Assembly: GCF_900403705.1 (NCBI RefSeq)
Contig: NZ_OUNR01000002.1
Location: forward strand, 1-64,000
Direction: 5' to 3'
Length of the DNA: 64,000 nucleotides
Origin: Nitrospira lenta
GTDB taxonomy: Bacteria > Nitrospirota > Nitrospiria > Nitrospirales > Nitrospiraceae
Under the pieces are notes generated by a model. It searched no databases, was not told where the DNA came from, and worked only from the letters and a program-made list of their open reading frames with translations. Positions 1 to 64,000 of this stretch are shown piece after piece. Made by a program: the position numbers and the translations under genes. Position 1 is the stretch's first letter. The number at the start of each line of letters is the position of its first letter.

Positions 1-102
1 TCAGCGACTCCATCAGAGTCTGGCGTATCTCAGTCCGCTGGAATTTGAGCGACGGAGCAGTGACTCTTAACCTGGTGTCCACGAAACCCGGGCCAGCTCA
101 GG

Positions 103-356
103 CTACTTTTCTAGCAGTTTCCTCGACCTCCCCCCGCTGCCGTAGCGTCGATTCCAAGCCCAGCGTCGCCGCAATCTTTGCTTGCCAGTCTTCCCTTCCA
201 AATGGCTGCTGCCGATTCACGCAAGTGAGAAGCGTGACCAGTTCATGTTCAAACAGTGATTGATCGATCTTGGCTGAAGACGGTCGTCCCCCCGTCCCCT
301 CGATTCAGAACATGGCAGGCGTGCTCGGCGATTTGTCCGCGCGGAATCTGAGGCAT
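103..356 (-). pseudogene. REP-associated tyrosine transposase (RAYT, Y1_Tnp) relic 1
   Basis: Read on the minus strand, the N-terminus begins MPQIPRGQIAEHACHVLNRG, which is the usual start of IS200-like RAYT transposases. After about 30 codons it jumps to the family's C-terminal tail (VNRQQPFGREDWQAKIAA, then LGLESTLRQRG). The whole catalytic middle, including the tyrosine, is deleted. One extra G in a G-run near the end shifts the frame before the final LLEK stop. It is an internally deleted, non-functional relic. A second relic of the same C-terminus lies at 3010-3165. The flank GGGGACAGACTGCTT upstream of the start resembles the conserved outer end of such elements (family knowledge). Confidence 0.75.
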
Positions 357-549
357 GGATCAGTAAGGTCCGCGAAGCAGCTGTCACATCGCAAGAATAA
401 GCAGTCTGTCCCCTCTTCTTTCCACCTTGCTCACTGTCGAGATCCAGCATTGAGGGAAGTTTCTCCTATTTTTTCAATCCACCTAAAGTAGGTATTGATT
501 CTAATATCATACTTAGGCACCCTACTAGCATTTGTCACAGGAGCGGCTA

Positions 550-2940
550 ATGCTACTATCTCACCTGCTTCTTGTTCTCATCGCAGGCAGTCTCATTTCA
601 TGCAGTGGGGGAGAAGGAAGCAGTGGGGGATCCGCTCCGCTGAGCGGCTCTTCAGCCGCTGGCACGACGGTGTCTGGATCCGTCCAGGCTCCCGGTGGAC
701 AGATCGCGCTAAACCTAAAGAGCCCCGCACAGTTCTTTGCCAATCTTTTCTCTTCAGCAGCCTACGCTGGCATCTCTGGATCCAGTGCCGTGCCGGACGG
801 TACAGTCGTTCAGCTCGGGCGATTGACTGGAAACGGTTCCGGGTTCTCCATTATTTCTACTACACAAACCACAGGGGGAAGGTATTCTTTCAACCTGACA
901 AACCTCAATCTTCAATTCGCCAGCGATCTCATCGTTCGTGTCATCAGTGGAGCGGTCCAGATGCGCGCCTTTGTGGTGTCGGACTCCATTGATCTTGACC
1001 CCGTTTCAGAAACAGCCGTGCGACTGGCTCTTGAGCAACTTGCCTCGAATCCTCCCTCGACCTTGAATAACTTTACCGTGCAAGAATTGGCTGACCTGTC
1101 CGGTGCGATCTCCGTGATGACAACGGCACGATCCTTAACAAGTTCTTCTACCATCGATGCGACCGTCACAACGTTAAGGAGTGCTGTATTGGCCAATGGA
1201 CCCTTAGCTGAATTTCTCACAGCAGCGGCCAATCCAGGACAAACCATTGACGGACCAGGTGACGTGGGCAATCACTTTCCCCTTAGCCCAAACAGTTTCT
1301 GGGACTACACAGGAACTCAATCCGGCACGGGACAATCTCCCGTCACCTACGCCAACAGACGGACCATCAGCGGAACACGAATCATTGGCACCACCACAAC
1401 CGTTGTTGCAAGCGAAACCAATGGTCTCAATACCGGCTCCTCCAGCGAGGAGTATTTCATCAAGTCGAACAGCGCGCTCGCAAATTGGGGAAACAATGAC
1501 CCCGGTGATTTTCTTACCCCTCAAGTCGCCCCATACCCCGAAGTGCGATTTCCCCTCTACCCCGGCGCGATCACTTCCTCAATTGACAAGCCAGGAATCA
1601 ACTTCCCGCAAGATCTCGATGGCGATGGCAAAAATGAAACCGCCTCGTTCAAGCAGGTCGTCAAGGTTATCGGCTATGAGAATGTGACTGTACCGGCTGG
1701 CACCTATGCAAATACGCTTCGAATCGAATCTACTATTACCCTTGCGGTGACGATCTCAAGCACAAGAGAATCGTTTTCCCAAAACGAGGTTCAGACCATT
1801 TGGGTTGCCTCAGGATTTGGAGTTGTTCGACTCCTAGACGTTGTGACATTTGACAGCATCACTGAGACCACGGTTGAGGAACTGACAGGTGCGATCGTAG
1901 ATGAGCGAGGTACAGGTTCTGCCGCCGATGTGCGAAGATTCCCTATTATCGCCAACGACCTTGCCTATAACCCCATCAGCAATGTGTTTTATGTGTCCCG
2001 TCCGGGCAATCCTGGAAATGTGGCCGTAGTAGACCCCACGAACGGTTCCATCCTCGACTCGCTCTCTCTCGGTAATGGACAGGCCTTTAATTCTGTCGGG
2101 CCAAGCACCCTCGTGATATCGGACGACGGACACTATCTGTATGCAGCACTTAATACTGAGTCCGTGATCAAACGCATCAATCTTCAGACGTTTACCGTCG
2201 ACGCAACTCTCCAGCTTGGGCCCGATGTTGTTCAGCCGCAATGTATCTTGCAAGTCGCCAGTATGAGAATTCTCCCCGGCAATCCTCGTGCACTGGCAGT
2301 CTCGAAAATCACAGGCTCTCCTCCTGGTGTGAGCTGTGGTGAAAACTTCTATGAAGTGGCCATCTACGATGATGCGGTTCAGCGGCCTAACACGGTGAGG
2401 TTCCCGACTCCCCCCTCATTCAACGGCATCAGGCTCTCAATGAACCAGATAGCCTTCGTGAATTCGGCTCAGAGACTTTATGGGTTCGACACGGGATCCA
2501 CGGGAGCGGGTTTTTTTGAAATGGCTGTCAGTGCGAGCGGCCTTGCCGTTTCAAATGCTGTAAGCCTGCAGCCGCTGACATTCCAGAAAGTCATGCAGTC
2601 CGACGGCATCCGCATTTATACCAGCGAAGGAAACGTTGTTGATCCGGCCACCCTCACAGTTCTCGGCAACACGCCCCTCTTTCCAAACAATTTTACCCAT
2701 CTCGTCCGACCAGACAGCACTGCCAGGCGTGTTTTCTACTTGAAACAAGATGTGTTTGCACCAACCGCCCTATTGCAGGCATTTGACACAACCACTCTAG
2801 GGCTTGTCGGCAGCAACGAGGTCCCCATATCCAATACCCCGGCGTTCCTCACAAGTTTGACCCGCTATGGCACGAACGGCCTCGCCTTTTTGAGTCAGAA
2901 TAGAGAAATGTATGTGATTCGGACTTCTTTATTGCCGTGA
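550..2940 (+). CDS. Secreted lipoprotein with beta-propeller-like C-terminal half
   Basis: 796 aa. ATG at 550 is chosen because AGGAG lies 6 nt upstream; an in-frame TTG at 532 has no such site. The N-terminus is a lipoprotein signal ending LISC with a Gly/Ser-rich linker, so the product is probably anchored in the outer membrane. The first ~250 residues are Ser/Thr-rich. Near the middle it has a DLDGDGKNE calcium-type loop. The second half (about residues 450-790) has repeated blocks such as NDLAYNPISNVFYVS and VISDDGHYLYAALN that resemble YVTN/NHL beta-propeller surface proteins. No enzyme motif is seen. It stands alone between two transposase relics. Function unknown; lipoprotein call firm, propeller call moderate. 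Confidence 0.8.
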   Translation: MLLSHLLLVLIAGSLISCSGGEGSSGGSAPLSGSSAAGTTVSGSVQAPGGQIALNLKSPAQFFANLFSSAAYAGISGSSAVPDGTVVQLGRLTGNGSGFSIISTTQTTGGRYSFNLTNLNLQFASDLIVRVISGAVQMRAFVVSDSIDLDPVSETAVRLALEQLASNPPSTLNNFTVQELADLSGAISVMTTARSLTSSSTIDATVTTLRSAVLANGPLAEFLTAAANPGQTIDGPGDVGNHFPLSPNSFWDYTGTQSGTGQSPVTYANRRTISGTRIIGTTTTVVASETNGLNTGSSSEEYFIKSNSALANWGNNDPGDFLTPQVAPYPEVRFPLYPGAITSSIDKPGINFPQDLDGDGKNETASFKQVVKVIGYENVTVPAGTYANTLRIESTITLAVTISSTRESFSQNEVQTIWVASGFGVVRLLDVVTFDSITETTVEELTGAIVDERGTGSAADVRRFPIIANDLAYNPISNVFYVSRPGNPGNVAVVDPTNGSILDSLSLGNGQAFNSVGPSTLVISDDGHYLYAALNTESVIKRINLQTFTVDATLQLGPDVVQPQCILQVASMRILPGNPRALAVSKITGSPPGVSCGENFYEVAIYDDAVQRPNTVRFPTPPSFNGIRLSMNQIAFVNSAQRLYGFDTGSTGAGFFEMAVSASGLAVSNAVSLQPLTFQKVMQSDGIRIYTSEGNVVDPATLTVLGNTPLFPNNFTHLVRPDSTARRVFYLKQDVFAPTALLQAFDTTTLGLVGSNEVPISNTPAFLTSLTRYGTNGLAFLSQNREMYVIRTSLLP

Positions 2941-3009
2941 CATCTTGTTGAAGACTCCAGGGAGGGTATAGAAAAAACTAAGGGGACAAAAAAAGGAAAA
3001 GGTGACAGG

Positions 3010-3165
3010 CTACTTTTCTAGCGGCTTCCTCAGCCTCCCCCGCTGCCGCATCGTCGATTCCAATCCCAGCATCGCCGCAATCTTTGTTCGCTAGTCTTCC
3101 CTTCCAAAGGGCTGCTGCCGATTCACTCAGGTCCGCAGTCTCGTCAATTCATGGTCGAAGAAATG
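3010..3165 (-). pseudogene. RAYT transposase relic 2 (C-terminal tail only)
   Basis: Minus-strand translation gives FFDHELTRLRT, stop, VNRQQPFGRED, stop, RTKIAAMLGLESTMRQRGRL and a final LEK stop. This is the same C-terminal tail as the relic at 103-356, here with two in-frame stop codons. Only the last ~50 codons remain. The adjoining plus-strand sequence AAAGGTGACAGGCTACTTTTC is the element end. Confidence 0.7.
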
Positions 3166-3178
3166 GACACATTTCCGG

Positions 3179-3820
3179 TCATAGATCCTCTTCCATGAAA
3201 TCAAGCTCCTGTGGCCCACCAATCTTGCTAAATAATGGGCTGCGACAATTCGAGCTCAATGATAGGCGATAGTGAAGCACACCTATGTACTTCGTGACCA
3301 TTTTGCGCAGCCGTTTCCCTTTCCATTCAGAATCAATTGGCCACACAGCCATAAATCGAGTATCCATCCTAGCTGAGGAAACAATGGCTCGCTGATCTGA
3401 TCTATAACCAAATGCATACCTCCAGCTAGACTCACGGATGTAGAGATCCTGATCCGTAAACGCAATGAGGGTGGAATTGGGTTCCCAGGCGGCCGTCGCT
3501 TGCTCTAAGATGGCGATGATTTCTTCTGCAACATACTGCCCTCGCTCCTCATTGAATGCGTGCGCTACTACTGCTGGCAGCGGTGCCGAAAGTACGGATA
3601 TGTTCAAGCCATACTTATTTCGATAATAGGTCACGAGCCTATTCAACACGTCCTGAGGAAAGGTGCCAATCGGCACAAAATAGACCTGACCGATGCCCTG
3701 GAGTGCATTGAGACCGACTGGCACATAAGGTTCTTGTATTAGGCAGGCAACATTCGAAACCTTCCCAAAGTAGAGAAGGAGAATAAATAGGGTAACCTGC
3801 AGCCAGGTAAAATAGCTCAT
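3179..3820 (-). CDS. Archaemetzincin-like protein lacking the zinc-protease motif
   Basis: About 213 aa from ATG at 3820 (a TTG two codons earlier is possible; neither has a clear ribosome site). The N-terminal ~25 residues are hydrophobic and end near a Cys (NVAC), suggesting a membrane anchor or lipoprotein. The rest matches the archaemetzincin layout: VPIGTFPQDVLNRLV, LIAFTDQDLYI, WRYAFGYRS, then KMVTKYIGVLHYRL. In active archaemetzincins this last region carries HExxHxxGxxHC; here no such histidine cluster exists, so proteolysis is unlikely. Non-catalytic members are known in bacteria. Its stop lies next to the transposase relic. Family call moderate to good; role unknown. Confidence 0.65.
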   Translation of the reverse strand: MSYFTWLQVTLFILLLYFGKVSNVACLIQEPYVPVGLNALQGIGQVYFVPIGTFPQDVLNRLVTYYRNKYGLNISVLSAPLPAVVAHAFNEERGQYVAEEIIAILEQATAAWEPNSTLIAFTDQDLYIRESSWRYAFGYRSDQRAIVSSARMDTRFMAVWPIDSEWKGKRLRKMVTKYIGVLHYRLSLSSNCRSPLFSKIGGPQELDFMEEDL

Positions 3821-4163
3821 TTTCAACGTCGTCTAGCCAATGCCCCCATGGAACCCCAAGCAATGGTCACGCAAAAGATTACCAGCGGCCTTCTCATTGA
3901 ACAAGAAAACGAGAAAGAACTGAGACATTCTGAGTTTCCCAGCGCGTAGCCGTCCGGCGTCTTCCTCGACTCCCCACCCCTCAGCTCTCCCCCATCACCT
4001 CCGGGAGGAAGAAAAAGGTGTCAGGAACCATTTCCCGGCGTGGGCCGTCCGGTGCCTTCTTCGCCTCCCTCACTTCACCACCCCTCCCCTCAGTCGCCCG
4101 TAGACCAAGATAGCCTGAAAAAGTAGAATGCCCCTGCTTCTTCGCTCAAATCAGGAGATACCG
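3821..4163. repeat. Non-coding spacer with degenerate repeat units
   Basis: No gene is seen. Two imperfect direct copies of a GCCGTCCGGYGYCTTC block followed by a C-rich stretch lie near 3950-3995 and 4045-4090, separated by AAAAAGGTGTCAGGAACC, a string like the ends of RAYT-associated elements. A TTCTGAGTTTCC string at 3929 recurs at 7637. These are probably remnants of the same mobile family as the two relics nearby. Confidence 0.4.
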
Positions 4164-6590
4164 ATGCCCTCGCCTCATACCTTTCGTATTATTCACTGTT
4201 CAGATCCCCATTGGGGACGACAATTCAACCCGGAGATCTGGAAAGACTTCGTCCTCAAAGCGGTGGATCGACAGCCTCATCTCTTGCTTATCACTGGTGA
4301 TTGCGTAGACACCCCCTGGGGCTGGACCCTCAATTCAGCCAAGCGTGACCTTGACGAGTTGGATACCAAACTCAATTCCGGCCGCGGAGATACAGACCGC
4401 TGTCATATTCGCATGACCCCGGGAAATCACGATGTTCGGCTGACCGGCCTTATTCCGGTTCAACCTTGGGTGACCATTCCCCTGACCGGCCTCTTCTTCG
4501 GAGCCATCCTTTCACTCGCCATGTGTTTGGGACTCTTATCGTTTTGGACTGTCTTCCTCCTTACCACCGGCATGATGGTCATTCTTGCTCTCCTGCACTT
4601 CTTGTGTATCAGTCAATTCAGCAGGGTCTTTCACAATCGCCTCAGCTCCACTCCCGAGCAGTTTCTCATCAACAACATCTGCGTAGAGCTCTTTTATTTT
4701 GACTCCGCTACGGAGCCGATCCTCTCGGCAGAGGGAATGGTCCGGCTGCGGGATTTCATCACCGCGACACAAACCCCCGTCCCCGTTCCTCCTCTGACCA
4801 ACCCCACACCTCAACCACCCAATCAGCTGGCCTATCGAATTGCCATGACCCATCATCACGCCATAGGGATCCCCCATGATCACCAGCAGGAACGTTTAAT
4901 GATCATGCGCAACTCGGGAGCCTTTTTGAGCGAACTGACCGCCCAGCACATTCGGCTGATCCTGCACGGGCATAAACACCATCCTCACTTCAGCCGGTTA
5001 ACCGTCAATGCAGAACGGCCGGAGGAATTTCAAATCGGGGTACTCGGGGCAGGGACGCTCACTCGAGGCAATCCATTGCCGGAGCCTCACGGGTTTCATT
5101 TCTACTATCTCGAACTCGACGCCAACCTGAACATGAACGCCACTCCGTTCCTCAGTCACGGGGGAGCGTTTCATCCCCAACCATCGTTCTACATCGAAGC
5201 CATCCATGAGGCGATACGCCGGCAGCGCACCTTTGCAGAGACGGCGTATGGCATGAAAGCCAAAACACTCAAGAGTGTGACCACCGTCTTTCCCGATGGC
5301 GATACGCGAGAACGCGTAGAATTCCTGAACTTTCAAATCGTCAATCAAACACAACGCTATACCCAACTGCCGCAAGTGTCCCAGGCCAGCGTTGACCGTG
5401 GACATATTGAGGGATTCATTGCCGGGCCGCTCGATGCGCAATGTCCGCCTTCACTCCATCTTCGCCCAGACCCAACACGATTTAACTTGAGAGAACAATG
5501 TGGTCAGGTCGAATTCGGAACTGGCATCTATGCGAACAATCCTCCCTTTAGTTTCTTCACAGAATTCCACGCGCTGAATAGCGTGGCAATGAGCGTACAA
5601 CAACACGAAGAACGGTACGGCAAGCCCCCTCAGCCTCGCACAGAATCAACGGTTCTTGTCACACCCCCCTATCCTGTCGATGGTCTGGAAATCATCATCG
5701 AGTTTCCAGCCAAATTCCAGATCGCGGGACGGCCTGAACTGAATGTCGAAAATTCCGACAGCCAGCGCCTCAATATCATCGAACAGGAATATCGAGCCGG
5801 GCTGGTCTACGACACCGCAACGAATGTCATCAGACTAACTGTCAATAATCCGTCGCCTGATACCACCTTCCTCATTCGCTGGGGGCTCTGTCATGTCGAA
5901 CCGCCGGAAGCTCGTGCGGTCGCACACCTCAGTGGAACGACGAAGCAACTCCAACGCACTCTCCTGGATTTGTCCTGGGGCAAGAATCGTTCCGGGCTCA
6001 ACCGCACAAACTGGGATGAGTTTCAGAAGGTGGCTCGAGTGGCAGAAGATCTCATACGAGATAAATTAGGAGTTGGCTCTTCAGCCCATGACCCGCTCGA
6101 AGTCAGCCTGATGGTGTACGATCATGAAAAAGCATGCTTGCGGATTATAGGCGGCAATTATTTGGTGACAGACGAACGCGCAACCAAGACACTTGCATAC
6201 GGAGACGGAATCGCAGGCCGATGTCACAAGACCAATGCCATGCGGCTATTTATTAAATCCAACAATCAAACAACTCGAGCGCCTTTTGGCTATCTCCCAT
6301 GGGCCAACTACCCCTCTCCGGCTGGGATACCGCATGAGGTTTTATTCTGTTTGCCCCTCACAAATCCCGATGAAGGATCGCTCATCTATGGTGTCTTGAA
6401 CATTGGCTCCAAGCGTGCTGATTCGAAGCTCCTTATGCTTGAAAGGCCAGCAGACGAGACACCTCAAAAAACCAAAGAACGTGATGACTTATTCCTATTG
6501 CTCAACATGATTTGCTTTACCGCCTTAAGCAAAACGATTGAGGATCCTCCCTTGACAACCCACCCTGCCAGCGATACTCTGACTCCATAG
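4164..6590 (+). CDS. Membrane calcineurin-like metallophosphoesterase with C-terminal GAF domain
   Basis: 808 aa; ATG at 4164 is preceded by AGGAG at 6 nt. Metallophosphoesterase motifs are D14-x-H16 (SDPHW), GD at 45-46, GNHD at 87-90, a histidine cluster at 230-232 and GHKHH at 269-273. About 50 strongly hydrophobic residues (roughly 101-150), enough for two membrane helices, are inserted between the GNHD motif and the distal histidines, so the catalytic domain is probably held at the inner membrane. The C-terminal part (about 650-790) looks like a GAF domain: YGDGIAGRCHK, GIPHEVLFCLPL, YGVLNIGS. This suggests phosphoester hydrolysis controlled by a bound small ligand. Substrate unknown. 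A small gene follows 8 nt after the stop. Confidence 0.8.
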   Translation: MPSPHTFRIIHCSDPHWGRQFNPEIWKDFVLKAVDRQPHLLLITGDCVDTPWGWTLNSAKRDLDELDTKLNSGRGDTDRCHIRMTPGNHDVRLTGLIPVQPWVTIPLTGLFFGAILSLAMCLGLLSFWTVFLLTTGMMVILALLHFLCISQFSRVFHNRLSSTPEQFLINNICVELFYFDSATEPILSAEGMVRLRDFITATQTPVPVPPLTNPTPQPPNQLAYRIAMTHHHAIGIPHDHQQERLMIMRNSGAFLSELTAQHIRLILHGHKHHPHFSRLTVNAERPEEFQIGVLGAGTLTRGNPLPEPHGFHFYYLELDANLNMNATPFLSHGGAFHPQPSFYIEAIHEAIRRQRTFAETAYGMKAKTLKSVTTVFPDGDTRERVEFLNFQIVNQTQRYTQLPQVSQASVDRGHIEGFIAGPLDAQCPPSLHLRPDPTRFNLREQCGQVEFGTGIYANNPPFSFFTEFHALNSVAMSVQQHEERYGKPPQPRTESTVLVTPPYPVDGLEIIIEFPAKFQIAGRPELNVENSDSQRLNIIEQEYRAGLVYDTATNVIRLTVNNPSPDTTFLIRWGLCHVEPPEARAVAHLSGTTKQLQRTLLDLSWGKNRSGLNRTNWDEFQKVARVAEDLIRDKLGVGSSAHDPLEVSLMVYDHEKACLRIIGGNYLVTDERATKTLAYGDGIAGRCHKTNAMRLFIKSNNQTTRAPFGYLPWANYPSPAGIPHEVLFCLPLTNPDEGSLIYGVLNIGSKRADSKLLMLERPADETPQKTKERDDLFLLLNMICFTALSKTIEDPPLTTHPASDTLTP

Positions 6591-6598
6591 GAGCTTTT

Positions 6599-6757
6599 AT
6601 GAAGGCGACAAGCATTTCTCCTGCTATCATCAACATCAAGACTCCCTCACAAGAATCTCTGTCGGTCGAGAGAAAAGCCGAATTACTTCGGCTGATTGAA
6701 AAGTACAAACCTGCTCAGCCCATTCGGATACTTCGAGAAGAAGATCAGAACTCTTAG
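6599..6757 (+). CDS. Small protein co-transcribed with the metallophosphoesterase
   Basis: 52 aa, starting at ATG 6599 with GGAG 5 nt upstream, overlapping the stop of the preceding gene. It reads MKATSISPAIINIKTPS and ends ILREEDQNS. The centre (VERKAELLRLIEKYKPAQ) is amphipathic and charged. No known family is recognised. The tight spacing, good ribosome site and a terminator 44 nt downstream support a real gene translated with the phosphoesterase, perhaps a partner or regulator of it (inference). Confidence 0.55.
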   Translation: MKATSISPAIINIKTPSQESLSVERKAELLRLIEKYKPAQPIRILREEDQNS

Positions 6758-6800
6758 TCATTTTCTGACTACAGCTTTCTCGCTCGCATGTAAGAAAATA

Positions 6801-6828
6801 AAAGGGCCAGGCGGAGCTGGTCCCTTTC
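6801..6828 (+). terminator. Likely terminator of the phosphoesterase operon
   Basis: AAAGGGCCAG, loop GCGGAG, CTGG-T-CCCTTT: a 10-bp stem with one bulged T and a short pyrimidine tail, 44 nt after the small gene. Confidence 0.5.
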
Positions 6829-6904
6829 TAATCCACGCCTCGGTCCCTGCTACTTCGGAAAGGTCGCTGAAGCCGCCGCCAGGGGGGCAAAGTCAAGCAA
6901 CGAC

Positions 6905-7012
6905 CCCACTCTTCCATGCGAAGGTGACTATCGAATCGTGTAGACGATTCAAGACAAGAAACTGATTGTTCTGGTCGTGAAGATTGGAGACCGCAAGGAA
7001 GTCTACCGCTAA
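6905..7012 (+). pseudogene. RelE/ParE-type toxin C-terminal remnant
   Basis: One frame gives GDYRIV, stop, TIQDKKLIVLVVKIGDRKEVYR, stop. This is the canonical C-terminus of RelE-family mRNA interferases (GDYRIVYTIQD, KIGDRKEVYR), with the tyrosine codon after GDYRIV changed to TAG. No N-terminal half or antitoxin is visible upstream. Treated as a dead fragment. The remainder of 6758-7143 holds no other gene. Confidence 0.6.
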
Positions 7013-7143
7013 TCAACAGGAGTGACAGCGGCGACGTCCACCTCGTCGGCAATAAAACGATGTCGTGAATCGCAAAGGAAGAAAGAACAGGATATTCAGG
7101 GGCAGGAGGGATGCAAGGCAGGAAAGGACAAATATCAACGCCC

Positions 7144-7395
7144 CTATTGCTCGAACTTCATCTCTGCTGACTTGGCCGCATGCCGCTGTATATCGCGATC
7201 CGGAATGATGATATTCACGACCTCGCCGTCTTCATAGACGTCTGCAACATTGAGCGCTCCGCTCAATATCAAAGCGCCAACTGTCTCTTCGCTGATATTC
7301 AGGCGTGTCGCGGTCGCAGCAGGAGAATGCCCCCGCAGACCGGGATCCCGCTCAAGCGCTGCCATCCATTCTGATGGTGAGTACCGTTTCCTCAT
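7144..7395 (-). CDS. Small putative DNA-binding protein
   Basis: 83 aa. The centre (GHSPAATATRLNISEETVGALILSG) fits a helix-turn-helix, followed by a hydrophilic tail with a short beta-type stretch (EVVNIIIPD). The start at 7395 has no strong ribosome site; a TATATAG box lies about 10 nt upstream, so the transcript may be leaderless. No partner gene is adjacent; the RelE remnant lies on the other strand 132 nt away. Function not known. Confidence 0.5.
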   Translation of the reverse strand: MRKRYSPSEWMAALERDPGLRGHSPAATATRLNISEETVGALILSGALNVADVYEDGEVVNIIIPDRDIQRHAAKSAEMKFEQ

Positions 7396-7840
7396 GCACT
7401 GCAGTCTATATAAGGGTCCGTACTAATTCAATCGACGGCCACGCCCGAGAAGATGAGTAAAACCCACGTGTAGACTTGTGGAAAAGAACAGCTGTCAGGC
7501 TCCCTTTCCCCCAGCCGCCGCCACGCCCTCCAGCTTTAGGCTCCCGCCGATGAGATGGTCGATTCCGTGGCAAGTATTGTAGCCAGACCCTAACGGTCTT
7601 GGAAGGAAGAGCTGGAACGGAGGGAAAATGGGAATGTTCTGAGTTTCCAGGCGCAAGGCCGATCATCGCCGTTGCACGGGCAGGACACAGACCTCACACA
7701 ACGCGGAGACGCCCGGGGCACTCACACCAGCATGCACGGCCATCCTCACCGCGCAGAATCGTGAAAGTATTTTACCGAAACCCTCTCCTCTGGATAGAGT
7801 ACGAACAGTCTGGTGTGTACACATGCGTTGGAGGTGGCCG
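7396..7840. other. 445-nt spacer, no gene recognised
   Basis: Holds the upstream regions of the two flanking genes. Strings AGCTGTCAGGCTCCCTTTC near 7492 and GTTCTGAGTTTCC near 7635 resemble the element ends seen near 3.0-4.0 kb. No open frame here has recognisable protein character. Confidence 0.4.
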
Positions 7841-8416
7841 ATGAGCGATAAGGACCCCGCAGCGGAGCAGACGGTCCGGCGCACGCCCCTGCATGCATGC
7901 CAGACATCCGCATTCTCCGGGTTTCACTACACGATCAGAGATCCCGCGGGGCAACTTCTGGGGGAGGTGACCTGGCCCATGATGGCCCAGGCGACAAACG
8001 CGCGCATTCGGTGGAATGGCTCAGACTCGTCGAATGGCACGATCGTGATCACCTGCGCCAGCCATCGGTACGACATCCAATTCGAGTACCTCGATCGCGG
8101 GTGGATCAACGATATACGCTTTACGCTGACAGATGGAACGACAAGCCTCGCGGTCGCGGAGCTGCGCTTCCCGCCTCGCATCTTCGCGCGCGGGCGCGTG
8201 CGATTTCTGGAACCGTTCGAGGGTACGCTCCTGCGGAAAAATGGCTGGTTTCGCCGCCGATACTCAATTGACAGCGATGCCGGCGTCATTGGGACCATTG
8301 AAGAACGTGCCGCGATCATGGCGGTCCGGGAGATGCGAATCAACTTGCCTGATACCATGGGTATCCCAACCAAGATTTTCGCCTTCTTCTTGGCCGTACA
8401 CCTGCTCCAAGCCTAG
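7841..8416 (+). CDS. Conserved hypothetical protein, beta-rich
   Basis: 191 aa from ATG 7841, set by GGAGGTG ending 4 nt upstream. No signal peptide. Alternating hydrophobic strands (FHYTIRDPAGQLLGEVTW, YDIQFEYLDRGWINDIRF, LAVAELRFPPRIFARGRVRF) suggest a beta-barrel or tubby/LURP-like fold; this is only a resemblance. The C-terminus (IPTKIFAFFLAVHLLQA) is hydrophobic and could be a weak membrane anchor. It is followed 133 nt later by a secreted protein on the same strand. Function unknown. Confidence 0.6.
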   Translation: MSDKDPAAEQTVRRTPLHACQTSAFSGFHYTIRDPAGQLLGEVTWPMMAQATNARIRWNGSDSSNGTIVITCASHRYDIQFEYLDRGWINDIRFTLTDGTTSLAVAELRFPPRIFARGRVRFLEPFEGTLLRKNGWFRRRYSIDSDAGVIGTIEERAAIMAVREMRINLPDTMGIPTKIFAFFLAVHLLQA

Positions 8417-8549
8417 GCATGACTAGCGGTGCGCGGCGATCCGACGTCTTTACCTTTCCCCTTCACAACACAGACCGATGGACCAGTCGGTCGGGAAAGA
8501 GTAGAGTGACCCACGGCTTTCTGCTAGGCATCGAGACGCAGGAGCAAAG

Positions 8550-9239
8550 ATGACAATAAAAGAAAGTTGCTCTTCTTCCCGTTCTACGTTTTTTCTGCTC
8601 ATCCTGGTTCTCTTTCTGCTCGGTTCGTTCTTGCTCCCTTCCTTCGATCTGAGTCCAAGCCAAGCCCGCGCCGCAGGCAAAGGTCAGACGAAGTTCCAGC
8701 GCATATCGACACAGTACATCGCGGCGTTGGGCGATCCAGGTGCGACCTCTGGGAGCGGCGCGCAATCGTGGGGTCTGTGGCCTCTGGACCCGGGTCCTCG
8801 GGGCGTCGAGCTGACCAGCTATAAACGGTTGAAGGATGCAGGGGAAGTTGCCCCGGCGCGCTGGACATTCGACGCCACCGACTGGTGGCTGGAGGAACAC
8901 GGCTTAATCATGGAGCAGCCGACCTTTCCGCTCCCTCCCGGCAAATACATGGTCACGGGCCGCCGCGACGTGACGGCGGTGCTGACCATTCATCCCGCCG
9001 ACAGGAATGGCGACCGGCGCTGGGAACTCGATAAAGGCGCGACGCTCTACGACGTGACGCACCTGGCCTGCCGCTCCGCGCGCTATACACCGGCAGCGAC
9101 TGGTAGTTCGTGCTCGCCGGCAAACGTGCAGAAGACTGCGTTTCCAGTTAAGCCAGGGGGAGCGATGCCTCCGGTCGAGGGCTGCGCGAAACAGGACTAT
9201 GCGGTTCTACTCGTGATCGGCGTGGGCGTGAACGACTAA
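8550..9239 (+). CDS. Secreted protein of unknown function
   Basis: 229 aa. A signal peptide is evident: charged start, then FFLLILVLFLLGSFLL, with probable cleavage after AQARAA near residue 42. The mature part contains GLWPLDPGPRGVEL, PLPPGKYMVTGRRDVTAVLTIH and a C-terminal pair of cysteines (HLACRS, GSSCSPA, EGCAKQD) that may form disulphides in the periplasm. GGAG upstream of ATG 8550 supports the start. No catalytic motif or known domain is recognised. Probably periplasmic. Confidence 0.65.
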   Translation: MTIKESCSSSRSTFFLLILVLFLLGSFLLPSFDLSPSQARAAGKGQTKFQRISTQYIAALGDPGATSGSGAQSWGLWPLDPGPRGVELTSYKRLKDAGEVAPARWTFDATDWWLEEHGLIMEQPTFPLPPGKYMVTGRRDVTAVLTIHPADRNGDRRWELDKGATLYDVTHLACRSARYTPAATGSSCSPANVQKTAFPVKPGGAMPPVEGCAKQDYAVLLVIGVGVND

Positions 9240-9602
9240 ACGCCGGTGACGACGGACGAGACTAAGAAAAAGGTGCCTGAGCCTTCTCCATAACCTTCAT
9301 CTTTCGGCCACTGGAAGCTTCGAAGCTCTGAGGATACAAGAGAATCCGTTTTTCGGAAGCCCGCTCCCCCTTTGCATACTCCTCTTTCATAGCTATCCGG
9401 TCCTACCTTTGCCCGGCCGAGAGGCGACAGAAATAGTCAGAAAGCCAAGGGGTTACAAGAAAAATGTATTGCACCAAGAGGAAAGACTGAGCTGCAAGAG
9501 CAGAGGCCTTCGCGGCCAAGCACTCATTCGGCTTCGCCGCCCCCACTGCCTCAAGACTCTTTCCTAAGAAACCGAGAAGACTCGTAGCGCCCTACATCCT
9601 GC
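9240..9602. other. 363-nt spacer, no gene recognised
   Basis: Upstream region of the hybrid kinase. AAAAAGGTGCCTGAGCC near 9268 resembles the mobile-element end strings seen elsewhere. No convincing promoter or terminator was picked out. Confidence 0.35.
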
Positions 9603-12263
9603 ATGGCAGGACCCCTTCAATCTTTAACCTTGATAGATGCCGATACACTTGTGACTGCTCGTATAAAAAACCCCGGCATCTCCACGGCTCGATTTGTCCG
9701 GCACCTCTGGCTGATCTTGGGATTGTTCGCGGCCCTGGCAGGGCAGTTTGCCCTCTATGTCCAGGTGCAGCATGAGGTCGCCGAAGCGAGTGCCGTGCGT
9801 GAGACAGCCCTCCAGCTTGCGCAGGAATTACGCCAATCCTCCGACGACCTCACGCGAATGGTGCGCACCTATCTGACTACCGGCAACCCGCTCTACAAAA
9901 AACACTTTCAGGAAATTATCGCGATCCGGAATGGGACCAGCCCTCGCCCGGTCGACTATCACCACGTGTATTGGGACATGGTGCAGCTGGATGACCGCCG
10001 CCCGACGCCAATGGGGCCACCGGAAGCGCTTCTAACAAAGCTCGCCGCGGTTGGAGTCACCGACGAGGAACTGGCCAAGCTGAAAGAATCGATGCAGCGC
10101 TCCGACGATCTGACCACCCGTGAGTTTGCCGCGATTGCCATGGTGGAACAGCACTCACCGGTACCGCTCTCGACACGGCTGGCCGCCATCAATCTGGTGC
10201 ACGATGAGACCTATCTCCAGGCCAGAAGCCGGATTATGGCCCCGATCGGTGAGTTTGCGCGCCTGATCGATGCCCGCACACTGAACGCCGTTGAGCGTCA
10301 GCAGGCCCATGCCGATCGAGCCCTGTGGATCTTAATCGGTATCGGCATGCTCCTCGTGGGGGTGCTCTACAATACGCACCGAAGTCTCTATCACATCCTC
10401 GGCACGACGGTAGACCGGCTCTACACGCATATGGACCGACTCGGACAGGGACACTTCACTGAAGCGATCGCTCTCAACCCAGCACAGGTCCCTTCCATTC
10501 TCGGCAGGCTGGCAGAAGCGCAGCGCAACTTAGCCGCACTCGATGGAGAACGCCGGCAGGCAGAGGAGGACCTGCAGCAGCATCAGGCCCGGCTCGAAAC
10601 CCTCGTGGCCACACGCACCGCTGACTTAGAGATCGCGAAACAGGCGGCCGAATCCGCCAGCCTGGCAAAGAGCGCATTTCTCGCTTGCATGAGCCACGAG
10701 ATTCGCACACCGATGAATGCCATCATTGGTATGACCGAACTGCTCCAGGAAACAGCCCTCTCTGAGGAACAGCAAACCTACGTCGACCGCTTCGGCCGCG
10801 CCACGAACGCCCTCTTGAGCCTGATCAACGACATTCTGGACCTGTCAAAAATCGAAGCCGGCCAGATGGAATTGGAATGTATCTCGTTCGATCTGGTCGA
10901 CGTCATCGAATCCGTGGGGGAACTCATGGCGCAACGCGCCTCCTCAAAAGGGCTTGAGCTGATCCTTCACTTGGACCCCCGGCTCCCCCGATATGTGCGC
11001 GGCGATCCGACGCGGCTGCGGCAAATCTTTGTCAACTTAGTCGGTAACGCCGTCAAATTTACCGTGCGAGGCGAGATTGTCTTGCGGGCGGAACCGTCTC
11101 TGTCTGAGTCCGAATGCCTGTCATTTCACGTCACCGACACAGGGATCGGCATTCCCGCCGACAGGGTCGATCACATCTTTGAACGGTTTACACAAGTCGA
11201 TTCCTCGACCACGAGACAATACGGAGGAACGGGATTAGGACTCAGCATATCGAGACACTTAGCCGAATTGATGGCGGGGCGGATATGGGCCACCAGCACG
11301 CTTGGGATCGGTACCACCATCCATCTCACGATTCCCCTACCCCCGGCGCACACGCTCACGGCCGCGGCACCCCATCTCACCATGCCGGTTGAGCGGCGAA
11401 TTTTGATCGTCGACGACAATGACACCAATCGCCTGGCGCTCCGCACGGTGCTGTCTCAGACTGGAGTGATCGTGTCGGAAGCCCGCTCCGGGCCGGAAGC
11501 GCTCACTCAGTTGGAGGACGCGCGGCAGAATGAGACGCTGCCGCACCTCCTCCTCTTAGATTGTTATATGCCGGACATGGACGGATTCGTGGTAGCCGAA
11601 GCGCTGCAAGCGAAGCCGGAACTGGCGGCGATTCCTTCGATCCTGCTGACCTCCGACCTGCGAGCCGGCGACCGGGCTCGCGCCACGCGCGCCGGCATTC
11701 GACGGTTTTTGAACAAGCCCATTCGCCGCTCCGCCCTGCTGAAAACCATCGACACGCTACTGACCGACCCCAGGCCGGAATCCTCCGCGGCCAGCGCCGA
11801 CGTTCCAGCAGCCGCACCGGCGCAGGCGGCGCCCCCCGCGCCACCGCCGGTATCGCCGGCACAGACAACCGGCCGTATCTTGCTGGCAGAAGATATCGAA
11901 GATAATCGCGAGATCGTCAAGCTGTTCCTCAAGTCCACCGGCTATCAGGTAATCAGTGTGGAAAATGGCGCGCTCGCGGTCGAACACTTTCAATCCGCCA
12001 GCGTTGATCTCGTGCTGATGGATATTCAAATGCCCATCATGGATGGGCTCACGGCAACGGCTATCATCCGAGCATGGGAACAGCAGCAGGGCCGCCCGAT
12101 GACACCCATCATCGCCCTGACGGCCAATGCCTTTCAGGAAGATATCACGCAATGTCTGGCGGCCGGATGCTCGGCCCATCTAGCCAAACCGATTAAGAAG
12201 CACGCACTCTTGAGTCTCATTCAAGCCTGCCTGACCTCCGCGCCTTCTCGACAAGCGGCCTAG
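9603..12263 (+). CDS. Hybrid sensor histidine kinase with two receiver domains
   Basis: 886 aa. Membrane helix 1 at about 34-54, a ~185-residue periplasmic sensor region, helix 2 at about 240-258, a HAMP-like stretch and coiled coil (~265-350), HisKA with H365 ([11 protein letters not shown]), HATPase with N481 (GNAVKF), DTGIGIP and [10 protein letters not shown], then receiver 1 with D653 ([13 protein letters not shown]) and receiver 2 with D807 ([13 protein letters not shown]). The receivers are joined by an Ala/Pro linker (~728-755). There is no Hpt domain, so phosphotransfer would need a separate Hpt protein. It stands alone; no partner regulator is adjacent. Signal unknown. Confidence 0.92.
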
Positions 12264-12409
12264 ACACACCCTTCACTCACACTCCTCCGAGCTTCGATAA
12301 CCAAGTGGGCCCGGCAAGCGTTGCCGCCAACGCCTTACCTTCATTGGGGTAGCAAAGATTTTCCGACTGCGCGTATGATGATCGCGCAAACATCGGAGGA
12401 GTGTCTGCC

Positions 12410-13579
12410 TTGGCAACACAGAACTCAACGCGGACCCTACCATTGCTGAATAGCTCTACCCGCAGCCCTCTATGGCGGCGCGACGCCGCATCGCAATCCT
12501 CTCGATCCGCGACAATGACAGCCTGCAACGACCATTCGCTTCCGCTTCACAAGAAGGCCGTCCGCGCGCTGGCCGTCCACTGGTTGATCCTCTGTTGCCT
12601 GCAGGCCCTCGCGGGCGCCGTCACGACAGGCGTGGCCCACGCCGAGAATGACACCTCCACGGCGGCGGCACCGCGCACCGCGACATGCCAGACGATTGAG
12701 TCGGACGACGCACGATTGAGGTGCTACGACCTGGCAGGCTTAGAGGGCGCCGCGCAAACCACGGATAGCCTTCCGACGCCATCGCTGATGGGGACCCGGT
12801 GGGAACTCGACCCCGGCACACAGCACGATCTGTTTTCGATTCGCCCGCATAAACCGATCTATTTCCTTCCGGCGCGCTATACCTCCGGCGTCAACAATCA
12901 GCCGTCCAGCCCCACCCAAGGAACCGTTCCCCGGTCGCTCGGCTATACCGACACCGAAGTGAAGTTTCAACTGTCCTTCAAGCTTAAAGCGCTGACGCTG
13001 AAGGAACGTTTCGACCTCTGGCTGGGCTATACGCAACTCTCGTTTTTCCAAATGTATAACAAGTCCAAGTCGGCGCCCTTCCGTGAAAGCAACTACGAAC
13101 CTGAAATTATGGGCGTGATCCATACGGACTACGACCTCTTCGGCTTGAAGGGCCGCTTCATCAACCTTGGCATTGTCCACCAATCCAACGGGCGGACGGA
13201 TCCGCTGTCACGAAGCTGGAATCGGGTCTATGCGCAATTCGGATTCGAGCGAGGTGCCTTTGGATTGACCATCAGGCCCTGGCACCGCATCCGGGAAGAC
13301 TGGACCGACAATAACAATCCCGATATCACGGACTACATTGGACGGGGCGATATCCTGGCTACCTACGCCATCGGCGGCCACAATCTTTCACTGTTGCTGC
13401 GCAGCAACCTCAACTTCTGGAACTTTCATGGCGCCACACAGCTGAACTGGAGCTTTCCGCTCTACCACCAGATCAAAGGCTACGTGCAACTCTTCACCGG
13501 ATACGGCGAAAGCCTGATCGATTATAACCACTACCAAACAACGGTTGGCGCAGGAGTCCTGCTCATTGACTGGATGTAG
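12410..13579 (+). CDS. pldA: Outer-membrane phospholipase A1
   Basis: About 389 aa from TTG 12410 (GGAGGAG 9 nt upstream); ATG at 12515 gives a more ordinary signal peptide (ALAVHWLILCCLQALAG, cleavage after VAHA) but lacks a ribosome site, so the start is uncertain. The OMPLA catalytic block is clear: H257-Q-S259 with N271 in VHQSNGRTDPLSRSWN, the same spacing as His142-Ser144-Asn156 of E. coli OMPLA. The N-terminal CQTIESDDARLRCYDLAG is typical of this subfamily. The rest alternates aromatic strands of a 12-strand barrel. It hydrolyses membrane phospholipids at the outer membrane. The C-terminus overlaps a convergent AraC gene by 17 nt. Confidence 0.9.
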   Translation: MATQNSTRTLPLLNSSTRSPLWRRDAASQSSRSATMTACNDHSLPLHKKAVRALAVHWLILCCLQALAGAVTTGVAHAENDTSTAAAPRTATCQTIESDDARLRCYDLAGLEGAAQTTDSLPTPSLMGTRWELDPGTQHDLFSIRPHKPIYFLPARYTSGVNNQPSSPTQGTVPRSLGYTDTEVKFQLSFKLKALTLKERFDLWLGYTQLSFFQMYNKSKSAPFRESNYEPEIMGVIHTDYDLFGLKGRFINLGIVHQSNGRTDPLSRSWNRVYAQFGFERGAFGLTIRPWHRIREDWTDNNNPDITDYIGRGDILATYAIGGHNLSLLLRSNLNFWNFHGATQLNWSFPLYHQIKGYVQLFTGYGESLIDYNHYQTTVGAGVLLIDWM

Positions 13580-14561
13580 GCGAGCGCGAGGCCGCGTCTC
13601 GCAGCCGCTCAATGTCGCGCATGGGAGGCGCGCCGAACGAGCGGCTGTATTCACGGCTGAATTGGGAGGGGCTTTCATATCCGACCTGCAACGCCGCAGT
13701 GGTAGCATCCAGCCGCTCAGCGAACATCAAACGCCGCGCTTCATTCAACCGCAGCCACTTTTGGTACTGCAGCGGACTCATCGCCGTCACGGTTCGGAAG
13801 TGGTGATGAAAGGTCGAGGCGCTCATATTGACTTGATCGGCCAGCGCCTCAATACGAAACGGCTTATTGAAATTGTCTTTCAACCAATAGATGGCCTGCG
13901 CAATCTGCCGGCTCTGAGTGCCCGCCAGCGCCATCTGGCGCAGATGGGCTCCTTGATCGCCCACGAGTAACCGATAGACGATTTCCCGTTGGATGATCGG
14001 TCCGAGGATCGGGATATCCTTCGGCTCATCAAGCAGATCGACCAATCGTTGAAAGGCCGCCAGCAACGGCAGCGTGACGTCGCCGATCGCCATGCCGCGA
14101 CTCGATTGCTGTGCGCGCGGCGGTGGCAAGTTATTGTCCGCCATCAACAGCGCCATCTCCCGTTGATCGATCGTCAGGAGGAGGCTCAGATACGGAGACT
14201 CCCGGCTCGCGTCGAGCACCCGGCATACGACGGGGAGATCCACGGAGGTGATCAAGAACTGACGCGAGTGGTGCACATACGTATCGTCGCCGAGCAGCAC
14301 CTGTTTGACCCCTTGCGCAACCACGCAGATGCTTCGTTCGAACAGATAGGTCATCGGCTGCGTCGGGGCGTCCCGGCGGAAGAGCGACAAACCCGGAATG
14401 GCGGTTGAGAGCCGGTCGCCGGGCTCGGTCCATCGGGCAATGCTCATCTTCAATCCGTCAAGCGCCACGGAAAAGCCGGCACTCGTAATCCCCTGTTCAT
14501 TCAGCCATGCATGCATGGTTTCCACGGACCGAAGGTTACCAGATGGCAGAGGGCGAGACAA
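13563..14561 (-). CDS. AraC-family transcriptional regulator
   Basis: 332 aa from TTG 14561; an ATG at 14516 is an alternative start. An N-terminal AraC_N-type ligand domain (about 25-180, with SICVVAQGVKQVLLGDDTYVH) is followed by the two-helix-turn-helix DNA-binding domain (about 225-320: IEALADQVNMSASTFHHHF and AALQVGYESPSQFSREY). Divergent from the alpha/beta hydrolase at 14721, with 159 nt between them, so it most likely controls that gene (inference from arrangement, common for this subfamily). Convergent with and slightly overlapping pldA. Confidence 0.9.
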   Translation of the reverse strand: MSRPLPSGNLRSVETMHAWLNEQGITSAGFSVALDGLKMSIARWTEPGDRLSTAIPGLSLFRRDAPTQPMTYLFERSICVVAQGVKQVLLGDDTYVHHSRQFLITSVDLPVVCRVLDASRESPYLSLLLTIDQREMALLMADNNLPPPRAQQSSRGMAIGDVTLPLLAAFQRLVDLLDEPKDIPILGPIIQREIVYRLLVGDQGAHLRQMALAGTQSRQIAQAIYWLKDNFNKPFRIEALADQVNMSASTFHHHFRTVTAMSPLQYQKWLRLNEARRLMFAERLDATTAALQVGYESPSQFSREYSRSFGAPPMRDIERLRDAASRSPTSSQ

Positions 14562-14720
14562 GTCGGGCTCTCAACGATTCAGAGTATCAGGCAATAATTG
14601 AGCAGGATCAGTCTAGCGACCCTGCGCTGCCTAAAAGTACAAAGAGTAGACAGCGCGGTCGGCGCTTCAATCTCAGAATCGCTCGCAGAGCGATTGGTGC
14701 ATACCACAGGAGGTGCCTAG

Positions 14721-15692
14721 ATGAGTCGAATGTCGAAGGAGAGAATGGACAAGGCCTTGGAACAACTCAAGACGATTTCTCCAGCGGATCACGCCAAGGT
14801 GAAAGGGCTGGCCAACATTGTGAAGCCCCTCCGCAGCGTGCTGTTTAAAACGCCTGACGATCACGGCATGACCGGCTGGAAGGATCTTGTCATTCCGTCC
14901 GATGACGGCACTCCGTTGGAGGCCTGGTACATCCCAGCCAAAGGCGGCGAGAGCAACAAACTCGTGATCTTCAACCACGCATTGCCGATGTGTCGCGCCG
15001 GATTCCCCGGGCATCTGGGCGAACCCTGGAGCCTGTACGACGCGGTGGAAATCGACTTCGTGCTCCAGTACAAACATCTCACCGATGCGGGCTACAACGT
15101 GCTCACCTATGACATCCGCAATCACGGCAACAGCAGTGCCGCAAACGGCGGCTTGTGCGGCATCGGGAATTGGGAGTGGCGGGATTGCGTCGGGGTGAAA
15201 AAATACGTAGACAACCATCCAGCCCTCTCGACGATGAAGGTCGCGCTCTACAGCCAGTGCATGGGCGGTAACTCCCAATATCATGCCATCCACCGCCGGC
15301 CCGATCTGTTCACCAACGTGCGCTGCATGGTGAGCCCCATGGTCGTCTCCATGGGGGCGATTTACGATGCGTTCTCGGATTTACAGGGCGTGCGGCAGTA
15401 TCAGGAATTAATCGATCTGGAACTGCTCAAGATGGGTGCGTTCGTCGCCGCCGAGATGACCCCGCACCTGTGGGCTGCCAGCGTGAAGATGCCTGTGCTC
15501 ATGGTGCAGGTGCGGAAAGACTCTTGGACGAGAAATCCCGAAGATGCGCAAAAGACGTTCGATCTCCTCGGCAGCAAGGAGAAGGAATTATATTGGATCG
15601 AGAATACGACCAGACGATTCAAAGACGGGTACAACGACTTCGGTCGGCGTCCTGAAACCGTCCTCACCTTCCTCGCGAAATATATGAAGTAG
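14721..15692 (+). CDS. Alpha/beta hydrolase with a cysteine at the nucleophile position
   Basis: 323 aa; AGGAGG 7 nt before ATG 14721. Core features are LVIFNHALP (oxyanion strand), YNVLTYDIRNHGNS and the nucleophile elbow YSQCMGGNS, where C180 replaces the usual serine, as in dienelactone-hydrolase-like enzymes. The acid could lie in VRKDSWTRNPED. The usual C-terminal histidine is not apparent: the corresponding tail reads RRFKDGYNDFGRRPE, so activity may be altered. No signal peptide, hence cytoplasmic. Divergently paired with the AraC regulator. Substrate unknown. Confidence 0.8.
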   Translation: MSRMSKERMDKALEQLKTISPADHAKVKGLANIVKPLRSVLFKTPDDHGMTGWKDLVIPSDDGTPLEAWYIPAKGGESNKLVIFNHALPMCRAGFPGHLGEPWSLYDAVEIDFVLQYKHLTDAGYNVLTYDIRNHGNSSAANGGLCGIGNWEWRDCVGVKKYVDNHPALSTMKVALYSQCMGGNSQYHAIHRRPDLFTNVRCMVSPMVVSMGAIYDAFSDLQGVRQYQELIDLELLKMGAFVAAEMTPHLWAASVKMPVLMVQVRKDSWTRNPEDAQKTFDLLGSKEKELYWIENTTRRFKDGYNDFGRRPETVLTFLAKYMK

Positions 15693-15704
15693 AAGACCGC
15701 CGCA

Positions 15705-15736
15705 CCGGGAGCGTACTAGTAATGGTACGCTCCCGG
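15705..15736. terminator. Perfect 12-bp hairpin after the hydrolase gene
   Basis: CCGGGAGCGTAC, 8-nt loop, GTACGCTCCCGG. No T-run follows on either strand, so it may be a factor-dependent end or mRNA stabiliser between two convergent genes rather than a classical terminator. Confidence 0.5.
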
Positions 15737-15812
15737 CATATGCGGATAACCGGAGTGCGGCGCTCGGACAGTCGAGCACCGAGTCGTCCAGCCATTCCTG
15801 GCACCCCGCCGC

Positions 15813-17021
15813 CTATTGGATCACGTTAAATTCGTAGCGCGCCGCCGTAAGCGCTTCCAGCAATTCGGACGCATGATCGCGGCCGCGCGTTTCCATGGTG
15901 ATATCGATGGCGGCTTCGTTCAGGCTCACGCCATAGTGCGCGCGGTTATACGAGGTCTCCACGATATTGGCGCGCGCCTTGGAAATAACCGCCGTCAGCC
16001 CCTCCAGCGCGCCGGGATAGTCCGGCAGCAGCACGCGCAAGCGCAAGCGCCGTCCATCCCGCACCATCCCCTGCTCGATAATTCTCGCCAGCAAATTGAC
16101 GTCAAGATTGCCGCCGGACACCAACACTGCGATGTTCTTACCGCGATACCCCATTTTATTTTGGAGGACAGCGGCCAGCGCCACGGCGCCCGCCCCTTCC
16201 GCCACGGTTTTCTCGCCCTCCAGCAATATCAAAATCGCTTCCGCGATGTCGGCCTCATCGACGGTCACGATCCGATCGACATACCGGCTCACGAGCGGCA
16301 ATGTGCGCTGGCCAGCCCGCCGAACGGCGATCCCGTCCGCCAACGTCGATTTTGCGGGAAGATCGACCGGGCTCCGGTTCTGCAACGCCGTTTGCATCGA
16401 CGGCAAGCGCGCGGTCTGGACGCCGATCACCTCAATCTGAGCACGGCGCCCTTTGACCGCGCAGCCGATGCCGCCAATCAGCCCGCCCCCTCCGACCGGC
16501 ACGACAATCACGTCCAACTCCGGATTCTGCTGGAGAAGCTCCAACCCGATGGTTCCTTGCCCCGCAATCACGTCATCGTCATCGAAGGGATGGATGAACG
16601 TGGCCCCTCTCTCCACACTCCGCTCGACCGCCGCCTCGCAGGCTTCGTCATAGCTGTCTCCGTGCAGGACGACATCGGCACCATAGCCACGGGTCGCGGA
16701 CAGTTTAATCAGGGGCGTCATCCGCGGCATCCAGATCTGGGCTGGAATATTGCGTTGGGTCGCATGATAGGCCACACCTTGCCCGTGGTTGCCTGCCGAC
16801 GCCGCGATGACTCCCTGCCGACGCTCGGCCTCCGTCATGGTCAAAATGCGATTCAACGCGCCGCGCTCCTTGAACGATCCGGTCATCTGCAGGTTTTCCA
16901 GCTTCAAGAAAATTGCATTCCCCGTCAGCCTGGACAGCATTTTCGAGTGCACCAGCGGAGACTCGTAGATCGACGGTCTGATCCGGACAGCGGCGGCTTC
17001 GATCGATTCAGAATTCACCAT
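15813..17021 (-). CDS. ilvA: Threonine ammonia-lyase (threonine dehydratase)
   Basis: 402 aa from ATG 17021, with AAGGAG 9 nt upstream; a longer frame upstream runs through an RNA terminator and is rejected. PLP lysine K51 in TGSFKERGALN, the phosphate loop and active site SAGNHGQGVAYHA, the glycine loop VGGGGLIGG, and a C-terminal ACT domain (about 325-402: RLRVLLPDYPGALEGLTAVI). The reaction is L-threonine to 2-oxobutanoate and ammonia, the first step to isoleucine; the single ACT domain fits the shorter allosteric class. Cytoplasmic. A terminator hairpin and short upstream peptide (17076-17215) suggest attenuation control. Confidence 0.92.
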   Translation of the reverse strand: MVNSESIEAAAVRIRPSIYESPLVHSKMLSRLTGNAIFLKLENLQMTGSFKERGALNRILTMTEAERRQGVIAASAGNHGQGVAYHATQRNIPAQIWMPRMTPLIKLSATRGYGADVVLHGDSYDEACEAAVERSVERGATFIHPFDDDDVIAGQGTIGLELLQQNPELDVIVVPVGGGGLIGGIGCAVKGRRAQIEVIGVQTARLPSMQTALQNRSPVDLPAKSTLADGIAVRRAGQRTLPLVSRYVDRIVTVDEADIAEAILILLEGEKTVAEGAGAVALAAVLQNKMGYRGKNIAVLVSGGNLDVNLLARIIEQGMVRDGRRLRLRVLLPDYPGALEGLTAVISKARANIVETSYNRAHYGVSLNEAAIDITMETRGRDHASELLEALTAARYEFNVIQ

Positions 17022-17075
17022 GACCCGGCTCTCCTTTTCATATGCATCTCCCTGTTCGTATTGCGCGCAGGCCAT

Positions 17076-17111
17076 AAAAAAGCCCCCGGCGGAATCGAAT
17101 CCGCCAGAGGC
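17076..17111 (-). terminator. Intrinsic terminator in the ilvA leader (attenuator)
   Basis: On the minus strand GCCTCTGGCGGA, loop TTCGAT, TCCGCCGGGGGC, then TTTTTT: a 12-bp stem with two G-U pairs. It lies 55 nt before the ilvA start. TCCGCC inside the upstream leader peptide could instead pair with GGCGGA of the 5' arm, giving a competing antiterminator. Confidence 0.7.
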
Positions 17112-17149
17112 CGTTTGCTGCATCGATATCGCTCTCGGGGCAGACGGGC

Positions 17150-17215
17150 TCAGGCGGAAGCGACGATCATCATCGCCGCCAGGCTCATCCCGATACTCTG
17201 CCGAATGCTGTTCAT
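17150..17215 (-). CDS. Putative ilvA leader peptide
   Basis: 21 codons: M-NSIRQSIGMSLAAMMIVASA and stop. Its last codons contain TCCGCC, complementary to the terminator's 5' arm 40 nt downstream. It holds three Ile, one Leu and one Val codon, with ATG ATG ATC GTC near the end, a modest regulatory run compared with enteric ilv leaders. The ribosome site is weak. Supported mainly by position and by the RNA pairing. Confidence 0.4.
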   Translation of the reverse strand: MNSIRQSIGMSLAAMMIVASA

Positions 17216-17451
17216 CGTGTCACAACCCGCTGCGGTGTACTGCTCGCTACTCGCAATTTATAGCACCCACCATCAGGCGTATCAAGCCAGTTCACGGTAT
17301 GAGCTCTCCCCTCCTAGCCAAATCACCTTCCCAAACGTTTCACTTCCCCAAACGTTCCTCATCCTATTATAATCTCGCGAGCCTCCGTGTTAACACAGTC
17401 CGTGCTCTGGTACGCAGTCACGCGCTTCATGAGACGGACGAAGGAGAACTG

Positions 17452-18243
17452 GTGGCACATCACACGACATTTCCCCGCCTTCTGTCACCATCCTTGGTTG
17501 CCGCGATCGCCGGATTGGCAGCCGTCCTGGGAATCTGCGCGCCCGTGCGGGCTGAACCGCTCACGGTCGGGGCGCCCCCCAGCTTACGGCCAGCTCTCAT
17601 CGAAATTCTGCCGATGTTTGAACGGGAATACGACGCGCCCGTGCAGATCGTCTACACGCCATCGAAAACGCTCGTCCGGGAAATCGAAAATGGCGCTTCG
17701 ATCGATGTCTTGCTGACTGGGGGCGTTGACGAAATCGAGTACTTGCACAAGAAGGGACTGACGCTCAACGGGAAGCCTCGAATCTACGCCAGAACGTCTC
17801 TCGTCCTGGTCATGTCGACGAACTCTTCAGCCGCGTTGCTGTCCCTTGACGATGCCCTGCAAAGCCGAACCACACGCATCGTCCTCGGCGATCCTCACAC
17901 CTCCTCGTTGGGAGAGATCTCCGCGCGGGCGCTGGCAAAAATCAATCCGACGTATAAAACCCATGCCAACATTCTCTATGCCCCGCATAGCGAGGACATC
18001 ATCCAATTGATTCGTACGGGCAAGGCTGATGTGGGTCTGGTCTACCGCGTCGATACCATCAATAGCGGACAGGTGCGCATCAGCGATGGCACCCCCATCG
18101 GATCACAGGTACCGATTCAGTTCGGCCAAGCCGTGGTATCGACCTGTCGCCCCGCGTTACGGCCTGTCGCAGAACGGTTTTCAGATTTCTTGATGACCCC
18201 GCGCATACAAAAACTCCTGGTGAAGTACGGATTCGACCCCTGA
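17452..18243 (+). CDS. Orphan ModA-like periplasmic binding protein
   Basis: 263 aa from GTG 17452, preceded by AAGGAGA at 5 nt. Signal peptide ALVAAIAGLAAVLGICAPVRA then EPLTVGAPPSLRPAL. The domain is of the molybdate/oxyanion type: IVYTPSKTLVREIENGASIDVLL, YARTSLVLVMS, ADVGLVYRVDT, and a C-terminal SDFLMTPRIQKLLVKYGF. It is a close paralogue of the protein at 55238 (same order, ASTSLVLITS, GIVYRTDA). No permease or ATPase is adjacent; a haem-binding periplasmic protein follows after 155 nt. It may scavenge an oxyanion or serve as a sensor (inference). Confidence 0.8.
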   Translation: MAHHTTFPRLLSPSLVAAIAGLAAVLGICAPVRAEPLTVGAPPSLRPALIEILPMFEREYDAPVQIVYTPSKTLVREIENGASIDVLLTGGVDEIEYLHKKGLTLNGKPRIYARTSLVLVMSTNSSAALLSLDDALQSRTTRIVLGDPHTSSLGEISARALAKINPTYKTHANILYAPHSEDIIQLIRTGKADVGLVYRVDTINSGQVRISDGTPIGSQVPIQFGQAVVSTCRPALRPVAERFSDFLMTPRIQKLLVKYGFDP

Positions 18244-18398
18244 GTGAGGTGCCATGTTCCCTGTCGGCCAGAACCATCCGTGCGGCATCCCGGCGTTGAT
18301 AGGCTATGGGCCGATGCACCGCAAAAATTCCACGACGCGGCAATCTGAGGAGTTCTTTACTGCGGCCTAATTCCCGTCTAGAGGAAAGAGAGGGCACG

Positions 18399-18992
18399 AT
18401 GACGAACAAAACTTTGACCTGGATCGCCGCCGTGGCAACGCTCGCCGTGCTGGCCACCCCGAATGTCTTCGCCGTCTCGAAGAATACAGACTCGCTTACG
18501 GGCATTTCGCCCAGAACTGTGGCTGACTATTTACGCGCCGTCGTCATGGCTCACCGGCACTTCTATACGCTCCAGATCATCAACCGCCTTGTCCCGGAGG
18601 GGAAAGTGGCGGTGTCCGAACACTGGCAGACCGCACATGCCCTACCGTTACCGGTGCAACTCCTCCAAGAGACCAGTGAGATTGCTGAATTGACCGGCCC
18701 CAATGTCCGTTATCATCTGGTCAGCCAGTGGCCGATTAAAAAAACCAATGCGCCGGCCAATGAATTCGAGCGGAAGGGTCTTGAAGCCGTGCAGGCCTAT
18801 CCTAACAAACCCTATTTTGGCACGATCGAGAGTGACGGAGGCCCGTTGTTCGGAGCGGTCTATGCTGATGTGGCGGTCACAAAAGCCTGCGTCGAATGCC
18901 ACAACTCACACCCCAACACTTCGAAATCGGATTTCAAACTCGGTGATGTGATGGGAGGACTCGTCATCAGCTTTCCGCTCAGCCATCCATGA
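18399..18992 (+). CDS. Periplasmic haem-binding Tll0287-like (DUF3365) protein
   Basis: 197 aa from ATG 18399 (GAGAGGG upstream). Signal peptide WIAAVATLAVLATPNVFA. One c-type haem site C164-VE-C167-H168 (ACVECHNSHP). The domain layout HWQTAHALPLPVQLLQET, NVRYHLVSQWPI, YFGTIESDGGPLFGAVYADVAV, VMGGLVISFPL matches the Tll0287-like/DUF3365 family, a haem-binding PAS-like fold often fused to sensor proteins. Here it is stand-alone and periplasmic, so it may be a small redox or gas-sensing or electron-carrying protein. Same strand as the ModA-like gene. Confidence 0.8.
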   Translation: MTNKTLTWIAAVATLAVLATPNVFAVSKNTDSLTGISPRTVADYLRAVVMAHRHFYTLQIINRLVPEGKVAVSEHWQTAHALPLPVQLLQETSEIAELTGPNVRYHLVSQWPIKKTNAPANEFERKGLEAVQAYPNKPYFGTIESDGGPLFGAVYADVAVTKACVECHNSHPNTSKSDFKLGDVMGGLVISFPLSHP

Positions 18993-19188
18993 GTAAACGG
19001 CTAGTATGTGGCTCGGCCAACGGCTGCTGACATAGAGTTTGAGCGAGGAGATGCGCCACGCACGCTGCGGGAATCGGCCAATCCAAGGGCACGGGATCCT
19101 TCAGGCTCTGGGATCGCTGACGTACCCAGAGCGGATCCATCACCAACCTGCCTATACTCGCCGAGACAAGAGCACCAAAATAGAGCCG

Positions 19189-19938
19189 CTATCCGGTGTG
19201 ACTGCCCAGCCAATCCTCAAAGTGGGTCATGCCCATAAGATGTGGACCGACCGGCACTAACGATTGATCATCCAGCTTTCCGCCGAAGTAGAACGCCTGG
19301 GGATCCGCAATGACCTGACGCGCGTCACGCTTGGCATTGAGGAGGCGGCGTACAACTTCCACAAGGTGGGTTCGATCGGGGCCGGCCAAATCGACGAGGC
19401 TATTGGATGGCGCGCCCGCTGCAATGCCCGCGAGCACCGTGACCACATCATCCGCCGCGATCGGCTGCATCTGAACCGGAGCAAGTCGAGTCGTATCGCC
19501 TTCGGTTCCCCCATCGGCAATGACACCGAGGAATTCAAAGAACTGAGTCGCCCGAACGATCGTGTACGGTATCGGGCCGGCTATGACCAACCGTTCCTGG
19601 GCGATCTTTGCGCGCATATACGCAACCTCCGTCATACGGTCCGCGCCGACGACGGACAACACGATGTGATGGCGCACCCCCGCTTCCGCTTCGGCAGAGA
19701 GCAGATTGCGCGTGGACGTTTGAAAGAAATTCATTACCGCCACGGGCTCGAACGACGGAGCATTCGTCACATCGATGACCACCTGGGCATCCTTGAAAGC
19801 CGCGGCTAATCCGGCACCTGTCATAGCATCAACGCCCGAAGTGCGTGATGCCGCCACCGCCTCATGCCCGAGGTCCTTCAGCCGCTTCACCAACTTGGCC
19901 CCAATGAATCCGCCGCCGCCAATCAGTACGACCTTCAT
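19189..19938 (-). CDS. NAD(P)-binding NmrA-like oxidoreductase
   Basis: 249 aa. Rossmann motif GGGGFIGAKLVKRL at the N-terminus; an atypical short-chain dehydrogenase of the NmrA/NAD(P)H-binding class (VVIDVTNAPSF, HHIVLSVVGADR, AYMRAKIAQERLV, YTIVRATQFFEF). The YxxxK of classical reductases is represented by Y-MRAK. Likely reduces a small quinone or carbonyl, or acts as a redox sensor; the substrate is not predictable. GAGTGAGG upstream supports ATG 19938. On the same strand downstream of the cupin and Rrf2 genes. Confidence 0.8.
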   Translation of the reverse strand: MKVVLIGGGGFIGAKLVKRLKDLGHEAVAASRTSGVDAMTGAGLAAAFKDAQVVIDVTNAPSFEPVAVMNFFQTSTRNLLSAEAEAGVRHHIVLSVVGADRMTEVAYMRAKIAQERLVIAGPIPYTIVRATQFFEFLGVIADGGTEGDTTRLAPVQMQPIAADDVVTVLAGIAAGAPSNSLVDLAGPDRTHLVEVVRRLLNAKRDARQVIADPQAFYFGGKLDDQSLVPVGPHLMGMTHFEDWLGSHTG

Positions 19939-20024
19939 GCAATGACCTCACTCCTCTATCGTGGGACCAACTTGCGAAATTGCGGGCATCCCCCTGACTC
20001 AGGAAGATGCCCGCGCAACCAGGA

Positions 20025-20414
20025 TTACTTCACCGGCACTAGGACCGGCGCGCCTTGATTCTTGACGAACATTACAAGAAACTTTGCCGGCTTGGTCGTG
20101 CTGGCGTTTCGCCCTACCGCATGCACATCGTTGGGCCCCTCGTAAAATGTTTGCCCAGGCGTTAACGTCACGGCCTGTCCACCCTCTACCTGCATGATAA
20201 TGGAGCCTTCCAGCACATAAACGAACACATGAGCATCGTGTCTGTGGACCGGGTCAACTGCACCTGGAGGATATTCGACCGTAATCATGAGCGCTTCCTT
20301 TCCGGATAGGTCAGCAAGCGCCTTGGACATGAGTGGAGTAACTTCCGCCTGCTGGGCCAGCAGAGGACTCCACATGAGACTCCATAAACTGATCGTCAAC
20401 AGCAGTACCTTCAT
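20025..20414 (-). CDS. Secreted cupin-domain protein
   Basis: 129 aa from ATG 20414, 6 nt after GGAG; an ATG at 20420 abuts the ribosome site. Signal peptide LLLTISLWSLMWSPLLA before QQAEV. Single cupin: motif 1 PGAVDPVHRHDAHVFVYVLEG (metal ligands H, H, E-like) and motif 2 GPNDVHAVGRNAS. Probably a periplasmic metal-binding cupin. It sits between a Rrf2 regulator and the NmrA-like reductase, all on the minus strand, and may belong to one operon with them. Confidence 0.82.
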   Translation of the reverse strand: MKVLLLTISLWSLMWSPLLAQQAEVTPLMSKALADLSGKEALMITVEYPPGAVDPVHRHDAHVFVYVLEGSIIMQVEGGQAVTLTPGQTFYEGPNDVHAVGRNASTTKPAKFLVMFVKNQGAPVLVPVK

Positions 20415-20567
20415 CACCATCTCCTTTCAATAGGGTCAATACTGATGCACACACACATCGACTAACATCCTGGGCACACCACCCGCCTCAACCACCCACG
20501 CCGTCGTTAGCCGCGGAATATTGAGGGCCGTCCATCCACTATGCGCACGACTCAGACAACGGGCTCA

Positions 20568-21074
20568 TCATTTCTTTGACCGTTCAAACCAGGCGTTCAC
20601 ACCGACCAGAAACTCGTTCGGAGCTTTTCGTTCGACTCGGCTCGCCAAATCCGCCAGCGTGTGCGCGCGAAGGGTTTCCCTCATGCGCCCCTCGGCCTCT
20701 TGCATAACTGCCTGGATGCTGCACACTCCTTTCGTTGCCCATGCGGGCGGCGACGAACCGAAGAGGGCGCAGCTCTGACGGATTTCAGTACACTTAAAGA
20801 GCGCTTTCTTTCCCTCCAGCGCCTCGACCACATTCCACACCGTAATCCGTTCTGCGGGACGGGCCAGTTCGTATCCCCCGCCGGCGCCTTCATTCGCGAT
20901 GACAAGACCCGCCTTCTTCAATTTGGTAAACAGCTTGGCCACAAACGAAGGCGAGAGGCCTTGCAATTGCGCCAAGTCAGCAACACTCGTCTTGGCCGGA
21001 CCCGAACGTCCGACGAGGAAGAGGAGGCAATGCAACCCATATTCAACACTCGATGCGTAGAGAGCCATATACAT
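20568..21074 (-). CDS. Rrf2-family transcriptional regulator with possible Fe-S cysteines
   Basis: 168 aa. Winged helix at the N-terminus (YGLHCLLFLV, TSVADLAQLQGLSPSFVAKLF, EGAGGGYELARP). Three cysteines after the wing (FKCTEIRQSCALF and KGVCSI) match the region that holds an Fe-S cluster in IscR/NsrR/RsrR-type members, so redox or NO sensing is plausible. An inverted repeat resembling an IscR type 1 site overlaps the start region, suggesting autoregulation. Likely controls the downstream cupin and reductase genes. ATG 21074 or 21068. Confidence 0.88.
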   Translation of the reverse strand: MYMALYASSVEYGLHCLLFLVGRSGPAKTSVADLAQLQGLSPSFVAKLFTKLKKAGLVIANEGAGGGYELARPAERITVWNVVEALEGKKALFKCTEIRQSCALFGSSPPAWATKGVCSIQAVMQEAEGRMRETLRAHTLADLASRVERKAPNEFLVGVNAWFERSKK

Positions 21075-21099
21075 ACTCAGACTATTTTTATCCGAGTAT
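21073..21099. promoter_or_regulatory. Rrf2-type operator (inverted repeat)
   Basis: Minus strand: ATACTCGGA, 9-nt A/T-rich spacer, TCTGAGTAT, with one mismatch between the arms. Close to the ATASYYGACT-type sites bound by IscR-like Rrf2 proteins. It touches the start codon of the Rrf2 gene at 21074. Confidence 0.55.
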
Positions 21100-21557
21100 A
21101 GGGTGCTAGACCAGCACTGTCAAACAAAGAGTCGACCGGCAACCAGATTGACCGGTCCGTCGTAGAGACGGAAGAGTTCAAGGACTTCTGCGGGAGGAAA
21201 CAATACCTAAATGGATAGTGACGCCTGACTAGAGAGAGATCCGATAGCTTCTTGCCGAGCCACTCGCGGACGGTAACTTCATCGCCCCGCAGAACTAGCG
21301 CGGGCATGAGTTGAAAAGAAACTATCGTGCGATGTTTCGCCCGGACCTCGTATGGCACACAATCGGGTGGTCGAACACTCGCACTCGGCTTGCGAGACTT
21401 CCGCAACGGCAAAGCCGTTGCGGGAATCGTTGCCTGGCCGCTTTAGTATCGAGGTCATCGCCGCCCGATGCGAGCGATACCCAGTTCATCAACTACATTG
21501 AGCCCTGCCAATCTCTCACATGACAGGTTCTCTCCGTACGGACCGGTCTTCTGTCCG
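21100..21557. other. 458-nt spacer with one strong hairpin at 21401-21423
   Basis: CCGCAACGGC, loop AAA, GCCGTTGCGG: a perfect 10-bp stem, 135 nt downstream of the old yellow enzyme gene. No T-run follows, but it could end or stabilise that transcript. No gene is recognised in the rest. Confidence 0.45.
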
Positions 21558-22625
21558 TCAATAATCTGTATACCCGGCAGCTCCCGGTGTGTAGAACGTG
21601 GCCGGATCCGGAAGTCGCAGTTCTCGGCCCGCGCGCAGCTTGCGGACAAGGTCCGGATTGGCAATGAAGTAGCGACCGAACGCGACAAGATCGCCCTTGC
21701 CGTCAAGAAGATCCCGCTCGGCCGTCTCCGCGGTATAGCCGCCCGATAAAATATAGAGCCCTGTGAAATTGCTCCGGATCGTGCGCTTGATGCTCCACGG
21801 TACCTGCGGCGCTCCCATCGAGCCGTGATCGACCACATGAATATAGACGAGTCCCAGCTGAGACAATTTCCGACTCAGTTCCGCGTAAAACTCTTCGATC
21901 CCCTCAAATGCTCCGGTATCGTTAAACACCCCATACGGTGAGACCCGCATCCCTGTCCGTGCTCCACCGATACGTTCGGAGACTCGCCTTGCCGCTTCCA
22001 GCGCGAATCTCATCCGGTTCTCCGGAGTCCCTCCATATTGATCGGTCCGGCGATTCACATGAGGATTGAGGAACTGCTCGATCAGATACCCGTTCGCGGC
22101 ATGAAGCTCGACGCCATCAAACCCCGCTTGAATTGCCAGTTCGGCGGATCGCACGTACTCCTCGAGCGTCGATTCAATTTCGCCTTCGCTCATTTCAATG
22201 GGAACCGGATGATCCTGCAACCCATAGCTATCGGTCCACATTTTTCCGGACAGCTGAACGGCTGAAGGGGCTAAGATCCTGGCCCCAGATGGCAGGTTTG
22301 CCATATGCCCGACTCGCCCCGTGTGCATGAGTTGTATGAACATATGTCCATGCTTCTGATGGACGGCGTCAGTAACGGTCTTCCACGCTTGGGCCTGCTC
22401 CTGGTTGAAGAGGCCGGGAATGCGTGGATACCCAAGTCCGTTGGGTGAGGGCGAGACCCCCTCTGTCACGATAAGGCCGGCATCGGCCCGAGCGGCATAA
22501 TAGTCCACCATCAAATCGTTCGGCAGATTACCCAGAGCGCGAGATCTGGTGAGTGGCGCCATCACTACTCGATTGGCCAACGTCACAGCGCCGAGTTGAA
22601 TTGGTTCAAACAGTCGAGCCGTCAT
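21558..22625 (-). CDS. nemA: Old yellow enzyme, N-ethylmaleimide reductase type
   Basis: 355 aa, full length for the family. LFEPIQLGAVTLANRVVMAPLTRSRA at the N-terminus, FIQLMHTGRVGH, substrate-binding GVELHAANGYLIEQFLNP (His and Asn that bind the activated alkene), NRRTDQYGG, and the FMN-phosphate site GYTAETAERDLLDGKGDLVAFGR. Cytoplasmic FMN enzyme that reduces electrophilic alkenes or nitro compounds with NAD(P)H. Lies directly downstream of a Rrf2 regulator (57 nt), a common arrangement for electrophile-induced enzymes. Confidence 0.92.
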   Translation of the reverse strand: MTARLFEPIQLGAVTLANRVVMAPLTRSRALGNLPNDLMVDYYAARADAGLIVTEGVSPSPNGLGYPRIPGLFNQEQAQAWKTVTDAVHQKHGHMFIQLMHTGRVGHMANLPSGARILAPSAVQLSGKMWTDSYGLQDHPVPIEMSEGEIESTLEEYVRSAELAIQAGFDGVELHAANGYLIEQFLNPHVNRRTDQYGGTPENRMRFALEAARRVSERIGGARTGMRVSPYGVFNDTGAFEGIEEFYAELSRKLSQLGLVYIHVVDHGSMGAPQVPWSIKRTIRSNFTGLYILSGGYTAETAERDLLDGKGDLVAFGRYFIANPDLVRKLRAGRELRLPDPATFYTPGAAGYTDY

Positions 22626-22682
22626 ATCCTCTCCCTCCCGAGTCTGTCATATACATGGTTATAGCTTTAATCGCGCACACGC

Positions 22683-23105
22683 CTACATTTTCCTTGCAAG
22701 TTTCGCGATCAGATCTGCCAGATTGATTCCTTTAAGTCGTTCACTCACAGCATTTGTCACAGACAGGAACACCGGCGTCAGAACGGATTTGATTTCGCAG
22801 CTGAGGGCGCATTGCCGATTCGGATCATTCGGGTTGTAGGCAAACAATCCCGAGTCTTCAACCGCCGAAAATATTTCGTACAACGTGATCGATTGAGGAG
22901 ATTGGGCCAATTCTGATCCACCGGAACGACCGGCATGCGTGTGGACTAAACCGGCCTTGCGTAACTCACCTAAGATTCGGCGAACTACCACAGGATTTGT
23001 ATTGAGACTGCGGGCCAGGTAAGTTGAATTGATCACCTCATTTCTCCGCAATCCCAAAGCGGTCATGATGTGGGTGGCCATTGCAAATCTGCTGTTAGCC
23101 GCCAT
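22683..23105 (-). CDS. Rrf2-family transcriptional regulator
   Basis: 140 aa. Winged helix: FAMATHIMTAL, NSTYLARSLNTNPVVVRRIL, HAGRSGGSELAQSPQSITLYEIF. Only two nearby cysteines (RQCALSCEI), so an Fe-S cluster is less likely than thiol sensing, as in the YwnA/CymR-like branch. Upstream of and probably co-transcribed with the old yellow enzyme gene; the likely role is induction by electrophiles or oxidants (inference). An ATTAAT inverted repeat lies 8 nt before the start. Confidence 0.88.
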   Translation of the reverse strand: MAANSRFAMATHIMTALGLRRNEVINSTYLARSLNTNPVVVRRILGELRKAGLVHTHAGRSGGSELAQSPQSITLYEIFSAVEDSGLFAYNPNDPNRQCALSCEIKSVLTPVFLSVTNAVSERLKGINLADLIAKLARKM

Positions 23106-23112
23106 AATGAAA

Positions 23113-23131
23113 CATTAATAGTTACAATTAA
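23113..23131. promoter_or_regulatory. Candidate operator upstream of the second Rrf2 gene
   Basis: ATTAAT, 7-nt spacer, ATTAAT: a palindromic pair in an AT-rich island of otherwise GC-rich DNA, ending 8 nt from the start codon. Likely autoregulatory site or promoter. Confidence 0.4.
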
Positions 23132-23354
23132 TGGGGATGTCAAGCCCGAGAGGAAAGACCAGTCGATTCCAATCACCGGCGTCTCGGCAATAGCCGCTTG
23201 CCATTCCCCTCTCCGACTCGGATTTCAGGGGGGGGGGGATACCACCGGCACCATGAAGAGGAGCGGGCTCGTTGCGGAGGAGACTTGCTGCATCGTGGAG
23301 AACTATGCAGCGAGCTGGGTCTTCAACAGACGCGCGGTAGGATGGCGACGGCGG

Positions 23355-23642
23355 TTACTCGATAGGCGTCAAAGTTGCCGGCAACCGGCTTGGCTTTTTC
23401 CGTTTCTCAGCATCTTGATCAATCATTTTCAGAAGATCCAGTTGAGATTCTAATTCATCAATACGCTTCTCTCGCTCTCGCAATTGTTTTTGGAGCGCCT
23501 GCACGACGTTCGACTCAAGGGCCGCCGGTTCGCCCTTGTGCACCTCCGGAACGACCGGCGCCGTGCCGCAGGCGCTCAGTACGGTCGTCAGACAAAGACC
23601 GCTCATCAGGCGGCCACAGCACTTTCGGCATGAGGGATTCAT
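23355..23642 (-). CDS. Small coiled-coil lipoprotein
   Basis: 95 aa. Signal with lipobox LSAC (GLCLTTVLSACGT), then a heptad-like coiled coil (NVVQALQKQLREREKRIDELESQLDLLK). Likely attached to the outer membrane. Such short lipoproteins often serve as envelope spacers; no specific family is recognised. An 11-G run lies upstream at 23228-23238. Confidence 0.7.
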   Translation of the reverse strand: MNPSCRKCCGRLMSGLCLTTVLSACGTAPVVPEVHKGEPAALESNVVQALQKQLREREKRIDELESQLDLLKMIDQDAEKRKKPSRLPATLTPIE

Positions 23643-23877
23643 GGTCTACGTGTGCCACCAGGCCCCTGATCCCGCAAGAATATTCCTATTCTTTACCGAT
23701 ACGAGGACAAAGCCCGACACCCCCTCACGCGATACTCCTCTCCTCCAAATCCCTTGAGCGACATGGCTTCATCTGGTGTCTACCGAATACAATGTTTCTA
23801 CATTTCTGATCGTACCATCAAGAGCGCTATCTTGCGGTGGGCGGAGATGCGGATGTTCGGCGAAGAAACGGTAGCGG

Positions 23878-24311
23878 ATGGAACATGAACTCGCCCCAGG
23901 ATCCCATGAGGGGACCAAGCACGAGCGAGCCATCGTGTTTGACGGCGTTTGCCAGTGGTGTAATTTTGGGGACAATTTTGCAATCGATCGCGATGCCCGT
24001 GGGCAGTTCACGCTCGGGACACTTCGATCTAAACACGCAGGAGAGATACGGCAAGAGCTTCAACTAGCCCCGAATGACTTCGAGATCTTTCTCCTTCTAG
24101 AGCGCAGCCGTGTCTTCACAAAATCCACGGCTGCGCTGAGGGTCGCAAAACAGTTCTCGGACCTGTGGCCCCTACTCTACCTCTTCGTCGTCGTTCCACG
24201 CCCACTTCGCGATGCCATTACGATGCTGTGGCGCACTACCGGTACAAGTGGATGGGAAAGGCCGAGACCTGCCGCGTTCCCACTCCGAACGACCGAGCCA
24301 GATTTGTGTAA
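23878..24311 (+). pseudogene. Frameshifted DCC1-like thiol-disulphide oxidoreductase (DUF393)
   Basis: The frame from ATG 23878 gives ERAIVFDGVCQWCNF (the family's CxxC active site), FAIDRDARGQFTLGTLRS, FTKSTAALRVAKQF and LFVVVPRPLRDAITML. At about 24226 one base is missing; in the next frame the family C-terminus follows exactly: VAHYRYKWMGKAETCRVPTP then NDRARFV and stop at 24311. Together they make a full-length DCC1 protein of ~144 aa. Either a recent inactivation or a sequencing error. Confidence 0.75.
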
Positions 24312-24472
24312 CCACGATGAGCGGACGCAGATCCTGCCTGCCCCACGACGCAATGCGAACGTCTGAACGCTTCATGACGAATGGCTGATTATAGGCGGGC
24401 ACCCGGCTTCAAATTTCTGCACGAGAGGCGCCGGACCTCTCCATTCGACTATCGGTTCAGCACGTGGTCGAA

Positions 24473-24829
24473 TTACTCCTGACTCGACGGCCGCTGAACC
24501 GCGGTGCGTTGAACTTCTTTCATCGGCAATCGACCTTCGGTCTCTATGCACGTCGTCCAGGGGTGCAGCGCGGCGCCGACCCCGGCCCCGGCCATCGCCA
24601 CTGGAATCGTCACAATAAAGAGCGGGACCCCGATACCGTACCCCAGCCATTGCAGAGCCATGCTCTCACGCTTCTGGCCTTCCTCGACCACGCGCTCCGC
24701 CGGATACAGCAGGAAGGTGCCGTACTCGCTCCCCATACTGGCGCTCTCAGGCAAATCCCGACAACGTGCGTCACTCAGCGACGGCACCAGAATCATCGTG
24801 ACCATCAACAGCACTGCATACATTTTCAT
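24473..24829 (-). CDS. Small exported membrane protein of unknown function
   Basis: 118 aa from ATG 24829, with GGAGGGGGG immediately upstream. Signal peptide AVLLMVTMILVPSLSDA, then a Cys (RCRDLPES), and one membrane helix (about 62-86: LGYGIGVPLFIVTIPVAMAGAGVGAAL). The tail is hydrophilic. No family recognised. Stands alone. Confidence 0.6.
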   Translation of the reverse strand: MKMYAVLLMVTMILVPSLSDARCRDLPESASMGSEYGTFLLYPAERVVEEGQKRESMALQWLGYGIGVPLFIVTIPVAMAGAGVGAALHPWTTCIETEGRLPMKEVQRTAVQRPSSQE

Positions 24830-25430
24830 GCCCCCCTCCGCACCATATAACCTGCATCACTCGTGGAGTCTTCACCGATTGCGCCGGTCCAACAAGCGGC
24901 CATTACCATCTCTCTGCAAACAGCGAACCTCATTTCACAAAGGATTGGAGTGATCGAAGAAGCACTACCTGGCGCAGGCTAACCACCTACTTCGCATTCA
25001 ATCCGGAGCCGACGCCCGTACGAGTCTCCATGCCATGAGTGCTTTCGCTCGCCCCGCACAGTGCGGATGGCCACCTTCACGCCTGGAGAACGAGCGGCGA
25101 TCAGGGTTGCGTTGCAAGGGCAATCCGTTGCCGAGCGAACGCCGTGCAGAGAGACGAAACGCTCTACGCGATCCACGGCGGGACTTCATGTTACAGGGGG
25201 TCTTGTACACCACGAAGTACGCATCAAGGCGCCGAGCCGTCAGACCGGCGTCCAGGAAATCTGGCGGGTATTGGATTACGTCGCAACAGTAGTGACCGGT
25301 GATGAGCGTGGCGGCAATTCTGGCCGCAAGAGAGGCACAACCGTGTTGCACCAGGTCCGGCGCAACACGAACGCGGCCTCCCCCAGCATTCTTCCCCCTC
25401 TAGCCCTCTCTGCGTCCGGCCCGTCTTATT
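24830..25430. other. 601-nt spacer, no gene recognised
   Basis: Several overlapping open frames exist on both strands between 24998 and 25600, but none has a good ribosome site, known motif or plausible protein composition. It may hold a decayed gene; nothing specific can be said. Confidence 0.35.
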
Positions 25431-25676
25431 CTACTGCTCATAATTCTCAACCACCTCGGGCGGACGAACCGCCGCCTCATTCGGATCACGCCCAACGTCG
25501 CGAAGCGCTCGCCGCTGACGCAAGAGATCCCAGCACTGATCCAGTTCGACCTGGACTTGCGCCAGACGTTTCTGATCGGTTGCGGGATGCGCTCTGAGCT
25601 CGTGCAAGCGATGCTCTTCCTTGACCAGGCGCTGAATGCGATTGAGAACCGGCTGATCTTCCATTTGATTTTCCAC
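25431..25676 (-). CDS. DUF2630 family protein
   Basis: 81 aa from GTG 25676, 5 nt after GAGGAGG. The sequence QPVLNRIQRLVKEEHRL, QVELDQCWDLLRQRRALRD, AAVRPPEVVENYEQ matches the DUF2630 family, small helical cytoplasmic proteins of unknown function. Full length for the family. Confidence 0.8.
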   Translation of the reverse strand: MENQMEDQPVLNRIQRLVKEEHRLHELRAHPATDQKRLAQVQVELDQCWDLLRQRRALRDVGRDPNEAAVRPPEVVENYEQ

Positions 25677-26215
25677 GAGAGCCTCCTCTAACGCAGATGT
25701 CACCGCTCTGATTGTTTTTTTGATCGTACGCCCCTGTCATTCTGCGGTCAACTGGCACTCCGGTCCATTTGCCGACCGAAGAAATTAGAAATACGCGACC
25801 AACGCACGGGCGCGACTCATACATCGTCAGGCCGACAGCCCTCAGTATAATATTCTAGGATTTCTTCTGTCGTTGGATCGCGATAGACAAAAGAACGGCT
25901 AAGCGAAAGGGCTGGCGGTTATCGAGTATGCCTTAGGCGCCTGCTGGATCGAGTCGGCAAAGGCGTGCGCAGCAGGCCGCGATGGTCACGGATGCTGCGC
26001 CGGTTGATCTCCGAGGGACCGCCCACGGCGCCTTCGACGACCTTGTCGAAGCATGATATGTACAGTACCCGGACAACCCGTCGATGGATTCTGGGCCAGT
26101 CGGAAACACCCCATGAAGATTCATGCCATCCAAACCTCGCTCGTGCTATAGCTAGCATCATACATATTTATGTTTTTCGCGATCCAATCCACACTGGCTT
26201 TATATTGAGGGACTT
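25677..26215. other. 539-nt spacer, no gene recognised
   Basis: Contains the upstream regions of the DUF2630 gene and the RNB gene. An AT-rich stretch (26145-26180, with CATACATATTTATG) may be the RNB promoter. Confidence 0.35.
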
Positions 26216-27679
26216 ATGACCAGTCATCGTTCAGATCTCAAAAGCATCGCCCGTCGTGCCATGATTGAGCGTGACCTTCTGCCGGACTTTTCAGCTGCGG
26301 TGATGGCCGAATTAAGCCGTATCCAGACACCCGCCACTGACCAATCCTCTTCCCTGCGCGACTTGCGGGAACTGCTGTGGGCGTCGATCGACAATGACGA
26401 CTCCAGGGACCTGGACCAGCTCACAGTCGCTAAGCTGCAACCGAACCGGTCGGTGAATATTCTGGTCGCGATTGCCGATGTTGATGCGCTGGTCACCAAA
26501 GATTCCGCTCTGGACGCACATGCCCGGCACAATACGACATCGGTCTATACCTGCGGCGACCTCTTCCCCATGCTGCCAGAAAAACTCTCGACGGATCTGA
26601 CGTCCCTGGGCGAAGGGCAAGACCGTCTCGCGCTCGTCATAGAGTTCGTGGTCTCAGAAGATGGCACGGTGCTCAGCTCCACGCTCTACCGGGCGGTGGT
26701 CCATAACCATGCCAAACTGGCGTATCACGCCGTGGCTGCATGGCTGTCAGGAACTGGGCCCGCCCCCGAACGAGTCACGGACGTGCCTGGACTTGACGCT
26801 CAACTCCGTCTTCAAGACCAGGTCGCGCAACGGCTCAGAGCACGACGCCACCAGCAAGGCGCGCTCAGCCTTGAGACGATCGAGCCGCACGCGGTCTTTG
26901 ACGGCGAGACACTGACCGCGCTCACCGTCGAGGAAAAGAACCGCGCAAAGGAACTGATCGAAGATTTCATGATTGCGGCTAATCAGGCTACTGCGTCCTA
27001 CCTGAAGAGTAAGGGCATACCGTCGTTCCGTCGCATCCTGCGCTCGCCTGAGCGCTGGCAGCGAATCATCGAGGTCGCGGCACGCTGGGGCGAATCTCTG
27101 CCGGGTGAACCCAACGCACAGGCACTCGAAGCCTTCCTCGTCAAACGGCGGCAGGCCGATCCTCTCAGATTTCCGGATCTATCCCTGGCGATTGTGAAAC
27201 TGATCGGACGAGGCGAATATGTGCTCGATCACTCGACGGACGACGCGCCGGAACATTTTGGACTGGCCGTGAAAGGCTACACGCATTCTACCGCTCCCAA
27301 CCGGCGCTTTCCCGATCTCATCACTCAGCGGTTAGTGAAAGCCGCACTGGTCGGCGCCCCTGCGCCCTATCGTCCTGATGAACTGGAGTTTCTGGCGGGC
27401 CACTGTACCGAGAAGGAAGACGATGCAGAACGGGTCGAGCGACAACTTCGCAAATCCGCCGCGGCCCTCTTGCTGGAGCCGATGGTCGGACAACGGTTCG
27501 ATGCGATTGTGACCGGCGCTTCGAATAAAGGCACCTGGGTGCGGCTCCTCGATCCGCCGGTGGAAGGGAAACTGACGACGGGCGCGAACGGACTCGATGT
27601 AGGAGACACCCTGCACGTACAACTCGTGAGCACAAACGTCGAGCGCGGGTATATCGATTTCTCCAGAGTCGGAATGTGA
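26216..27679 (+). CDS. RNB-domain ribonuclease (RNase II/R family, short form)
   Basis: 487 aa. The RNB catalytic domain fills about 40-390: SIDNDDSRDLDQL carries the magnesium-binding aspartates, NILVAIADVDALV, DLFPMLPEKLS, and HSTAPNRRFPDLITQRLVKA. A C-terminal S1-like beta domain follows (RFDAIVTGASNKGTWVRLL). The N-terminal cold-shock domains of RNase II and RNase R are absent, so this is the short bacterial RNB class. 3'-5' exoribonuclease, cytoplasmic. Isolated gene. Confidence 0.88.
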   Translation: MTSHRSDLKSIARRAMIERDLLPDFSAAVMAELSRIQTPATDQSSSLRDLRELLWASIDNDDSRDLDQLTVAKLQPNRSVNILVAIADVDALVTKDSALDAHARHNTTSVYTCGDLFPMLPEKLSTDLTSLGEGQDRLALVIEFVVSEDGTVLSSTLYRAVVHNHAKLAYHAVAAWLSGTGPAPERVTDVPGLDAQLRLQDQVAQRLRARRHQQGALSLETIEPHAVFDGETLTALTVEEKNRAKELIEDFMIAANQATASYLKSKGIPSFRRILRSPERWQRIIEVAARWGESLPGEPNAQALEAFLVKRRQADPLRFPDLSLAIVKLIGRGEYVLDHSTDDAPEHFGLAVKGYTHSTAPNRRFPDLITQRLVKAALVGAPAPYRPDELEFLAGHCTEKEDDAERVERQLRKSAAALLLEPMVGQRFDAIVTGASNKGTWVRLLDPPVEGKLTTGANGLDVGDTLHVQLVSTNVERGYIDFSRVGM

Positions 27680-28116
27680 GGGTGACTTCAGCCCATTCTA
27701 TGAGCCGCAGGAAGAAATGCCTGGAGCCAACATGGAATACACGCGAATGAACGAGCCGATGAGCGACTGTTTCAGCACGCATTTTTCCTATAAGTCTTTC
27801 AGTTTGGCCGCAGGATCATATCGTGCCATGAGCGCCCGGCAGACGGATCCACGAGGATCGATTCTATACGCGTGTTCTTACTGAGGAGTCGCTTGGGCTC
27901 GGAGAGTTCAACATGGACGCCTGGTGGTATACATGAGCCCGCTCGAATAATTCCTGAACCGTGCGCTGTGAATTCATAGCCACAGCTCCGGTTTCATCTC
28001 GTCTCGCGGATGGGCTGCCGCGTACGCGTCACACCGGTGACGGCGCGCCCGCGGCGAGAGGGCTTACGATACGGACACGAAAGGATTGACCAGCCGGCTG
28101 AACGCTCCCGGAATAT
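27680..28116. other. 437-nt spacer between convergent genes
   Basis: No recognised gene. A 37-codon minus-strand frame (27864-27977, MNSQRTVQELFERAHVYHQ) has GGAG 8 nt before its ATG and could be a small gene, but nothing else supports it. Confidence 0.35.
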
Positions 28117-28977
28117 CTAGTTGCCGGGAACGTAGACGTTAGCCTTGATATGATCAGGAGGGGTGCGAAGATCCCACACAATCCGAAACCAGGACAGCAG
28201 AACCAGGAGATAATAGGAGGAGTCTACTTCCCACCAGCGCCACCCCTGATTGACCGACGACTGATAATAGTGATGATTGTTGTGCCAGCCTTCTCCGCAA
28301 CAGACTACCGCCAGAATAAAGCTATTCCGACTTCCATCGCGGGAGTCGTATCGCACGCTGCCGATGATGTGAGTCAGCGAGTTGATAAAGAAGGTGCAAT
28401 GATAGAGCACGGTCGTAGAAATGAAGAATCCCCAGACGAGTCCAGGAAATCCCCATATCATATAGATCAGCAGTGCGTATAGAAACGGCGGCACATAATG
28501 AAACCGGTTGAGGAGGCGCAACTCCGGATATTTCATCAAGTCCTGGACATTGGAGAACTCTGTCTGATCGTATTCGTTGGTCAGGATCCATCCGACATGG
28601 GAGTACCAGAACCCTCGTTGCACCGGGGAGTGGCGATCTTGTGGCTGGTCGGAATATTTGTGGTGATGCCGGTGGTGGGCAGCCCACCATAACACCCCCT
28701 TCTGAGCCGAGGTCATCGCAAGGAACGCCAAGAGAAACTGAAAGACACGGCTGGTCTTATAGGAACGATGGGAGAAGTAACGATGGTACCCCGCAGTGAT
28801 GGCCAGCATCCTCAGGTAATAGCTGCCGATCGCCAGGAGAACCAACTCGAGAGTGACTCCGGTCTGGATCGCCCAGAGACTCATCAGATGAACAAGAAAA
28901 AAAGGAATCGCGGTGGCCCATTGAATGGCTTCAGATCCTGACTGAGCACTGATAGAAGCCTCGGATTGTCTACTCAT
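28117..28977 (-). CDS. Acyl-CoA/fatty acid delta-9-type desaturase
   Basis: 286 aa integral membrane di-iron enzyme. Three histidine boxes: HRYFSHR, HHRHHH and HNNHH, with hydrophobic segments at about 22-60, 80-95 and 165-215. It introduces a cis double bond into saturated acyl chains and so adjusts membrane fluidity. Length and box spacing fit bacterial stearoyl-CoA-desaturase homologues. Monocistronic; no regulator adjacent. Confidence 0.92.
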   Translation of the reverse strand: MSRQSEASISAQSGSEAIQWATAIPFFLVHLMSLWAIQTGVTLELVLLAIGSYYLRMLAITAGYHRYFSHRSYKTSRVFQFLLAFLAMTSAQKGVLWWAAHHRHHHKYSDQPQDRHSPVQRGFWYSHVGWILTNEYDQTEFSNVQDLMKYPELRLLNRFHYVPPFLYALLIYMIWGFPGLVWGFFISTTVLYHCTFFINSLTHIIGSVRYDSRDGSRNSFILAVVCCGEGWHNNHHYYQSSVNQGWRWWEVDSSYYLLVLLSWFRIVWDLRTPPDHIKANVYVPGN

Positions 28978-29304
28978 AGATTGCTCTCATCGTTCACCGC
29001 CCTCTCCACATGTTCGTGTAGGGTTAGAAACGTCGGATGCTGGAAGCGAGATTATTGTACTTTATCGGACGAAGTCTGAAAAGGAGGTAATTTTCAGGAA
29101 CGGAAATTATTTCCCAGCTTCTAGACAGCAGCTGAAACGGGCTCTAGCCATTCCCCCTGCTACATCTCGACAGCGCCGCCCCACTCTCACCCCTGTCTCC
29201 ACTATACAGCAAGAGACATCGCGGTGGCACGACATAGACAGACGGGCCTTCGCTCTGACGTCTTAAAAATTGCTCTGAGGTTGTCCTATTCCAGTCCCTC
29301 AGGA
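28978..29304. other. 327-nt spacer, no gene recognised
   Basis: Upstream region of the desaturase. No convincing promoter or small gene was identified. Confidence 0.35.
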
Positions 29305-30666
29305 CTATGGAACGCTTAGTGGCTTGTTGTGATCCAACCCACCAGCGCCTGTGGGATCATTTTTGATAGGGTCGTGGTCTTTGAGGAATTGCAGCATCCC
29401 ACCGGCCGGAGCAGTCACCGTTGGTCTTGATGGACAACTCGGCGTGCTAACCGTACCTCCCAACCAATAGGGAGTATTGCGTTGGATCACGGTGTAATTG
29501 GCTTTCAAATCAAACCGCACACGATCATAAAGATAGTCATAGGTCGGGTGAACAGGGTCGCACTCCGTTCCAGTAACGCTCTCGAAATCGTCACCCTGAA
29601 TTTCAGGGGCCAGCACAACTCTGCCACTGAGGCCAGGATAGTACGTGAGAACTCCTGGCGTCGAACACGATGGGTTTGTGGTTGCACTACAATTGAGTCC
29701 GTGATCCATATTATTGTTCGGACTTCCGAGACCAACCTTCTCCTGCTGCAAAACATTGTTTACCATATTGGCAACATGTGGCCGATCGTAATTCAGCTCC
29801 GACATGACCAGACTATGGATAAAATACTTCTTCAGGCGCCTGATCACCTCAATCTGGCCGGCAAATTGAAGGGCCGCGCTTTCGCCGGCGACGAAGGGGA
29901 TGACAGGCTCTCCAATAGCTGATTCAGTGGTCGACACCATCGTCACGTTCGGATGCTTGTCATACCGTTGTGCGAGTGCGGCAAAAAAGGCATCGAGACG
30001 GGCGATGATCGCTGGATCCCACAACTTGATGTCGTACGCATAACTTCCTGTCACATTGCTCACTTTATAGGCCCACAGACGGTCATAATCGATATGCGAC
30101 CAGTCCGGAGCGGCGAGATCTGGGTCATTCCAAAGCGTCCCGCCCTGCAGATCGTTCGGAAGTATTTCCGATGCCCCCTTCACGCTCTGAAATTCGCGCC
30201 AGGGAAACGATACAATAAGGTGCTTATCTTTCCCTTTGAGCGCAGGATCGTCCGCCAGCTTGGCCAGAATTTCGTCAATGCGCGAAAAATCATAGACACC
30301 TGGACTCCCTTCATATCGCCCCCACTTGAGCACGATCTTTATGCCGCGCAGGCCAGGCGTCGTCGCAAGCTCGTTATAGATTTTTGCCATTTCAGTGTCG
30401 TTGATTTGATTGACCTGTCCTTGCTTGTACCACTGCCAATCCTCGACCTTGACGTAAATCCCTGGATGCCATTTATCAATCACGACTGCCTGCGCCGGAG
30501 ACGCTGGCAAACCGGGCTCAGCACTGCCGCCCCCGCCGCAACTCAGAATCGAGCCTGCAAGAAGAGTCAGGCTTACGGCAATCGTTACCATTTGATACAT
30601 CCTGAATTGAGAACTCCGTGTGGCAATAACAATCGGCGTAACCTGCGGCGCACTATTCATCTTCAT
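29305..30666 (-). CDS. Lipoprotein with glycoside-hydrolase-like barrel
   Basis: 453 aa; GAGGGA precedes paired ATGs at 30666 and 30660. Lipoprotein signal VSLTLLAGSILSCGGGG (lipobox ILSC). The mature part looks like a TIM-barrel: WHPGIYVKVEDWQWYK, GLRGIKIVLKWGRYEGSPGVYDFSRIDEIL, HLIVSFPWREF, VTMVSTTESAIGEPV (a possible catalytic Glu) and GRVVLAPEIQGDDFES. The pattern recalls glycoside hydrolases of the GH42/beta-galactosidase type but no specific family is certain. Envelope-exposed. Monocistronic. Confidence 0.7.
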   Translation of the reverse strand: MKMNSAPQVTPIVIATRSSQFRMYQMVTIAVSLTLLAGSILSCGGGGSAEPGLPASPAQAVVIDKWHPGIYVKVEDWQWYKQGQVNQINDTEMAKIYNELATTPGLRGIKIVLKWGRYEGSPGVYDFSRIDEILAKLADDPALKGKDKHLIVSFPWREFQSVKGASEILPNDLQGGTLWNDPDLAAPDWSHIDYDRLWAYKVSNVTGSYAYDIKLWDPAIIARLDAFFAALAQRYDKHPNVTMVSTTESAIGEPVIPFVAGESAALQFAGQIEVIRRLKKYFIHSLVMSELNYDRPHVANMVNNVLQQEKVGLGSPNNNMDHGLNCSATTNPSCSTPGVLTYYPGLSGRVVLAPEIQGDDFESVTGTECDPVHPTYDYLYDRVRFDLKANYTVIQRNTPYWLGGTVSTPSCPSRPTVTAPAGGMLQFLKDHDPIKNDPTGAGGLDHNKPLSVP

Positions 30667-31126
30667 TCCCTCTACTTATCCAAACTTCCGCTTATCCTGG
30701 TAGTCCCGGATTACATGGCAGGATTCGCGGCATGCCCAAATGACATTTGAACCGCTCCACAGAATCCATCAACTACCTGCATGAAGTACACCTACTCCGA
30801 GCAGCTCATTCGATCAGCGACAAGCACATCATCCCGTTGACTGATACCGTCAAATAGCTTACCTACGTTCCAAGCGACTAGCGAAGCATCGCATAAAACG
30901 TTCCCGTGCGGTAAGCCATGATCGTACTCTATCGCCACAAGTGTGCACGGCGACAAGGAAACCTACCAGCACGCTTCTTGTTCTTCACCCATAGATCTGA
31001 CGCAGACAACGCCGAGGGAGAAGCATCACGACGACGACCACAAACCCGTCGCACAACAACCGAGGGGTTCGGTCACGATCTATAGTACAATCCTGCTATC
31101 ACAATACGGGTACACCCGAGGTGAAT
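30667..31126. other. 460-nt spacer between divergent genes
   Basis: No gene recognised; presumably carries promoters of the lipoprotein gene and the HNH gene. Confidence 0.35.
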
Positions 31127-31465
31127 ATGGCACGAGAGAACCGGTCTCAGCGAAAACACACCCCGCGAGAACAGGCACTCAAACTCTTTCCCTGGATCTG
31201 CGCCCACTGCGGGCGCGAATTTGACGGCAAAAAACTGAGCCAACTCACCGTCCATCATAAGGATCACAACCATCAGAACAATCCGCCTGACGGAAGCAAC
31301 TGGGAACTACTCTGCCTCTATTGCCACGACAATGAGCATCAGCGGAACCAGGTGGCTGACACGCCTGATACGGCGCCGACGAGCCAGCCGCAGGATCGCC
31401 CGTCGACATTCACGCCTTTCGCGCACCTCGCAGCCCTGCTGAAACGCCCCACCTCACCCACGTGA
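31127..31465 (+). CDS. HNH nuclease, YajD family
   Basis: 112 aa from ATG 31127 (CGAGGTG upstream). Zinc-ribbon/HNH layout: ICAHC, the HNH core LTVHHKDHNHQNNPPDGSNWE, then LLCLYCHDNEH. This is the standard YajD-like arrangement of a small metal-dependent nuclease; the biological target is unknown. The C-terminal ~35 residues are a disordered Pro/Thr-rich tail. Confidence 0.85.
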   Translation: MARENRSQRKHTPREQALKLFPWICAHCGREFDGKKLSQLTVHHKDHNHQNNPPDGSNWELLCLYCHDNEHQRNQVADTPDTAPTSQPQDRPSTFTPFAHLAALLKRPTSPT

Positions 31466-31656
31466 AATCAATACCCTGCACACAGCGCATATACGGCGCT
31501 GGAACGCCGCGTTTTTCTCACAGCCTGACAGCACCACGACAAAATCTCACCCCTCACTACATCCTCCGGGTGATGAATCCCCTTCCCCCTATGCAGTAGA
31601 CTCGCTGTATCCAGCAATTCTGTCCCCTACACCAACACGCTGTCATTGGAGTTCAC

Positions 31657-31938
31657 ATGCCGCATGTGCTGATCATTCATGAAGTCGAGGATTACCGGAC
31701 CTGGAAAGCAATTTTCGACCAGGCGGCCAGCATCAGAAAGACTGCCGGAGAAATCCGCTATCAGCTTCTGCGATACGATACCGACGCCAACCGCATCGTC
31801 CACTTTTCAGAATGGTCGTCCCTGGACCAGGCCCGTCGTTTCTTTGAGTCCCCGGAACTGGTCGAGATCAGAAAGAACGCCGGGGTCAAAGCACCGGACT
31901 TTCTCTATTTGCACGAAATCGAGCACGGCATACTCTAA
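31657..31938 (+). CDS. ABM-like (antibiotic biosynthesis monooxygenase fold) protein
   Basis: 93 aa dimeric alpha-beta ferredoxin-like protein: MPHVLIIHEVEDYRTWKAIF, YQLLRYDTDANRIVHFSEWSSLDQARRFFESPELVEI, and DFLYLHEIEHGIL. Matches the ABM/DUF superfamily of small stress-type proteins. Cofactor-free oxygenase activity occurs in some members; no catalytic residue can be assigned here. Confidence 0.75.
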   Translation: MPHVLIIHEVEDYRTWKAIFDQAASIRKTAGEIRYQLLRYDTDANRIVHFSEWSSLDQARRFFESPELVEIRKNAGVKAPDFLYLHEIEHGIL

Positions 31939-32078
31939 ATGGATATCGGTCGAGCCAATGCCCCATCACGAAGCGATAACTGAGAGGGCACCGTCATAGC
32001 AGAGCTTGTCTGCGCAAGGATGATCTGACGTTCTCCGGCGAGATTTTGGAGTAGCCTTCGCAACCAGACTTTCCGATG

Positions 32079-32570
32079 TCAGACGGCAGAGGAGCCGCCT
32101 GCCATGAGGAAATATCCTATGTTATAGAAGACGTGGAGAGCGAGAGAAGGAAACACTGACCCCGACCGATCGCGTAGAATTCCAAAAATCAGAGAAGGGA
32201 ACAGCGTTAGCAATGCCCAAAGAAGCGAATGCGTCGGGATGTGGGCACCGCTGAACACGATCGACGTCACTAGATTCGCTAGACTTATCCCAATGGCGCT
32301 ACGCCGTCCCCAGGCATGGCGTACCAGAACTCCTTGCAAGCACCCTCGGAACAGGAGCTCCTCGACAACCGGCTGCCACACCACAGCCATGAAGAACGCC
32401 ACAGACACAATGCGCGGCCAGGGTAGCGGCTGGACAGCTACCAACAAAGGGAACACACCAAAGAAAACCACGCCTACGACCAGACTGGAGAGGAATACAG
32501 GAGAACGATAAAACCCCGTTACCGGCTTTCTCCCCAAGAGCTCATGGAGAACTGCTGCAACTGAAGTCAT
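32079..32570 (-). CDS. CPBP glutamic intramembrane protease, MrtJ-like (JDVT-CTERM processing)
   Basis: 163 aa from ATG 32570; the frame stays open to 32690, overlapping the previous gene, so the start is uncertain. Several membrane helices. The CPBP/Abi motifs are present: EELLFRG (glutamates and arginine), FSGAHIPTH and LHVFYN. It lies immediately downstream of a subtilase whose C-terminus has the form of a JDVT-CTERM sorting tail; that pairing is the hallmark of the MrtJ system, in which the intramembrane protease cleaves the tail of its neighbour (known family logic; activity here inferred). Confidence 0.78.
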   Translation of the reverse strand: MTSVAAVLHELLGRKPVTGFYRSPVFLSSLVVGVVFFGVFPLLVAVQPLPWPRIVSVAFFMAVVWQPVVEELLFRGCLQGVLVRHAWGRRSAIGISLANLVTSIVFSGAHIPTHSLLWALLTLFPSLIFGILRDRSGSVFPSLALHVFYNIGYFLMAGGSSAV

Positions 32571-32652
32571 GGAAGTACGGCCATCTCGCCGAGGCTCCAG
32601 AAGGTTACCCGAAGACCTCGGCAACATAACGCCAGAGAAGAGAGTCCCCACA

Positions 32653-35600
32653 TTAGCAATCCCGACTTCGAGCTCTCCAGCATAATGCACCGAGCGTCAG
32701 CAAAAGCAGGCTCGGCATGAAAGCATCATTTGAGCCAGCCGGCGCAATGGTACAGCCTCCACCACCACCGGAAGAACCCTGAGGGCCCCCGCCCCCTGAA
32801 CTTAGACTGTCAAACGTCGCGGTCACAGTCGCAGCAGTAGTCACATCGCAGGGACCGACTCCCGTGCACCCACCGCCGCTCCAACCAGTGAATGTAGAAC
32901 CGGAGTTCACCGTCGCCGTAAGCGTCACAGAGGTGAGGTTGGTAAAGTTGCCGCTGCAAGAAGCAGCACCCATACCACAGTTAATTCCCACCGGGGTTGA
33001 CGTAACTACCCCTGAGCCGGTTCCCACCGTTGAGACCGTTACAGTAAACGTATTGAGTGGAGGAGGAAGTGCAAAGGTCGCCGTCACCGTCACATCCCCG
33101 GTGAGTTGACAGGTGCCTGTGCCGACACAATTGCCCCCGTTCCACCCGGAAAACACGGACCCGGCCGCAGGGGTTGCCGTAAGGGTCACGGTCGTGCCCT
33201 GACTGAATTGATCCGTACAGATTGCGCCGCAGTTGATACCCCCGTTGTTCCCTGGCGGCGCAGACGTCACCGTCCCACTTCCGACCCCGCTCTTGGACAC
33301 CGTCACGGTAAACGGTGCCGGAGGCGCCAACGTGAAGGTCGCCGTCACTGTCGCATCCCCGGTGAGTTGACAGGTGCCTGTGCCGACACAATTGCTCCCA
33401 TTCCAGCCGGAGAACACAGACCCGGCGACAGGGGTCGCCGTGAGGGCCACGGTCGTGCCTTGGCTGAATTGATCCGTACAGGTTGCGCCGCAGTTGATAC
33501 CCCCGTTGTTCCCTGGCTGCGCAGACGTCACCGTCCCACTTCCGGCCCCGTTCTTGGACACCGTCACAGTAAACGGCGCGGGCGGTGCCAATGTGAAGGT
33601 CGCTGTCACGCTAGAGGTCGTGGACAGTGAGCACGTGAGAATACCTGTGCACCCGCCCCCGCTCCATCCTGAAAATACTGATCCAAGAGCAGGAATAGCC
33701 GTCAGCGTTGCGCTCGAGCCTGCAGGAAACGAGACATTGCAGGTGGCGCCACAGTTGATCCCATTCGGTGCCGAGGTGACCGCTCCCAAACCAGTTCCCG
33801 CCTTATTCACGGTAACGGCAAAGGCACTGACGCTGTCGAGCGCCGCACGAGCATTCAGCCGGCGACCAGTCAGGGTTTTTCCAGCAAGCGAAGGGAGCAC
33901 ATCCCCTGTATTGATGATGGCATTGCGAATCTGCGCCACCGTTAGATTTGGATTGACGGAAAGGAGGAGCCCAACGACACCCGTCACGTGCGCAGTGGCC
34001 GCCGAAGTACCGCCCGTGAAACCATAGTCAGTCGCCCCAGATGGGGAACCCGATACGCAGTCAACACGCAGGTTGTCAAGATACGCACCGTCATCGGTGC
34101 CGGAAGCGTCCGAGAAGAAGTTGATCCGGAAGCGATCGGATAGGTTGCCATCGCGTATTTCTTCCAGGGGACGGTTCCTGAATAGTCCGGCCGAGGAAGA
34201 AGTAAACTTGTTCCCCGTTGTCCACGTGGTGCCTCCGTCTCCGGAGGCCTGCACCAGGATACCGTCACCATTGCCCGCAGAAGCCAGGCGCACATCGCCG
34301 ATCAACAGACAGCCATGCCGACCAACCGTACTAAAGACCGGACCCGTGGCAAATGAATTGGTATTGTTTAGATAGTTGCCACCCGAACTGTCCGTGAGAC
34401 TATTGGGAGGACTCGCAGCTTGCACATTCGTGAAGCCCCAACTGTTATTGGTCCCACTGAAGGTATACCCCAGCAGGTTAGGGTTCGAATCAAAGTCATG
34501 CAGAAGGACGTTGGTGACATTCTGGGTCGGATAAGTACTATAGGTCTCATCTGTCCCCGGGGCTGCGATTTGAACGGAGGTTGCCCCAAAACTCGAGAAA
34601 TAGGATAGACCGTCGTTCTGATTTGTCGCAGCTACCGCGATGATATTCGGGAGGGCTGGCCCACACGGAGTCGTCAGGCTATACTGCGCTGGATACCATG
34701 GCACCAGATCGTTATCCTGAGCATTGTTACCTGCTGCAGCAAGGACCATAACGCCCGCTACATTGGCGGAACTCAGCATGTTGTACTCTGCCTGACTACA
34801 CGCTCCCCCAAGTCTCCCAAAACTCGCATTGATTACCCGAGCGCCTTTGGCGATTGCATAGTTGCCCGCCGGAATGAATCCAGCGGCAGTTACCCCGTCA
34901 AAGGCCATTCCGCTTCCTGCTTTGAGAGCCATGAGCTTTGCTCTCTGCATGACGCCGCTTATACCAAGGCTATTGTTCCCGGCGGCAGCCATGGTGCCCG
35001 ACAGGCCTGTACCATGCCCTAGCATACCGGCGGGGAAGTGCACGACATCCATCGGATCACTATCGTTATTGAAAAAGTCATATCCATAATAGTCATCCAC
35101 GTACCCGTTTCCGTCGTTATCCACGCCGTCATTCGGTATTTCTCCAGGGTTCGTCCACATATTAGACGCAAGGTCCGGATGGTCGTAGGCGATTCCCGTA
35201 TCTACGACAGCGATAATAACGCTTGAACTACCGGTGGTAATGTCCCAGGCTTCTGCGGCGTGGATGTCTGCGCCGGCAGTACCCGTCACACCTCGAACCG
35301 CCTGGCCCGTGTTATGAAGTCCCCATAGCTGGCTGAACAGTGGATCATTGGGAATGCCGGCGAGTTCATAGATGTAGTTCGGTTCGGCATACTCGACAGC
35401 GGGGTCTTGCCGATACGTTGCCAGCGCGTCTTCGACCGAGACGCCCTTCCCGAGCTTGAGATGATGCAACCGATGGGAGCCTGCGGCAAACGACTTCATC
35501 GCATGCGTGCCTGTCTTTGTCTCGGCAGCGGCAATGGTGGCAGCCGAAGCTCCATCGCGGAACTTGACAATCACTTCTCCGTCCTTGTACCGGCCATGCG

Positions 35601-35796
35601 CATTGGGACCGCTAGAAATGGACGTAACGCCGTGATCTGGGCGGGTGATGCGAACAGGTTCAGCACTAGCCCAGACACACCACAGTGCGGATAGTGCGAC
35701 CAGCGAACCCAGGCTTATCCGAGTCGCCAGTCTTCTCGACCAATAGTTATCGACCCTATCTTTGGAACTAGCCCATGACCTTCGGCTTGCCATCAT
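32653..35796 (-). CDS. S8 subtilase with tandem C-terminal repeats and JDVT-CTERM-like sorting tail
   Basis: 1047 aa from ATG 35796 (GGGAG upstream). Signal peptide LGSLVALSALWCVWASA; propeptide (~65-130: GEVIVKFRDGASAATIAA); catalytic D199 (VVDTGIAYDHPD), H261 (GHGTGLSG) and S598 (GGTSAATAHVTG). About 160 residues of jelly-roll-like sequence are inserted between the substrate-binding strand and the catalytic serine. Four repeats of ~87 residues follow (each FTVTVSKxGxGSGTVTS, INCGATC, GSVFSGWxGxxCxGxxxC). The tail has GGGGGCTIAPAG, a hydrophobic segment (MPSLLLLTLGALCW) and RARSRDC, as in JDVT-CTERM proteins. Secreted, probably surface-processed by the adjacent intramembrane protease. Confidence 0.9.
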   Translation of the reverse strand: MMASRRSWASSKDRVDNYWSRRLATRISLGSLVALSALWCVWASAEPVRITRPDHGVTSISSGPNAHGRYKDGEVIVKFRDGASAATIAAAETKTGTHAMKSFAAGSHRLHHLKLGKGVSVEDALATYRQDPAVEYAEPNYIYELAGIPNDPLFSQLWGLHNTGQAVRGVTGTAGADIHAAEAWDITTGSSSVIIAVVDTGIAYDHPDLASNMWTNPGEIPNDGVDNDGNGYVDDYYGYDFFNNDSDPMDVVHFPAGMLGHGTGLSGTMAAAGNNSLGISGVMQRAKLMALKAGSGMAFDGVTAAGFIPAGNYAIAKGARVINASFGRLGGACSQAEYNMLSSANVAGVMVLAAAGNNAQDNDLVPWYPAQYSLTTPCGPALPNIIAVAATNQNDGLSYFSSFGATSVQIAAPGTDETYSTYPTQNVTNVLLHDFDSNPNLLGYTFSGTNNSWGFTNVQAASPPNSLTDSSGGNYLNNTNSFATGPVFSTVGRHGCLLIGDVRLASAGNGDGILVQASGDGGTTWTTGNKFTSSSAGLFRNRPLEEIRDGNLSDRFRINFFSDASGTDDGAYLDNLRVDCVSGSPSGATDYGFTGGTSAATAHVTGVVGLLLSVNPNLTVAQIRNAIINTGDVLPSLAGKTLTGRRLNARAALDSVSAFAVTVNKAGTGLGAVTSAPNGINCGATCNVSFPAGSSATLTAIPALGSVFSGWSGGGCTGILTCSLSTTSSVTATFTLAPPAPFTVTVSKNGAGSGTVTSAQPGNNGGINCGATCTDQFSQGTTVALTATPVAGSVFSGWNGSNCVGTGTCQLTGDATVTATFTLAPPAPFTVTVSKSGVGSGTVTSAPPGNNGGINCGAICTDQFSQGTTVTLTATPAAGSVFSGWNGGNCVGTGTCQLTGDVTVTATFALPPPLNTFTVTVSTVGTGSGVVTSTPVGINCGMGAASCSGNFTNLTSVTLTATVNSGSTFTGWSGGGCTGVGPCDVTTAATVTATFDSLSSGGGGPQGSSGGGGGCTIAPAGSNDAFMPSLLLLTLGALCWRARSRDC
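33099..33550. repeat. Tandem 261-bp coding repeat in the subtilase gene
   Basis: Two near-identical copies (first bases at 33101 and 33362) of the block encoding one 87-aa repeat, with diverged copies on both sides. The high identity of the central pair suggests recent duplication or gene conversion. Confidence 0.7.
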
Positions 35797-36478
35797 TGAT
35801 CTCCCAAACCGCCTCAGGGTGAAAAAACGCACTAATCGAAATAAGGAAGTCCTTCGTGGTCAACCCTTCGCACTTCTGGACGACCCTCTACAGAAGCCAT
35901 CTTCATGGAGGGGAAACGACATACGTACTCACAACCGCTGTCTAATGTGTTGAAGAGTACCAAGATTGACGGTGAGTTGTTACCCCTCTTCGGAGGAAAC
36001 CAAGCTTCTCTAAGGGGGGGGGCTACAGGAAACCACTCCCTCGTGCAATAAGACCATACAATTAAACCGTGAGAGCTTGCACCTGGGCTCAACGCCGTAT
36101 CGGGTTACGACTTGATTGTGTATTCCTAGACGATTTTTCCATCTAACCCGTGCCGTCCTCGATACCCTCTATTCAAAGGCCTCCCGCGGTCAGAAACCTG
36201 GCCACGCTCGTCAATAGTCTAAGGGTGTAGACAAGAACATCGCCCCGCGGTCTCCCAATGCTCGAAACCCTTCAAGCCAGAACCTGTTAGCCATCGCCTG
36301 CGTAACCCCATGAAATGACTTAGAAATAACTTGCCGTTTATCCGCTACTCTCCAAATGACTACCGCGCCAACCTCTACTGAGATAACGGCTCAAGAGGCT
36401 CTCCCATCATGCGGTTTACGATAATTTCTCAAGTGCTACATTTAATAGTACTGAGCCTCCACCTGACGTGCAGGAAAC
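35797..36478. other. 682-nt divergent intergenic region
   Basis: Separates the subtilase (minus) from a predicted outer-membrane protein (plus). No gene is recognised. A run of nine G at 36014-36022 lies about 220 nt upstream of the subtilase start. Confidence 0.35.
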
Positions 36479-37717
36479 ATGCGTCTGCCCTGGATTCTTA
36501 TACTCATACTCACGCTCACATTGGTGCCACCTCCCACGCTCGCGCGGGGAGGAGATGGATCGCCGTCAGGGCAAACCCTTGCAAACTGGACCGCGCTGTT
36601 TTCCGAATCAACGCCTCAGACTGATCTCACGCCTACATCCCCTGCGCTCTATCAAACCAGTCTGACATCGACATACTTTGCCCCTCCGCCCACGGTGACC
36701 GCCACGCGACTACAGAATCTGACGCCGGAAACGGAACAACCCCGTACACGCGGATTGCTCTCCTCGATCAACGTACTCAACGGCAGGCTTGTAACGGAAG
36801 CTGAAATGGCACACAGCGAGGGCGGCGCGACCTGGTTACAGAATAAGATTGTCGGTGATACCAGAGATGACGCAGCCGGTCGGATGCTGCGGCTCGGTAT
36901 TACCGGCACGACAGGCTCCGTACGATACGGCGCGCTCTATCGCTCAGCCGGCCAAGCCTTCCTGAATGGGCCAGATCTGGCGGTGCGTGAAGTCTGGGGA
37001 GAATGGAAATCCGGACAGACGACGCTACGGAGCTCCGTTGGGCAGCAATGGAATAATGTGACCGGCGACACGACCCGCATCAGGCTTGGACAAACCTATG
37101 GCCGTCTGGGGCTTGCCTGGAAGAGCCCGGGATTGCCCGAGTTCCTGCTCACCTACTCGAACGCTGGTATTAGCAGTTCCGTGGAACCACTCGGAACAGC
37201 ACCACAACGCAATCATACTCATACCCTTGAAGGGGCATTGGCCTACGCCGGGACAACCTGGAACGCCCGTCTCACCTCTGCGTACATACTGGGGAACGAT
37301 CTGCAACGCGGTGGCGCGGAGAGTACCGTTCGCGTGCAAACGCTTACCGCTGCCATTCGCCCGCTGAACACCCTGACCATCACCCCTACGTTGGGATACC
37401 GGGAAGAAATTCAGGACTGGTCAGGCACGCGAATCGAATCGCCATCCGCTTCTGTGGCGGTGCAATACCGGCACAATCAACGCGTGTGGATAAGTGCCAC
37501 CGGTAACTATGCCAGCACGCACTCCAACGATCGGCTGCTTGAGACGCAACAAGTCGGTGGGAAGGGCATCCTGGCCTGGGACCTTCAACGCTCGCAGGTC
37601 TGGGCAACACTGTTGTCCTTCGAAGCCGGCTATACCCGCCTCACGAACAACCTATCACCGGCAGCCGACGTCAAAGACATCTCCGGCATCATCAAGCTGA
37701 TACTGGCCGCTCACTAA
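36479..37717 (+). CDS. Predicted outer-membrane beta-barrel protein
   Basis: 412 aa; AGGAAAC just before ATG 36479. Signal peptide ILILILTLTLVPPPTLA. After a Thr/Pro-rich linker, the region from ~100 to the end alternates polar and hydrophobic residues in strand-like blocks (MLRLGITGTTGSVRYGALYR, GRLGLAWKSPGLPEFLLTYSN, TWNARLTSAYIL, VAVQYRHNQRVWISATGNY, WATLLSFEAGYTRL). This fits a beta-barrel or a TonB-independent porin-like protein, although the C-terminus (LILAAH) lacks the usual final aromatic. No family assigned. Confidence 0.65.
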   Translation: MRLPWILILILTLTLVPPPTLARGGDGSPSGQTLANWTALFSESTPQTDLTPTSPALYQTSLTSTYFAPPPTVTATRLQNLTPETEQPRTRGLLSSINVLNGRLVTEAEMAHSEGGATWLQNKIVGDTRDDAAGRMLRLGITGTTGSVRYGALYRSAGQAFLNGPDLAVREVWGEWKSGQTTLRSSVGQQWNNVTGDTTRIRLGQTYGRLGLAWKSPGLPEFLLTYSNAGISSSVEPLGTAPQRNHTHTLEGALAYAGTTWNARLTSAYILGNDLQRGGAESTVRVQTLTAAIRPLNTLTITPTLGYREEIQDWSGTRIESPSASVAVQYRHNQRVWISATGNYASTHSNDRLLETQQVGGKGILAWDLQRSQVWATLLSFEAGYTRLTNNLSPAADVKDISGIIKLILAAH

Positions 37718-37877
37718 CCCCCGCACGATCACCTCGGCCTGCCGCACAGAGGAGTGGACCAACCAGACCCCGACCACGTAGAATGCGCGACCGGCCTTCG
37801 TTGACGGATCCGTCTCTGACACGGCAGAGACACCGGCAGGGCTCGGCTACTATTACCGTGACTATAAAGGGGTTGTC

Positions 37878-38969
37878 ATGAGTGTGAAATGTGGAATCGT
37901 CGGGCTGCCCAATGTGGGCAAGTCTACCTTGTTCAATGCACTAACCAAATCGGGTATCGCCGCGGAGAACTATCCGTTCTGCACGATCGAGCCGAATATC
38001 GGCATCGTCGAAGTACCGGATATGCGCATGCAGGCGCTGGCCGACATCGTCACACCGCAGCGCATGCAATATGCGACAACTGAGTTTGTGGATATCGCCG
38101 GGTTGGTGGCCGGCGCCTCGAAGGGTGAAGGATTGGGCAACCAATTTCTGGCCACGATTCGGGAGACCGACGGGATCGTCAACGTTGTGCGCTGCTTCGA
38201 AGACGACAATGTCATCCACGTGTCGGGCAAGGTCGATCCGTTATCTGACATTGGCACGATCGTGACAGAGCTGGCTCTCGCTGACCTCACTACCGTAGAA
38301 AAAGCTCAGGAGAAAAATCTGAAAGCGGTTCGCGCCGGTGAAAAGGACGCCGCCAAGCTGGGCGAGCTGATGGTCCAAGTCGCCGCCTGCCTGAATGAAG
38401 GCAAACCCGCGCGCACGATGACATTGGATCCGGCGCAACGCGCCTTATTGAAGCCGCTCTGCCTGCTCACGATGAAGCCGGTGATGTACGTAGCCAATGT
38501 CTCTGATAAAGGCTTCACGAACAACCCCCTGCTGACCCGCGTGGAGGAATATGCCGCGAAAGAAGGCGCCCCGGTCGTGGCCATTTGCGCCGCGCTGGAA
38601 TCAGAGATCGCCGTGCTCTCGGATGAAGACAAGAAAGAGTTTCTCGCCGACACCGGCATGACTGAGCCAGGCCTTAACCGCCTGATTCGCGCCGCCTACC
38701 AGCTGTTGGGATTGCAGACCTACTTTACGGCTGGCGTAAAAGAAGTTCGCGCCTGGACCATTCATGTCGGCGACACCGCCCCGCAGGCGGCCGGCGTCAT
38801 CCACGGCGACTTTGAAAAAGGGTTTATTCGCGCAGAGGTGATCGGGTACGCCGACTACATCACTTGCAAAGGAGAAGCCGGCGCGAAAGAAAAAGGCAAG
38901 ATGCGGCTGGAAGGCAAAGAGTATATCGTCCAGGACGGCGATGTCATGCACTTCCGGTTCAATGTCTAG
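37878..38969 (+). CDS. ychF: Redox-regulated ATPase/GTPase YchF
   Basis: 363 aa, full length. P-loop GLPNVGKST, the Obg-family [10 protein letters not shown] switch, [20 protein letters not shown], an N-x-S-D motif (ANVSDKG) in place of NKxD (hence ATP preference in this family), and a C-terminal TGS domain (about 278-363: [34 protein letters not shown]). Cytoplasmic ribosome-associated P-loop protein. Followed 8 nt later by a VF530-type gene and then yaeQ, likely co-transcribed. Confidence 0.95.
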
Positions 38970-38977
38970 CCCTGATC

Positions 38978-39208
38978 ATGGATCAGCCGCCGCCCAAGTC
39001 TCATCCGCGCGACCCACTGCACGGGATCACGCTGGAAACGATCGTCACCCAACTGGTTGAGCGCCACGGGTGGGAAGAATTGGGCCGGCGGCTCCCGGTG
39101 CGCTGCTTTCTCAACAACCCCAGCATCAAATCCAGCCTCACGTTTCTTCGCAAGACCCCCTGGGCACGCGAGCGGCTTGAGCTGATGTACATCGTAGAAC
39201 GGACATGA
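38978..39208 (+). CDS. VF530-type (DUF2132) small DNA-binding protein
   Basis: 76 aa from ATG 38978, 8 nt after ychF. The signature [56 protein letters not shown] is the conserved VF530/DUF2132 core, a family whose members bind DNA non-specifically. Full length. Confidence 0.88.
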
Positions 39209-39275
39209 CCGACTCATCAATCCAGCAAACCTCGACAGGCTCCTGACCGCCGTTACCAGAAAGTACGCCGACACC

Positions 39276-39824
39276 ATGGCCCCCAACGCCACCATCTTCA
39301 AAGCCACACTGCATATCGCCGACATGGATCGGCACTACTATGAAGATCACGCCCTTACGTTGGCTCGCCATCCGTCCGAAACCGATGAGCGCATGATGGT
39401 AAGACTGCTGGCCTTCGCACGCCACGCACACGACGCCCTCCTGTTCGGCCGCGGCATTGGCACGGAAGACGAACCGGCGCTCTGGCAAAAAGATCTCACC
39501 GGTGCGATCGATCTTTGGATTGAAGTGGGTGAGCCCGATGAAAAGGTCATACGACAGGCCTGCGGTCGTGCAGGCCGGGTTGTCGTCTACTCCTACGGTG
39601 GAAGAGGAGCCGATCGGTGGTGGGAAAAGACCTGCACCGCCCTCTCTCGTTGCACGAATTTGACCGTGATCAACATCCCGCAGGACGAAAGCCGCGCGTT
39701 GGCCCAGCTGGCACAACGGAGCATGGATCTCCATTGCTCCATCCAGGACGGACAGATCTTGATCGGCGATGGCACCATTGCCGTGCAAATCGAGCTCGCC
39801 ACCATGCATCCAACCGTAATCTGA
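39276..39824 (+). CDS. yaeQ: YaeQ family protein
   Basis: 182 aa, full length. Conserved blocks: ATIFKATLHIADMDRHYY, LTLARHPSETDERMMVRLLAFA, GTEDEPALWQKDLTG, WIEVGEPDEKVIRQACGRA, VVYSYGG and DGTIAVQIE. YaeQ has a PD-(D/E)XK nuclease-like fold without established activity. Same strand as ychF and the VF530-like gene. Confidence 0.92.
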   Translation: MAPNATIFKATLHIADMDRHYYEDHALTLARHPSETDERMMVRLLAFARHAHDALLFGRGIGTEDEPALWQKDLTGAIDLWIEVGEPDEKVIRQACGRAGRVVVYSYGGRGADRWWEKTCTALSRCTNLTVINIPQDESRALAQLAQRSMDLHCSIQDGQILIGDGTIAVQIELATMHPTVI

Positions 39825-39986
39825 CCAGCCTGAATAAAATTCCGGTTTGGCTCAAGGTCTCACATCCCTCTCGTCCGCCTCGATCAACTTCTTCCATGTG
39901 CCTCGAAACAGAGGTACGGCCACCCGGCTCTAGGCCCCCGCTACCCAAACCGGTACACTCTCCTCCCAATCTACGGGAGGTCAATC

Positions 39987-40160
39987 ATGAGGGCTAAGGA
40001 GACCGGTCCTTCGTCCAGTAAGCATGAACCACCAGCCAGCTCCCTCTGCACCCACAGCCGCATGGTCGAAGATGAACAGATGCCTGACGGCAATAAATCC
40101 GGCCGCCTGGTCTGCAGGGAATGTGGCGCGGTACTCACCAACACTCCGCCGATCACTTGA
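39987..40160 (+). CDS. Small zinc-ribbon-like protein
   Basis: 57 aa; CGGGAGG 6 nt before ATG 39987. Two candidate zinc half-sites: SLCTHSRMVE and LVCRECGAVLT (CxxH and CxxC). N-terminal 20 residues are disordered. Possibly a single zinc ribbon; no family recognised. The good ribosome site supports a real gene. Confidence 0.6.
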   Translation: MRAKETGPSSSKHEPPASSLCTHSRMVEDEQMPDGNKSGRLVCRECGAVLTNTPPIT

Positions 40161-40244
40161 TAGACAGTGATTCACGGACACTGACTGTTCGCTCCAGAGA
40201 TTTTCTAGGCCACGCATCTCTCGCGTGATAGGCTTTCGTCTATC

Positions 40245-41228
40245 ATGCTCGCTAGGCTCTCCCGGATCGCGCTCTTCCTTCTCCTAGGATGTGCTTTCCC
40301 CAATAACGGTATAGCTGCCACGTCCGCCTACGTTCAAACCACAGAAGGCCTTGATCTCAATCGGGTACAGTTCATAGTCTCCGCACCGCCGGAATTCACT
40401 TCACGGTTATCTCGACAGGCCAGATCCCTCATTGCTAAGGCCGGGCTCCCTCTGCACGATTCAGAAGACCAGGACAGGCCACTCATTGCCACACTCACCC
40501 TGACACTCGATCCGCAACCGTTGGGAAACGACTGCCCGGGACACATCCTCTACACCCCCTCTCTCACACTCACTGAACCAGTTCTCATCTCCAGAAACTC
40601 AGTCATCATGGACAATATCACCTGGCTCGCCCACGCAAGGGCTCAGGTACGGACGTCCGTCACGATCACCGACATCGAGCATGACCTTGAAGAATTCATG
40701 CACCAGTTCATCACAGACTACCGTGCGGCAAACGCCGCATCACGGTCCTCAATACCCAGCTCTCTCTCCACAGTGCCACATCCGGAAGCCTCACATCCTG
40801 CCATTACCCCAACGGCTCCGGAGGCCCTTCACCGCGATTCCACATTGAAAGCCCTACGCATCGATCAGCTTCAGCTCTCCGTATCAGCTGGGCGATTCAG
40901 CCGCGAGCTCACAGCCCAAGCCCTGCAACAATTCAGGAATGCCGGACTGGCCCTCTCTCGCGACCAGCCCCACAATGACCAACTCACACTTGGCGTGGAA
41001 CTGACTCAGCAGTCTCTGGAAGACCACTGCCCAGGGAAAATCCTCTATGAGTCTGGCCTCTACCTTGTCGAACCCATTCAGCTCACACGCAACCCGCGAG
41101 TATCGATCTGGAGCGATACCTGGTTGCGTGAGACAACACAAGTCGTTGCCCCACGTTCACAAGAACAACTCGAGTCCGACCAAGATACCTTACTCCGACA
41201 ATTCATCAATTCCTTGAAAACACACTGA
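40245..41228 (+). CDS. Exported protein with an internal domain duplication
   Basis: 327 aa. Signal peptide ALFLLLGCAFPNNGIAA (a Cys within it leaves lipoprotein status open). Two homologous domains of ~135 residues (about 35-160 and 205-325), each with Phe/Leu strand, SRxLxxQAxxxxxxAGLxL, a CPGxILY motif (NDCPGHILYTPSLTLTEPV and DHCPGKILYESGLYLVEPI), SIW/NIT-xTWL and a final LxxFI. The link is Ser/Pro-rich. No known family recognised. Probably periplasmic or outer-membrane associated. Confidence 0.7.
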   Translation: MLARLSRIALFLLLGCAFPNNGIAATSAYVQTTEGLDLNRVQFIVSAPPEFTSRLSRQARSLIAKAGLPLHDSEDQDRPLIATLTLTLDPQPLGNDCPGHILYTPSLTLTEPVLISRNSVIMDNITWLAHARAQVRTSVTITDIEHDLEEFMHQFITDYRAANAASRSSIPSSLSTVPHPEASHPAITPTAPEALHRDSTLKALRIDQLQLSVSAGRFSRELTAQALQQFRNAGLALSRDQPHNDQLTLGVELTQQSLEDHCPGKILYESGLYLVEPIQLTRNPRVSIWSDTWLRETTQVVAPRSQEQLESDQDTLLRQFINSLKTH

Positions 41229-41341
41229 TCGAGGCGATGTTCCTTCGTTGCTTCCTCAGTAACGAGGATTTACAATTCCAGTCGTCATCTCCTCTATTAG
41301 TTATCGACACACCACCAGACAACCATCATGAAGTTGAAAGA

Positions 41342-41728
41342 ATGAAGGAAAAGAGACGCATTTCCATGGATGGCGAGCCAATCCCCTGGAAGAGTCCATT
41401 TGCAGCGCTGGGAAAGATCGCTCTTCCACCGACCACGGCTAAGCAATCTCCGACTACGCATGCAGAACCCACCCCCAAGAAACACCGCGGACGGGTGGAT
41501 ATCATCAGGCAGACCGCTCATCGAGGGGGGAAGACCGTCACCGTGGTGACAGGTTTTGTTGGAATCAGCCAGGCTGAAAAGGAACAGCTCGCGAAGAGCA
41601 TCCAGACAGCCTGTGGAGCTGGCGGTACAGTCAAAGAGGGACGGATCGAGATTCAGGGTGATCAGCGAGAGCTGATCGCACGCATATTAACAGACGCCGG
41701 ATTTCGGCCGGTGCTTGCCGGAGGATAA
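41342..41728 (+). CDS. SUI1/eIF1-like translation factor (YciH type)
   Basis: 128 aa from ATG 41342 (ATG 41366 is an alternative). The C-terminal ~80 residues are the SUI1 fold: RGGKTVTVVTGFVGISQAEKEQLAKSIQ, CGAGGTVKEGRIEIQGDQRELI, DAGFRPVLAGG. The N-terminus is a basic, Pro-rich extension. YciH-like proteins act on start-site fidelity in bacteria. Follows the duplicated-domain gene on the same strand. Confidence 0.88.
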   Translation: MKEKRRISMDGEPIPWKSPFAALGKIALPPTTAKQSPTTHAEPTPKKHRGRVDIIRQTAHRGGKTVTVVTGFVGISQAEKEQLAKSIQTACGAGGTVKEGRIEIQGDQRELIARILTDAGFRPVLAGG

Positions 41729-41770
41729 ACCGTATCCTCACCTTCCCCCAGAGGAAAACACCCCACGCGT

Positions 41771-42022
41771 TTAGATAGAGGCGCCCACCGTGGGTGAGAC
41801 TCGATCCAGTACATGCTGAGGGAGGAATGCCCTTAGATCCTGCGGCTGTATGACGGACAGCAGCCGTTCAATCCGCTGTTCGTTGCTCCCCCCCATCGGC
41901 ATATCCGCTGCCATCAATGCGTCCATCAATTCTCGCGAAGTGAGCTGATGGAGAAACTTCGGAGCCAATTGATTCAACTGCGCCTGGGGAAAACCCTTTT
42001 GCCCACCTACCTGTGCGTCCAT
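41771..42022 (-). CDS. Small conserved protein with a SAP-like helix pair
   Basis: 83 aa from ATG 42022 with GGGAG 6 nt upstream. The middle, SRELMDALMAADMPMGGSNEQRIERLL, resembles the SAP (helix-extension-helix) motif for DNA binding, in a protein that is otherwise helical. Convergent with the SUI1 gene, 42 nt apart. Function unknown. Confidence 0.6.
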   Translation of the reverse strand: MDAQVGGQKGFPQAQLNQLAPKFLHQLTSRELMDALMAADMPMGGSNEQRIERLLSVIQPQDLRAFLPQHVLDRVSPTVGASI

Positions 42023-42260
42023 GTTCAGCTCCCTTCGTATTGTGTATTACCCATCAATAACCGCCAACAATGAAAGAATACCGAACACCTTGAATTTGCG
42101 CATTCCCCAGTGTGGTTACCTCAAAAGGAGGGTACGGCACCCCTTGCCGGCGCTTTACGGTTCAATCCCCCTGTGCTTTCAACACCTTCTATAGGTAGAC
42201 ATTTCCACCGTGCTTCGGCTATCATCCCCTTCCGCATTTCCTCAGCAAATACAACCAAGT

Positions 42261-42336
42261 GGCGGTGTAGCTCAGTTGGTAGAGCAGCGGACTCATAAGC
42301 CGCGGGTCTCCCGTTCAATCCGGGACACCGCCACCA
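42261..42336 (+). tRNA. tRNA-Met (anticodon CAU), elongator type
   Basis: 76 nt with encoded ACCA end. Acceptor GGCGGTG/CACCGCC, D arm GCTC/GAGC, anticodon loop CTCATAA, T arm TCCCG-TTCAATC-CGGGA. The G1-C72 pair fits elongator Met; tRNA-Ile2 (lysidine-modified CAU) cannot be excluded from sequence alone. The top anticodon-stem pair next to the loop (A31-G39) is mismatched. Confidence 0.9.
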
Positions 42337-42553
42337 ATTTCCCCCATTCCAACTATAAGATTCCCAATAGGTGTACACATTCTGATTACACAGCGAAATC
42401 CCTATGTCTACCATCGCTCAAATAACCCCGTTGCGCAGCCGTCGTACTAAAGAATCAGTGCTGTCTACAGTGAAGCAGAAGCAGTAGGGTTTCACAGAGC
42501 GAAGACTTGGCCTTGAGGATCACGATGTCGCTGGCGAGGAGCATGAGGTTGAA

Positions 42554-42736
42554 GTGATTCTGAACAGGGGGCTGGACAAAACTGAGGTCAGTTGTCCGCA
42601 CTGTTCGTCAGTGGAATGTCGCCGGTCCGTCCGACGTAGCTGGCGAGACTTGTTCTTTCGAATATTTGGCATGTTTCCCTGGCACTGCCATGGGTGCAAG
42701 AAGCGCTTTTATCGGCGGAAACGTTCCCTGATCTAA
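42554..42736 (+). CDS. Small zinc-ribbon protein
   Basis: 60 aa from GTG 42554 (GAGG 5 nt upstream); the same frame stays open upstream to 42489 without another start codon. VSCPHCSSVECRRSVRRSWRD, then FPWHCHGCKKRFYRR: two CxxC pairs flanking a basic stretch, matching small zinc-ribbon proteins of unknown function common in proteobacteria. Stands alone. Confidence 0.6.
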   Translation: MILNRGLDKTEVSCPHCSSVECRRSVRRSWRDLFFRIFGMFPWHCHGCKKRFYRRKRSLI

Positions 42737-42816
42737 TGACCTCGTACTCGATCGGCTCGACACTATGGATACGACTATTCGCTAAGGCGATCTTCACGTG
42801 ATGCCGTGCTGGGTGG

Positions 42817-43828
42817 TCACCCGAGTGTTGCCAGCAAGCCCCCTACCGACTTCTGAATCAATATCACATAGGCGTCGATATCGTAGGCAATAGTGCCCTC
42901 GCCCTCTGCCACGGCACGCACGCGATCTTCAGGCAATGCCGCTTTACTCTGGCAGATCACATAGTGAACGGTCTCTCCCGGCTGCACCGGCACACCACGA
43001 CGCTGAAGCTCTTTTGCCGCAATGCTGGTGTGGGTGGCATGACGATAGTCCTCCGGCACTTGAGTCAACCTCTTTCCGATCACCACTTCGCCAATCGACG
43101 CGCGCCCCTCGCGCAGATAGCGGCAATAGTCCTCCGTTAAGGCCTCGATCTCCGGAATCCGTATCCGCAACTCCGCAATCGTCTGCCGCTGCACCATCTC
43201 TGATTGAAACCGCTTCACAATGAGCGGGGCATCGGATCGCCGCACTTCGAGTCCGCACACCTTCATCCGCCCATTGTCGAACAGTCCAACGAACTGATTG
43301 TGCACCGGCATACGCGGATTGACGCGAGACGGAAGAAAACTGATCCAGCGATACAGGCCTTCGACGACAATCGGCAATTGTGTCTGCGCCCTGATATCGG
43401 CCACCAACCGGTCGTAGGCGTCTCGCCCGGGGCCTCGCTTCTGCAACCAGAGCGAATCGACGATGGCGTGCAGAAAACGAAAGCCCTGGGACTCGGCAAT
43501 CTCTTTGGCTCGCAGCAACACCTCGCGGCTATAGGCCGTGACCGCCTCATGCGATTCAATCCTCTCAACGCGCGCATTCTTGTAGCCGAGAGAGCCGAAC
43601 GATACGACCAATCGCCACTTCAGCGCCGTTTGGCGCTGAAGCGATGCTCTGACGCATCGCTTCAGCGGACGCCATCTTGAGCTGCTGTTTATACTGCGTT
43701 CGTTTGGCAAGAAACGGGGCCAGCATCCGGGGAATCAATCCCTGTGAGATCCGGCAGGTGTGATGGGCGATCTCGGGACTCCAATACCGTTCAGGCAACC
43801 TCCCAGACCTAACCTGCCTCTCGATCAT
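42817..43828 (-). pseudogene. Truncated, frameshifted family-B DNA polymerase (PolB-like)
   Basis: Two minus-strand frames join into the C-terminal ~340 residues of a bacterial family-B polymerase: ERYWSPEIAHHTCRISQGLIPRML then, after a frame change near 43640, RQTALKWRLVVSFGSLGYKN (fingers helix), SREVLLRAKEIAESQGF, FRFLHAIVDSLWLQK (the DSLW palm motif) and the thumb (FQSEMVQRQTIAELRIR). The exonuclease domain and half the palm (over 400 residues) are missing. A perfect 14-bp inverted repeat sits exactly at the frameshift. Non-functional. Confidence 0.75.
43634..43667. repeat. Perfect 14-bp inverted repeat at the polymerase frameshift
   Basis: CGCTGAAGCGATGC, loop TCTGAC, GCATCGCTTCAGCG. 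It replaces the normal linker codons before QRQTALKW and coincides with the change of frame. Confidence 0.6.
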
Positions 43829-44293
43829 TCGGCTCTTCCTCAAGCCTGATAGTCCCCTGGCCCTGCACGTCACTCACACGAATAACACGATCCGCCTGGC
43901 CACGGAGTTGGTCGATGAATCGATGACGTGAAGGCATGACCGCCGGTATCGGAGGACAGAGACACACGAGCACATACCCACGCTGGGCCATCAGACGCAG
44001 ATTCTGCATCATTAGACCAGCCAGCCGTGGACTTCCTGAGATGGTACGGTCTCATCGTAAAACGTTTCAAACAGCCCGGAGACAACGGCGATTCTGGACT
44101 GATACCGCATCAACGCCTCCTCCAGACAATCCGATACCAACCGCTCCATTTGATGACAGGTGAACGCGCGGGCAACGTGAACCAGAGAGAGAATCCTCCG
44201 AGGCGTTTGGCGGTGTGCTCTGGCCAATCGCCCAATCACAAAGAGGTCGAACGTGTTGGCCCCGTCAAGATACACCACCGGCTCTCCAGTCAA
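43809..44293 (-). pseudogene. Frameshifted RecA-like ATPase of the SOS/PolB cassette
   Basis: Minus-strand frames read PVVYLDGANTFDLFVIGRLARAHRQTPRRILSLVHVARAFTCHQME and, after a stop at 44012, MMQNLRLMAQRGYVLVCLCP and DQLRGQADRVIRV. Together they match RecA/RadA-like ATPases that accompany family-B polymerase genes; the Walker region seems to lie in or before 44293. The two parts are out of frame by one or two bases near 44012. It overlaps the polymerase remnant by 20 nt, as in an intact operon. Confidence 0.6.
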
Positions 44294-44481
44294 GGCACAA
44301 TACCAACGGATAACCAGGCAACACCATCACGCTGTGAGCAGTCTGAAAAGGGATCCGGGCATGACGCAACGGCAGGAGCCATTCACTGAGGCATCGGTTC
44401 GTTTCCGACATGTCGGCGGATGATCCAGCCCATCAGGAAACAGCACTAGACTTGATGCAGTCGCCGACATTTCTCTCTCCG

Positions 44482-44664
44482 TTACCCGCAACAGCCCGCG
44501 CTAAACACCTGCCGCTGACGATAGGCATTCCAGCAGGTCGCACAAAGCTCCACCGTCGAATGGGTCGCGACATCGACACAGGCCATGCGCCGGTCGACAA
44601 GCGCACCACAGTCTGCACAGGACCCGCTCACAACACGATCGACATTACGCTCTTGAACGACCAT
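44482..44664 (-). CDS. Small cysteine-rich protein of the SOS cassette
   Basis: 60 aa from ATG 44664, 6 nt after AAGGTGG. Two CxxC pairs (GSCADCGALVD, ELCATCWNAYR) and a third cysteine-bearing end (SAGCCG), consistent with a treble-clef or zinc ribbon. Overlaps the upstream 82-aa gene by 20 nt, so the two are translated together. No named family. Confidence 0.6.
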   Translation of the reverse strand: MVVQERNVDRVVSGSCADCGALVDRRMACVDVATHSTVELCATCWNAYRQRQVFSAGCCG

Positions 44665-44893
44665 GAGACACCACCTTTGTGTTAGGGCGCACGTTGCGAT
44701 TACACACCGTCGACATATATTCCTGTTCAGATCTGCTCCCCACCAGATTGCGCCACAACCGGATCGGCAACGGCGCAACCTTCGTGTGTCCGAGTTCCCA
44801 TTGCACCTCGCGGAGCTGCCCGTTCAGCGAATCAATCGTCCGTTCGAGAGAGACTAACCGCTCCGTCACCAATGTTCGTCCACTTGTCAGCAT
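44645..44893 (-). CDS. Small coiled-coil protein of the SOS cassette
   Basis: 82 aa from ATG 44893, preceded by AAGGAGGAG. N-terminal helix with heptad pattern (LVTERLVSLERTIDSLNGQLREVQWEL), then a basic tail. Lies 20 nt downstream of the LexA-like repressor on the same strand and overlaps the next small gene. Function unknown; position suggests DNA-damage control. Confidence 0.6.
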   Translation of the reverse strand: MLTSGRTLVTERLVSLERTIDSLNGQLREVQWELGHTKVAPLPIRLWRNLVGSRSEQEYMSTVCNRNVRPNTKVVSHGRSRA

Positions 44894-44912
44894 GGTCTCC
44901 TCCTTGGTTGAA

Positions 44913-45458
44913 CTAAATCGCACAATGACGAATGACGCCGATCAATAGCCCTTCGATATGGAAATGATCGTTCGGCCCAACAATGATCGGCTGCATCGCC
45001 GCGTTGGCCGGATGCAGTTCGATGTGCGTCTCTTTCTTGAAGTAGGTTTTGATCGTCGCGTCCTGATTCACCAGGGCAACGACCGTCTGCCCGTTGCGGG
45101 CATGCTCCTGCTTGCGCACGATCACCAGATCACCGGGCAAAATACCGTCCTCTTTCATCGACTCCCCTTTCACACGCAGCGCAAAGGTATCGCCCCCACG
45201 CAACATGCTCGGCGGAACGTCGATCAGATCGGATTGCGGCACGGGTTCAATCGGAGATCCGGCCGCTACGATTCCCGCCATGGGAATTTCCGACCGGCGC
45301 TGAAGCTGCTCTAACGCCACCCGCACCATCCCGGGAATTCGGCGCATCCCGGCTTCATACCGCGCCACCGACACACGGGTTGTGCTCAACGCCTCAGCCA
45401 ATTGCTGCTGCGTCAGCCCCAATCCTTCTCGAATCCGCTTTAGATCGCTCGACTTCAT
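44913..45458 (-). CDS. LexA-like repressor (XRE helix-turn-helix plus S24 self-cleavage domain)
   Basis: 181 aa. N-terminal XRE helix-turn-helix (about 5-50: LTQQQLAEALSTTRVSVARYE) instead of the LexA winged helix. The S24 domain follows with cleavage site A66-G67 (IVAAGSP), catalytic S100 (GESMKEDG) and K137 (DATIKTYF), all intact, so RecA-stimulated self-cleavage is predicted. A perfect palindrome directly upstream is its probable operator. It heads the cassette of two small genes and the decayed RecA-like and PolB genes. Could also be a phage-type repressor. Confidence 0.88.
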   Translation of the reverse strand: MKSSDLKRIREGLGLTQQQLAEALSTTRVSVARYEAGMRRIPGMVRVALEQLQRRSEIPMAGIVAAGSPIEPVPQSDLIDVPPSMLRGGDTFALRVKGESMKEDGILPGDLVIVRKQEHARNGQTVVALVNQDATIKTYFKKETHIELHPANAAMQPIIVGPNDHFHIEGLLIGVIRHCAI

Positions 45459-45460
45459 GA

Positions 45461-45477
45461 TGTAACCAATGGTTACA
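45461..45477. promoter_or_regulatory. Palindromic operator of the LexA-like repressor
   Basis: TGTAACC, AAT, GGTTACA: perfect 7-bp arms with a 3-nt spacer, ending 3 nt upstream of the repressor start codon, where it would block transcription or translation initiation. No Shine-Dalgarno is visible between it and the ATG. Confidence 0.65.
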
Positions 45478-45714
45478 CAACAGAATCGCCTCTGTCAAGC
45501 AGAAGAATCCTGATATTTCTCCTAAAAATTCGAGCATCTTGCGCATAAGGCCTGTGCCAATCGCAGCACTAACTACGCACAAGGCACGCTGTCAGCTGGC
45601 CGGCGACGGCACGCCCATCCCGCAACGCAGGCAATGGTGCAAGCAGAGTTATCCGTAGAAGCTGAGGAGTTCAACCGGAAGAGTGAACGGTAAACTAGAA
45701 GAAGAGCGATGCCG

Positions 45715-46803
45715 TCACTGACGAGAGATGAGATGCACCGAACCGGCTTTGAATGAGGCTCGAACCGCGGCCCCGACCGTCAATCCAAGCTCCGCGAGCG
45801 CCGATCGCGTAATGACCGCGACAAGAGGAAATCCGCATTCGATCGTGACTCGGGCCAGAGCTCCGAGCGAGGCAATGGCGCCGACCGTTCCATGAAGGTG
45901 ATTCCGCGCGCTGGTGAGCCTGACGCCTATTGGTTCAAGCGTCACATCTTCGGCCCTGATACACACAAACACATCAGGGCCGACATTCTCGACGGCCACC
46001 GCCGTGAGAGAAAGTTCCGCCACGCGCACCGTCGCCAGCCCTTCACGCGCATCAATCAGCGTCCCTTGCACCACCGTTTCAACGCCGACGACTCGCGCGA
46101 CGTCCGCATTAGCCGGCCGACTGAATACCTCTTGCGGGGTTCCGACTTGCAGGATCATGCCCTCATGCATCACCGCCATGACATCGCCCAGCGTCAGGGC
46201 TTCGGCCCAATCGTGCGTCACAATGATTGAGGGGATCGCCAATTGCTTCAGCAACCCTCTGAGTTCTCCACGAAGCTGCAACCGGGTCGGCGCGTCCAAC
46301 GCGGACAGCGGTTCATCCAGCAAGAGCAACTGCGGCCGAGGCGCCACCGCTCGAGCCAGTGCCACCCGCTGCTGCTGCCCTCCGGACAATTCGCGCGGCT
46401 TCGCATCTTCAAGCCCGGTTAAACGAAACAGCTCCGCCATCTCCTTCACCCGTTGCATCCGATCGGCGGGCGAAAGACCACTCAAGCCATAGGCGATATT
46501 GCCGGCCACTGAATAGTTAGGGAACAGCGCATAGTCCTGCGCCATGTACCCGATATGCCGGTCTTGCGGCGGCACAGCGATTCCTGCCGCACGATCCAGC
46601 CAAATCCTTGAGGCAAACTGAATCGTCCCTTCCTCCGGCCACTCCAGCCCTGCCAGCGCACGCAGAACCGTCGTCTTGCCCGAACCGGACGGACCGAACA
46701 GGATCAACACCGTCGAGGCCTCAACCGGATAACGAAAGTTGGCGCGAATGGGCTTTCTTCCGGGAAAAGTCTTCGTCACCTCGACGACTATTTCTGCGGC
46801 CAT
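45715..46803 (-). CDS. modC: Molybdate ABC transporter ATP-binding protein
   Basis: 362 aa. Walker A GPSGSGKTT (37-45), Q-loop QDYALFP, signature LSGGQQQRVALARA, Walker B LLLLDEPLSALD, H-loop IVTHD, and a C-terminal TOBE/Mop-type domain (~290-355: RNHLHGTVGAIASLGALARVTIECG). Cytoplasmic ATPase driving molybdate (or tungstate) import. Overlaps modB by 16 nt, so translation is coupled. Last gene of the minus-strand uptake locus. Confidence 0.93.
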   Translation of the reverse strand: MAAEIVVEVTKTFPGRKPIRANFRYPVEASTVLILFGPSGSGKTTVLRALAGLEWPEEGTIQFASRIWLDRAAGIAVPPQDRHIGYMAQDYALFPNYSVAGNIAYGLSGLSPADRMQRVKEMAELFRLTGLEDAKPRELSGGQQQRVALARAVAPRPQLLLLDEPLSALDAPTRLQLRGELRGLLKQLAIPSIIVTHDWAEALTLGDVMAVMHEGMILQVGTPQEVFSRPANADVARVVGVETVVQGTLIDAREGLATVRVAELSLTAVAVENVGPDVFVCIRAEDVTLEPIGVRLTSARNHLHGTVGAIASLGALARVTIECGFPLVAVITRSALAELGLTVGAAVRASFKAGSVHLISRQ

Positions 46804-47462
46804 ACCGCCCAGACCTTTCGATTCATGGCATACACCAGCAAGAGGACCAGATAGGAGATCACGAGGAGAAACGCGGCGGTCTTCGCCGCTCCGGCGTAAT
46901 TGAGTGCTTGCACCTCATCATAGATATCGATCGAGACCGTGCGCGTGACTCCGTCGATATTGCCGCCCACCATCAACACCACGCCAAACTCTCCCAACGT
47001 ATGGGCGAAACTCAAGACCGCGCCGGTAATGAGTCCTGCCGTCGACAGCGGCAGAATGAGCTTGAAGAACGTCCTCACCTTCGACAGACCCAAAGTCCAC
47101 GAGGCTTCGATTACCTTCCGGTCCACCTGCTCGAACGCAGTGGCAAACGGCTGAACGGCAAACGGGAGGCTGTACAAGATCGACGCGAGGAGGAGGCCTT
47201 CAAATGTGAACGGCAGCGGATGGCCGACAAGATCCGTATAGAATCGGCCGATCGGGCTATGCGGCCCGATCGCCACGAGAATATAAAACCCCAGCACGGT
47301 CGGCGGCAACACCAACGGCAAGGCGACAATCGATTCGACGACAAACTTCCATCGCCAGGTGGAATAGGCCAGCCAATAGGCGATCGGCAACCCGATCACC
47401 AACAACGCGCCCGCAGTGAGGCTGGCCAATTTGAAGGTGACCCAGATGGCGATCCAGTTCAT
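46788..47462 (-). CDS. modB: Molybdate ABC transporter permease
   Basis: 224 aa inner-membrane protein with five or six helices; the permease coupling motif is EASWTLGLSKVRTFFKLILPLS. Start MNWIAIWVTFKLASLTAGALL and end VWAVWPQK are typical of ModB. Forms the translocation path with ModC; ModA is encoded 320 nt upstream in the same operon, separated by a small lipoprotein gene. Confidence 0.93.
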   Translation of the reverse strand: MNWIAIWVTFKLASLTAGALLVIGLPIAYWLAYSTWRWKFVVESIVALPLVLPPTVLGFYILVAIGPHSPIGRFYTDLVGHPLPFTFEGLLLASILYSLPFAVQPFATAFEQVDRKVIEASWTLGLSKVRTFFKLILPLSTAGLITGAVLSFAHTLGEFGVVLMVGGNIDGVTRTVSIDIYDEVQALNYAGAAKTAAFLLVISYLVLLLVYAMNRKVWAVWPQK

Positions 47463-47475
47463 CTCCAGGCGCGTC

Positions 47476-47805
47476 CTATTTGCATATGAACTGCATCCCC
47501 CAGCGCCGGCCGGTCGCCTCGCCCTCCTGCCCTTCCACGCTGGACATGCTGCCGTACCCCTGCACTTCCCCTTCTTTCAGCACGACATAGCCAGAGGGAC
47601 ACTTCTTCTCCATCACCTTCAACGCGTCTTTCCGATGGGGAGACCCCATTGGTCCGCCGCGCTCTTCCTTAAACAGATAGCTGATCACGCCGCTCGTCGG
47701 CGTTTCCTTGACCAGCGTGACGGCATCGGAGCAGCCGGCCATCACACCCAACAGTGCGCCAACCAACACCGCGTTGAGCGCCTTATTCCGGCAACATAAA
47801 TCCAT
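47476..47805 (-). CDS. Small lipoprotein within the mod operon
   Basis: 109 aa. Lipobox VMAGC after a short hydrophobic segment. The mature part has PTSGVISYLFKEERGGPMGSPHRKDALKVMEKKCPSGYVVLKEGE, a pattern seen in small envelope proteins of unknown function. It overlaps the end of modA by 23 nt and precedes modB, so it is part of this operon; perhaps an accessory of uptake (inference). Confidence 0.7.
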   Translation of the reverse strand: MDLCCRNKALNAVLVGALLGVMAGCSDAVTLVKETPTSGVISYLFKEERGGPMGSPHRKDALKVMEKKCPSGYVVLKEGEVQGYGSMSSVEGQEGEATGRRWGMQFICK

Positions 47806-48544
47806 ACCGCCTCATGATGTCCTGGCCCTGCGAGCCTTGTAAGAATTCCAGAAACCGCCGCGCCGCTTCCGGATTCTTGGATTGTTTCAAAATCACCGCG
47901 CCCTGCTCTAGCGGAGGATACGCCTCAATCGGAACGTCCCAGTATACGCCTTTCCCACTCATGGCCGGCGCCACGGCCAGCGACAAGGCAATCACCCCAA
48001 TCTCGCAGGCCCCGGATTCGATGAACTGCGCGGCTTGTGAAATATTCTCCCCCAAGATGAGCTTGTCTTTGACTGATTCATAGACCTTAAAGGACTCCAT
48101 CGCCGCCACCGCCGCACGACCATACGGGGCATGCTTGGGATTCGCAATTGCAATCTTTCGGATACTGGGATCCCGCAGAATATCAAATCCCTTGGACACA
48201 TCAAGGCGCGACGCGGTGCCTGCCCACAACACGATCCGTCCCACCGCATAACGATAGAGCGACCCCGGCACAGTGAGTCCGGCTTCTTCCAGCTTTCTGG
48301 GATACCCGATATCGGCGGAGAAATAGAGATCGAACGGCGCGCCGTTCTGAATCTGCGCATAAAAGTTTCCTGACGACCCCAACGACAGTTTGACATGGGT
48401 GTCCGTGGACTTTTCATACTCGGCGATGAGTTCCTTGAACGCGAAATTCAAGTCCGATGCTGCCGCAATCGTAATGTCCTCTGCACCGGCCCGGGTCACA
48501 CCCGAGAGAACCAGCGCACAGATGATGGCAATGATTCGAAGCAT
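47783..48544 (-). CDS. modA: Molybdate-binding periplasmic protein
   Basis: 253 aa from ATG 48544 (GAGGAG 7 nt upstream). Signal peptide IIAIICALVLSGVTRAGA. ModA features: ITIAAASDLNFAFKELIAEYE (oxyanion-binding Ser), LGSSGNFYAQIQNGAPFDLYFSAD, HAPYGRAAVAAMES and GACEIGVIALSLA. Delivers molybdate or tungstate to ModBC. Encoded between the porin and the small lipoprotein. Confidence 0.92.
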   Translation of the reverse strand: MLRIIAIICALVLSGVTRAGAEDITIAAASDLNFAFKELIAEYEKSTDTHVKLSLGSSGNFYAQIQNGAPFDLYFSADIGYPRKLEEAGLTVPGSLYRYAVGRIVLWAGTASRLDVSKGFDILRDPSIRKIAIANPKHAPYGRAAVAAMESFKVYESVKDKLILGENISQAAQFIESGACEIGVIALSLAVAPAMSGKGVYWDVPIEAYPPLEQGAVILKQSKNPEAARRFLEFLQGSQGQDIMRRYGFMLPE

Positions 48545-48555
48545 AGCGCGACTCC

Positions 48556-50280
48556 TCAAAAGAATATTTGATAGTTCACACGCACCGCGTTTTCAATCAA
48601 CATCCCCGCACGCGCATCAAGCGGCACGGCTCCGGACGGACAACCCGCTGGACACGCCCCAGTAGCCGGCAATGGCGCGCTCCGGCCGATCGCAAAACCA
48701 CCCTGCCCCATCGCAATGTTACTGTAGGTCAGCATGATTTGGTGATCGTAGGTTCCACCGAGGAACCAGTTCAACGACACATCGACTTCCTTGATGAGAT
48801 CTCCGCCCGACCTGGTATCCGGATCCCACCAGGCGTAGCGGGCGGCCACTTCAACCTTCCTCGGAATCAGATAGTAGCCGGATTGAACATACCAGCCAGT
48901 GGTGTTGCCGAACTGTCCCGGCGCATAGGCGGTGCACGGCCCTCCTACTCCCGTCGTCACCATACAAGGCAATCCTTTATTGTGCCTCGTCACATTCCTA
49001 AACCAATACTCGGCCTGCAGCGAGAATCCGCGGTACTTGAAGGCGTAATCCAGCGTCCAGGTAGAAAAGTCGACGACCCCCTGCCCTAACATCCGTCCGT
49101 TACCGAGCGCGGCGAGTTGGCGCCGGACGCTGAGATTGGCCAGATCGATCCCGATAAATCCGTTATTGGTGCTGGTGTCGATCGATGGATTGTAGGCATA
49201 GGCGCCCCCGATGACCATCTGCGGCGTTTCGGAATAGGCCATATCCCCTTCACCATATCCGGCCCGCCCCATAAGGTTGGCCTGGAGCCGGGCGACATAC
49301 ATAAGCTGGTTCACATTGCTCCGCAAGTTGCCATTCAAATTCCGTTGATTCACGGAGCATCCGGCAGGAGAAGGAAAGGGATTGCCGCCGGTCTGACCGC
49401 CGGGGCACCCCAATGTCGGCTCCTCGCTGGAGAATTGCGCGAACCGGTTCACCAACGGGCCCGCGCCGTTGAAGACGCCCAGATAGTAGGTGACCGGATA
49501 CACTTCTTCGTCGTTCATGATCGTGATACCGACATCGCGCCGGTTGAGTCCGTTCGCCGTAAATGCATCCATCGCCAACGCGCGATTCGCAAACTGCATC
49601 GAGGCGGTCGAATTGATCTGCGACCGGCTGAAATACACCTTGTATTGCCCGACCTGCACATTCAGCCAGGGAATGTGCGTACTGGTGACATTCATATCGA
49701 AGACGGACAACGCACCGGGCGCCTGAGCATTTTCCGCCGTCTCTCCGGCCAACTGAATGTAGTATTTGAAATCCGGATTGAAGAGATGCCCCATGAAATA
49801 AATTCTGGCGGTCCTCAAATTGAACGTGGAAGCCTCTTCACCGGACCGGGCCGCGCGATAGTCGCCGAACACCCCCAACAACTCAGGAAAATTCTTCGAA
49901 TCGCCCGACTCGCGATAGGCGTCGTTGCGATAGCGCTGGGTAAATCGAGTCGCGAACCGGCCACGAATTTTGAGGAAGAAGTCGTTATCGTTCATCGAGA
50001 AATTAAACCCGCGGTCGTACCAGGCCTTAAAGCTGGGCTGCAGCAGGTACGTGCGATCCTGCGACTCCTTGACCACGTGATCGTACTCGTCCTGCGTAAT
50101 CGTGCCCTGCTTGACCGCGCGCTGGAGCAGCAGCTTGGTGGCCGGATCCATACTTTCGACAAACACATAGCGTCCGTCTTTTTCGACAAGCTTTCCGGTA
50201 TCCGCAGCCCAAACCGGACTCATCCACAGCCCCAGTAGAATCAGAACCCCGACAACGAACCCTCGAGCGCGATGCGACAT
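48556..50280 (-). CDS. OprP/OprO-like outer-membrane porin
   Basis: 574 aa from ATG 50280, with GAGGAG 7 nt upstream. Signal peptide GVLILLGLWMSPVWA. The mature start (TGKLVEKDGRYVFVESMDPATKLLLQRAVKQGTITQDEYDHV) is a short helical domain found in this family; the rest alternates aromatic beta-strands, e.g. FFLKIRGRFATRFTQRYR, LNVQVGQYKVYFSRSQIN, and ends in YQIFF, the C-terminal Phe signature for barrel assembly. It resembles phosphate-selective porins; with mod genes it likely admits an oxyanion. The paralogue at 53579 shares the layout. Confidence 0.88.
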   Translation of the reverse strand: MSHRARGFVVGVLILLGLWMSPVWAADTGKLVEKDGRYVFVESMDPATKLLLQRAVKQGTITQDEYDHVVKESQDRTYLLQPSFKAWYDRGFNFSMNDNDFFLKIRGRFATRFTQRYRNDAYRESGDSKNFPELLGVFGDYRAARSGEEASTFNLRTARIYFMGHLFNPDFKYYIQLAGETAENAQAPGALSVFDMNVTSTHIPWLNVQVGQYKVYFSRSQINSTASMQFANRALAMDAFTANGLNRRDVGITIMNDEEVYPVTYYLGVFNGAGPLVNRFAQFSSEEPTLGCPGGQTGGNPFPSPAGCSVNQRNLNGNLRSNVNQLMYVARLQANLMGRAGYGEGDMAYSETPQMVIGGAYAYNPSIDTSTNNGFIGIDLANLSVRRQLAALGNGRMLGQGVVDFSTWTLDYAFKYRGFSLQAEYWFRNVTRHNKGLPCMVTTGVGGPCTAYAPGQFGNTTGWYVQSGYYLIPRKVEVAARYAWWDPDTRSGGDLIKEVDVSLNWFLGGTYDHQIMLTYSNIAMGQGGFAIGRSAPLPATGACPAGCPSGAVPLDARAGMLIENAVRVNYQIFF

Positions 50281-50352
50281 AGCGGAAATCTCCTCAAGCA
50301 ACGCGAATGGACAATAGAAACTGAACACCGGCGACAGCAAGGCAGCGGATGA

Positions 50353-51015
50353 TTACGGCCCCGGAGACGATCTGACTTTCGGCGCGTTCAAGAACGCGCG
50401 GTAGTCCAGCGCCGACAGACCATTCGGATCGGTAACCCAAAAGCGACCGGGTTCAAAATACAGCAGGTATTCGACTGGCGGCGGCGGCGGCGTGGGATAG
50501 TTATAGTCGTAGAGATCCGCTTTTCTCGTTGGGATCTGCACATGCACATATTCAAGCGTCACATACAGGTAGCGTTCCCGGACCGCCGCCCATCCGCCGA
50601 CCACATCGCGGCGGGCGCTGGGATTGAAACCCGGCGCCCGGAGTTCGAAATGCACGCGTTCTCCCGGTCCGGCGGTTCGCAATCCCTCAGAAAGCCTTCC
50701 AACCAATGCGTCCAGTTCATCCTGACGAAAGACCGGCTTGGGAGGATTCTCTTCGGCGAACCAGCGTAGCGGCATGCGCTGCTTGGGCCGAAAGGAGAAC
50801 CCCTGCAAAATATCCGTCAACTCCGCGGGCGTCAGTTTTACCGGATGCGAATAGGCCGAAGCGTCAACGTCTCGTTGAAGTACAACGACCACGCGCGCGT
50901 CTTCATGCACGACGTTGGTAGTGTACGGCAGGCGCGCACAGGAAGCGGACAGGCCCAGGACCGTCACGCAAAGGATCATCCGCCAGAACATGAAAATACG
51001 GCATCGATGACGCAT
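50353..51015 (-). CDS. Accessory lipoprotein of the uptake locus (paralogue of 56128)
   Basis: 220 aa from ATG 51015 (CGGAGAG at 5 nt). Lipobox SASC. The mature protein has VVVVLQRDVDASAYSHPVKLTPAELTDIL, RQDELDALVGRLSEGLRTAGPGERVHFEL, and a Pro-rich then YLLYFEPGRFWV end. The DASAYSHPVKLTPAEL and LRTAGPGERV blocks recur in the lipoprotein at 56128, so both loci carry the same component. Envelope-located; function unknown. Confidence 0.75.
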   Translation of the reverse strand: MRHRCRIFMFWRMILCVTVLGLSASCARLPYTTNVVHEDARVVVVLQRDVDASAYSHPVKLTPAELTDILQGFSFRPKQRMPLRWFAEENPPKPVFRQDELDALVGRLSEGLRTAGPGERVHFELRAPGFNPSARRDVVGGWAAVRERYLYVTLEYVHVQIPTRKADLYDYNYPTPPPPPVEYLLYFEPGRFWVTDPNGLSALDYRAFLNAPKVRSSPGP

Positions 51016-51073
51016 ACGTTCTCTCCGAGAATAGAAATAGAATAAGAAGCCGCCTTCGCCTTTGTCCGTCCGC

Positions 51074-51946
51074 TCAGGGGATAGAAACGCGCACCATGGA
51101 TTCGGGTGGTTTCCCCGGTCCATACCCCAACCGTTTCAACACCGACTGCCCATCCGGACTCGTGACAAACCGTAAAAACTCTTCGCAGAGCGGACGATCA
51201 GGGCAATACCGCTCCATCGCAATGGAATGCGGAATCGGCCGATACAGACCAGTCGGAGCTGCGACCACGACGCGCACGCGTTGTTGAGCCCGCACGGCGT
51301 CCTGACCGAACATGATGCCGACATCGGCCTGACCGCTCAGTAGATGATCCAAAATCCCCGCCTGATCATTCGCCAGATCGATACGGGCTCTCTCCGCACC
51401 ATCAATCCCCAACGCGGACAACAGCCGACTGGTTTCCACGCCCAACCGAGTCTTCTGATCGGCAATCGCAATCCGCACATCCGGCATCGTGGCCAATGCC
51501 TCAAATGACTCAGGGGCCTCACTCAACGATTCCGGCACCACCAGCACCAGCCGTTCCGTCGCATAGAGTGCTTTCGCCTCCGGCAACAGATAATATTTCT
51601 GCTCCATGCGCGTAATGACCTCATCACCACCAGGCACCACAAGATGAATCGGCCCCGAGCCAATGAAGGATCTGCCTCGATTCTCCATTGCGGCCACGGT
51701 CCGCCGAAGATCGAGTGACGTATCAACCGAGAGCTGCACGCGAACATCCGGATGACTCGCCTCGAACACTCGGCCGAGTTGCACGATGGCCTCCTCCATG
51801 GTCGGCGAGGTCACGATGACCAGCACCCGAGCAGCCCCCGCCTCTCGCACCGAACTGCGCACCGGCGTACAACCCACGGTAATCGAAAGCGTGCCGACCA
51901 ACACACAGACACCCACCATCGCAGTACTCATCCATCGAATTCTCAT
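51074..51946 (-). CDS. ModA-like binding lipoprotein
   Basis: 290 aa from ATG 51946 (GAGGGCGG 7 nt upstream). Lipobox TVGC. Binding-protein fold: VLVIVTSPTMEEAIVQLGRVFEASHPDVRVQL, a polar loop IGSGPIHLVVPGGDEVI, SLSEAPESFEALATMP and ADVGIMFGQDAV. Fits the ModA/PstS-like oxyanion family but lacks clear ModA ligand residues, so the ligand is uncertain. It directly follows the regulator gene with the same kind of domain. Confidence 0.8.
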   Translation of the reverse strand: MRIRWMSTAMVGVCVLVGTLSITVGCTPVRSSVREAGAARVLVIVTSPTMEEAIVQLGRVFEASHPDVRVQLSVDTSLDLRRTVAAMENRGRSFIGSGPIHLVVPGGDEVITRMEQKYYLLPEAKALYATERLVLVVPESLSEAPESFEALATMPDVRIAIADQKTRLGVETSRLLSALGIDGAERARIDLANDQAGILDHLLSGQADVGIMFGQDAVRAQQRVRVVVAAPTGLYRPIPHSIAMERYCPDRPLCEEFLRFVTSPDGQSVLKRLGYGPGKPPESMVRVSIP

Positions 51947-51965
51947 GAGATTTCCGCCCTCATCA

Positions 51966-53150
51966 TTACAAAGCCTGGAGCTTGCCCGTGTCCGTCGTGT
52001 CATACCCGCCGATGGCGGCGATCTCGGACCGGAAGGGGCGGCTGGCCAACGTGTCAAAGAGATGATGTAAAGACGGGTGACTGGAGAGATAGACTTTGGG
52101 CACGACTAAATCGTACCGCGCCGACTGTAGCGGAATGAATTCAAGATCGTAGGATTGCGCGGCGGACCTGATGCCCATGCCAGCATCCGCCTGTCCTTCA
52201 GAAACCAGACGGGCAACATGAAGATGGGATGTCGCGGTGCGAGCATACCCCTTCACCTGCGAACCGGCGAAACCGGCCGCACCCAATCGCTGATCGAGCA
52301 GCAGGCGCGCCCCGGCACCCTCTTCCCGATTGATCACCGTCACATCCTCGCGCACAAGATCGGCAACCGATCGAATCTGCTTGGGATTGCCCGGACGTAC
52401 GACTAATCCTTCTTCCCACGTCGCAAACGTAATCACCTCATAGGCACTCGCCTTCAAGTAACGACGGAGAAACGGCAAATTGCTTTCACCGGTCGAATCG
52501 TCGGTCAGGTGAATACCGGCCACGTGCACCTCGCCGCGCTGTAAGGCCTGCAACGCGGCGGTGCTTCCCATCGTCCAACCCACCACACTGGTCTGATCCT
52601 TCCGGCGTCGAAGATGTTCACCCGCCAGGAAGATCGCCGGATCACACCCCGCGACCGCAATTTCCTGCTCAATCGAATTCCGATCACGCGAGAGCCGCAC
52701 CTGCACGAACGACGCATCCGATCGCCCGCGACGACTTGCCTCCCGCGATTCAAGAAACCCATCGGCCGCGACGGTATAACTCAACACTTCACCGAGACCG
52801 GTGACAGGTCTCGCAAAATACTGCCCATTCACCTTCACGACCTTCACCCGAGGCAATGGACCGGCGGACAGTGCCGGCCTGACCCCATCGATCAATCTCG
52901 CTTCAATCACTTCGCCTGCGGACTGCAGAGAGAACAGATCCTCAACCGACGTATTCAACACCTGCGCAAGTTGGAGCGCCACAACCGTGGTAGGGAGATA
53001 CCGATTGGCTTCGATTGATGAAATGGCCTGGCGAGTCACATCTGCCCGCGCCGCCAACTCACCCTGCGAGAGCCCTCTGGCAGTACGGACTTCCTTGAGT
53101 CGATTCAAACAAAAAGACGAAAGATTAGGAGAAGATTTTCGCTGCACCAT
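51966..53150 (-). CDS. XRE transcriptional regulator with a binding-protein-like sensor domain
   Basis: 394 aa from ATG 53150. XRE helix-turn-helix at about 15-70 (RTARGLSQGELAARADVTRQAISSIE), then a PBP-like domain (~130-385: SVVGWTMGSTAALQALQRGEVHVAGIHL, RSVADLVREDVTVINREEGAGARLLLDQRL, SHLHVARLVSEGQADAGMGIRSAA). This architecture matches PBP-superfamily regulators linked to molybdenum metabolism (family knowledge). It would sense the oxyanion and control both flanking loci (inference). Its promoter lies 7 nt upstream, so the mRNA is probably leaderless. Confidence 0.85.
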   Translation of the reverse strand: MVQRKSSPNLSSFCLNRLKEVRTARGLSQGELAARADVTRQAISSIEANRYLPTTVVALQLAQVLNTSVEDLFSLQSAGEVIEARLIDGVRPALSAGPLPRVKVVKVNGQYFARPVTGLGEVLSYTVAADGFLESREASRRGRSDASFVQVRLSRDRNSIEQEIAVAGCDPAIFLAGEHLRRRKDQTSVVGWTMGSTAALQALQRGEVHVAGIHLTDDSTGESNLPFLRRYLKASAYEVITFATWEEGLVVRPGNPKQIRSVADLVREDVTVINREEGAGARLLLDQRLGAAGFAGSQVKGYARTATSHLHVARLVSEGQADAGMGIRSAAQSYDLEFIPLQSARYDLVVPKVYLSSHPSLHHLFDTLASRPFRSEIAAIGGYDTTDTGKLQAL

Positions 53151-53156
53151 GAAAAG

Positions 53157-53186
53157 TAAATAGCAATTATGATTTACAATTGTCAA
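53157..53186 (-). promoter_or_regulatory. Sigma70-type promoter and operator of the regulator gene
   Basis: Minus strand TTGACA (53181-53186), 18 nt, TATTTA (53157-53162), ATG at 53150: transcription would start at or near the start codon. An inverted repeat CAATT-N9-AATTG (53164-53182) fills the spacer, a probable autoregulatory site. The core TTGACAATTGTAA recurs at the divergent promoter. Confidence 0.55.
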
Positions 53187-53578
53187 TCATTAAATACATA
53201 AACTTGAATAAACATTGGATATATCCACTCACACAAACATCTATTCAGAAAATTGAATAGACTTAATAAATATATTGTTGACAATGTAACTCCATTTACT
53301 GTATTTAACTGGTCGCTAATCTTGATCGGAATAAAGAGCTTTACGCGCGCGAGTGGATTTACGCCATGACACCCAATAGAAGACATCAAAAGAGCGCAAT
53401 GAAAAGAACCCTTCCGCTTAAACTGCACCACCCAGACTTCGCCAGCGAGACGCCCCTGGCCGCCTCACATCGCTGTCGACGCTCACGCTAGACACCAGCG
53501 CGTTACCGGCCCACTCCATTTTTACGCAACAAGCTATTCGCACTCTCAGAAGCGGTGCGAACCCAAGGGGGAACGATC
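53187..53578. other. 392-nt AT-rich divergent regulatory region
   Basis: The first ~130 nt are AT-rich against the GC-rich background, consistent with regulator binding. The stretch 53308-53578 is a long 5' leader for the porin gene; no known riboswitch was recognised. Confidence 0.5.
53278..53307 (+). promoter_or_regulatory. Candidate porin promoter with the shared box
   Basis: TTGACA (53278-53283), 18 nt, TATTTA (53302-53307). The string TTGACAATGTAACTCC matches the regulator-promoter box TTGACAATTGTAAATC over most positions. It also contains a short palindrome ATTGT-TG-ACAAT. The porin start is 272 nt downstream. Confidence 0.45.
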
Positions 53579-55195
53579 ATGAGATTATCCGCTGTATTTG
53601 TGTTCATCATATCCGGCCTCACACTGCTGGCAGGCGCTACGCGCGCGTTGGCAGTCGAAGAAGGTCAGCTCGTCAAGAAAGAAGGTAAGTGGGAGTACTA
53701 CTCCGGCGAAGATCCAGGCTTGAAGTATCTCTACCTGAAGGGACTCATCACCCAGGAGGAATACGATAAAGGCCTGAGGGTGATTGAGACGAAGGAACGA
53801 CTCTCTAAACCAAACTTTACCATCGACATCAATAACGGCCTTAATTTCCGTGTCGGCGAAAAGTTCTTTTTGAAACTCCGGCTGCTGACTCAAGTTCGCT
53901 ACAGCTACCATACCTATAACGCGGCATGGGGATCGATCGGAGACTCGCGCAATCCTGAGATTTTGGGAGGCCAAGTCGAATATCGGGCCATACGCCGCCA
54001 GAGCAATACCAGCGAGTTCTCCGTACCCCGCGCCCGGCTTCAATTTCTCGGCTATGCGTTTGATCCGGACATTCGCTACAACTTCTCCTGGGCCTTAGAT
54101 CAGAACACCTGGAATCAGGAAGGCAGCAGCGGGACATCTAAACTGCTCGACGCCTATATCGCCTCCTGGCACATCCCCTTCGCAACCGTCCAAATCGGAC
54201 AACAGCGCGTCTGGTTCAACCGCTCACAGATCGGCTCGATGGCCACATCGACGTTCGCCGACAACATGAGGGTGCAAAACGCCTTCTCGGCGAACCTGAT
54301 CAATAGCCGCGATATCGGTATCAGCATCCTCAGCGACGAGGATCAATACAAGCTCAACTATGCGATCGGCATCTGGAACGGAGCCGGAACCAATCTTGCG
54401 CGGGAAGGCACGGCCATCAGCCAGGCGCTGGACACGAATGCCAGCCTGCCCAACTCGCAACGTCGAACGTTCAATTACGACACTCGCCTCTTTACCGGCG
54501 AAATGATGTATACCGCCCGGCTGCTCTACAAAATCTCCGGCAATCCCGGATATGGCCAGGGAGACATCTTAAACTCGCGCACCCCCCAGGTGGCGATCGC
54601 CTTCGGCTACGCGTACAACCCCGCACAAAACTACCTCAGCTCAATCCGGTCGGACATTGTCGACCGGGCGTACCGCCAGGCCGTCGCCAAAAACGGCAAC
54701 GGGCGGCTCCTCGGGGGAGGGGTCTATGACTTTCAAACCTATGAAACCGATTTCATCGCCAAATACCAAGGCTGGTCGCTTCAAGCGGAGGGCTATTTCC
54801 GCCACCAGCGGGTACGCAACACCGATGCGGGCAGTATTCCATTCGACCCCGCAACCGCCGTGGTGTTAGGCCCGCCGGTTAGCCTCGGGCAGGCCTGGGG
54901 CTGGTACGTGCAGGTAGGGAAATATGTCATTCCCCGTAAACTTGAAGTCGCCGTCCGATATGGAGTGATGGACCCCTCCACCAAACAAAAGCAGGACCTC
55001 ACCAAGGAGCTCGGCGCCGCCATCAGCTACAGCTTTGACGGCACCTATAACAACCGTCTCGTCATCGATTACTCGAATATCGCGATGGGAAGCGGCGGGC
55101 GCGCTCCGGACCGCTACCCGTTCGAAAGCCTGCCCGGCTTCGGACAGACGCTCATCGAAAACCGGATTAATGTGCAATACCAGTTCTACTTTTAA
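53579..55195 (+). CDS. OprP/OprO-like outer-membrane porin (paralogue of 48556)
   Basis: 538 aa from ATG 53579 (AAGGGGG 7 nt upstream). Signal peptide VFIISGLTLLAGATRALA, then EEGQLVKKEGKWEYYSGEDPGLKYLYLKGLITQEEYDKGL, homologous to the start of the other porin. Barrel strands include FLKLRLLTQVRYSYHTYN and FATVQIGQQRVWFNRSQIGS; the last residues are NVQYQFYF with terminal Phe. Shares FADNMRVQNAFSANLINSRDIGISILSDE-type blocks with its paralogue. Predicted oxyanion pore for the plus-strand locus. Confidence 0.88.
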   Translation: MRLSAVFVFIISGLTLLAGATRALAVEEGQLVKKEGKWEYYSGEDPGLKYLYLKGLITQEEYDKGLRVIETKERLSKPNFTIDINNGLNFRVGEKFFLKLRLLTQVRYSYHTYNAAWGSIGDSRNPEILGGQVEYRAIRRQSNTSEFSVPRARLQFLGYAFDPDIRYNFSWALDQNTWNQEGSSGTSKLLDAYIASWHIPFATVQIGQQRVWFNRSQIGSMATSTFADNMRVQNAFSANLINSRDIGISILSDEDQYKLNYAIGIWNGAGTNLAREGTAISQALDTNASLPNSQRRTFNYDTRLFTGEMMYTARLLYKISGNPGYGQGDILNSRTPQVAIAFGYAYNPAQNYLSSIRSDIVDRAYRQAVAKNGNGRLLGGGVYDFQTYETDFIAKYQGWSLQAEGYFRHQRVRNTDAGSIPFDPATAVVLGPPVSLGQAWGWYVQVGKYVIPRKLEVAVRYGVMDPSTKQKQDLTKELGAAISYSFDGTYNNRLVIDYSNIAMGSGGRAPDRYPFESLPGFGQTLIENRINVQYQFYF

Positions 55196-55237
55196 GACAG
55201 CCTGACTGACTCAACACGAATAACCATGAGGACTCCC

Positions 55238-56062
55238 ATGACAGACCACAGTTACCGGCTTCGGACCGTGTTGTCCTTGGCCATACTGATCGCCACATTC
55301 TGGATGGCCCCACCCGTACAGGCGCAGCCAGAAACTCTGACTATCGCCGCGGCCAACAGCGTCAAAGATGCCTTGCGGAAAGTCTTGCCGCTGTTCGAAT
55401 CTCAACACCGTGACGTCAACGTACGGGTCATCTATGGCCCGTCTCAAACCCTTCGGAAGCAAATCGAAGAAGGAGCACCGGTGGATGTATTCCTCCCCTC
55501 TTTGTCCGAGGAAATCGACCAACTCGAAAAGAAGGGCCTCGTCATTCAGGGCAGCAAACGCGTCTATGCCAGCACCTCGTTGGTGCTGATTACCAGCACC
55601 ACACTTCCCGCGCCGATCGCCTCGATCCAGGACCTGCATGCCGTCCCGGTCCGGCGCATCGCCATCGGCGACCCCAAAGCCTCATCGGTGGGAAAAGTCG
55701 CCGCGCAGTTTCTCAAGTACAGCAAACTCGAACCGCAACTGAAGTCGCAATTTATTTACGGCGAGCACTCGCGCGCCGTCCTCGACCTAGTCGCCAAGGG
55801 CGAAGCCGAGATCGGCATTGTCTATCGGACCGACGCCGTGACGGACAAACACGTCCGCATTCTCGATACGGCCCCGGAAGACTCGCACACCCCGATTCGG
55901 TATGGAGTCGCAGTGGTATGGACCGCCAAGAACCTGTCCGGAGCGGGAGACTTCATCGAGTTTCTCCTGACCCCACACATCCAAGCACAACTGAAAGAGC
56001 ATGGGTTCGATCAAGCATCCCGTCACGTCGGCATCGTGCAATCGCAAGAGGGCAAACCATGA
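55238..56062 (+). CDS. ModA-like periplasmic binding protein
   Basis: 274 aa from ATG 55238 (GAGG 6 nt upstream; ATG 55226 lacks a site). Signal peptide LAILIATFWMAPPVQA. LTIAAANSVKDALRKVLPLFE, RVIYGPSQTLRKQIEEGAPVDVFLPS, YASTSLVLITSTT, GEAEIGIVYRTDAV and IEFLLTPHIQAQLKEHGF. A close paralogue of the orphan protein at 17452. The stop overlaps the start of the next frame (ATGA). No ModBC-type permease follows, so it may feed the Ssu-type transporter or act as a sensor. Confidence 0.82.
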   Translation: MTDHSYRLRTVLSLAILIATFWMAPPVQAQPETLTIAAANSVKDALRKVLPLFESQHRDVNVRVIYGPSQTLRKQIEEGAPVDVFLPSLSEEIDQLEKKGLVIQGSKRVYASTSLVLITSTTLPAPIASIQDLHAVPVRRIAIGDPKASSVGKVAAQFLKYSKLEPQLKSQFIYGEHSRAVLDLVAKGEAEIGIVYRTDAVTDKHVRILDTAPEDSHTPIRYGVAVVWTAKNLSGAGDFIEFLLTPHIQAQLKEHGFDQASRHVGIVQSQEGKP

Positions 56063-56127
56063 ACCACACTATATATTCAGCACAGCATCTCCATCCTTGG
56101 CAGCGCTCAACAGCAGGAGGGAAAACC

Positions 56128-56853
56128 ATGAACCGCGCAATCCGTTCAACCCGTCACACCCATCCATGGTCAGTGCAAGGGCTGTTTCTTCTAGCGGGAC
56201 TGGCCATGATCGCCGGTTGCGCCACACCGCCGGTTGCGGCGCCGAAGGCGATCTATGAATCCGGCCTCAATACCATACGACTGGAAGATGATCCCGATTC
56301 ATCGATAAACTCGCACCCGGCCACGCTCACGCCGACCGAAATCGGCACATTGTTGCGAAACGTGCGGGTGTGGGAACGACGGAACGCCATCCACCGTTTG
56401 TTCAGCGGTGATGCGGACCGGACCAGGGCCTTCAGAGATGAAGAAATAGTACTGCTGGCTCCGCACCTGGCGAAGGGATTGGCCCAGGCTACACCGGCTC
56501 AGCGAGTACGGTTTCGCCTGAATCACGCAACGGACCAGGGAGAAGAGGAAACGACCGCGGGATGGCTCTCCATCCGTGGCAATCTCCTCGTCCTCGCGTT
56601 AAACGAAGTGCACGATCGGCATAGCCCCGGCCCTGACATCAGCAAATACGACCGGCAAATGCCGAATGTGCCGGAGCGGTCCTCCGCCTTCGATGCCGCC
56701 TTCGAGCCGGAAGAGTATCTGGCCAAGGTCAGCTCGGGCGGACGCCTGTTTGCACCGGATCAACAGGAGGAGTTGTACATTCGTTATCGGGAAGCCCTGG
56801 CCGCGCTCCCCGTCTATCCAGGACTGGAACAGGGACGGCAGCCACGTCCATAA
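56128..56853 (+). CDS. Accessory lipoprotein of the plus-strand locus (paralogue of 50353)
   Basis: 241 aa from ATG 56128 (GGAGGG 7 nt upstream). Lipobox IAGC. Contains NTIRLEDDPDSSINSHPATLTPTEIGTLL, ATPAQRVRFRLNHA and LYIRYREALAALP, homologous in order to the lipoprotein at 50353. An in-frame ATG at 56059 would add 23 residues that duplicate the true N-terminus (MN, SxxHxHPW), so the start is not certain. Envelope component of unknown role. Confidence 0.75.
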   Translation: MNRAIRSTRHTHPWSVQGLFLLAGLAMIAGCATPPVAAPKAIYESGLNTIRLEDDPDSSINSHPATLTPTEIGTLLRNVRVWERRNAIHRLFSGDADRTRAFRDEEIVLLAPHLAKGLAQATPAQRVRFRLNHATDQGEEETTAGWLSIRGNLLVLALNEVHDRHSPGPDISKYDRQMPNVPERSSAFDAAFEPEEYLAKVSSGGRLFAPDQQEELYIRYREALAALPVYPGLEQGRQPRP

Positions 56854-56928
56854 ACGATGCAGGTACCCATCGAGAGCAAACCGCACCTGCCCTCGATGGG
56901 CCTCACTCTCACATCAATGGGAAACATC

Positions 56929-57912
56929 ATGAAACGATTATCATCGACCGCTCTCGCCTTCTTCTCCCTTCTCTTGGGAACCGGCACGTTCATCGCGCAC
57001 ACCGCACTCGCCGCCGACACTATTCGCGTCGGGCATTTTCCGAACATCACCCACGTCCAAGGCCTGGTCGCGCAACACCTCTCACGCACCGGCCATGGCT
57101 GGTTTGAGGAACGGCTCGGCAAGGATGTGAAGATCGACTGGTATGTCTACAATGCCGGACCGGGCGCCATGGAAGCGCTCCTGGCAGGCTCCATCGACCT
57201 CACCTACGTGGGGCCGAGCCCGACGCTGAATGCGTACAGCAAATCGAACGGCGAGGAGATCCGCATCATCGCCGGCGCCGCGACCGGCGGCGCCGCATTG
57301 GTCGTCCAACCGGATTCCGGGCTCAAACAGCCGGCCGACTTTCGCGGGAAAACCATCGCGACGCCGCAACTGGGCAATACCCAGGACGTCGCCTGCCGGG
57401 CCTGGCTGGCCAACGGCGGGCTGAAAATCACCCAGACCGGCGGCGAAGCCTTTATCGTTCCGACTCCCAATCCGGATCAGCTCTCGCTGTTTCAGCAAAA
57501 AAAGCTCGACGCCGTCTGGACGGTCGAGCCCTGGGTCTCACGCCTGGAACGCGACGCCGGAGGCAAGATCTTGCTCGAACAGCCGAAGGACAGCATCACA
57601 GTCCTGGTCTCGAGCGTGAAGTTCCTCAAGACCAAACGCGAACTCGCCAGAAAGTTTGCGCAGGCCCACCGTGAACTCACCGAGTGGATCCTCGCGCATC
57701 CGGCAGAGGCGAAGCAGATGGTCCAGCAAGAACTGGCCGCCGAGACGCAGGCCAAAGTCTCAGCCGAATTGATTGCACAAGCCTGGACGCGCATCGGCCT
57801 CACCACAGAGGCCTCACCGGACGAGTACCGGCAATTCGTCGCCAATGCTCAGCGCGCCGGTTTTATTCGCACGGCACCCGACTTGTCGCGTTTAATCGAA
57901 AGGCTGAACTGA
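56929..57912 (+). CDS. SsuA/TauA-type ABC transporter binding protein
   Basis: 327 aa from ATG 56929. Signal peptide ALAFFSLLLGTGTFIAHTALA. The NMT1/NitT/TauT fold: IRVGHFPNITHVQGLVAQ, NAGPGAMEALLAGSIDLTYVGPSPTLNAYS, GKTIATPQLGNTQDVACRAWL, QKKLDAVWTVEPWVSRLE. Typical ligands in this family are sulphonates, taurine, nitrate or cyanate; the ligand here is not predictable. It is followed 1 nt later by the ATPase and then the permease. Confidence 0.9.
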   Translation: MKRLSSTALAFFSLLLGTGTFIAHTALAADTIRVGHFPNITHVQGLVAQHLSRTGHGWFEERLGKDVKIDWYVYNAGPGAMEALLAGSIDLTYVGPSPTLNAYSKSNGEEIRIIAGAATGGAALVVQPDSGLKQPADFRGKTIATPQLGNTQDVACRAWLANGGLKITQTGGEAFIVPTPNPDQLSLFQQKKLDAVWTVEPWVSRLERDAGGKILLEQPKDSITVLVSSVKFLKTKRELARKFAQAHRELTEWILAHPAEAKQMVQQELAAETQAKVSAELIAQAWTRIGLTTEASPDEYRQFVANAQRAGFIRTAPDLSRLIERLN

Positions 57913-57913
57913 C

Positions 57914-58720
57914 ATGCTGACATCGGAAAGTCCATCGGCCAACACCGCCTCCAACAAACTCGTCATTGAGCACGTGTCGAAGTTCTTTCGGACGAGTTCG
58001 TTGAATGTGCAGGCACTCGATGACGTGACACTCCAGATCGCCGAAGGCGAGTTCGTCTGTCTCGTCGGCCCCAGCGGCTGCGGCAAATCGACCTTGCTCA
58101 ACATCATTGCCGGTCTCGACCGGCCCGATCGCGGGCTGGTTCAGGCCGACGGCCACACCATTGCCGGCCCCGGTCCTCACCGTCTCATGATGTTTCAAGA
58201 AGCCGCGCTCTTCCCGTGGCTGACCGTGTTGGGCAACGTCCTCTTCGGACTGAAACTCAGCCACGGATTGAATGCCGCGGAGCGTCAGGAGAAGGCCGAA
58301 TATTTTCTGGAACTCGTCGGGCTGAAGCGGTTCATGCATTCCAATGTCCACGAACTCTCCGGCGGCATGAAACAACGCGTCGCCCTGGCTCGCGCCCTAG
58401 CGCCGAACCCCAGCGTGCTCTTGATGGACGAACCCTTCGGCGCACTCGATGCCCTCACGCGAGAGCAACTGTACGGAGACATTCAACGCATCTGGAGCCA
58501 GCATCGCAAGACCATCGTCTTCGTCACGCACAACGTGCGCGAAGCCGTGTGTCTTGGCGACCGCGTGATCCTGTTTTCGCCCAACCCCGGACGCATTCGC
58601 GAAGAATTCGCCATTCCCCTTCCGCGCCCGCGCGACATCAACAGCGTGGACCTCGCGCGGTACGCCACGGAGATTACCCGTGTGCTGAAAGGGTATGTTC
58701 AAACAGAGGTGGCCGGATGA
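57914..58720 (+). CDS. SsuB/TauB-type ABC transporter ATPase
   Basis: 268 aa. Walker A GPSGCGKST, Q-loop MFQEAALFPW, signature LSGGMKQRVALARALA, Walker B VLLMDEPFGALDALTR and VTHNVREAVCLGDRVILFSPNPGRI (typical of the nitrate/sulphonate/taurine class). Stop overlaps the permease start (ATGA), so the two are translationally coupled. Confidence 0.93.
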   Translation: MLTSESPSANTASNKLVIEHVSKFFRTSSLNVQALDDVTLQIAEGEFVCLVGPSGCGKSTLLNIIAGLDRPDRGLVQADGHTIAGPGPHRLMMFQEAALFPWLTVLGNVLFGLKLSHGLNAAERQEKAEYFLELVGLKRFMHSNVHELSGGMKQRVALARALAPNPSVLLMDEPFGALDALTREQLYGDIQRIWSQHRKTIVFVTHNVREAVCLGDRVILFSPNPGRIREEFAIPLPRPRDINSVDLARYATEITRVLKGYVQTEVAG

Positions 58721-59487
58721 TCGCACGATGGTTGTCCGCCTCGCTGTTTTTCCTGGCACTCCTGGCGGCATGGCACCTTGCCGTGGAGGCTAAGATCTGG
58801 TCGCCGCTCCTGCTGCCGTCTCCCCTAAGTGTCTTCGACTATCTGCGGTCCGCCGTGGACGACGGCACTCTCTGGGAGGCCACCGTCGTCACCGTGCGGC
58901 GGCTCCTGATCGGATACGGACTCGGCATTCTGGTCGGGCTTCCCCTCGGCCTTCTCACCGCCTCGTCCCGCTGGGCGCAAGATACCATCGGAGTCCTCGC
59001 GCTGGGGCTCCAAACGCTTCCGAGCGTCTGCTGGGTGCCGCTCGCGCTGCTCTGGTTCGGTCAAACCGAATCCGCCATGCTCTTCGTCGTGGTGATGGGA
59101 ACGCTCTGGTCGCTGATTCTGGCCACCGACAACGGCGTGCGGACCATCCCGCCCATCTATACCCGCGCCGCCCGCAGCATGGGATCGACCGGGCTGCATA
59201 CTTGGACGCATGTGGTTCTGCCGGCCTCGCTGCCCTTCCTCCTGAGCGGTATGAAGCAAAGCTGGGCCTTCGCCTGGCGGTCGCTGATGGCGGCGGAAAT
59301 CTTTGTCACCATCTTGACCGGATTCGGCCTCGGGCATCTGCTGCACTACGGCCGGGAACTCAATGCTATGGATCAAGTTGTCGGCATCATGTTCGTCATT
59401 GTGTTCATCGGGCTGGCGGTCGACAAAGCGCTCTTCGCTCCGATCGAGCGATTTCTTCACCGCCGATGGGGAACCGGCCGCCCATAA
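58717..59487 (+). CDS. SsuC/TauC-type ABC transporter permease
   Basis: 256 aa from ATG 58717. Six or so membrane helices; coupling motif SMGSTGLHTWTHVVLPASLPFLLSGMKQSWAFAWRSLMAAE is the EAA loop of this class. Completes the importer with the two preceding genes. The sensor kinase follows after 81 nt. Confidence 0.9.
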   Translation: MIARWLSASLFFLALLAAWHLAVEAKIWSPLLLPSPLSVFDYLRSAVDDGTLWEATVVTVRRLLIGYGLGILVGLPLGLLTASSRWAQDTIGVLALGLQTLPSVCWVPLALLWFGQTESAMLFVVVMGTLWSLILATDNGVRTIPPIYTRAARSMGSTGLHTWTHVVLPASLPFLLSGMKQSWAFAWRSLMAAEIFVTILTGFGLGHLLHYGRELNAMDQVVGIMFVIVFIGLAVDKALFAPIERFLHRRWGTGRP

Positions 59488-59568
59488 CCAGCGGCACACG
59501 CCATGACCAATTCTCTCCCGGGGTTCGGATCGGCTGACACCCGTCCGCACCCTATGATACCGTACGCC

Positions 59569-61128
59569 ATGTCATCCGCACCGCCCGGCTTCATAGCCCG
59601 TCTGTCCATCGGCAAGAAACTCGCCGTTGCCTTCGGCCTGATCCTGCTGCTCCTCGTCGGGAGCTTCTCCGCCACACTCGTCTATCTGTCCCGCGTGAAC
59701 AGTTATGTCGATCGCCATCAGCGCATTACCATCCCCGGGGTTGTGACGGCTGCGGAAATGCTCCGCAACGTGGGAGAGATCGAAACACGCATGCACCAGG
59801 TCCGGGAACATCTCTCCGGCGCGGACCGTACCGCGGGCTTTGCGGCGATTGCCGGAATCGAACGGCGCACGCTGGCATCGCTCGATACCTATCAAGCGAC
59901 GCACGCCGCCCGCACCCATCCGATTCTCTATGGCATGCTGGAACACCATGGGCGGACCGATCTGGCCGAGCAGGAAGACCAGGCCATCGTCGCCATTGCG
60001 GACGGCATCACCGCCTTACGCGCACAGAGGGAAGACCTAGCCGCTACGCGCGTCCCCACACCCGCCGGACCAGCCGCCACAGAATCCACCTACGAACAAG
60101 TGGCCGCGCGTACACAGGACGCCATTGCCTCCTTGATTGACGTGCACCGAAAAATCGATGTGGAAATGAAGATCGAAGGCGACAGGCTGGTCGACCAAGC
60201 CCGGACCATGGTGGCCGGCATCATCGGCGTGCTCGGACTCCTGATCGTCACGGTCTATGCGATCATGAAACGTCAGGTCGCCAATCCGCTCAAGCGTCTG
60301 GCGGCGACCGCCGATCGTGTCGCGCACCACGAACTGGCCGCGCAATTCGAGCCCTGGCCAAGCCGCGACGAAGTCGGCGCCCTGGCCGGTTCGCTCACCA
60401 CCATGCTGACGAGCCTGCGAGAGCACAGCACCGCCCTGATGCGGAAGACCAAGGAGCTGGAAGCCTTTACCTATTCGATCGCCCACGACCTCAAGGGGCC
60501 GTTGCGCGAGATCGAAGGGTTTTCCTCGCTGCTCGAAAAACAGTTCGCCGATTCGAACGACGCGCAACTCCAGCATCACATCGGCATCATCCGCACATCA
60601 GCCCTGCGTCTCACCCACATGATCGACGCGCTATTGAAGTACTCACGACTGGAACAACAAAACCTTCCCCGCCTTCGCTTTAATGTCATGGAAACGATCT
60701 CCAGCCTGCTGGTCGATCGCCAACAGTTCCTGACAGGAACCAAAGCGAAGATCACGGTCAACCTGCCCTACTCGGACCTCTATGGCGAACCAGTCAGTGT
60801 GCGCCAGGCCATCACGAATCTATTGGACAATGCACTGAAATTCTCCCGGCACACCGCCGCGCCAGCCATCACCATCGGCGGCCAGCAAACCGCCACTGAG
60901 CAATGGCTTTGGATCCGCGACAACGGCATCGGCTTCGACGCCGGCCAGGCCGATAAGATCTTCGGCCTCTTCGAGCGGCTCCATAGCCCCGGCGAATACG
61001 AAGGCACCGGCGTCGGCCTTGCGATCGTGAAACTCGTGATGGAGAAACACGGCGGGCGCGTGTGGGCGGAATCCACGCCCGGTCAAGGCAGCACATTCTT
61101 TATCGCCTTTCCCACACAGGTGCCGTGA
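59569..61128 (+). CDS. Membrane sensor histidine kinase
   Basis: 519 aa from ATG 59569 (ATG 59503 is possible). Two membrane helices (about 16-36 and 217-235) around a helical periplasmic domain of the four-helix-bundle type (NVGEIETRMHQVREHLSG), a HAMP linker, HisKA with H306 (YSIAHDLKGPLREIEGF), HATPase with NLLDNALKFS, DNGIGFD and GTGVGLAIVK. Of the bacteriophytochrome-like HPK class in the kinase core. Its TGA overlaps the ATG of the response regulator. Probably senses something related to the transported anion. Confidence 0.92.
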   Translation: MSSAPPGFIARLSIGKKLAVAFGLILLLLVGSFSATLVYLSRVNSYVDRHQRITIPGVVTAAEMLRNVGEIETRMHQVREHLSGADRTAGFAAIAGIERRTLASLDTYQATHAARTHPILYGMLEHHGRTDLAEQEDQAIVAIADGITALRAQREDLAATRVPTPAGPAATESTYEQVAARTQDAIASLIDVHRKIDVEMKIEGDRLVDQARTMVAGIIGVLGLLIVTVYAIMKRQVANPLKRLAATADRVAHHELAAQFEPWPSRDEVGALAGSLTTMLTSLREHSTALMRKTKELEAFTYSIAHDLKGPLREIEGFSSLLEKQFADSNDAQLQHHIGIIRTSALRLTHMIDALLKYSRLEQQNLPRLRFNVMETISSLLVDRQQFLTGTKAKITVNLPYSDLYGEPVSVRQAITNLLDNALKFSRHTAAPAITIGGQQTATEQWLWIRDNGIGFDAGQADKIFGLFERLHSPGEYEGTGVGLAIVKLVMEKHGGRVWAESTPGQGSTFFIAFPTQVP

Positions 61129-62471
61129 TGCGCACACTCATCATCGACGACGAAGAATATGTCCGCCTGGTCCTTGAGCAGGCCCTGCGCGAGGAAGATT
61201 GCCAGGTCACCGCCGTCAAACAAGGCCAGGCCGGCATCGATGCCTTGCAAGCCGCGCCGTTCGACTGCGTCATTACGGATCTGCGAATGCCCGGCATCGA
61301 CGGACGAGCGGTCCTGAAATGGATCGCCGAACATCAGCCCGATGTCGATGTGCTGATGCTGACCGGCCACGGCGACGTGAAAGATGCGGTCGATGCGATC
61401 AAGCACGGCGCCTGGGATTTCCTCGTGAAAGAAACGCCCTTCGACGCCGGCGTCGTCAAGGTGGCCCTGACCAAGCTCAGGACGGTCCGCGCGCTGAGAA
61501 AAGAGAACCTGGCGGCCCGGCACGGAGGCTTCTCACGCGATGTCATCGTCGAAGGACCGAGCCAGGCCTGGCAGAAGCTCAAGACCCAAATCGCGCAAGT
61601 CGCGCCCTCCCACGCACCCGTCCTTATTCAGGGAGAAACCGGTTCGGGCAAAGAAATCGCCGCGCGGCTGCTCCATGACCTGAGCCGGCGAGCCGGTGGT
61701 CCGTTCCTGGCCATCAACTGTGGCGCGGTCAGCCGCGAGCTGCTGGAGAGCGAACTGTTCGGCCATGAAAAGGGAGCCTTTACCGGCGCCACCGGAACCA
61801 AGATCGGCTTGATTGCCGCCGCAGAAGGAGGCACGCTCTTTCTCGATGAACTCGGCGAGATGCCGGGCCCGATGCAGGTCAGTCTGCTTCGCTTTCTCGA
61901 TCGCAATGAGTATCGCCCGGTCGGCAGCACCCGTACCTTGCAAGCCGAGGTGCGCATCGTCGGCGCCACGAATCAGGACCTTCAGGAACTCATCCATCAG
62001 GGCCGCTTTCGCGACGACCTACTCTATCGCATCAACACCGTCACCCTGCGCGTGCCTCCGTTACGTGAACGGACTGAGGATCTGACGGCACTGATCGACC
62101 ACATTCTTCAGACTCTCCGGATCCCCGGAGCCACCAAACGAACCATTGCCACAGACGCCTTGCAACGCCTGGCCACCTATGCCTGGCCCGGCAATGTGCG
62201 TGAGCTGAGGAATGTGATCGAACGGATTATCTTGATGAGTGCCGAAACCGGGCTCATCACCCAAGCTGAGGTCGACCAGGTACTGCCGAAAGCCACGGGC
62301 GCTCTCCGGACAGACGATCCCGCTAATCTGACGCTGGAGGACATCGAACAGCGCCATATCCTGCGCGTCCTCGACGCGAGCGGAGGCAATAAAACCGCTG
62401 CTGCCAAAATATTGGACATCGACTACAAAACGCTGCTGGCCAAGCTCAAGAAGTTTGCCATCGACAAATAA
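61128..62471 (+). CDS. NtrC-family sigma54-dependent response regulator
   Basis: 447 aa from ATG 61128, coupled to the kinase by ATGA overlap. Receiver with D51 (VITDLRMPG) and K101; AAA+ domain with Walker A GETGSGKE (169-176), GAFTGA at 216-221 (contact with sigma54), LFLDELGEMP and R-finger region GRFRDDLLYRI; C-terminal FIS-type helix-turn-helix (GGNKTAAAKILDIDYKTLLAKLKK). Activates sigma54 promoters when phosphorylated; targets not identified here. Confidence 0.95.
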   Translation: MRTLIIDDEEYVRLVLEQALREEDCQVTAVKQGQAGIDALQAAPFDCVITDLRMPGIDGRAVLKWIAEHQPDVDVLMLTGHGDVKDAVDAIKHGAWDFLVKETPFDAGVVKVALTKLRTVRALRKENLAARHGGFSRDVIVEGPSQAWQKLKTQIAQVAPSHAPVLIQGETGSGKEIAARLLHDLSRRAGGPFLAINCGAVSRELLESELFGHEKGAFTGATGTKIGLIAAAEGGTLFLDELGEMPGPMQVSLLRFLDRNEYRPVGSTRTLQAEVRIVGATNQDLQELIHQGRFRDDLLYRINTVTLRVPPLRERTEDLTALIDHILQTLRIPGATKRTIATDALQRLATYAWPGNVRELRNVIERIILMSAETGLITQAEVDQVLPKATGALRTDDPANLTLEDIEQRHILRVLDASGGNKTAAAKILDIDYKTLLAKLKKFAIDK

Positions 62472-62731
62472 CGTGCGTCTCCACCGCGCACTCTGCGCCT
62501 GAGCCGGGAACGACGCCACAACATCTTCCCTTGGCCAGCACGCGATCGCGCTTCCTCAGGGAGCCTCCGCTTGCTCTTGGCCTGGCATACCGCCTGATCC
62601 TGTAAATCTCACGTGGGCTCCCTCCACACTCCTTCTGATTTCTGCCGATCCAGATCGACAATCGCCCCCCGGCTGATAGAGAATAGCCCAGGTCTTTCGT
62701 CTCACAGCCCCGCGGGCAAGGAGTTACGCCT

Positions 62732-63346
62732 ATGGACCGGCCAAATATCTCAGGGGAACAGCAGGCGCAAGAACAATTCGGCACATCCAACCGAGCCGCC
62801 GCATTTCACGCCAATCAGGTTCTGGATCATTTGAATGGTCCGATGCAGCAGTTCATCGCTCGCCAAGAAATGGCCTTCATTGCCACGGCCAGCGCCGGTG
62901 GCGCATGCGATTGCTCCTTTCGTGCCGGCACCAGAGGATTCGTTGCGGTGCTGGACGAGAAGACTCTGGTGTATCCGGAATATCGAGGCAACGGCGTGCT
63001 GGCCAGTGTGGGCAACATCCTGGAGAACCCCCACATCGGCATAATTTTTCTCGACTACTATCTGACGACGATGGGTCTCCACGTCAACGGAAAGGCGCAC
63101 ATCCTGACTCCGGGCGAGATCGAAAGCCTGCCGCATCTCCCTGCGGGCATGCTCGAATCCATACAGACCAAAGGCGGCCGGCGGCCGGAAGCCTGGATCC
63201 TGGTGAACGTCGAAGAAGCCTATGTCCATTGCTCCAAACATGTGCCGCTCATGAAGCGGCTGGATAAGCACATCGCCTGGGGCAGTGACGATGAGTTCGT
63301 CAAAGGGGGAGACTATTTTCAGGTAAAGAAAAAACCGAGGAGTTGA
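62732..63346 (+). CDS. Pyridoxamine 5'-phosphate oxidase-like flavin-binding protein
   Basis: 204 aa; AAGGAG 8 nt before ATG 62732. Split-barrel fold: QQFIARQEMAFIATASAGGACDCSFRAG (PNPOx start), GFVAVLDEKTLVYPEYRGNGVLASVGNILENPHIGIIFLDYY, LHVNGKAHIL. Resembles PNPOx-like proteins of the pyridoxamine-phosphate-oxidase-related class (flavin or haem binding) rather than PdxH itself. Isolated gene. Confidence 0.85.
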   Translation: MDRPNISGEQQAQEQFGTSNRAAAFHANQVLDHLNGPMQQFIARQEMAFIATASAGGACDCSFRAGTRGFVAVLDEKTLVYPEYRGNGVLASVGNILENPHIGIIFLDYYLTTMGLHVNGKAHILTPGEIESLPHLPAGMLESIQTKGGRRPEAWILVNVEEAYVHCSKHVPLMKRLDKHIAWGSDDEFVKGGDYFQVKKKPRS

Positions 63347-63377
63347 ACAGGCAATCGGCCCGCTCAGGTTGGACTCA

Positions 63378-64000
63378 CTACGGACAAACCGCCACCGCCG
63401 CGATCTCGCTGAGTGACGATTGGATATCGCTCAAGATCTGGTTCCGACTATCGTCAAACGACAAATAGCCCATAAAGCTGTGACCGCCGGAGTACAGCGG
63501 CGTGAACGACGTCAGAATCGGATTCGGCCCCCAGTTGGTATTGGCATCGAGCGTCGACGGCAAGATTAGGTTAATCGCTCCGATCAACAGATCCCCATTC
63601 GATGTTCGATACCGGCCATTCCCCTTCACCATGGTATCCGGCGTGGCGACCCCGACAATCTTCAGCGCGCCGGCCGCAGGGGTTGGCGACGGCGACGGTC
63701 CCACCGCCGCATCGTACGCGGCATTGGCATAGAGATTCCCCTGGGAATGCGGCACGACGACCACGCGGCGACACAACGGCGGAGTCATCTGCGCTCGATA
63801 CGCCGCCGCATGACGCTGCACCGCCGCCTGATCGATCTGGTTCGCCTGCGTCATGGGCCCCTGCAACAGGGCCGCCATTGTCGGGCCGAGTGAGGCGAAC
63901 GTTTCCAGCTTTCGCCACATATCGGACGGGTTCACACCCAACCGTTGCTGTCCGGCCTCCGTGAAATCTTTGACTGCTCCCGACGTGGGATTATAGTTCA
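63378..64000 (-). CDS. Alpha/beta hydrolase (lipase-like), 5' part beyond the window
   Basis: The frame runs off the right edge (at least 207 aa seen). Nucleophile elbow VVVVPHSQGNLYANAAYDAA (HSQGN in place of GxSxG), as in lipases and DUF-type secreted hydrolases; later YSGGHSFMGYL may supply the histidine. C-terminus is ...SEIAAVAVCP. The N-terminus, including any signal peptide, is not in the window. Confidence 0.75.
   Translation of the reverse strand, partial: NYNPTSGAVKDFTEAGQQRLGVNPSDMWRKLETFASLGPTMAALLQGPMTQANQIDQAAVQRHAAAYRAQMTPPLCRRVVVVPHSQGNLYANAAYDAAVGPSPSPTPAAGALKIVGVATPDTMVKGNGRYRTSNGDLLIGAINLILPSTLDANTNWGPNPILTSFTPLYSGGHSFMGYLSFDDSRNQILSDIQSSLSEIAAVAVCP

Follow-up and report, generated by a model that had tools for sequence, protein, structure and literature searches.

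A lexA-headed operon of Nitrospira lenta that probably lost its PolB2 mutasome tail and kept its repressor and two small genes

In the window analysed here, a 64,000-nt stretch of the Nitrospira lenta genome (G000 in our genome sample), we found what is best read as a lexA-headed PolB2 mutasome operon whose tail was lost by deletion and frameshift, and whose putatively autoregulated lexA-small1-small2 head is probably still functional; judged from the sequence, we put the probability of this reading at about 0.72. All operon genes lie on the minus strand, running from a TTGACA element through a palindromic operator, the repressor gene, small1 and small2 to a RecA-like gene in broken form and the remains of a PolB gene, which end at 42817 (Table 1). 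An earlier note on this DNA had described genes in one direction with overlapping ends, and gene order, strand and overlaps were all as claimed.

Table 1 Features of the lexA locus in the window
Feature	Position	Strand	Basis or remark
TTGACA, likely -35	45493..45498	-	15 nt upstream of the operator; sequence
Operator TGTAACC-N3-GGTTACA	45461..45477	.	Covers the likely -10; 2 nt upstream of the lexA start
Type-A LexA, 181 aa: HTH_3 + S24 peptidase	44913..45458	-	Pfam, NCBIfam, alignment
small1, 82 aa: predicted N-terminal helix and conserved C-terminal motif	44645..44893	-	ORF from likely ATG
small2, 60 aa: possible metal binder	44482..44664	-	Overlaps the small1 end
iRadA (RecA/RadA-like) pseudogene	43778..44470	-	1-nt, 29-nt and 1-nt deletions relative to G084
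Junction of the ~1.49 kb deletion	43774..43777	.	G084 positions 1927 and 3416 adjacent in the window
PolB2 remnant, residue ~376 to ~700 of a 703-aa relative	42817..43773	-	Frameshift near 43640

The repressor combines the Pfam domains HTH_3 and Peptidase_S24. It matches the NCBIfam LexA model (TIGR00498) with 125.1 bits against a cut-off of 110.95, the match covering residues 44–179 only, and the LexA-type winged-helix DNA-binding family has no Pfam match in it. The description 'LexA-like' therefore stands for the S24 half, which passes the LexA cut-off, but not for the DNA-binding domain, which is of the phage-repressor type HTH_3. Aligned to solved LexA structures via the Ala-Gly bond, serine and lysine of self-cleavage, the window repressor has these residues at Ala66-Gly67, Ser100 and Lys137. 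With the cleavage residues conserved and the palindrome exact, the claim that repressor and operator are intact held up. The dN/dS ratio of lexA between the window and five sister genomes is 0.03–0.05. Elsewhere in the window genome the LexA model matches just one protein, of the S24 kind, whose gene comes after an SRAP gene and before that of a Y-family polymerase with a DUF4113 domain; this is a umuDC locus. Plasmid matches to LexA amounted to 295 records, all below 60% identity.

The operator is a perfect palindrome (TGTAACCATTGGTTACA; 45477–45461, minus strand) and an exact instance of TGTAACC-N3-GGTTACA. Shuffled windows average 0.06 matches at up to two mismatches, and 5 of 100 shuffles give at least one. 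Our genome-wide search (3.76 Mb) returned this one exact site, none at one or two mismatches, which leaves 45461–45477 as the only site within two mismatches, and 34 others at three; the recA promoter was covered through this whole-genome scan only. At up to one mismatch a reversed control pattern also gives one site. The case for the predicted operator is one of position and conservation, not of site excess: all 30 type-A loci read have it directly upstream of lexA, in exact form in 15, with one change in 8 and with two in 7. TTGAC, read by eye, stands at a similar distance upstream of lexA in the listed type-A loci; a mechanical promoter scan with a spacing rule of 16–18 nt did not pick the window's TTGACA. 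As the operator shares bases with the likely -10 and stops just short of the lexA start, repressor binding would block the whole operon, lexA included, which would then be autoregulated through this predicted operator at its own promoter.

The earlier note had also allowed for unlinked targets, and the answer differs between this genome and its genus. We consider it unlikely that the repressor is kept in the window genome for unlinked SOS targets via operators differing from its own. Repressors tolerate variant sites, which favours the idea, and relatives carry the same palindrome, away from lexA, before imuB (with dnaE2) and before a gene for a protein of ~118 aa, so unlinked targets do exist in the genus. 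In the window genome, however, there is no second site within two mismatches, and at the three-mismatch level the reversed control outnumbers the real operator by 81 sites to 35. Behind the 34 three-mismatch sites we found no recognisable SOS gene: 26 lie inside mechanical ORFs of at least 90 codons and 8 between ORFs, and three of these 8 have an ORF start within 200 bp (a PilX-like gene, one with an FGE-sulfatase domain, and an unnamed ORF). The SRAP-umuDC region holds no operator within three mismatches, and the genome search found neither an intact ImuB nor the 118-aa protein. The ImuB search gave nothing at 1e-20; relaxing it to 1e-3 added a single match, 46 residues long, 48% identical and interrupted by three stops, perhaps a remnant. 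The detectable regulon of LexA in this lineage thus appears to have shrunk to one operon. At up to one mismatch, G084, G085, G072, G047, G052, G022 and G087 likewise have one operator site each.

Read from their likely ATGs, small1 and small2 comprise 82 and 60 codons (the extended ORF of small1 begins at 44923). Over 21 loci, small1 conserves the C-terminal motif MSxxCNxxxRxNtK and small2 the motifs CxxCG...CxxCW...RQRQvFxxGCCG, which make small2 a possible metal binder. The N-terminal helix of small1 comes from a low-confidence single-sequence model (pLDDT 64.8), and the corresponding model of small2 is poor (pLDDT 54.4). Pfam returned no family for small1 or small2 (queried as longer ORFs) or for the 118-aa protein; PADLOC returned none for any of the three, the best PHROGs match was one of small2 to a function-unknown family (E 0.0041), and small2 had a single plasmid match at E 0.4. 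Between the window and G072, G084, G047 and G022, dN/dS is 0.12–0.20 for small1 and 0.07–0.20 for small2; against G052 the values are 0.13 and 0.45, and among the type-A loci of G005, G044 and G057, which have no polymerase tail, they are 0.03–0.05 and 0.13–0.21. Both small genes evolve much faster than lexA, with dN/dS up to 0.39 (small1) and 0.45 (small2) among the compared pairs, and by these ratios both are under purifying selection. Together with their open frames and the low lexA ratio, this bears out the view that the first three genes look functional.

The lesions of the tail were read against the intact locus at the same site in G084. Three frame-breaking deletions of 1, 29 and 1 nt interrupt iRadA, and a deletion of ~1.49 kb took the very end of iRadA, the whole of PPB2 and residues 1–375 of PolB2; the same window coordinate also ends the match to G072, G047 and G052. 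A 1-nt insertion follows in the PolB2 remnant near 43640. This comparison with intact cassettes confirmed the decay, including a polymerase that had been described as having lost its first half and changed frame. The loss of PPB2 is invisible from the letters of the window alone and emerged from the comparison with G084. The reported frameshift in a 'RecA-like ATPase' was right as to the broken frame, but not as to the ATPase: the P-loop GxxxxGK[ST] is absent from the last 240 residues of all 14 RecA-like proteins of relatives, intact ones included, and the gene should rather be read as one for an inactive RadA homologue.

What is left of PolB2 matches NF004416 (PRK05761) with E 4.2e-55, a score that, as one would expect of a fragment, stays below the model's full-length cut-off. 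The remnant has lost motif A (near residue 342 of a 703-aa relative) and kept motif C as IVDS (residue 480 of the intact relative). Compared with an intact relative, it shows 30.5 nonsynonymous and 53.5 synonymous changes, the corresponding counts between two intact relatives being 15 and 54; splitting the changes by hand gives 26:34 on the window branch against 15:54 between the intact relatives (p = 0.013). The 3' part of the remnant is still open as a 297-aa ORF. Since this frame is open, the decay looks recent, and since the remnant is also far from neutral-looking, a fragment of PolB2 may still be made. The palindromic stretch near 43600–43670 was considered as an insertion and rejected, as it is ancestral PolB2 sequence. 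A mobile origin found no backing either: no viral-contig relative of the PolB2 remnant or small2 turned up in a search that finds close relatives only, and the plasmid matches to PolB2 (122 records) were all below 60% identity. UmuC and a second Y-family polymerase are still present in the window genome, so the loss of PolB2 need not abolish translesion synthesis.

Could the broken frames be assembly or sequencing errors in a cassette that is in truth intact? Some sequencing platforms do tend to produce small indels, yet the ~1.49 kb deletion with its clean junction is structural, several indels accompany it, and neither the 29-nt deletion nor the raised nonsynonymous rate comes from base-calling. 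LexA, small1 and small2 are each as long in codons in the window as in G084, and two other genomes (G052 and G047) carry different disruptions of the same tail. We reject sequencing error as the cause and regard an intact cassette as extremely improbable.

The same site can be followed through the sister genomes. Three ABC-transporter genes (an ATPase with a TOBE domain, a permease and a binding protein), which we take to be modABC, lie upstream of lexA in G000, G084, G085, G072, G047, G052 and G022, and the genes beyond the tail are common to G000, G084, G022 and, on a separate contig, G072. Behind lexA-small1-small2, G084 and G085 carry intact iRadA-PPB2-PolB2 tails. The tail of G072 is cut by a contig end, and another of its contigs holds a full-length PolB2 (only 87.6% identical over the first 177 residues). 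In G052, PPB2 is cut near residue 69 and followed directly by the last ~90 residues of PolB2 (from ~611), and in G047 PolB2 stops after residue 469, well inside its contig. Six loci with a tail thus include three different disruptions (G000, G052 and G047), and lexA, small1 and small2 are open in all six. G022, a genome assembled as a single contig, has the three-gene head and one operator within one mismatch, no PolB2 match and no tail; its small2 match ends ~180 bp from the shared tRNA region.

Across the genus the head is far more widespread than the tail. Searching 79 genomes (E up to 1e-10), we found repressor matches in 65, of which 61 have type A (68–100% identity, near full length), one a fragment and three only type B (51–61%). 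Among the 30 type-A loci whose neighbourhoods we read (L018–L047), small1 follows lexA in 29 and small2 in 27. L025, which lacks both, and L040, which lacks small2, end at contig ends; L038 and, outside the 30, L136 (G071) have no small2 match although they lie away from a contig end. Within 1.5 kb, 12 of the 30 loci have a RecA-like gene or remnant and five have PPB2, while PolB2 occurs apart from PPB2 only in the window's own copy; PPB2 or PolB2 is nearby in just six. In several genomes (G005, G014 and others) the type-A locus has no tail but a type-B lexA at another place is followed by PolB2, so a tail-less locus is no sign that the genome is devoid of PolB2.

This distribution bears on a reading without any function, in which the operon simply decays from its 3' end and the front is next. 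The tail loss looks recent, the remnant frame is open and the small genes are more variable than LexA, all of which would fit. Nevertheless, we think it improbable: the front persists where the tail is absent, including loci whose LexA is 77–82% identical, it is under purifying selection, and its operator is in place in every type-A locus read. Alternatively, the cost of losing a repressor may be what keeps LexA in place, and the small genes may hitch-hike along. We favour a retained, functional head, and the suggestion that the repressor is kept to control the two small proteins gains support, as lexA-small1-small2 persists mostly without a polymerase and under purifying selection.

In relatives, type-A operators stand before other modules as well. 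Sites at up to one mismatch occur at 29 further loci among those listed, 10 of them linked to a lexA. At four (L052, L065, L076 and L077) the operator precedes a Y-family ImuB-like gene, whose product has IMS domains, and at 12 (L050, L053, L054, L056, L058, L060–L063, L069, L070 and L078) a gene for a protein of 118–130 aa; a ~118-aa protein also lies directly behind both sites at L066 and L071, and neither gene type follows at L074. A dnaE2-like gene is found behind the ImuB-like gene in 15 of 15 tested loci (12 genomes), with broken pieces in L102, and G018 has a type-B lexA-imuB-dnaE-DUF72 cassette. ImuB at 40% identity or more is present in 38 of the 79 genomes (of 41 with matches, three at 27% only were not counted), the 118-aa protein also in 38, and PolB2, remnants counted, in 13. 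Only one of the 13 PolB2-positive genomes has such an ImuB, compared with 37 of the 66 others (p = 0.0016), and none has the 118-aa protein (p = 0.00009), p-values that are overstated because the genomes are related and of uneven completeness. The one genome with both polymerase types is G084, whose ImuB is just 45% identical.

The position behind lexA-small1-small2 is taken by a RecA-like gene in G084 and its sisters, which have PolB2, and likewise in G040, G018, G012, G051 and G081, which have ImuB. This shared position suggests that one RecA-like gene may work with either polymerase; the sequence identities do not settle the matter. PolB2-linked copies are 46–47% identical to that of G040 and 38–41% to the four other ImuB-genome copies, compared with 40–45% to three iRadA proteins of type-B cassettes and 36–37% to that of G054. 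A closer kinship of PolB2-linked and ImuB-genome proteins was thus only partly borne out, with G040 alone scoring higher and the others no nearer than type-B iRadA.

Under the favoured reading, the repressor would bind the palindrome over its promoter and start region and keep itself and the two small genes low. Upon DNA damage, a RecA filament would drive cleavage at Ala66-Gly67 through Ser100 and Lys137, and small1 and small2 would be induced; the PolB2 tail would formerly have been co-induced with them for translesion synthesis. In relatives, the same type of repressor heads a polymerase tail, and the operator precedes imuB-dnaE2 and the ~118-aa gene. Gene content, lesions, operator conservation, selection and genus-wide retention are observed; operator binding, repressor cleavage and induction are inferred from knowledge of the family, and a role for the small proteins is putative. 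The pattern suggests that it is the two small proteins that still make the response worth keeping. More tentatively, and at somewhat less than even odds, lexA-small1-small2 may be a Nitrospira SOS core of conserved effectors served by interchangeable mutasomes, either PPB2-PolB2 in the same operon or an unlinked ImuB-DnaE2 under the same operator, with the RecA-like gene in the same place in both; both would have been lost in lineages such as this one, leaving a detectable SOS regulon of just the repressor and two uncharacterised small proteins.

Nitrospira are important nitrifiers, and their genomes offer a natural experiment in which one repressor-operator pair and the same two small genes can be compared between loci whose polymerase tail is intact, half destroyed or missing. 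This suggests that polymerase modules are exchanged or lost under a fixed repressor, and it singles out two protein families, so far unstudied, that may be the constant output of a bacterial response to DNA damage. An open-access literature search returned no paper pairing Nitrospira with PolB2, and among the matches listed for Nitrospira and 'SOS response', none concerned the lexA-small1-small2 operon by title and the start of the abstract. The consulted portion of the main text of a survey of bacterial polymerases names neither Nitrospira nor lexA (PMC12926913). As far as this literature extends, three things appear to be new: the conserved head, the operator that goes with it, and polymerase modules being exchanged or lost downstream of the head.

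The decayed half is of a known kind, because in its intact form the tail corresponds to the published PolB2 mutasome. That system joins PolB2 to PPB2, a small helical protein that begins with MGRT, and to iRadA, which is homologous to RadA but has no ATPase site (PMC11791011), and lexA lies in the same predicted operon as PolB2 in some bacteria, for example Leptospirillum ferriphilum (excerpts of PMC4104785). The intact Nitrospira sisters share the lexA-headed order iRadA-PPB2-PolB2 of LFML04_0990-0993 (PMC11791011, PMC4104785), the P-loop-less RadA homologue and the MGRT start of PPB2 (seen in G084). The first Asp of the DxD motif is replaced in the mutasome polymerase and, read by eye, also in Nitrospira PolB2, as IVDS in both relative and remnant. 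The Nitrospira operon differs in its two extra small genes between lexA and iRadA, and the window, without PPB2 and the first half of PolB2 and with a frameshifted iRadA, holds a remnant and not a working member. The ImuA-ImuB-DnaE2 mutasome (as outlined in sections of PMC12926913 and PMC6511836) has its counterpart in other Nitrospira, where the type-A operator precedes imuB-dnaE2 and some genomes also have the RecA-like gene behind lexA-small1-small2; the window genome lacks an intact ImuB, and its tail was PolB2. As for the repressor, a non-canonical LexA with a phage-repressor domain is already known in Bacteroidetes (in the part of PMC8565304 consulted), and this protein and HdiR have in common with ours a phage-repressor-type HTH_3 joined to an S24 peptidase and, as predicted for ours, the control of damage-tolerance genes. 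The Nitrospira repressor, known here from its sequence, belongs to another phylum and has another operator, and unlike those two it has a C-terminal half that passes the LexA equivalog cut-off.

Shortly past the decayed PolB2 tail of the window lies a tRNA-Met gene, and in the tail-less relative G022 a stretch matching this tRNA-Met region follows small2 after ~180 bp. The window also holds a Cys-rich 60-aa ORF beyond the PolB2 remnant, which is 88% conserved in a relative's locus (L012), where it adjoins the polB2 end, and for which no Pfam family scored above the cut-off. The genome to which L012 belongs (G095/G072) carries, on two contigs, two PolB2 starts that are only 87.6% identical, representing either two copies or mixed strains within the assembly. 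In G058, the lexA-small1-small2 locus has no tail, and a short PolB2 remnant is found on a different contig.

A second lexA-headed mutagenesis cassette occurs in the genus, comprising a type-B lexA, imuB, a DnaE-type polymerase gene and a DUF72 gene. In the window genome, we found an ImuB match of 46 residues interrupted by three stops, perhaps an imuB remnant. The dnaE2 behind imuB in G016 may likewise be decaying, since its matches fall in three separate pieces. The window genome additionally has SRAP, UmuD-like and UmuC-like genes in a row, at which no type-A operator (TGTAACC-N3-GGTTACA) was detected within 3 mismatches.

Coordinates of the features described in the text.
Feature	Locus	Coordinates
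tRNA-Met gene	window	42261-42336
Cys-rich ORF	window	42554-42736
PolB2 start (G095/G072)	L119	5296-5826
PolB2 start (G095/G072)	L012	14-2122
PolB2 remnant (G058)	L130	123-559
type-B lexA cassette	L173	1785-7512
ImuB match (window genome)	L079	G000:C16:273431-273568
dnaE2 pieces (G016)	L102	2691-4176
SRAP, UmuD-like, UmuC-like genes	L006	739-3156
118-130-aa protein gene with type-A operator	L050, L053, L054, L056, L058, L060-L063, L069, L070, L078	around 1100-1900

Scanning relatives for the type-A operator also placed it at the start of a gene for a 118-130-aa protein in at least 12 loci. The one member tested matched no Pfam family; a genus-wide search gave matches to this protein in 38 of the 79 genomes.
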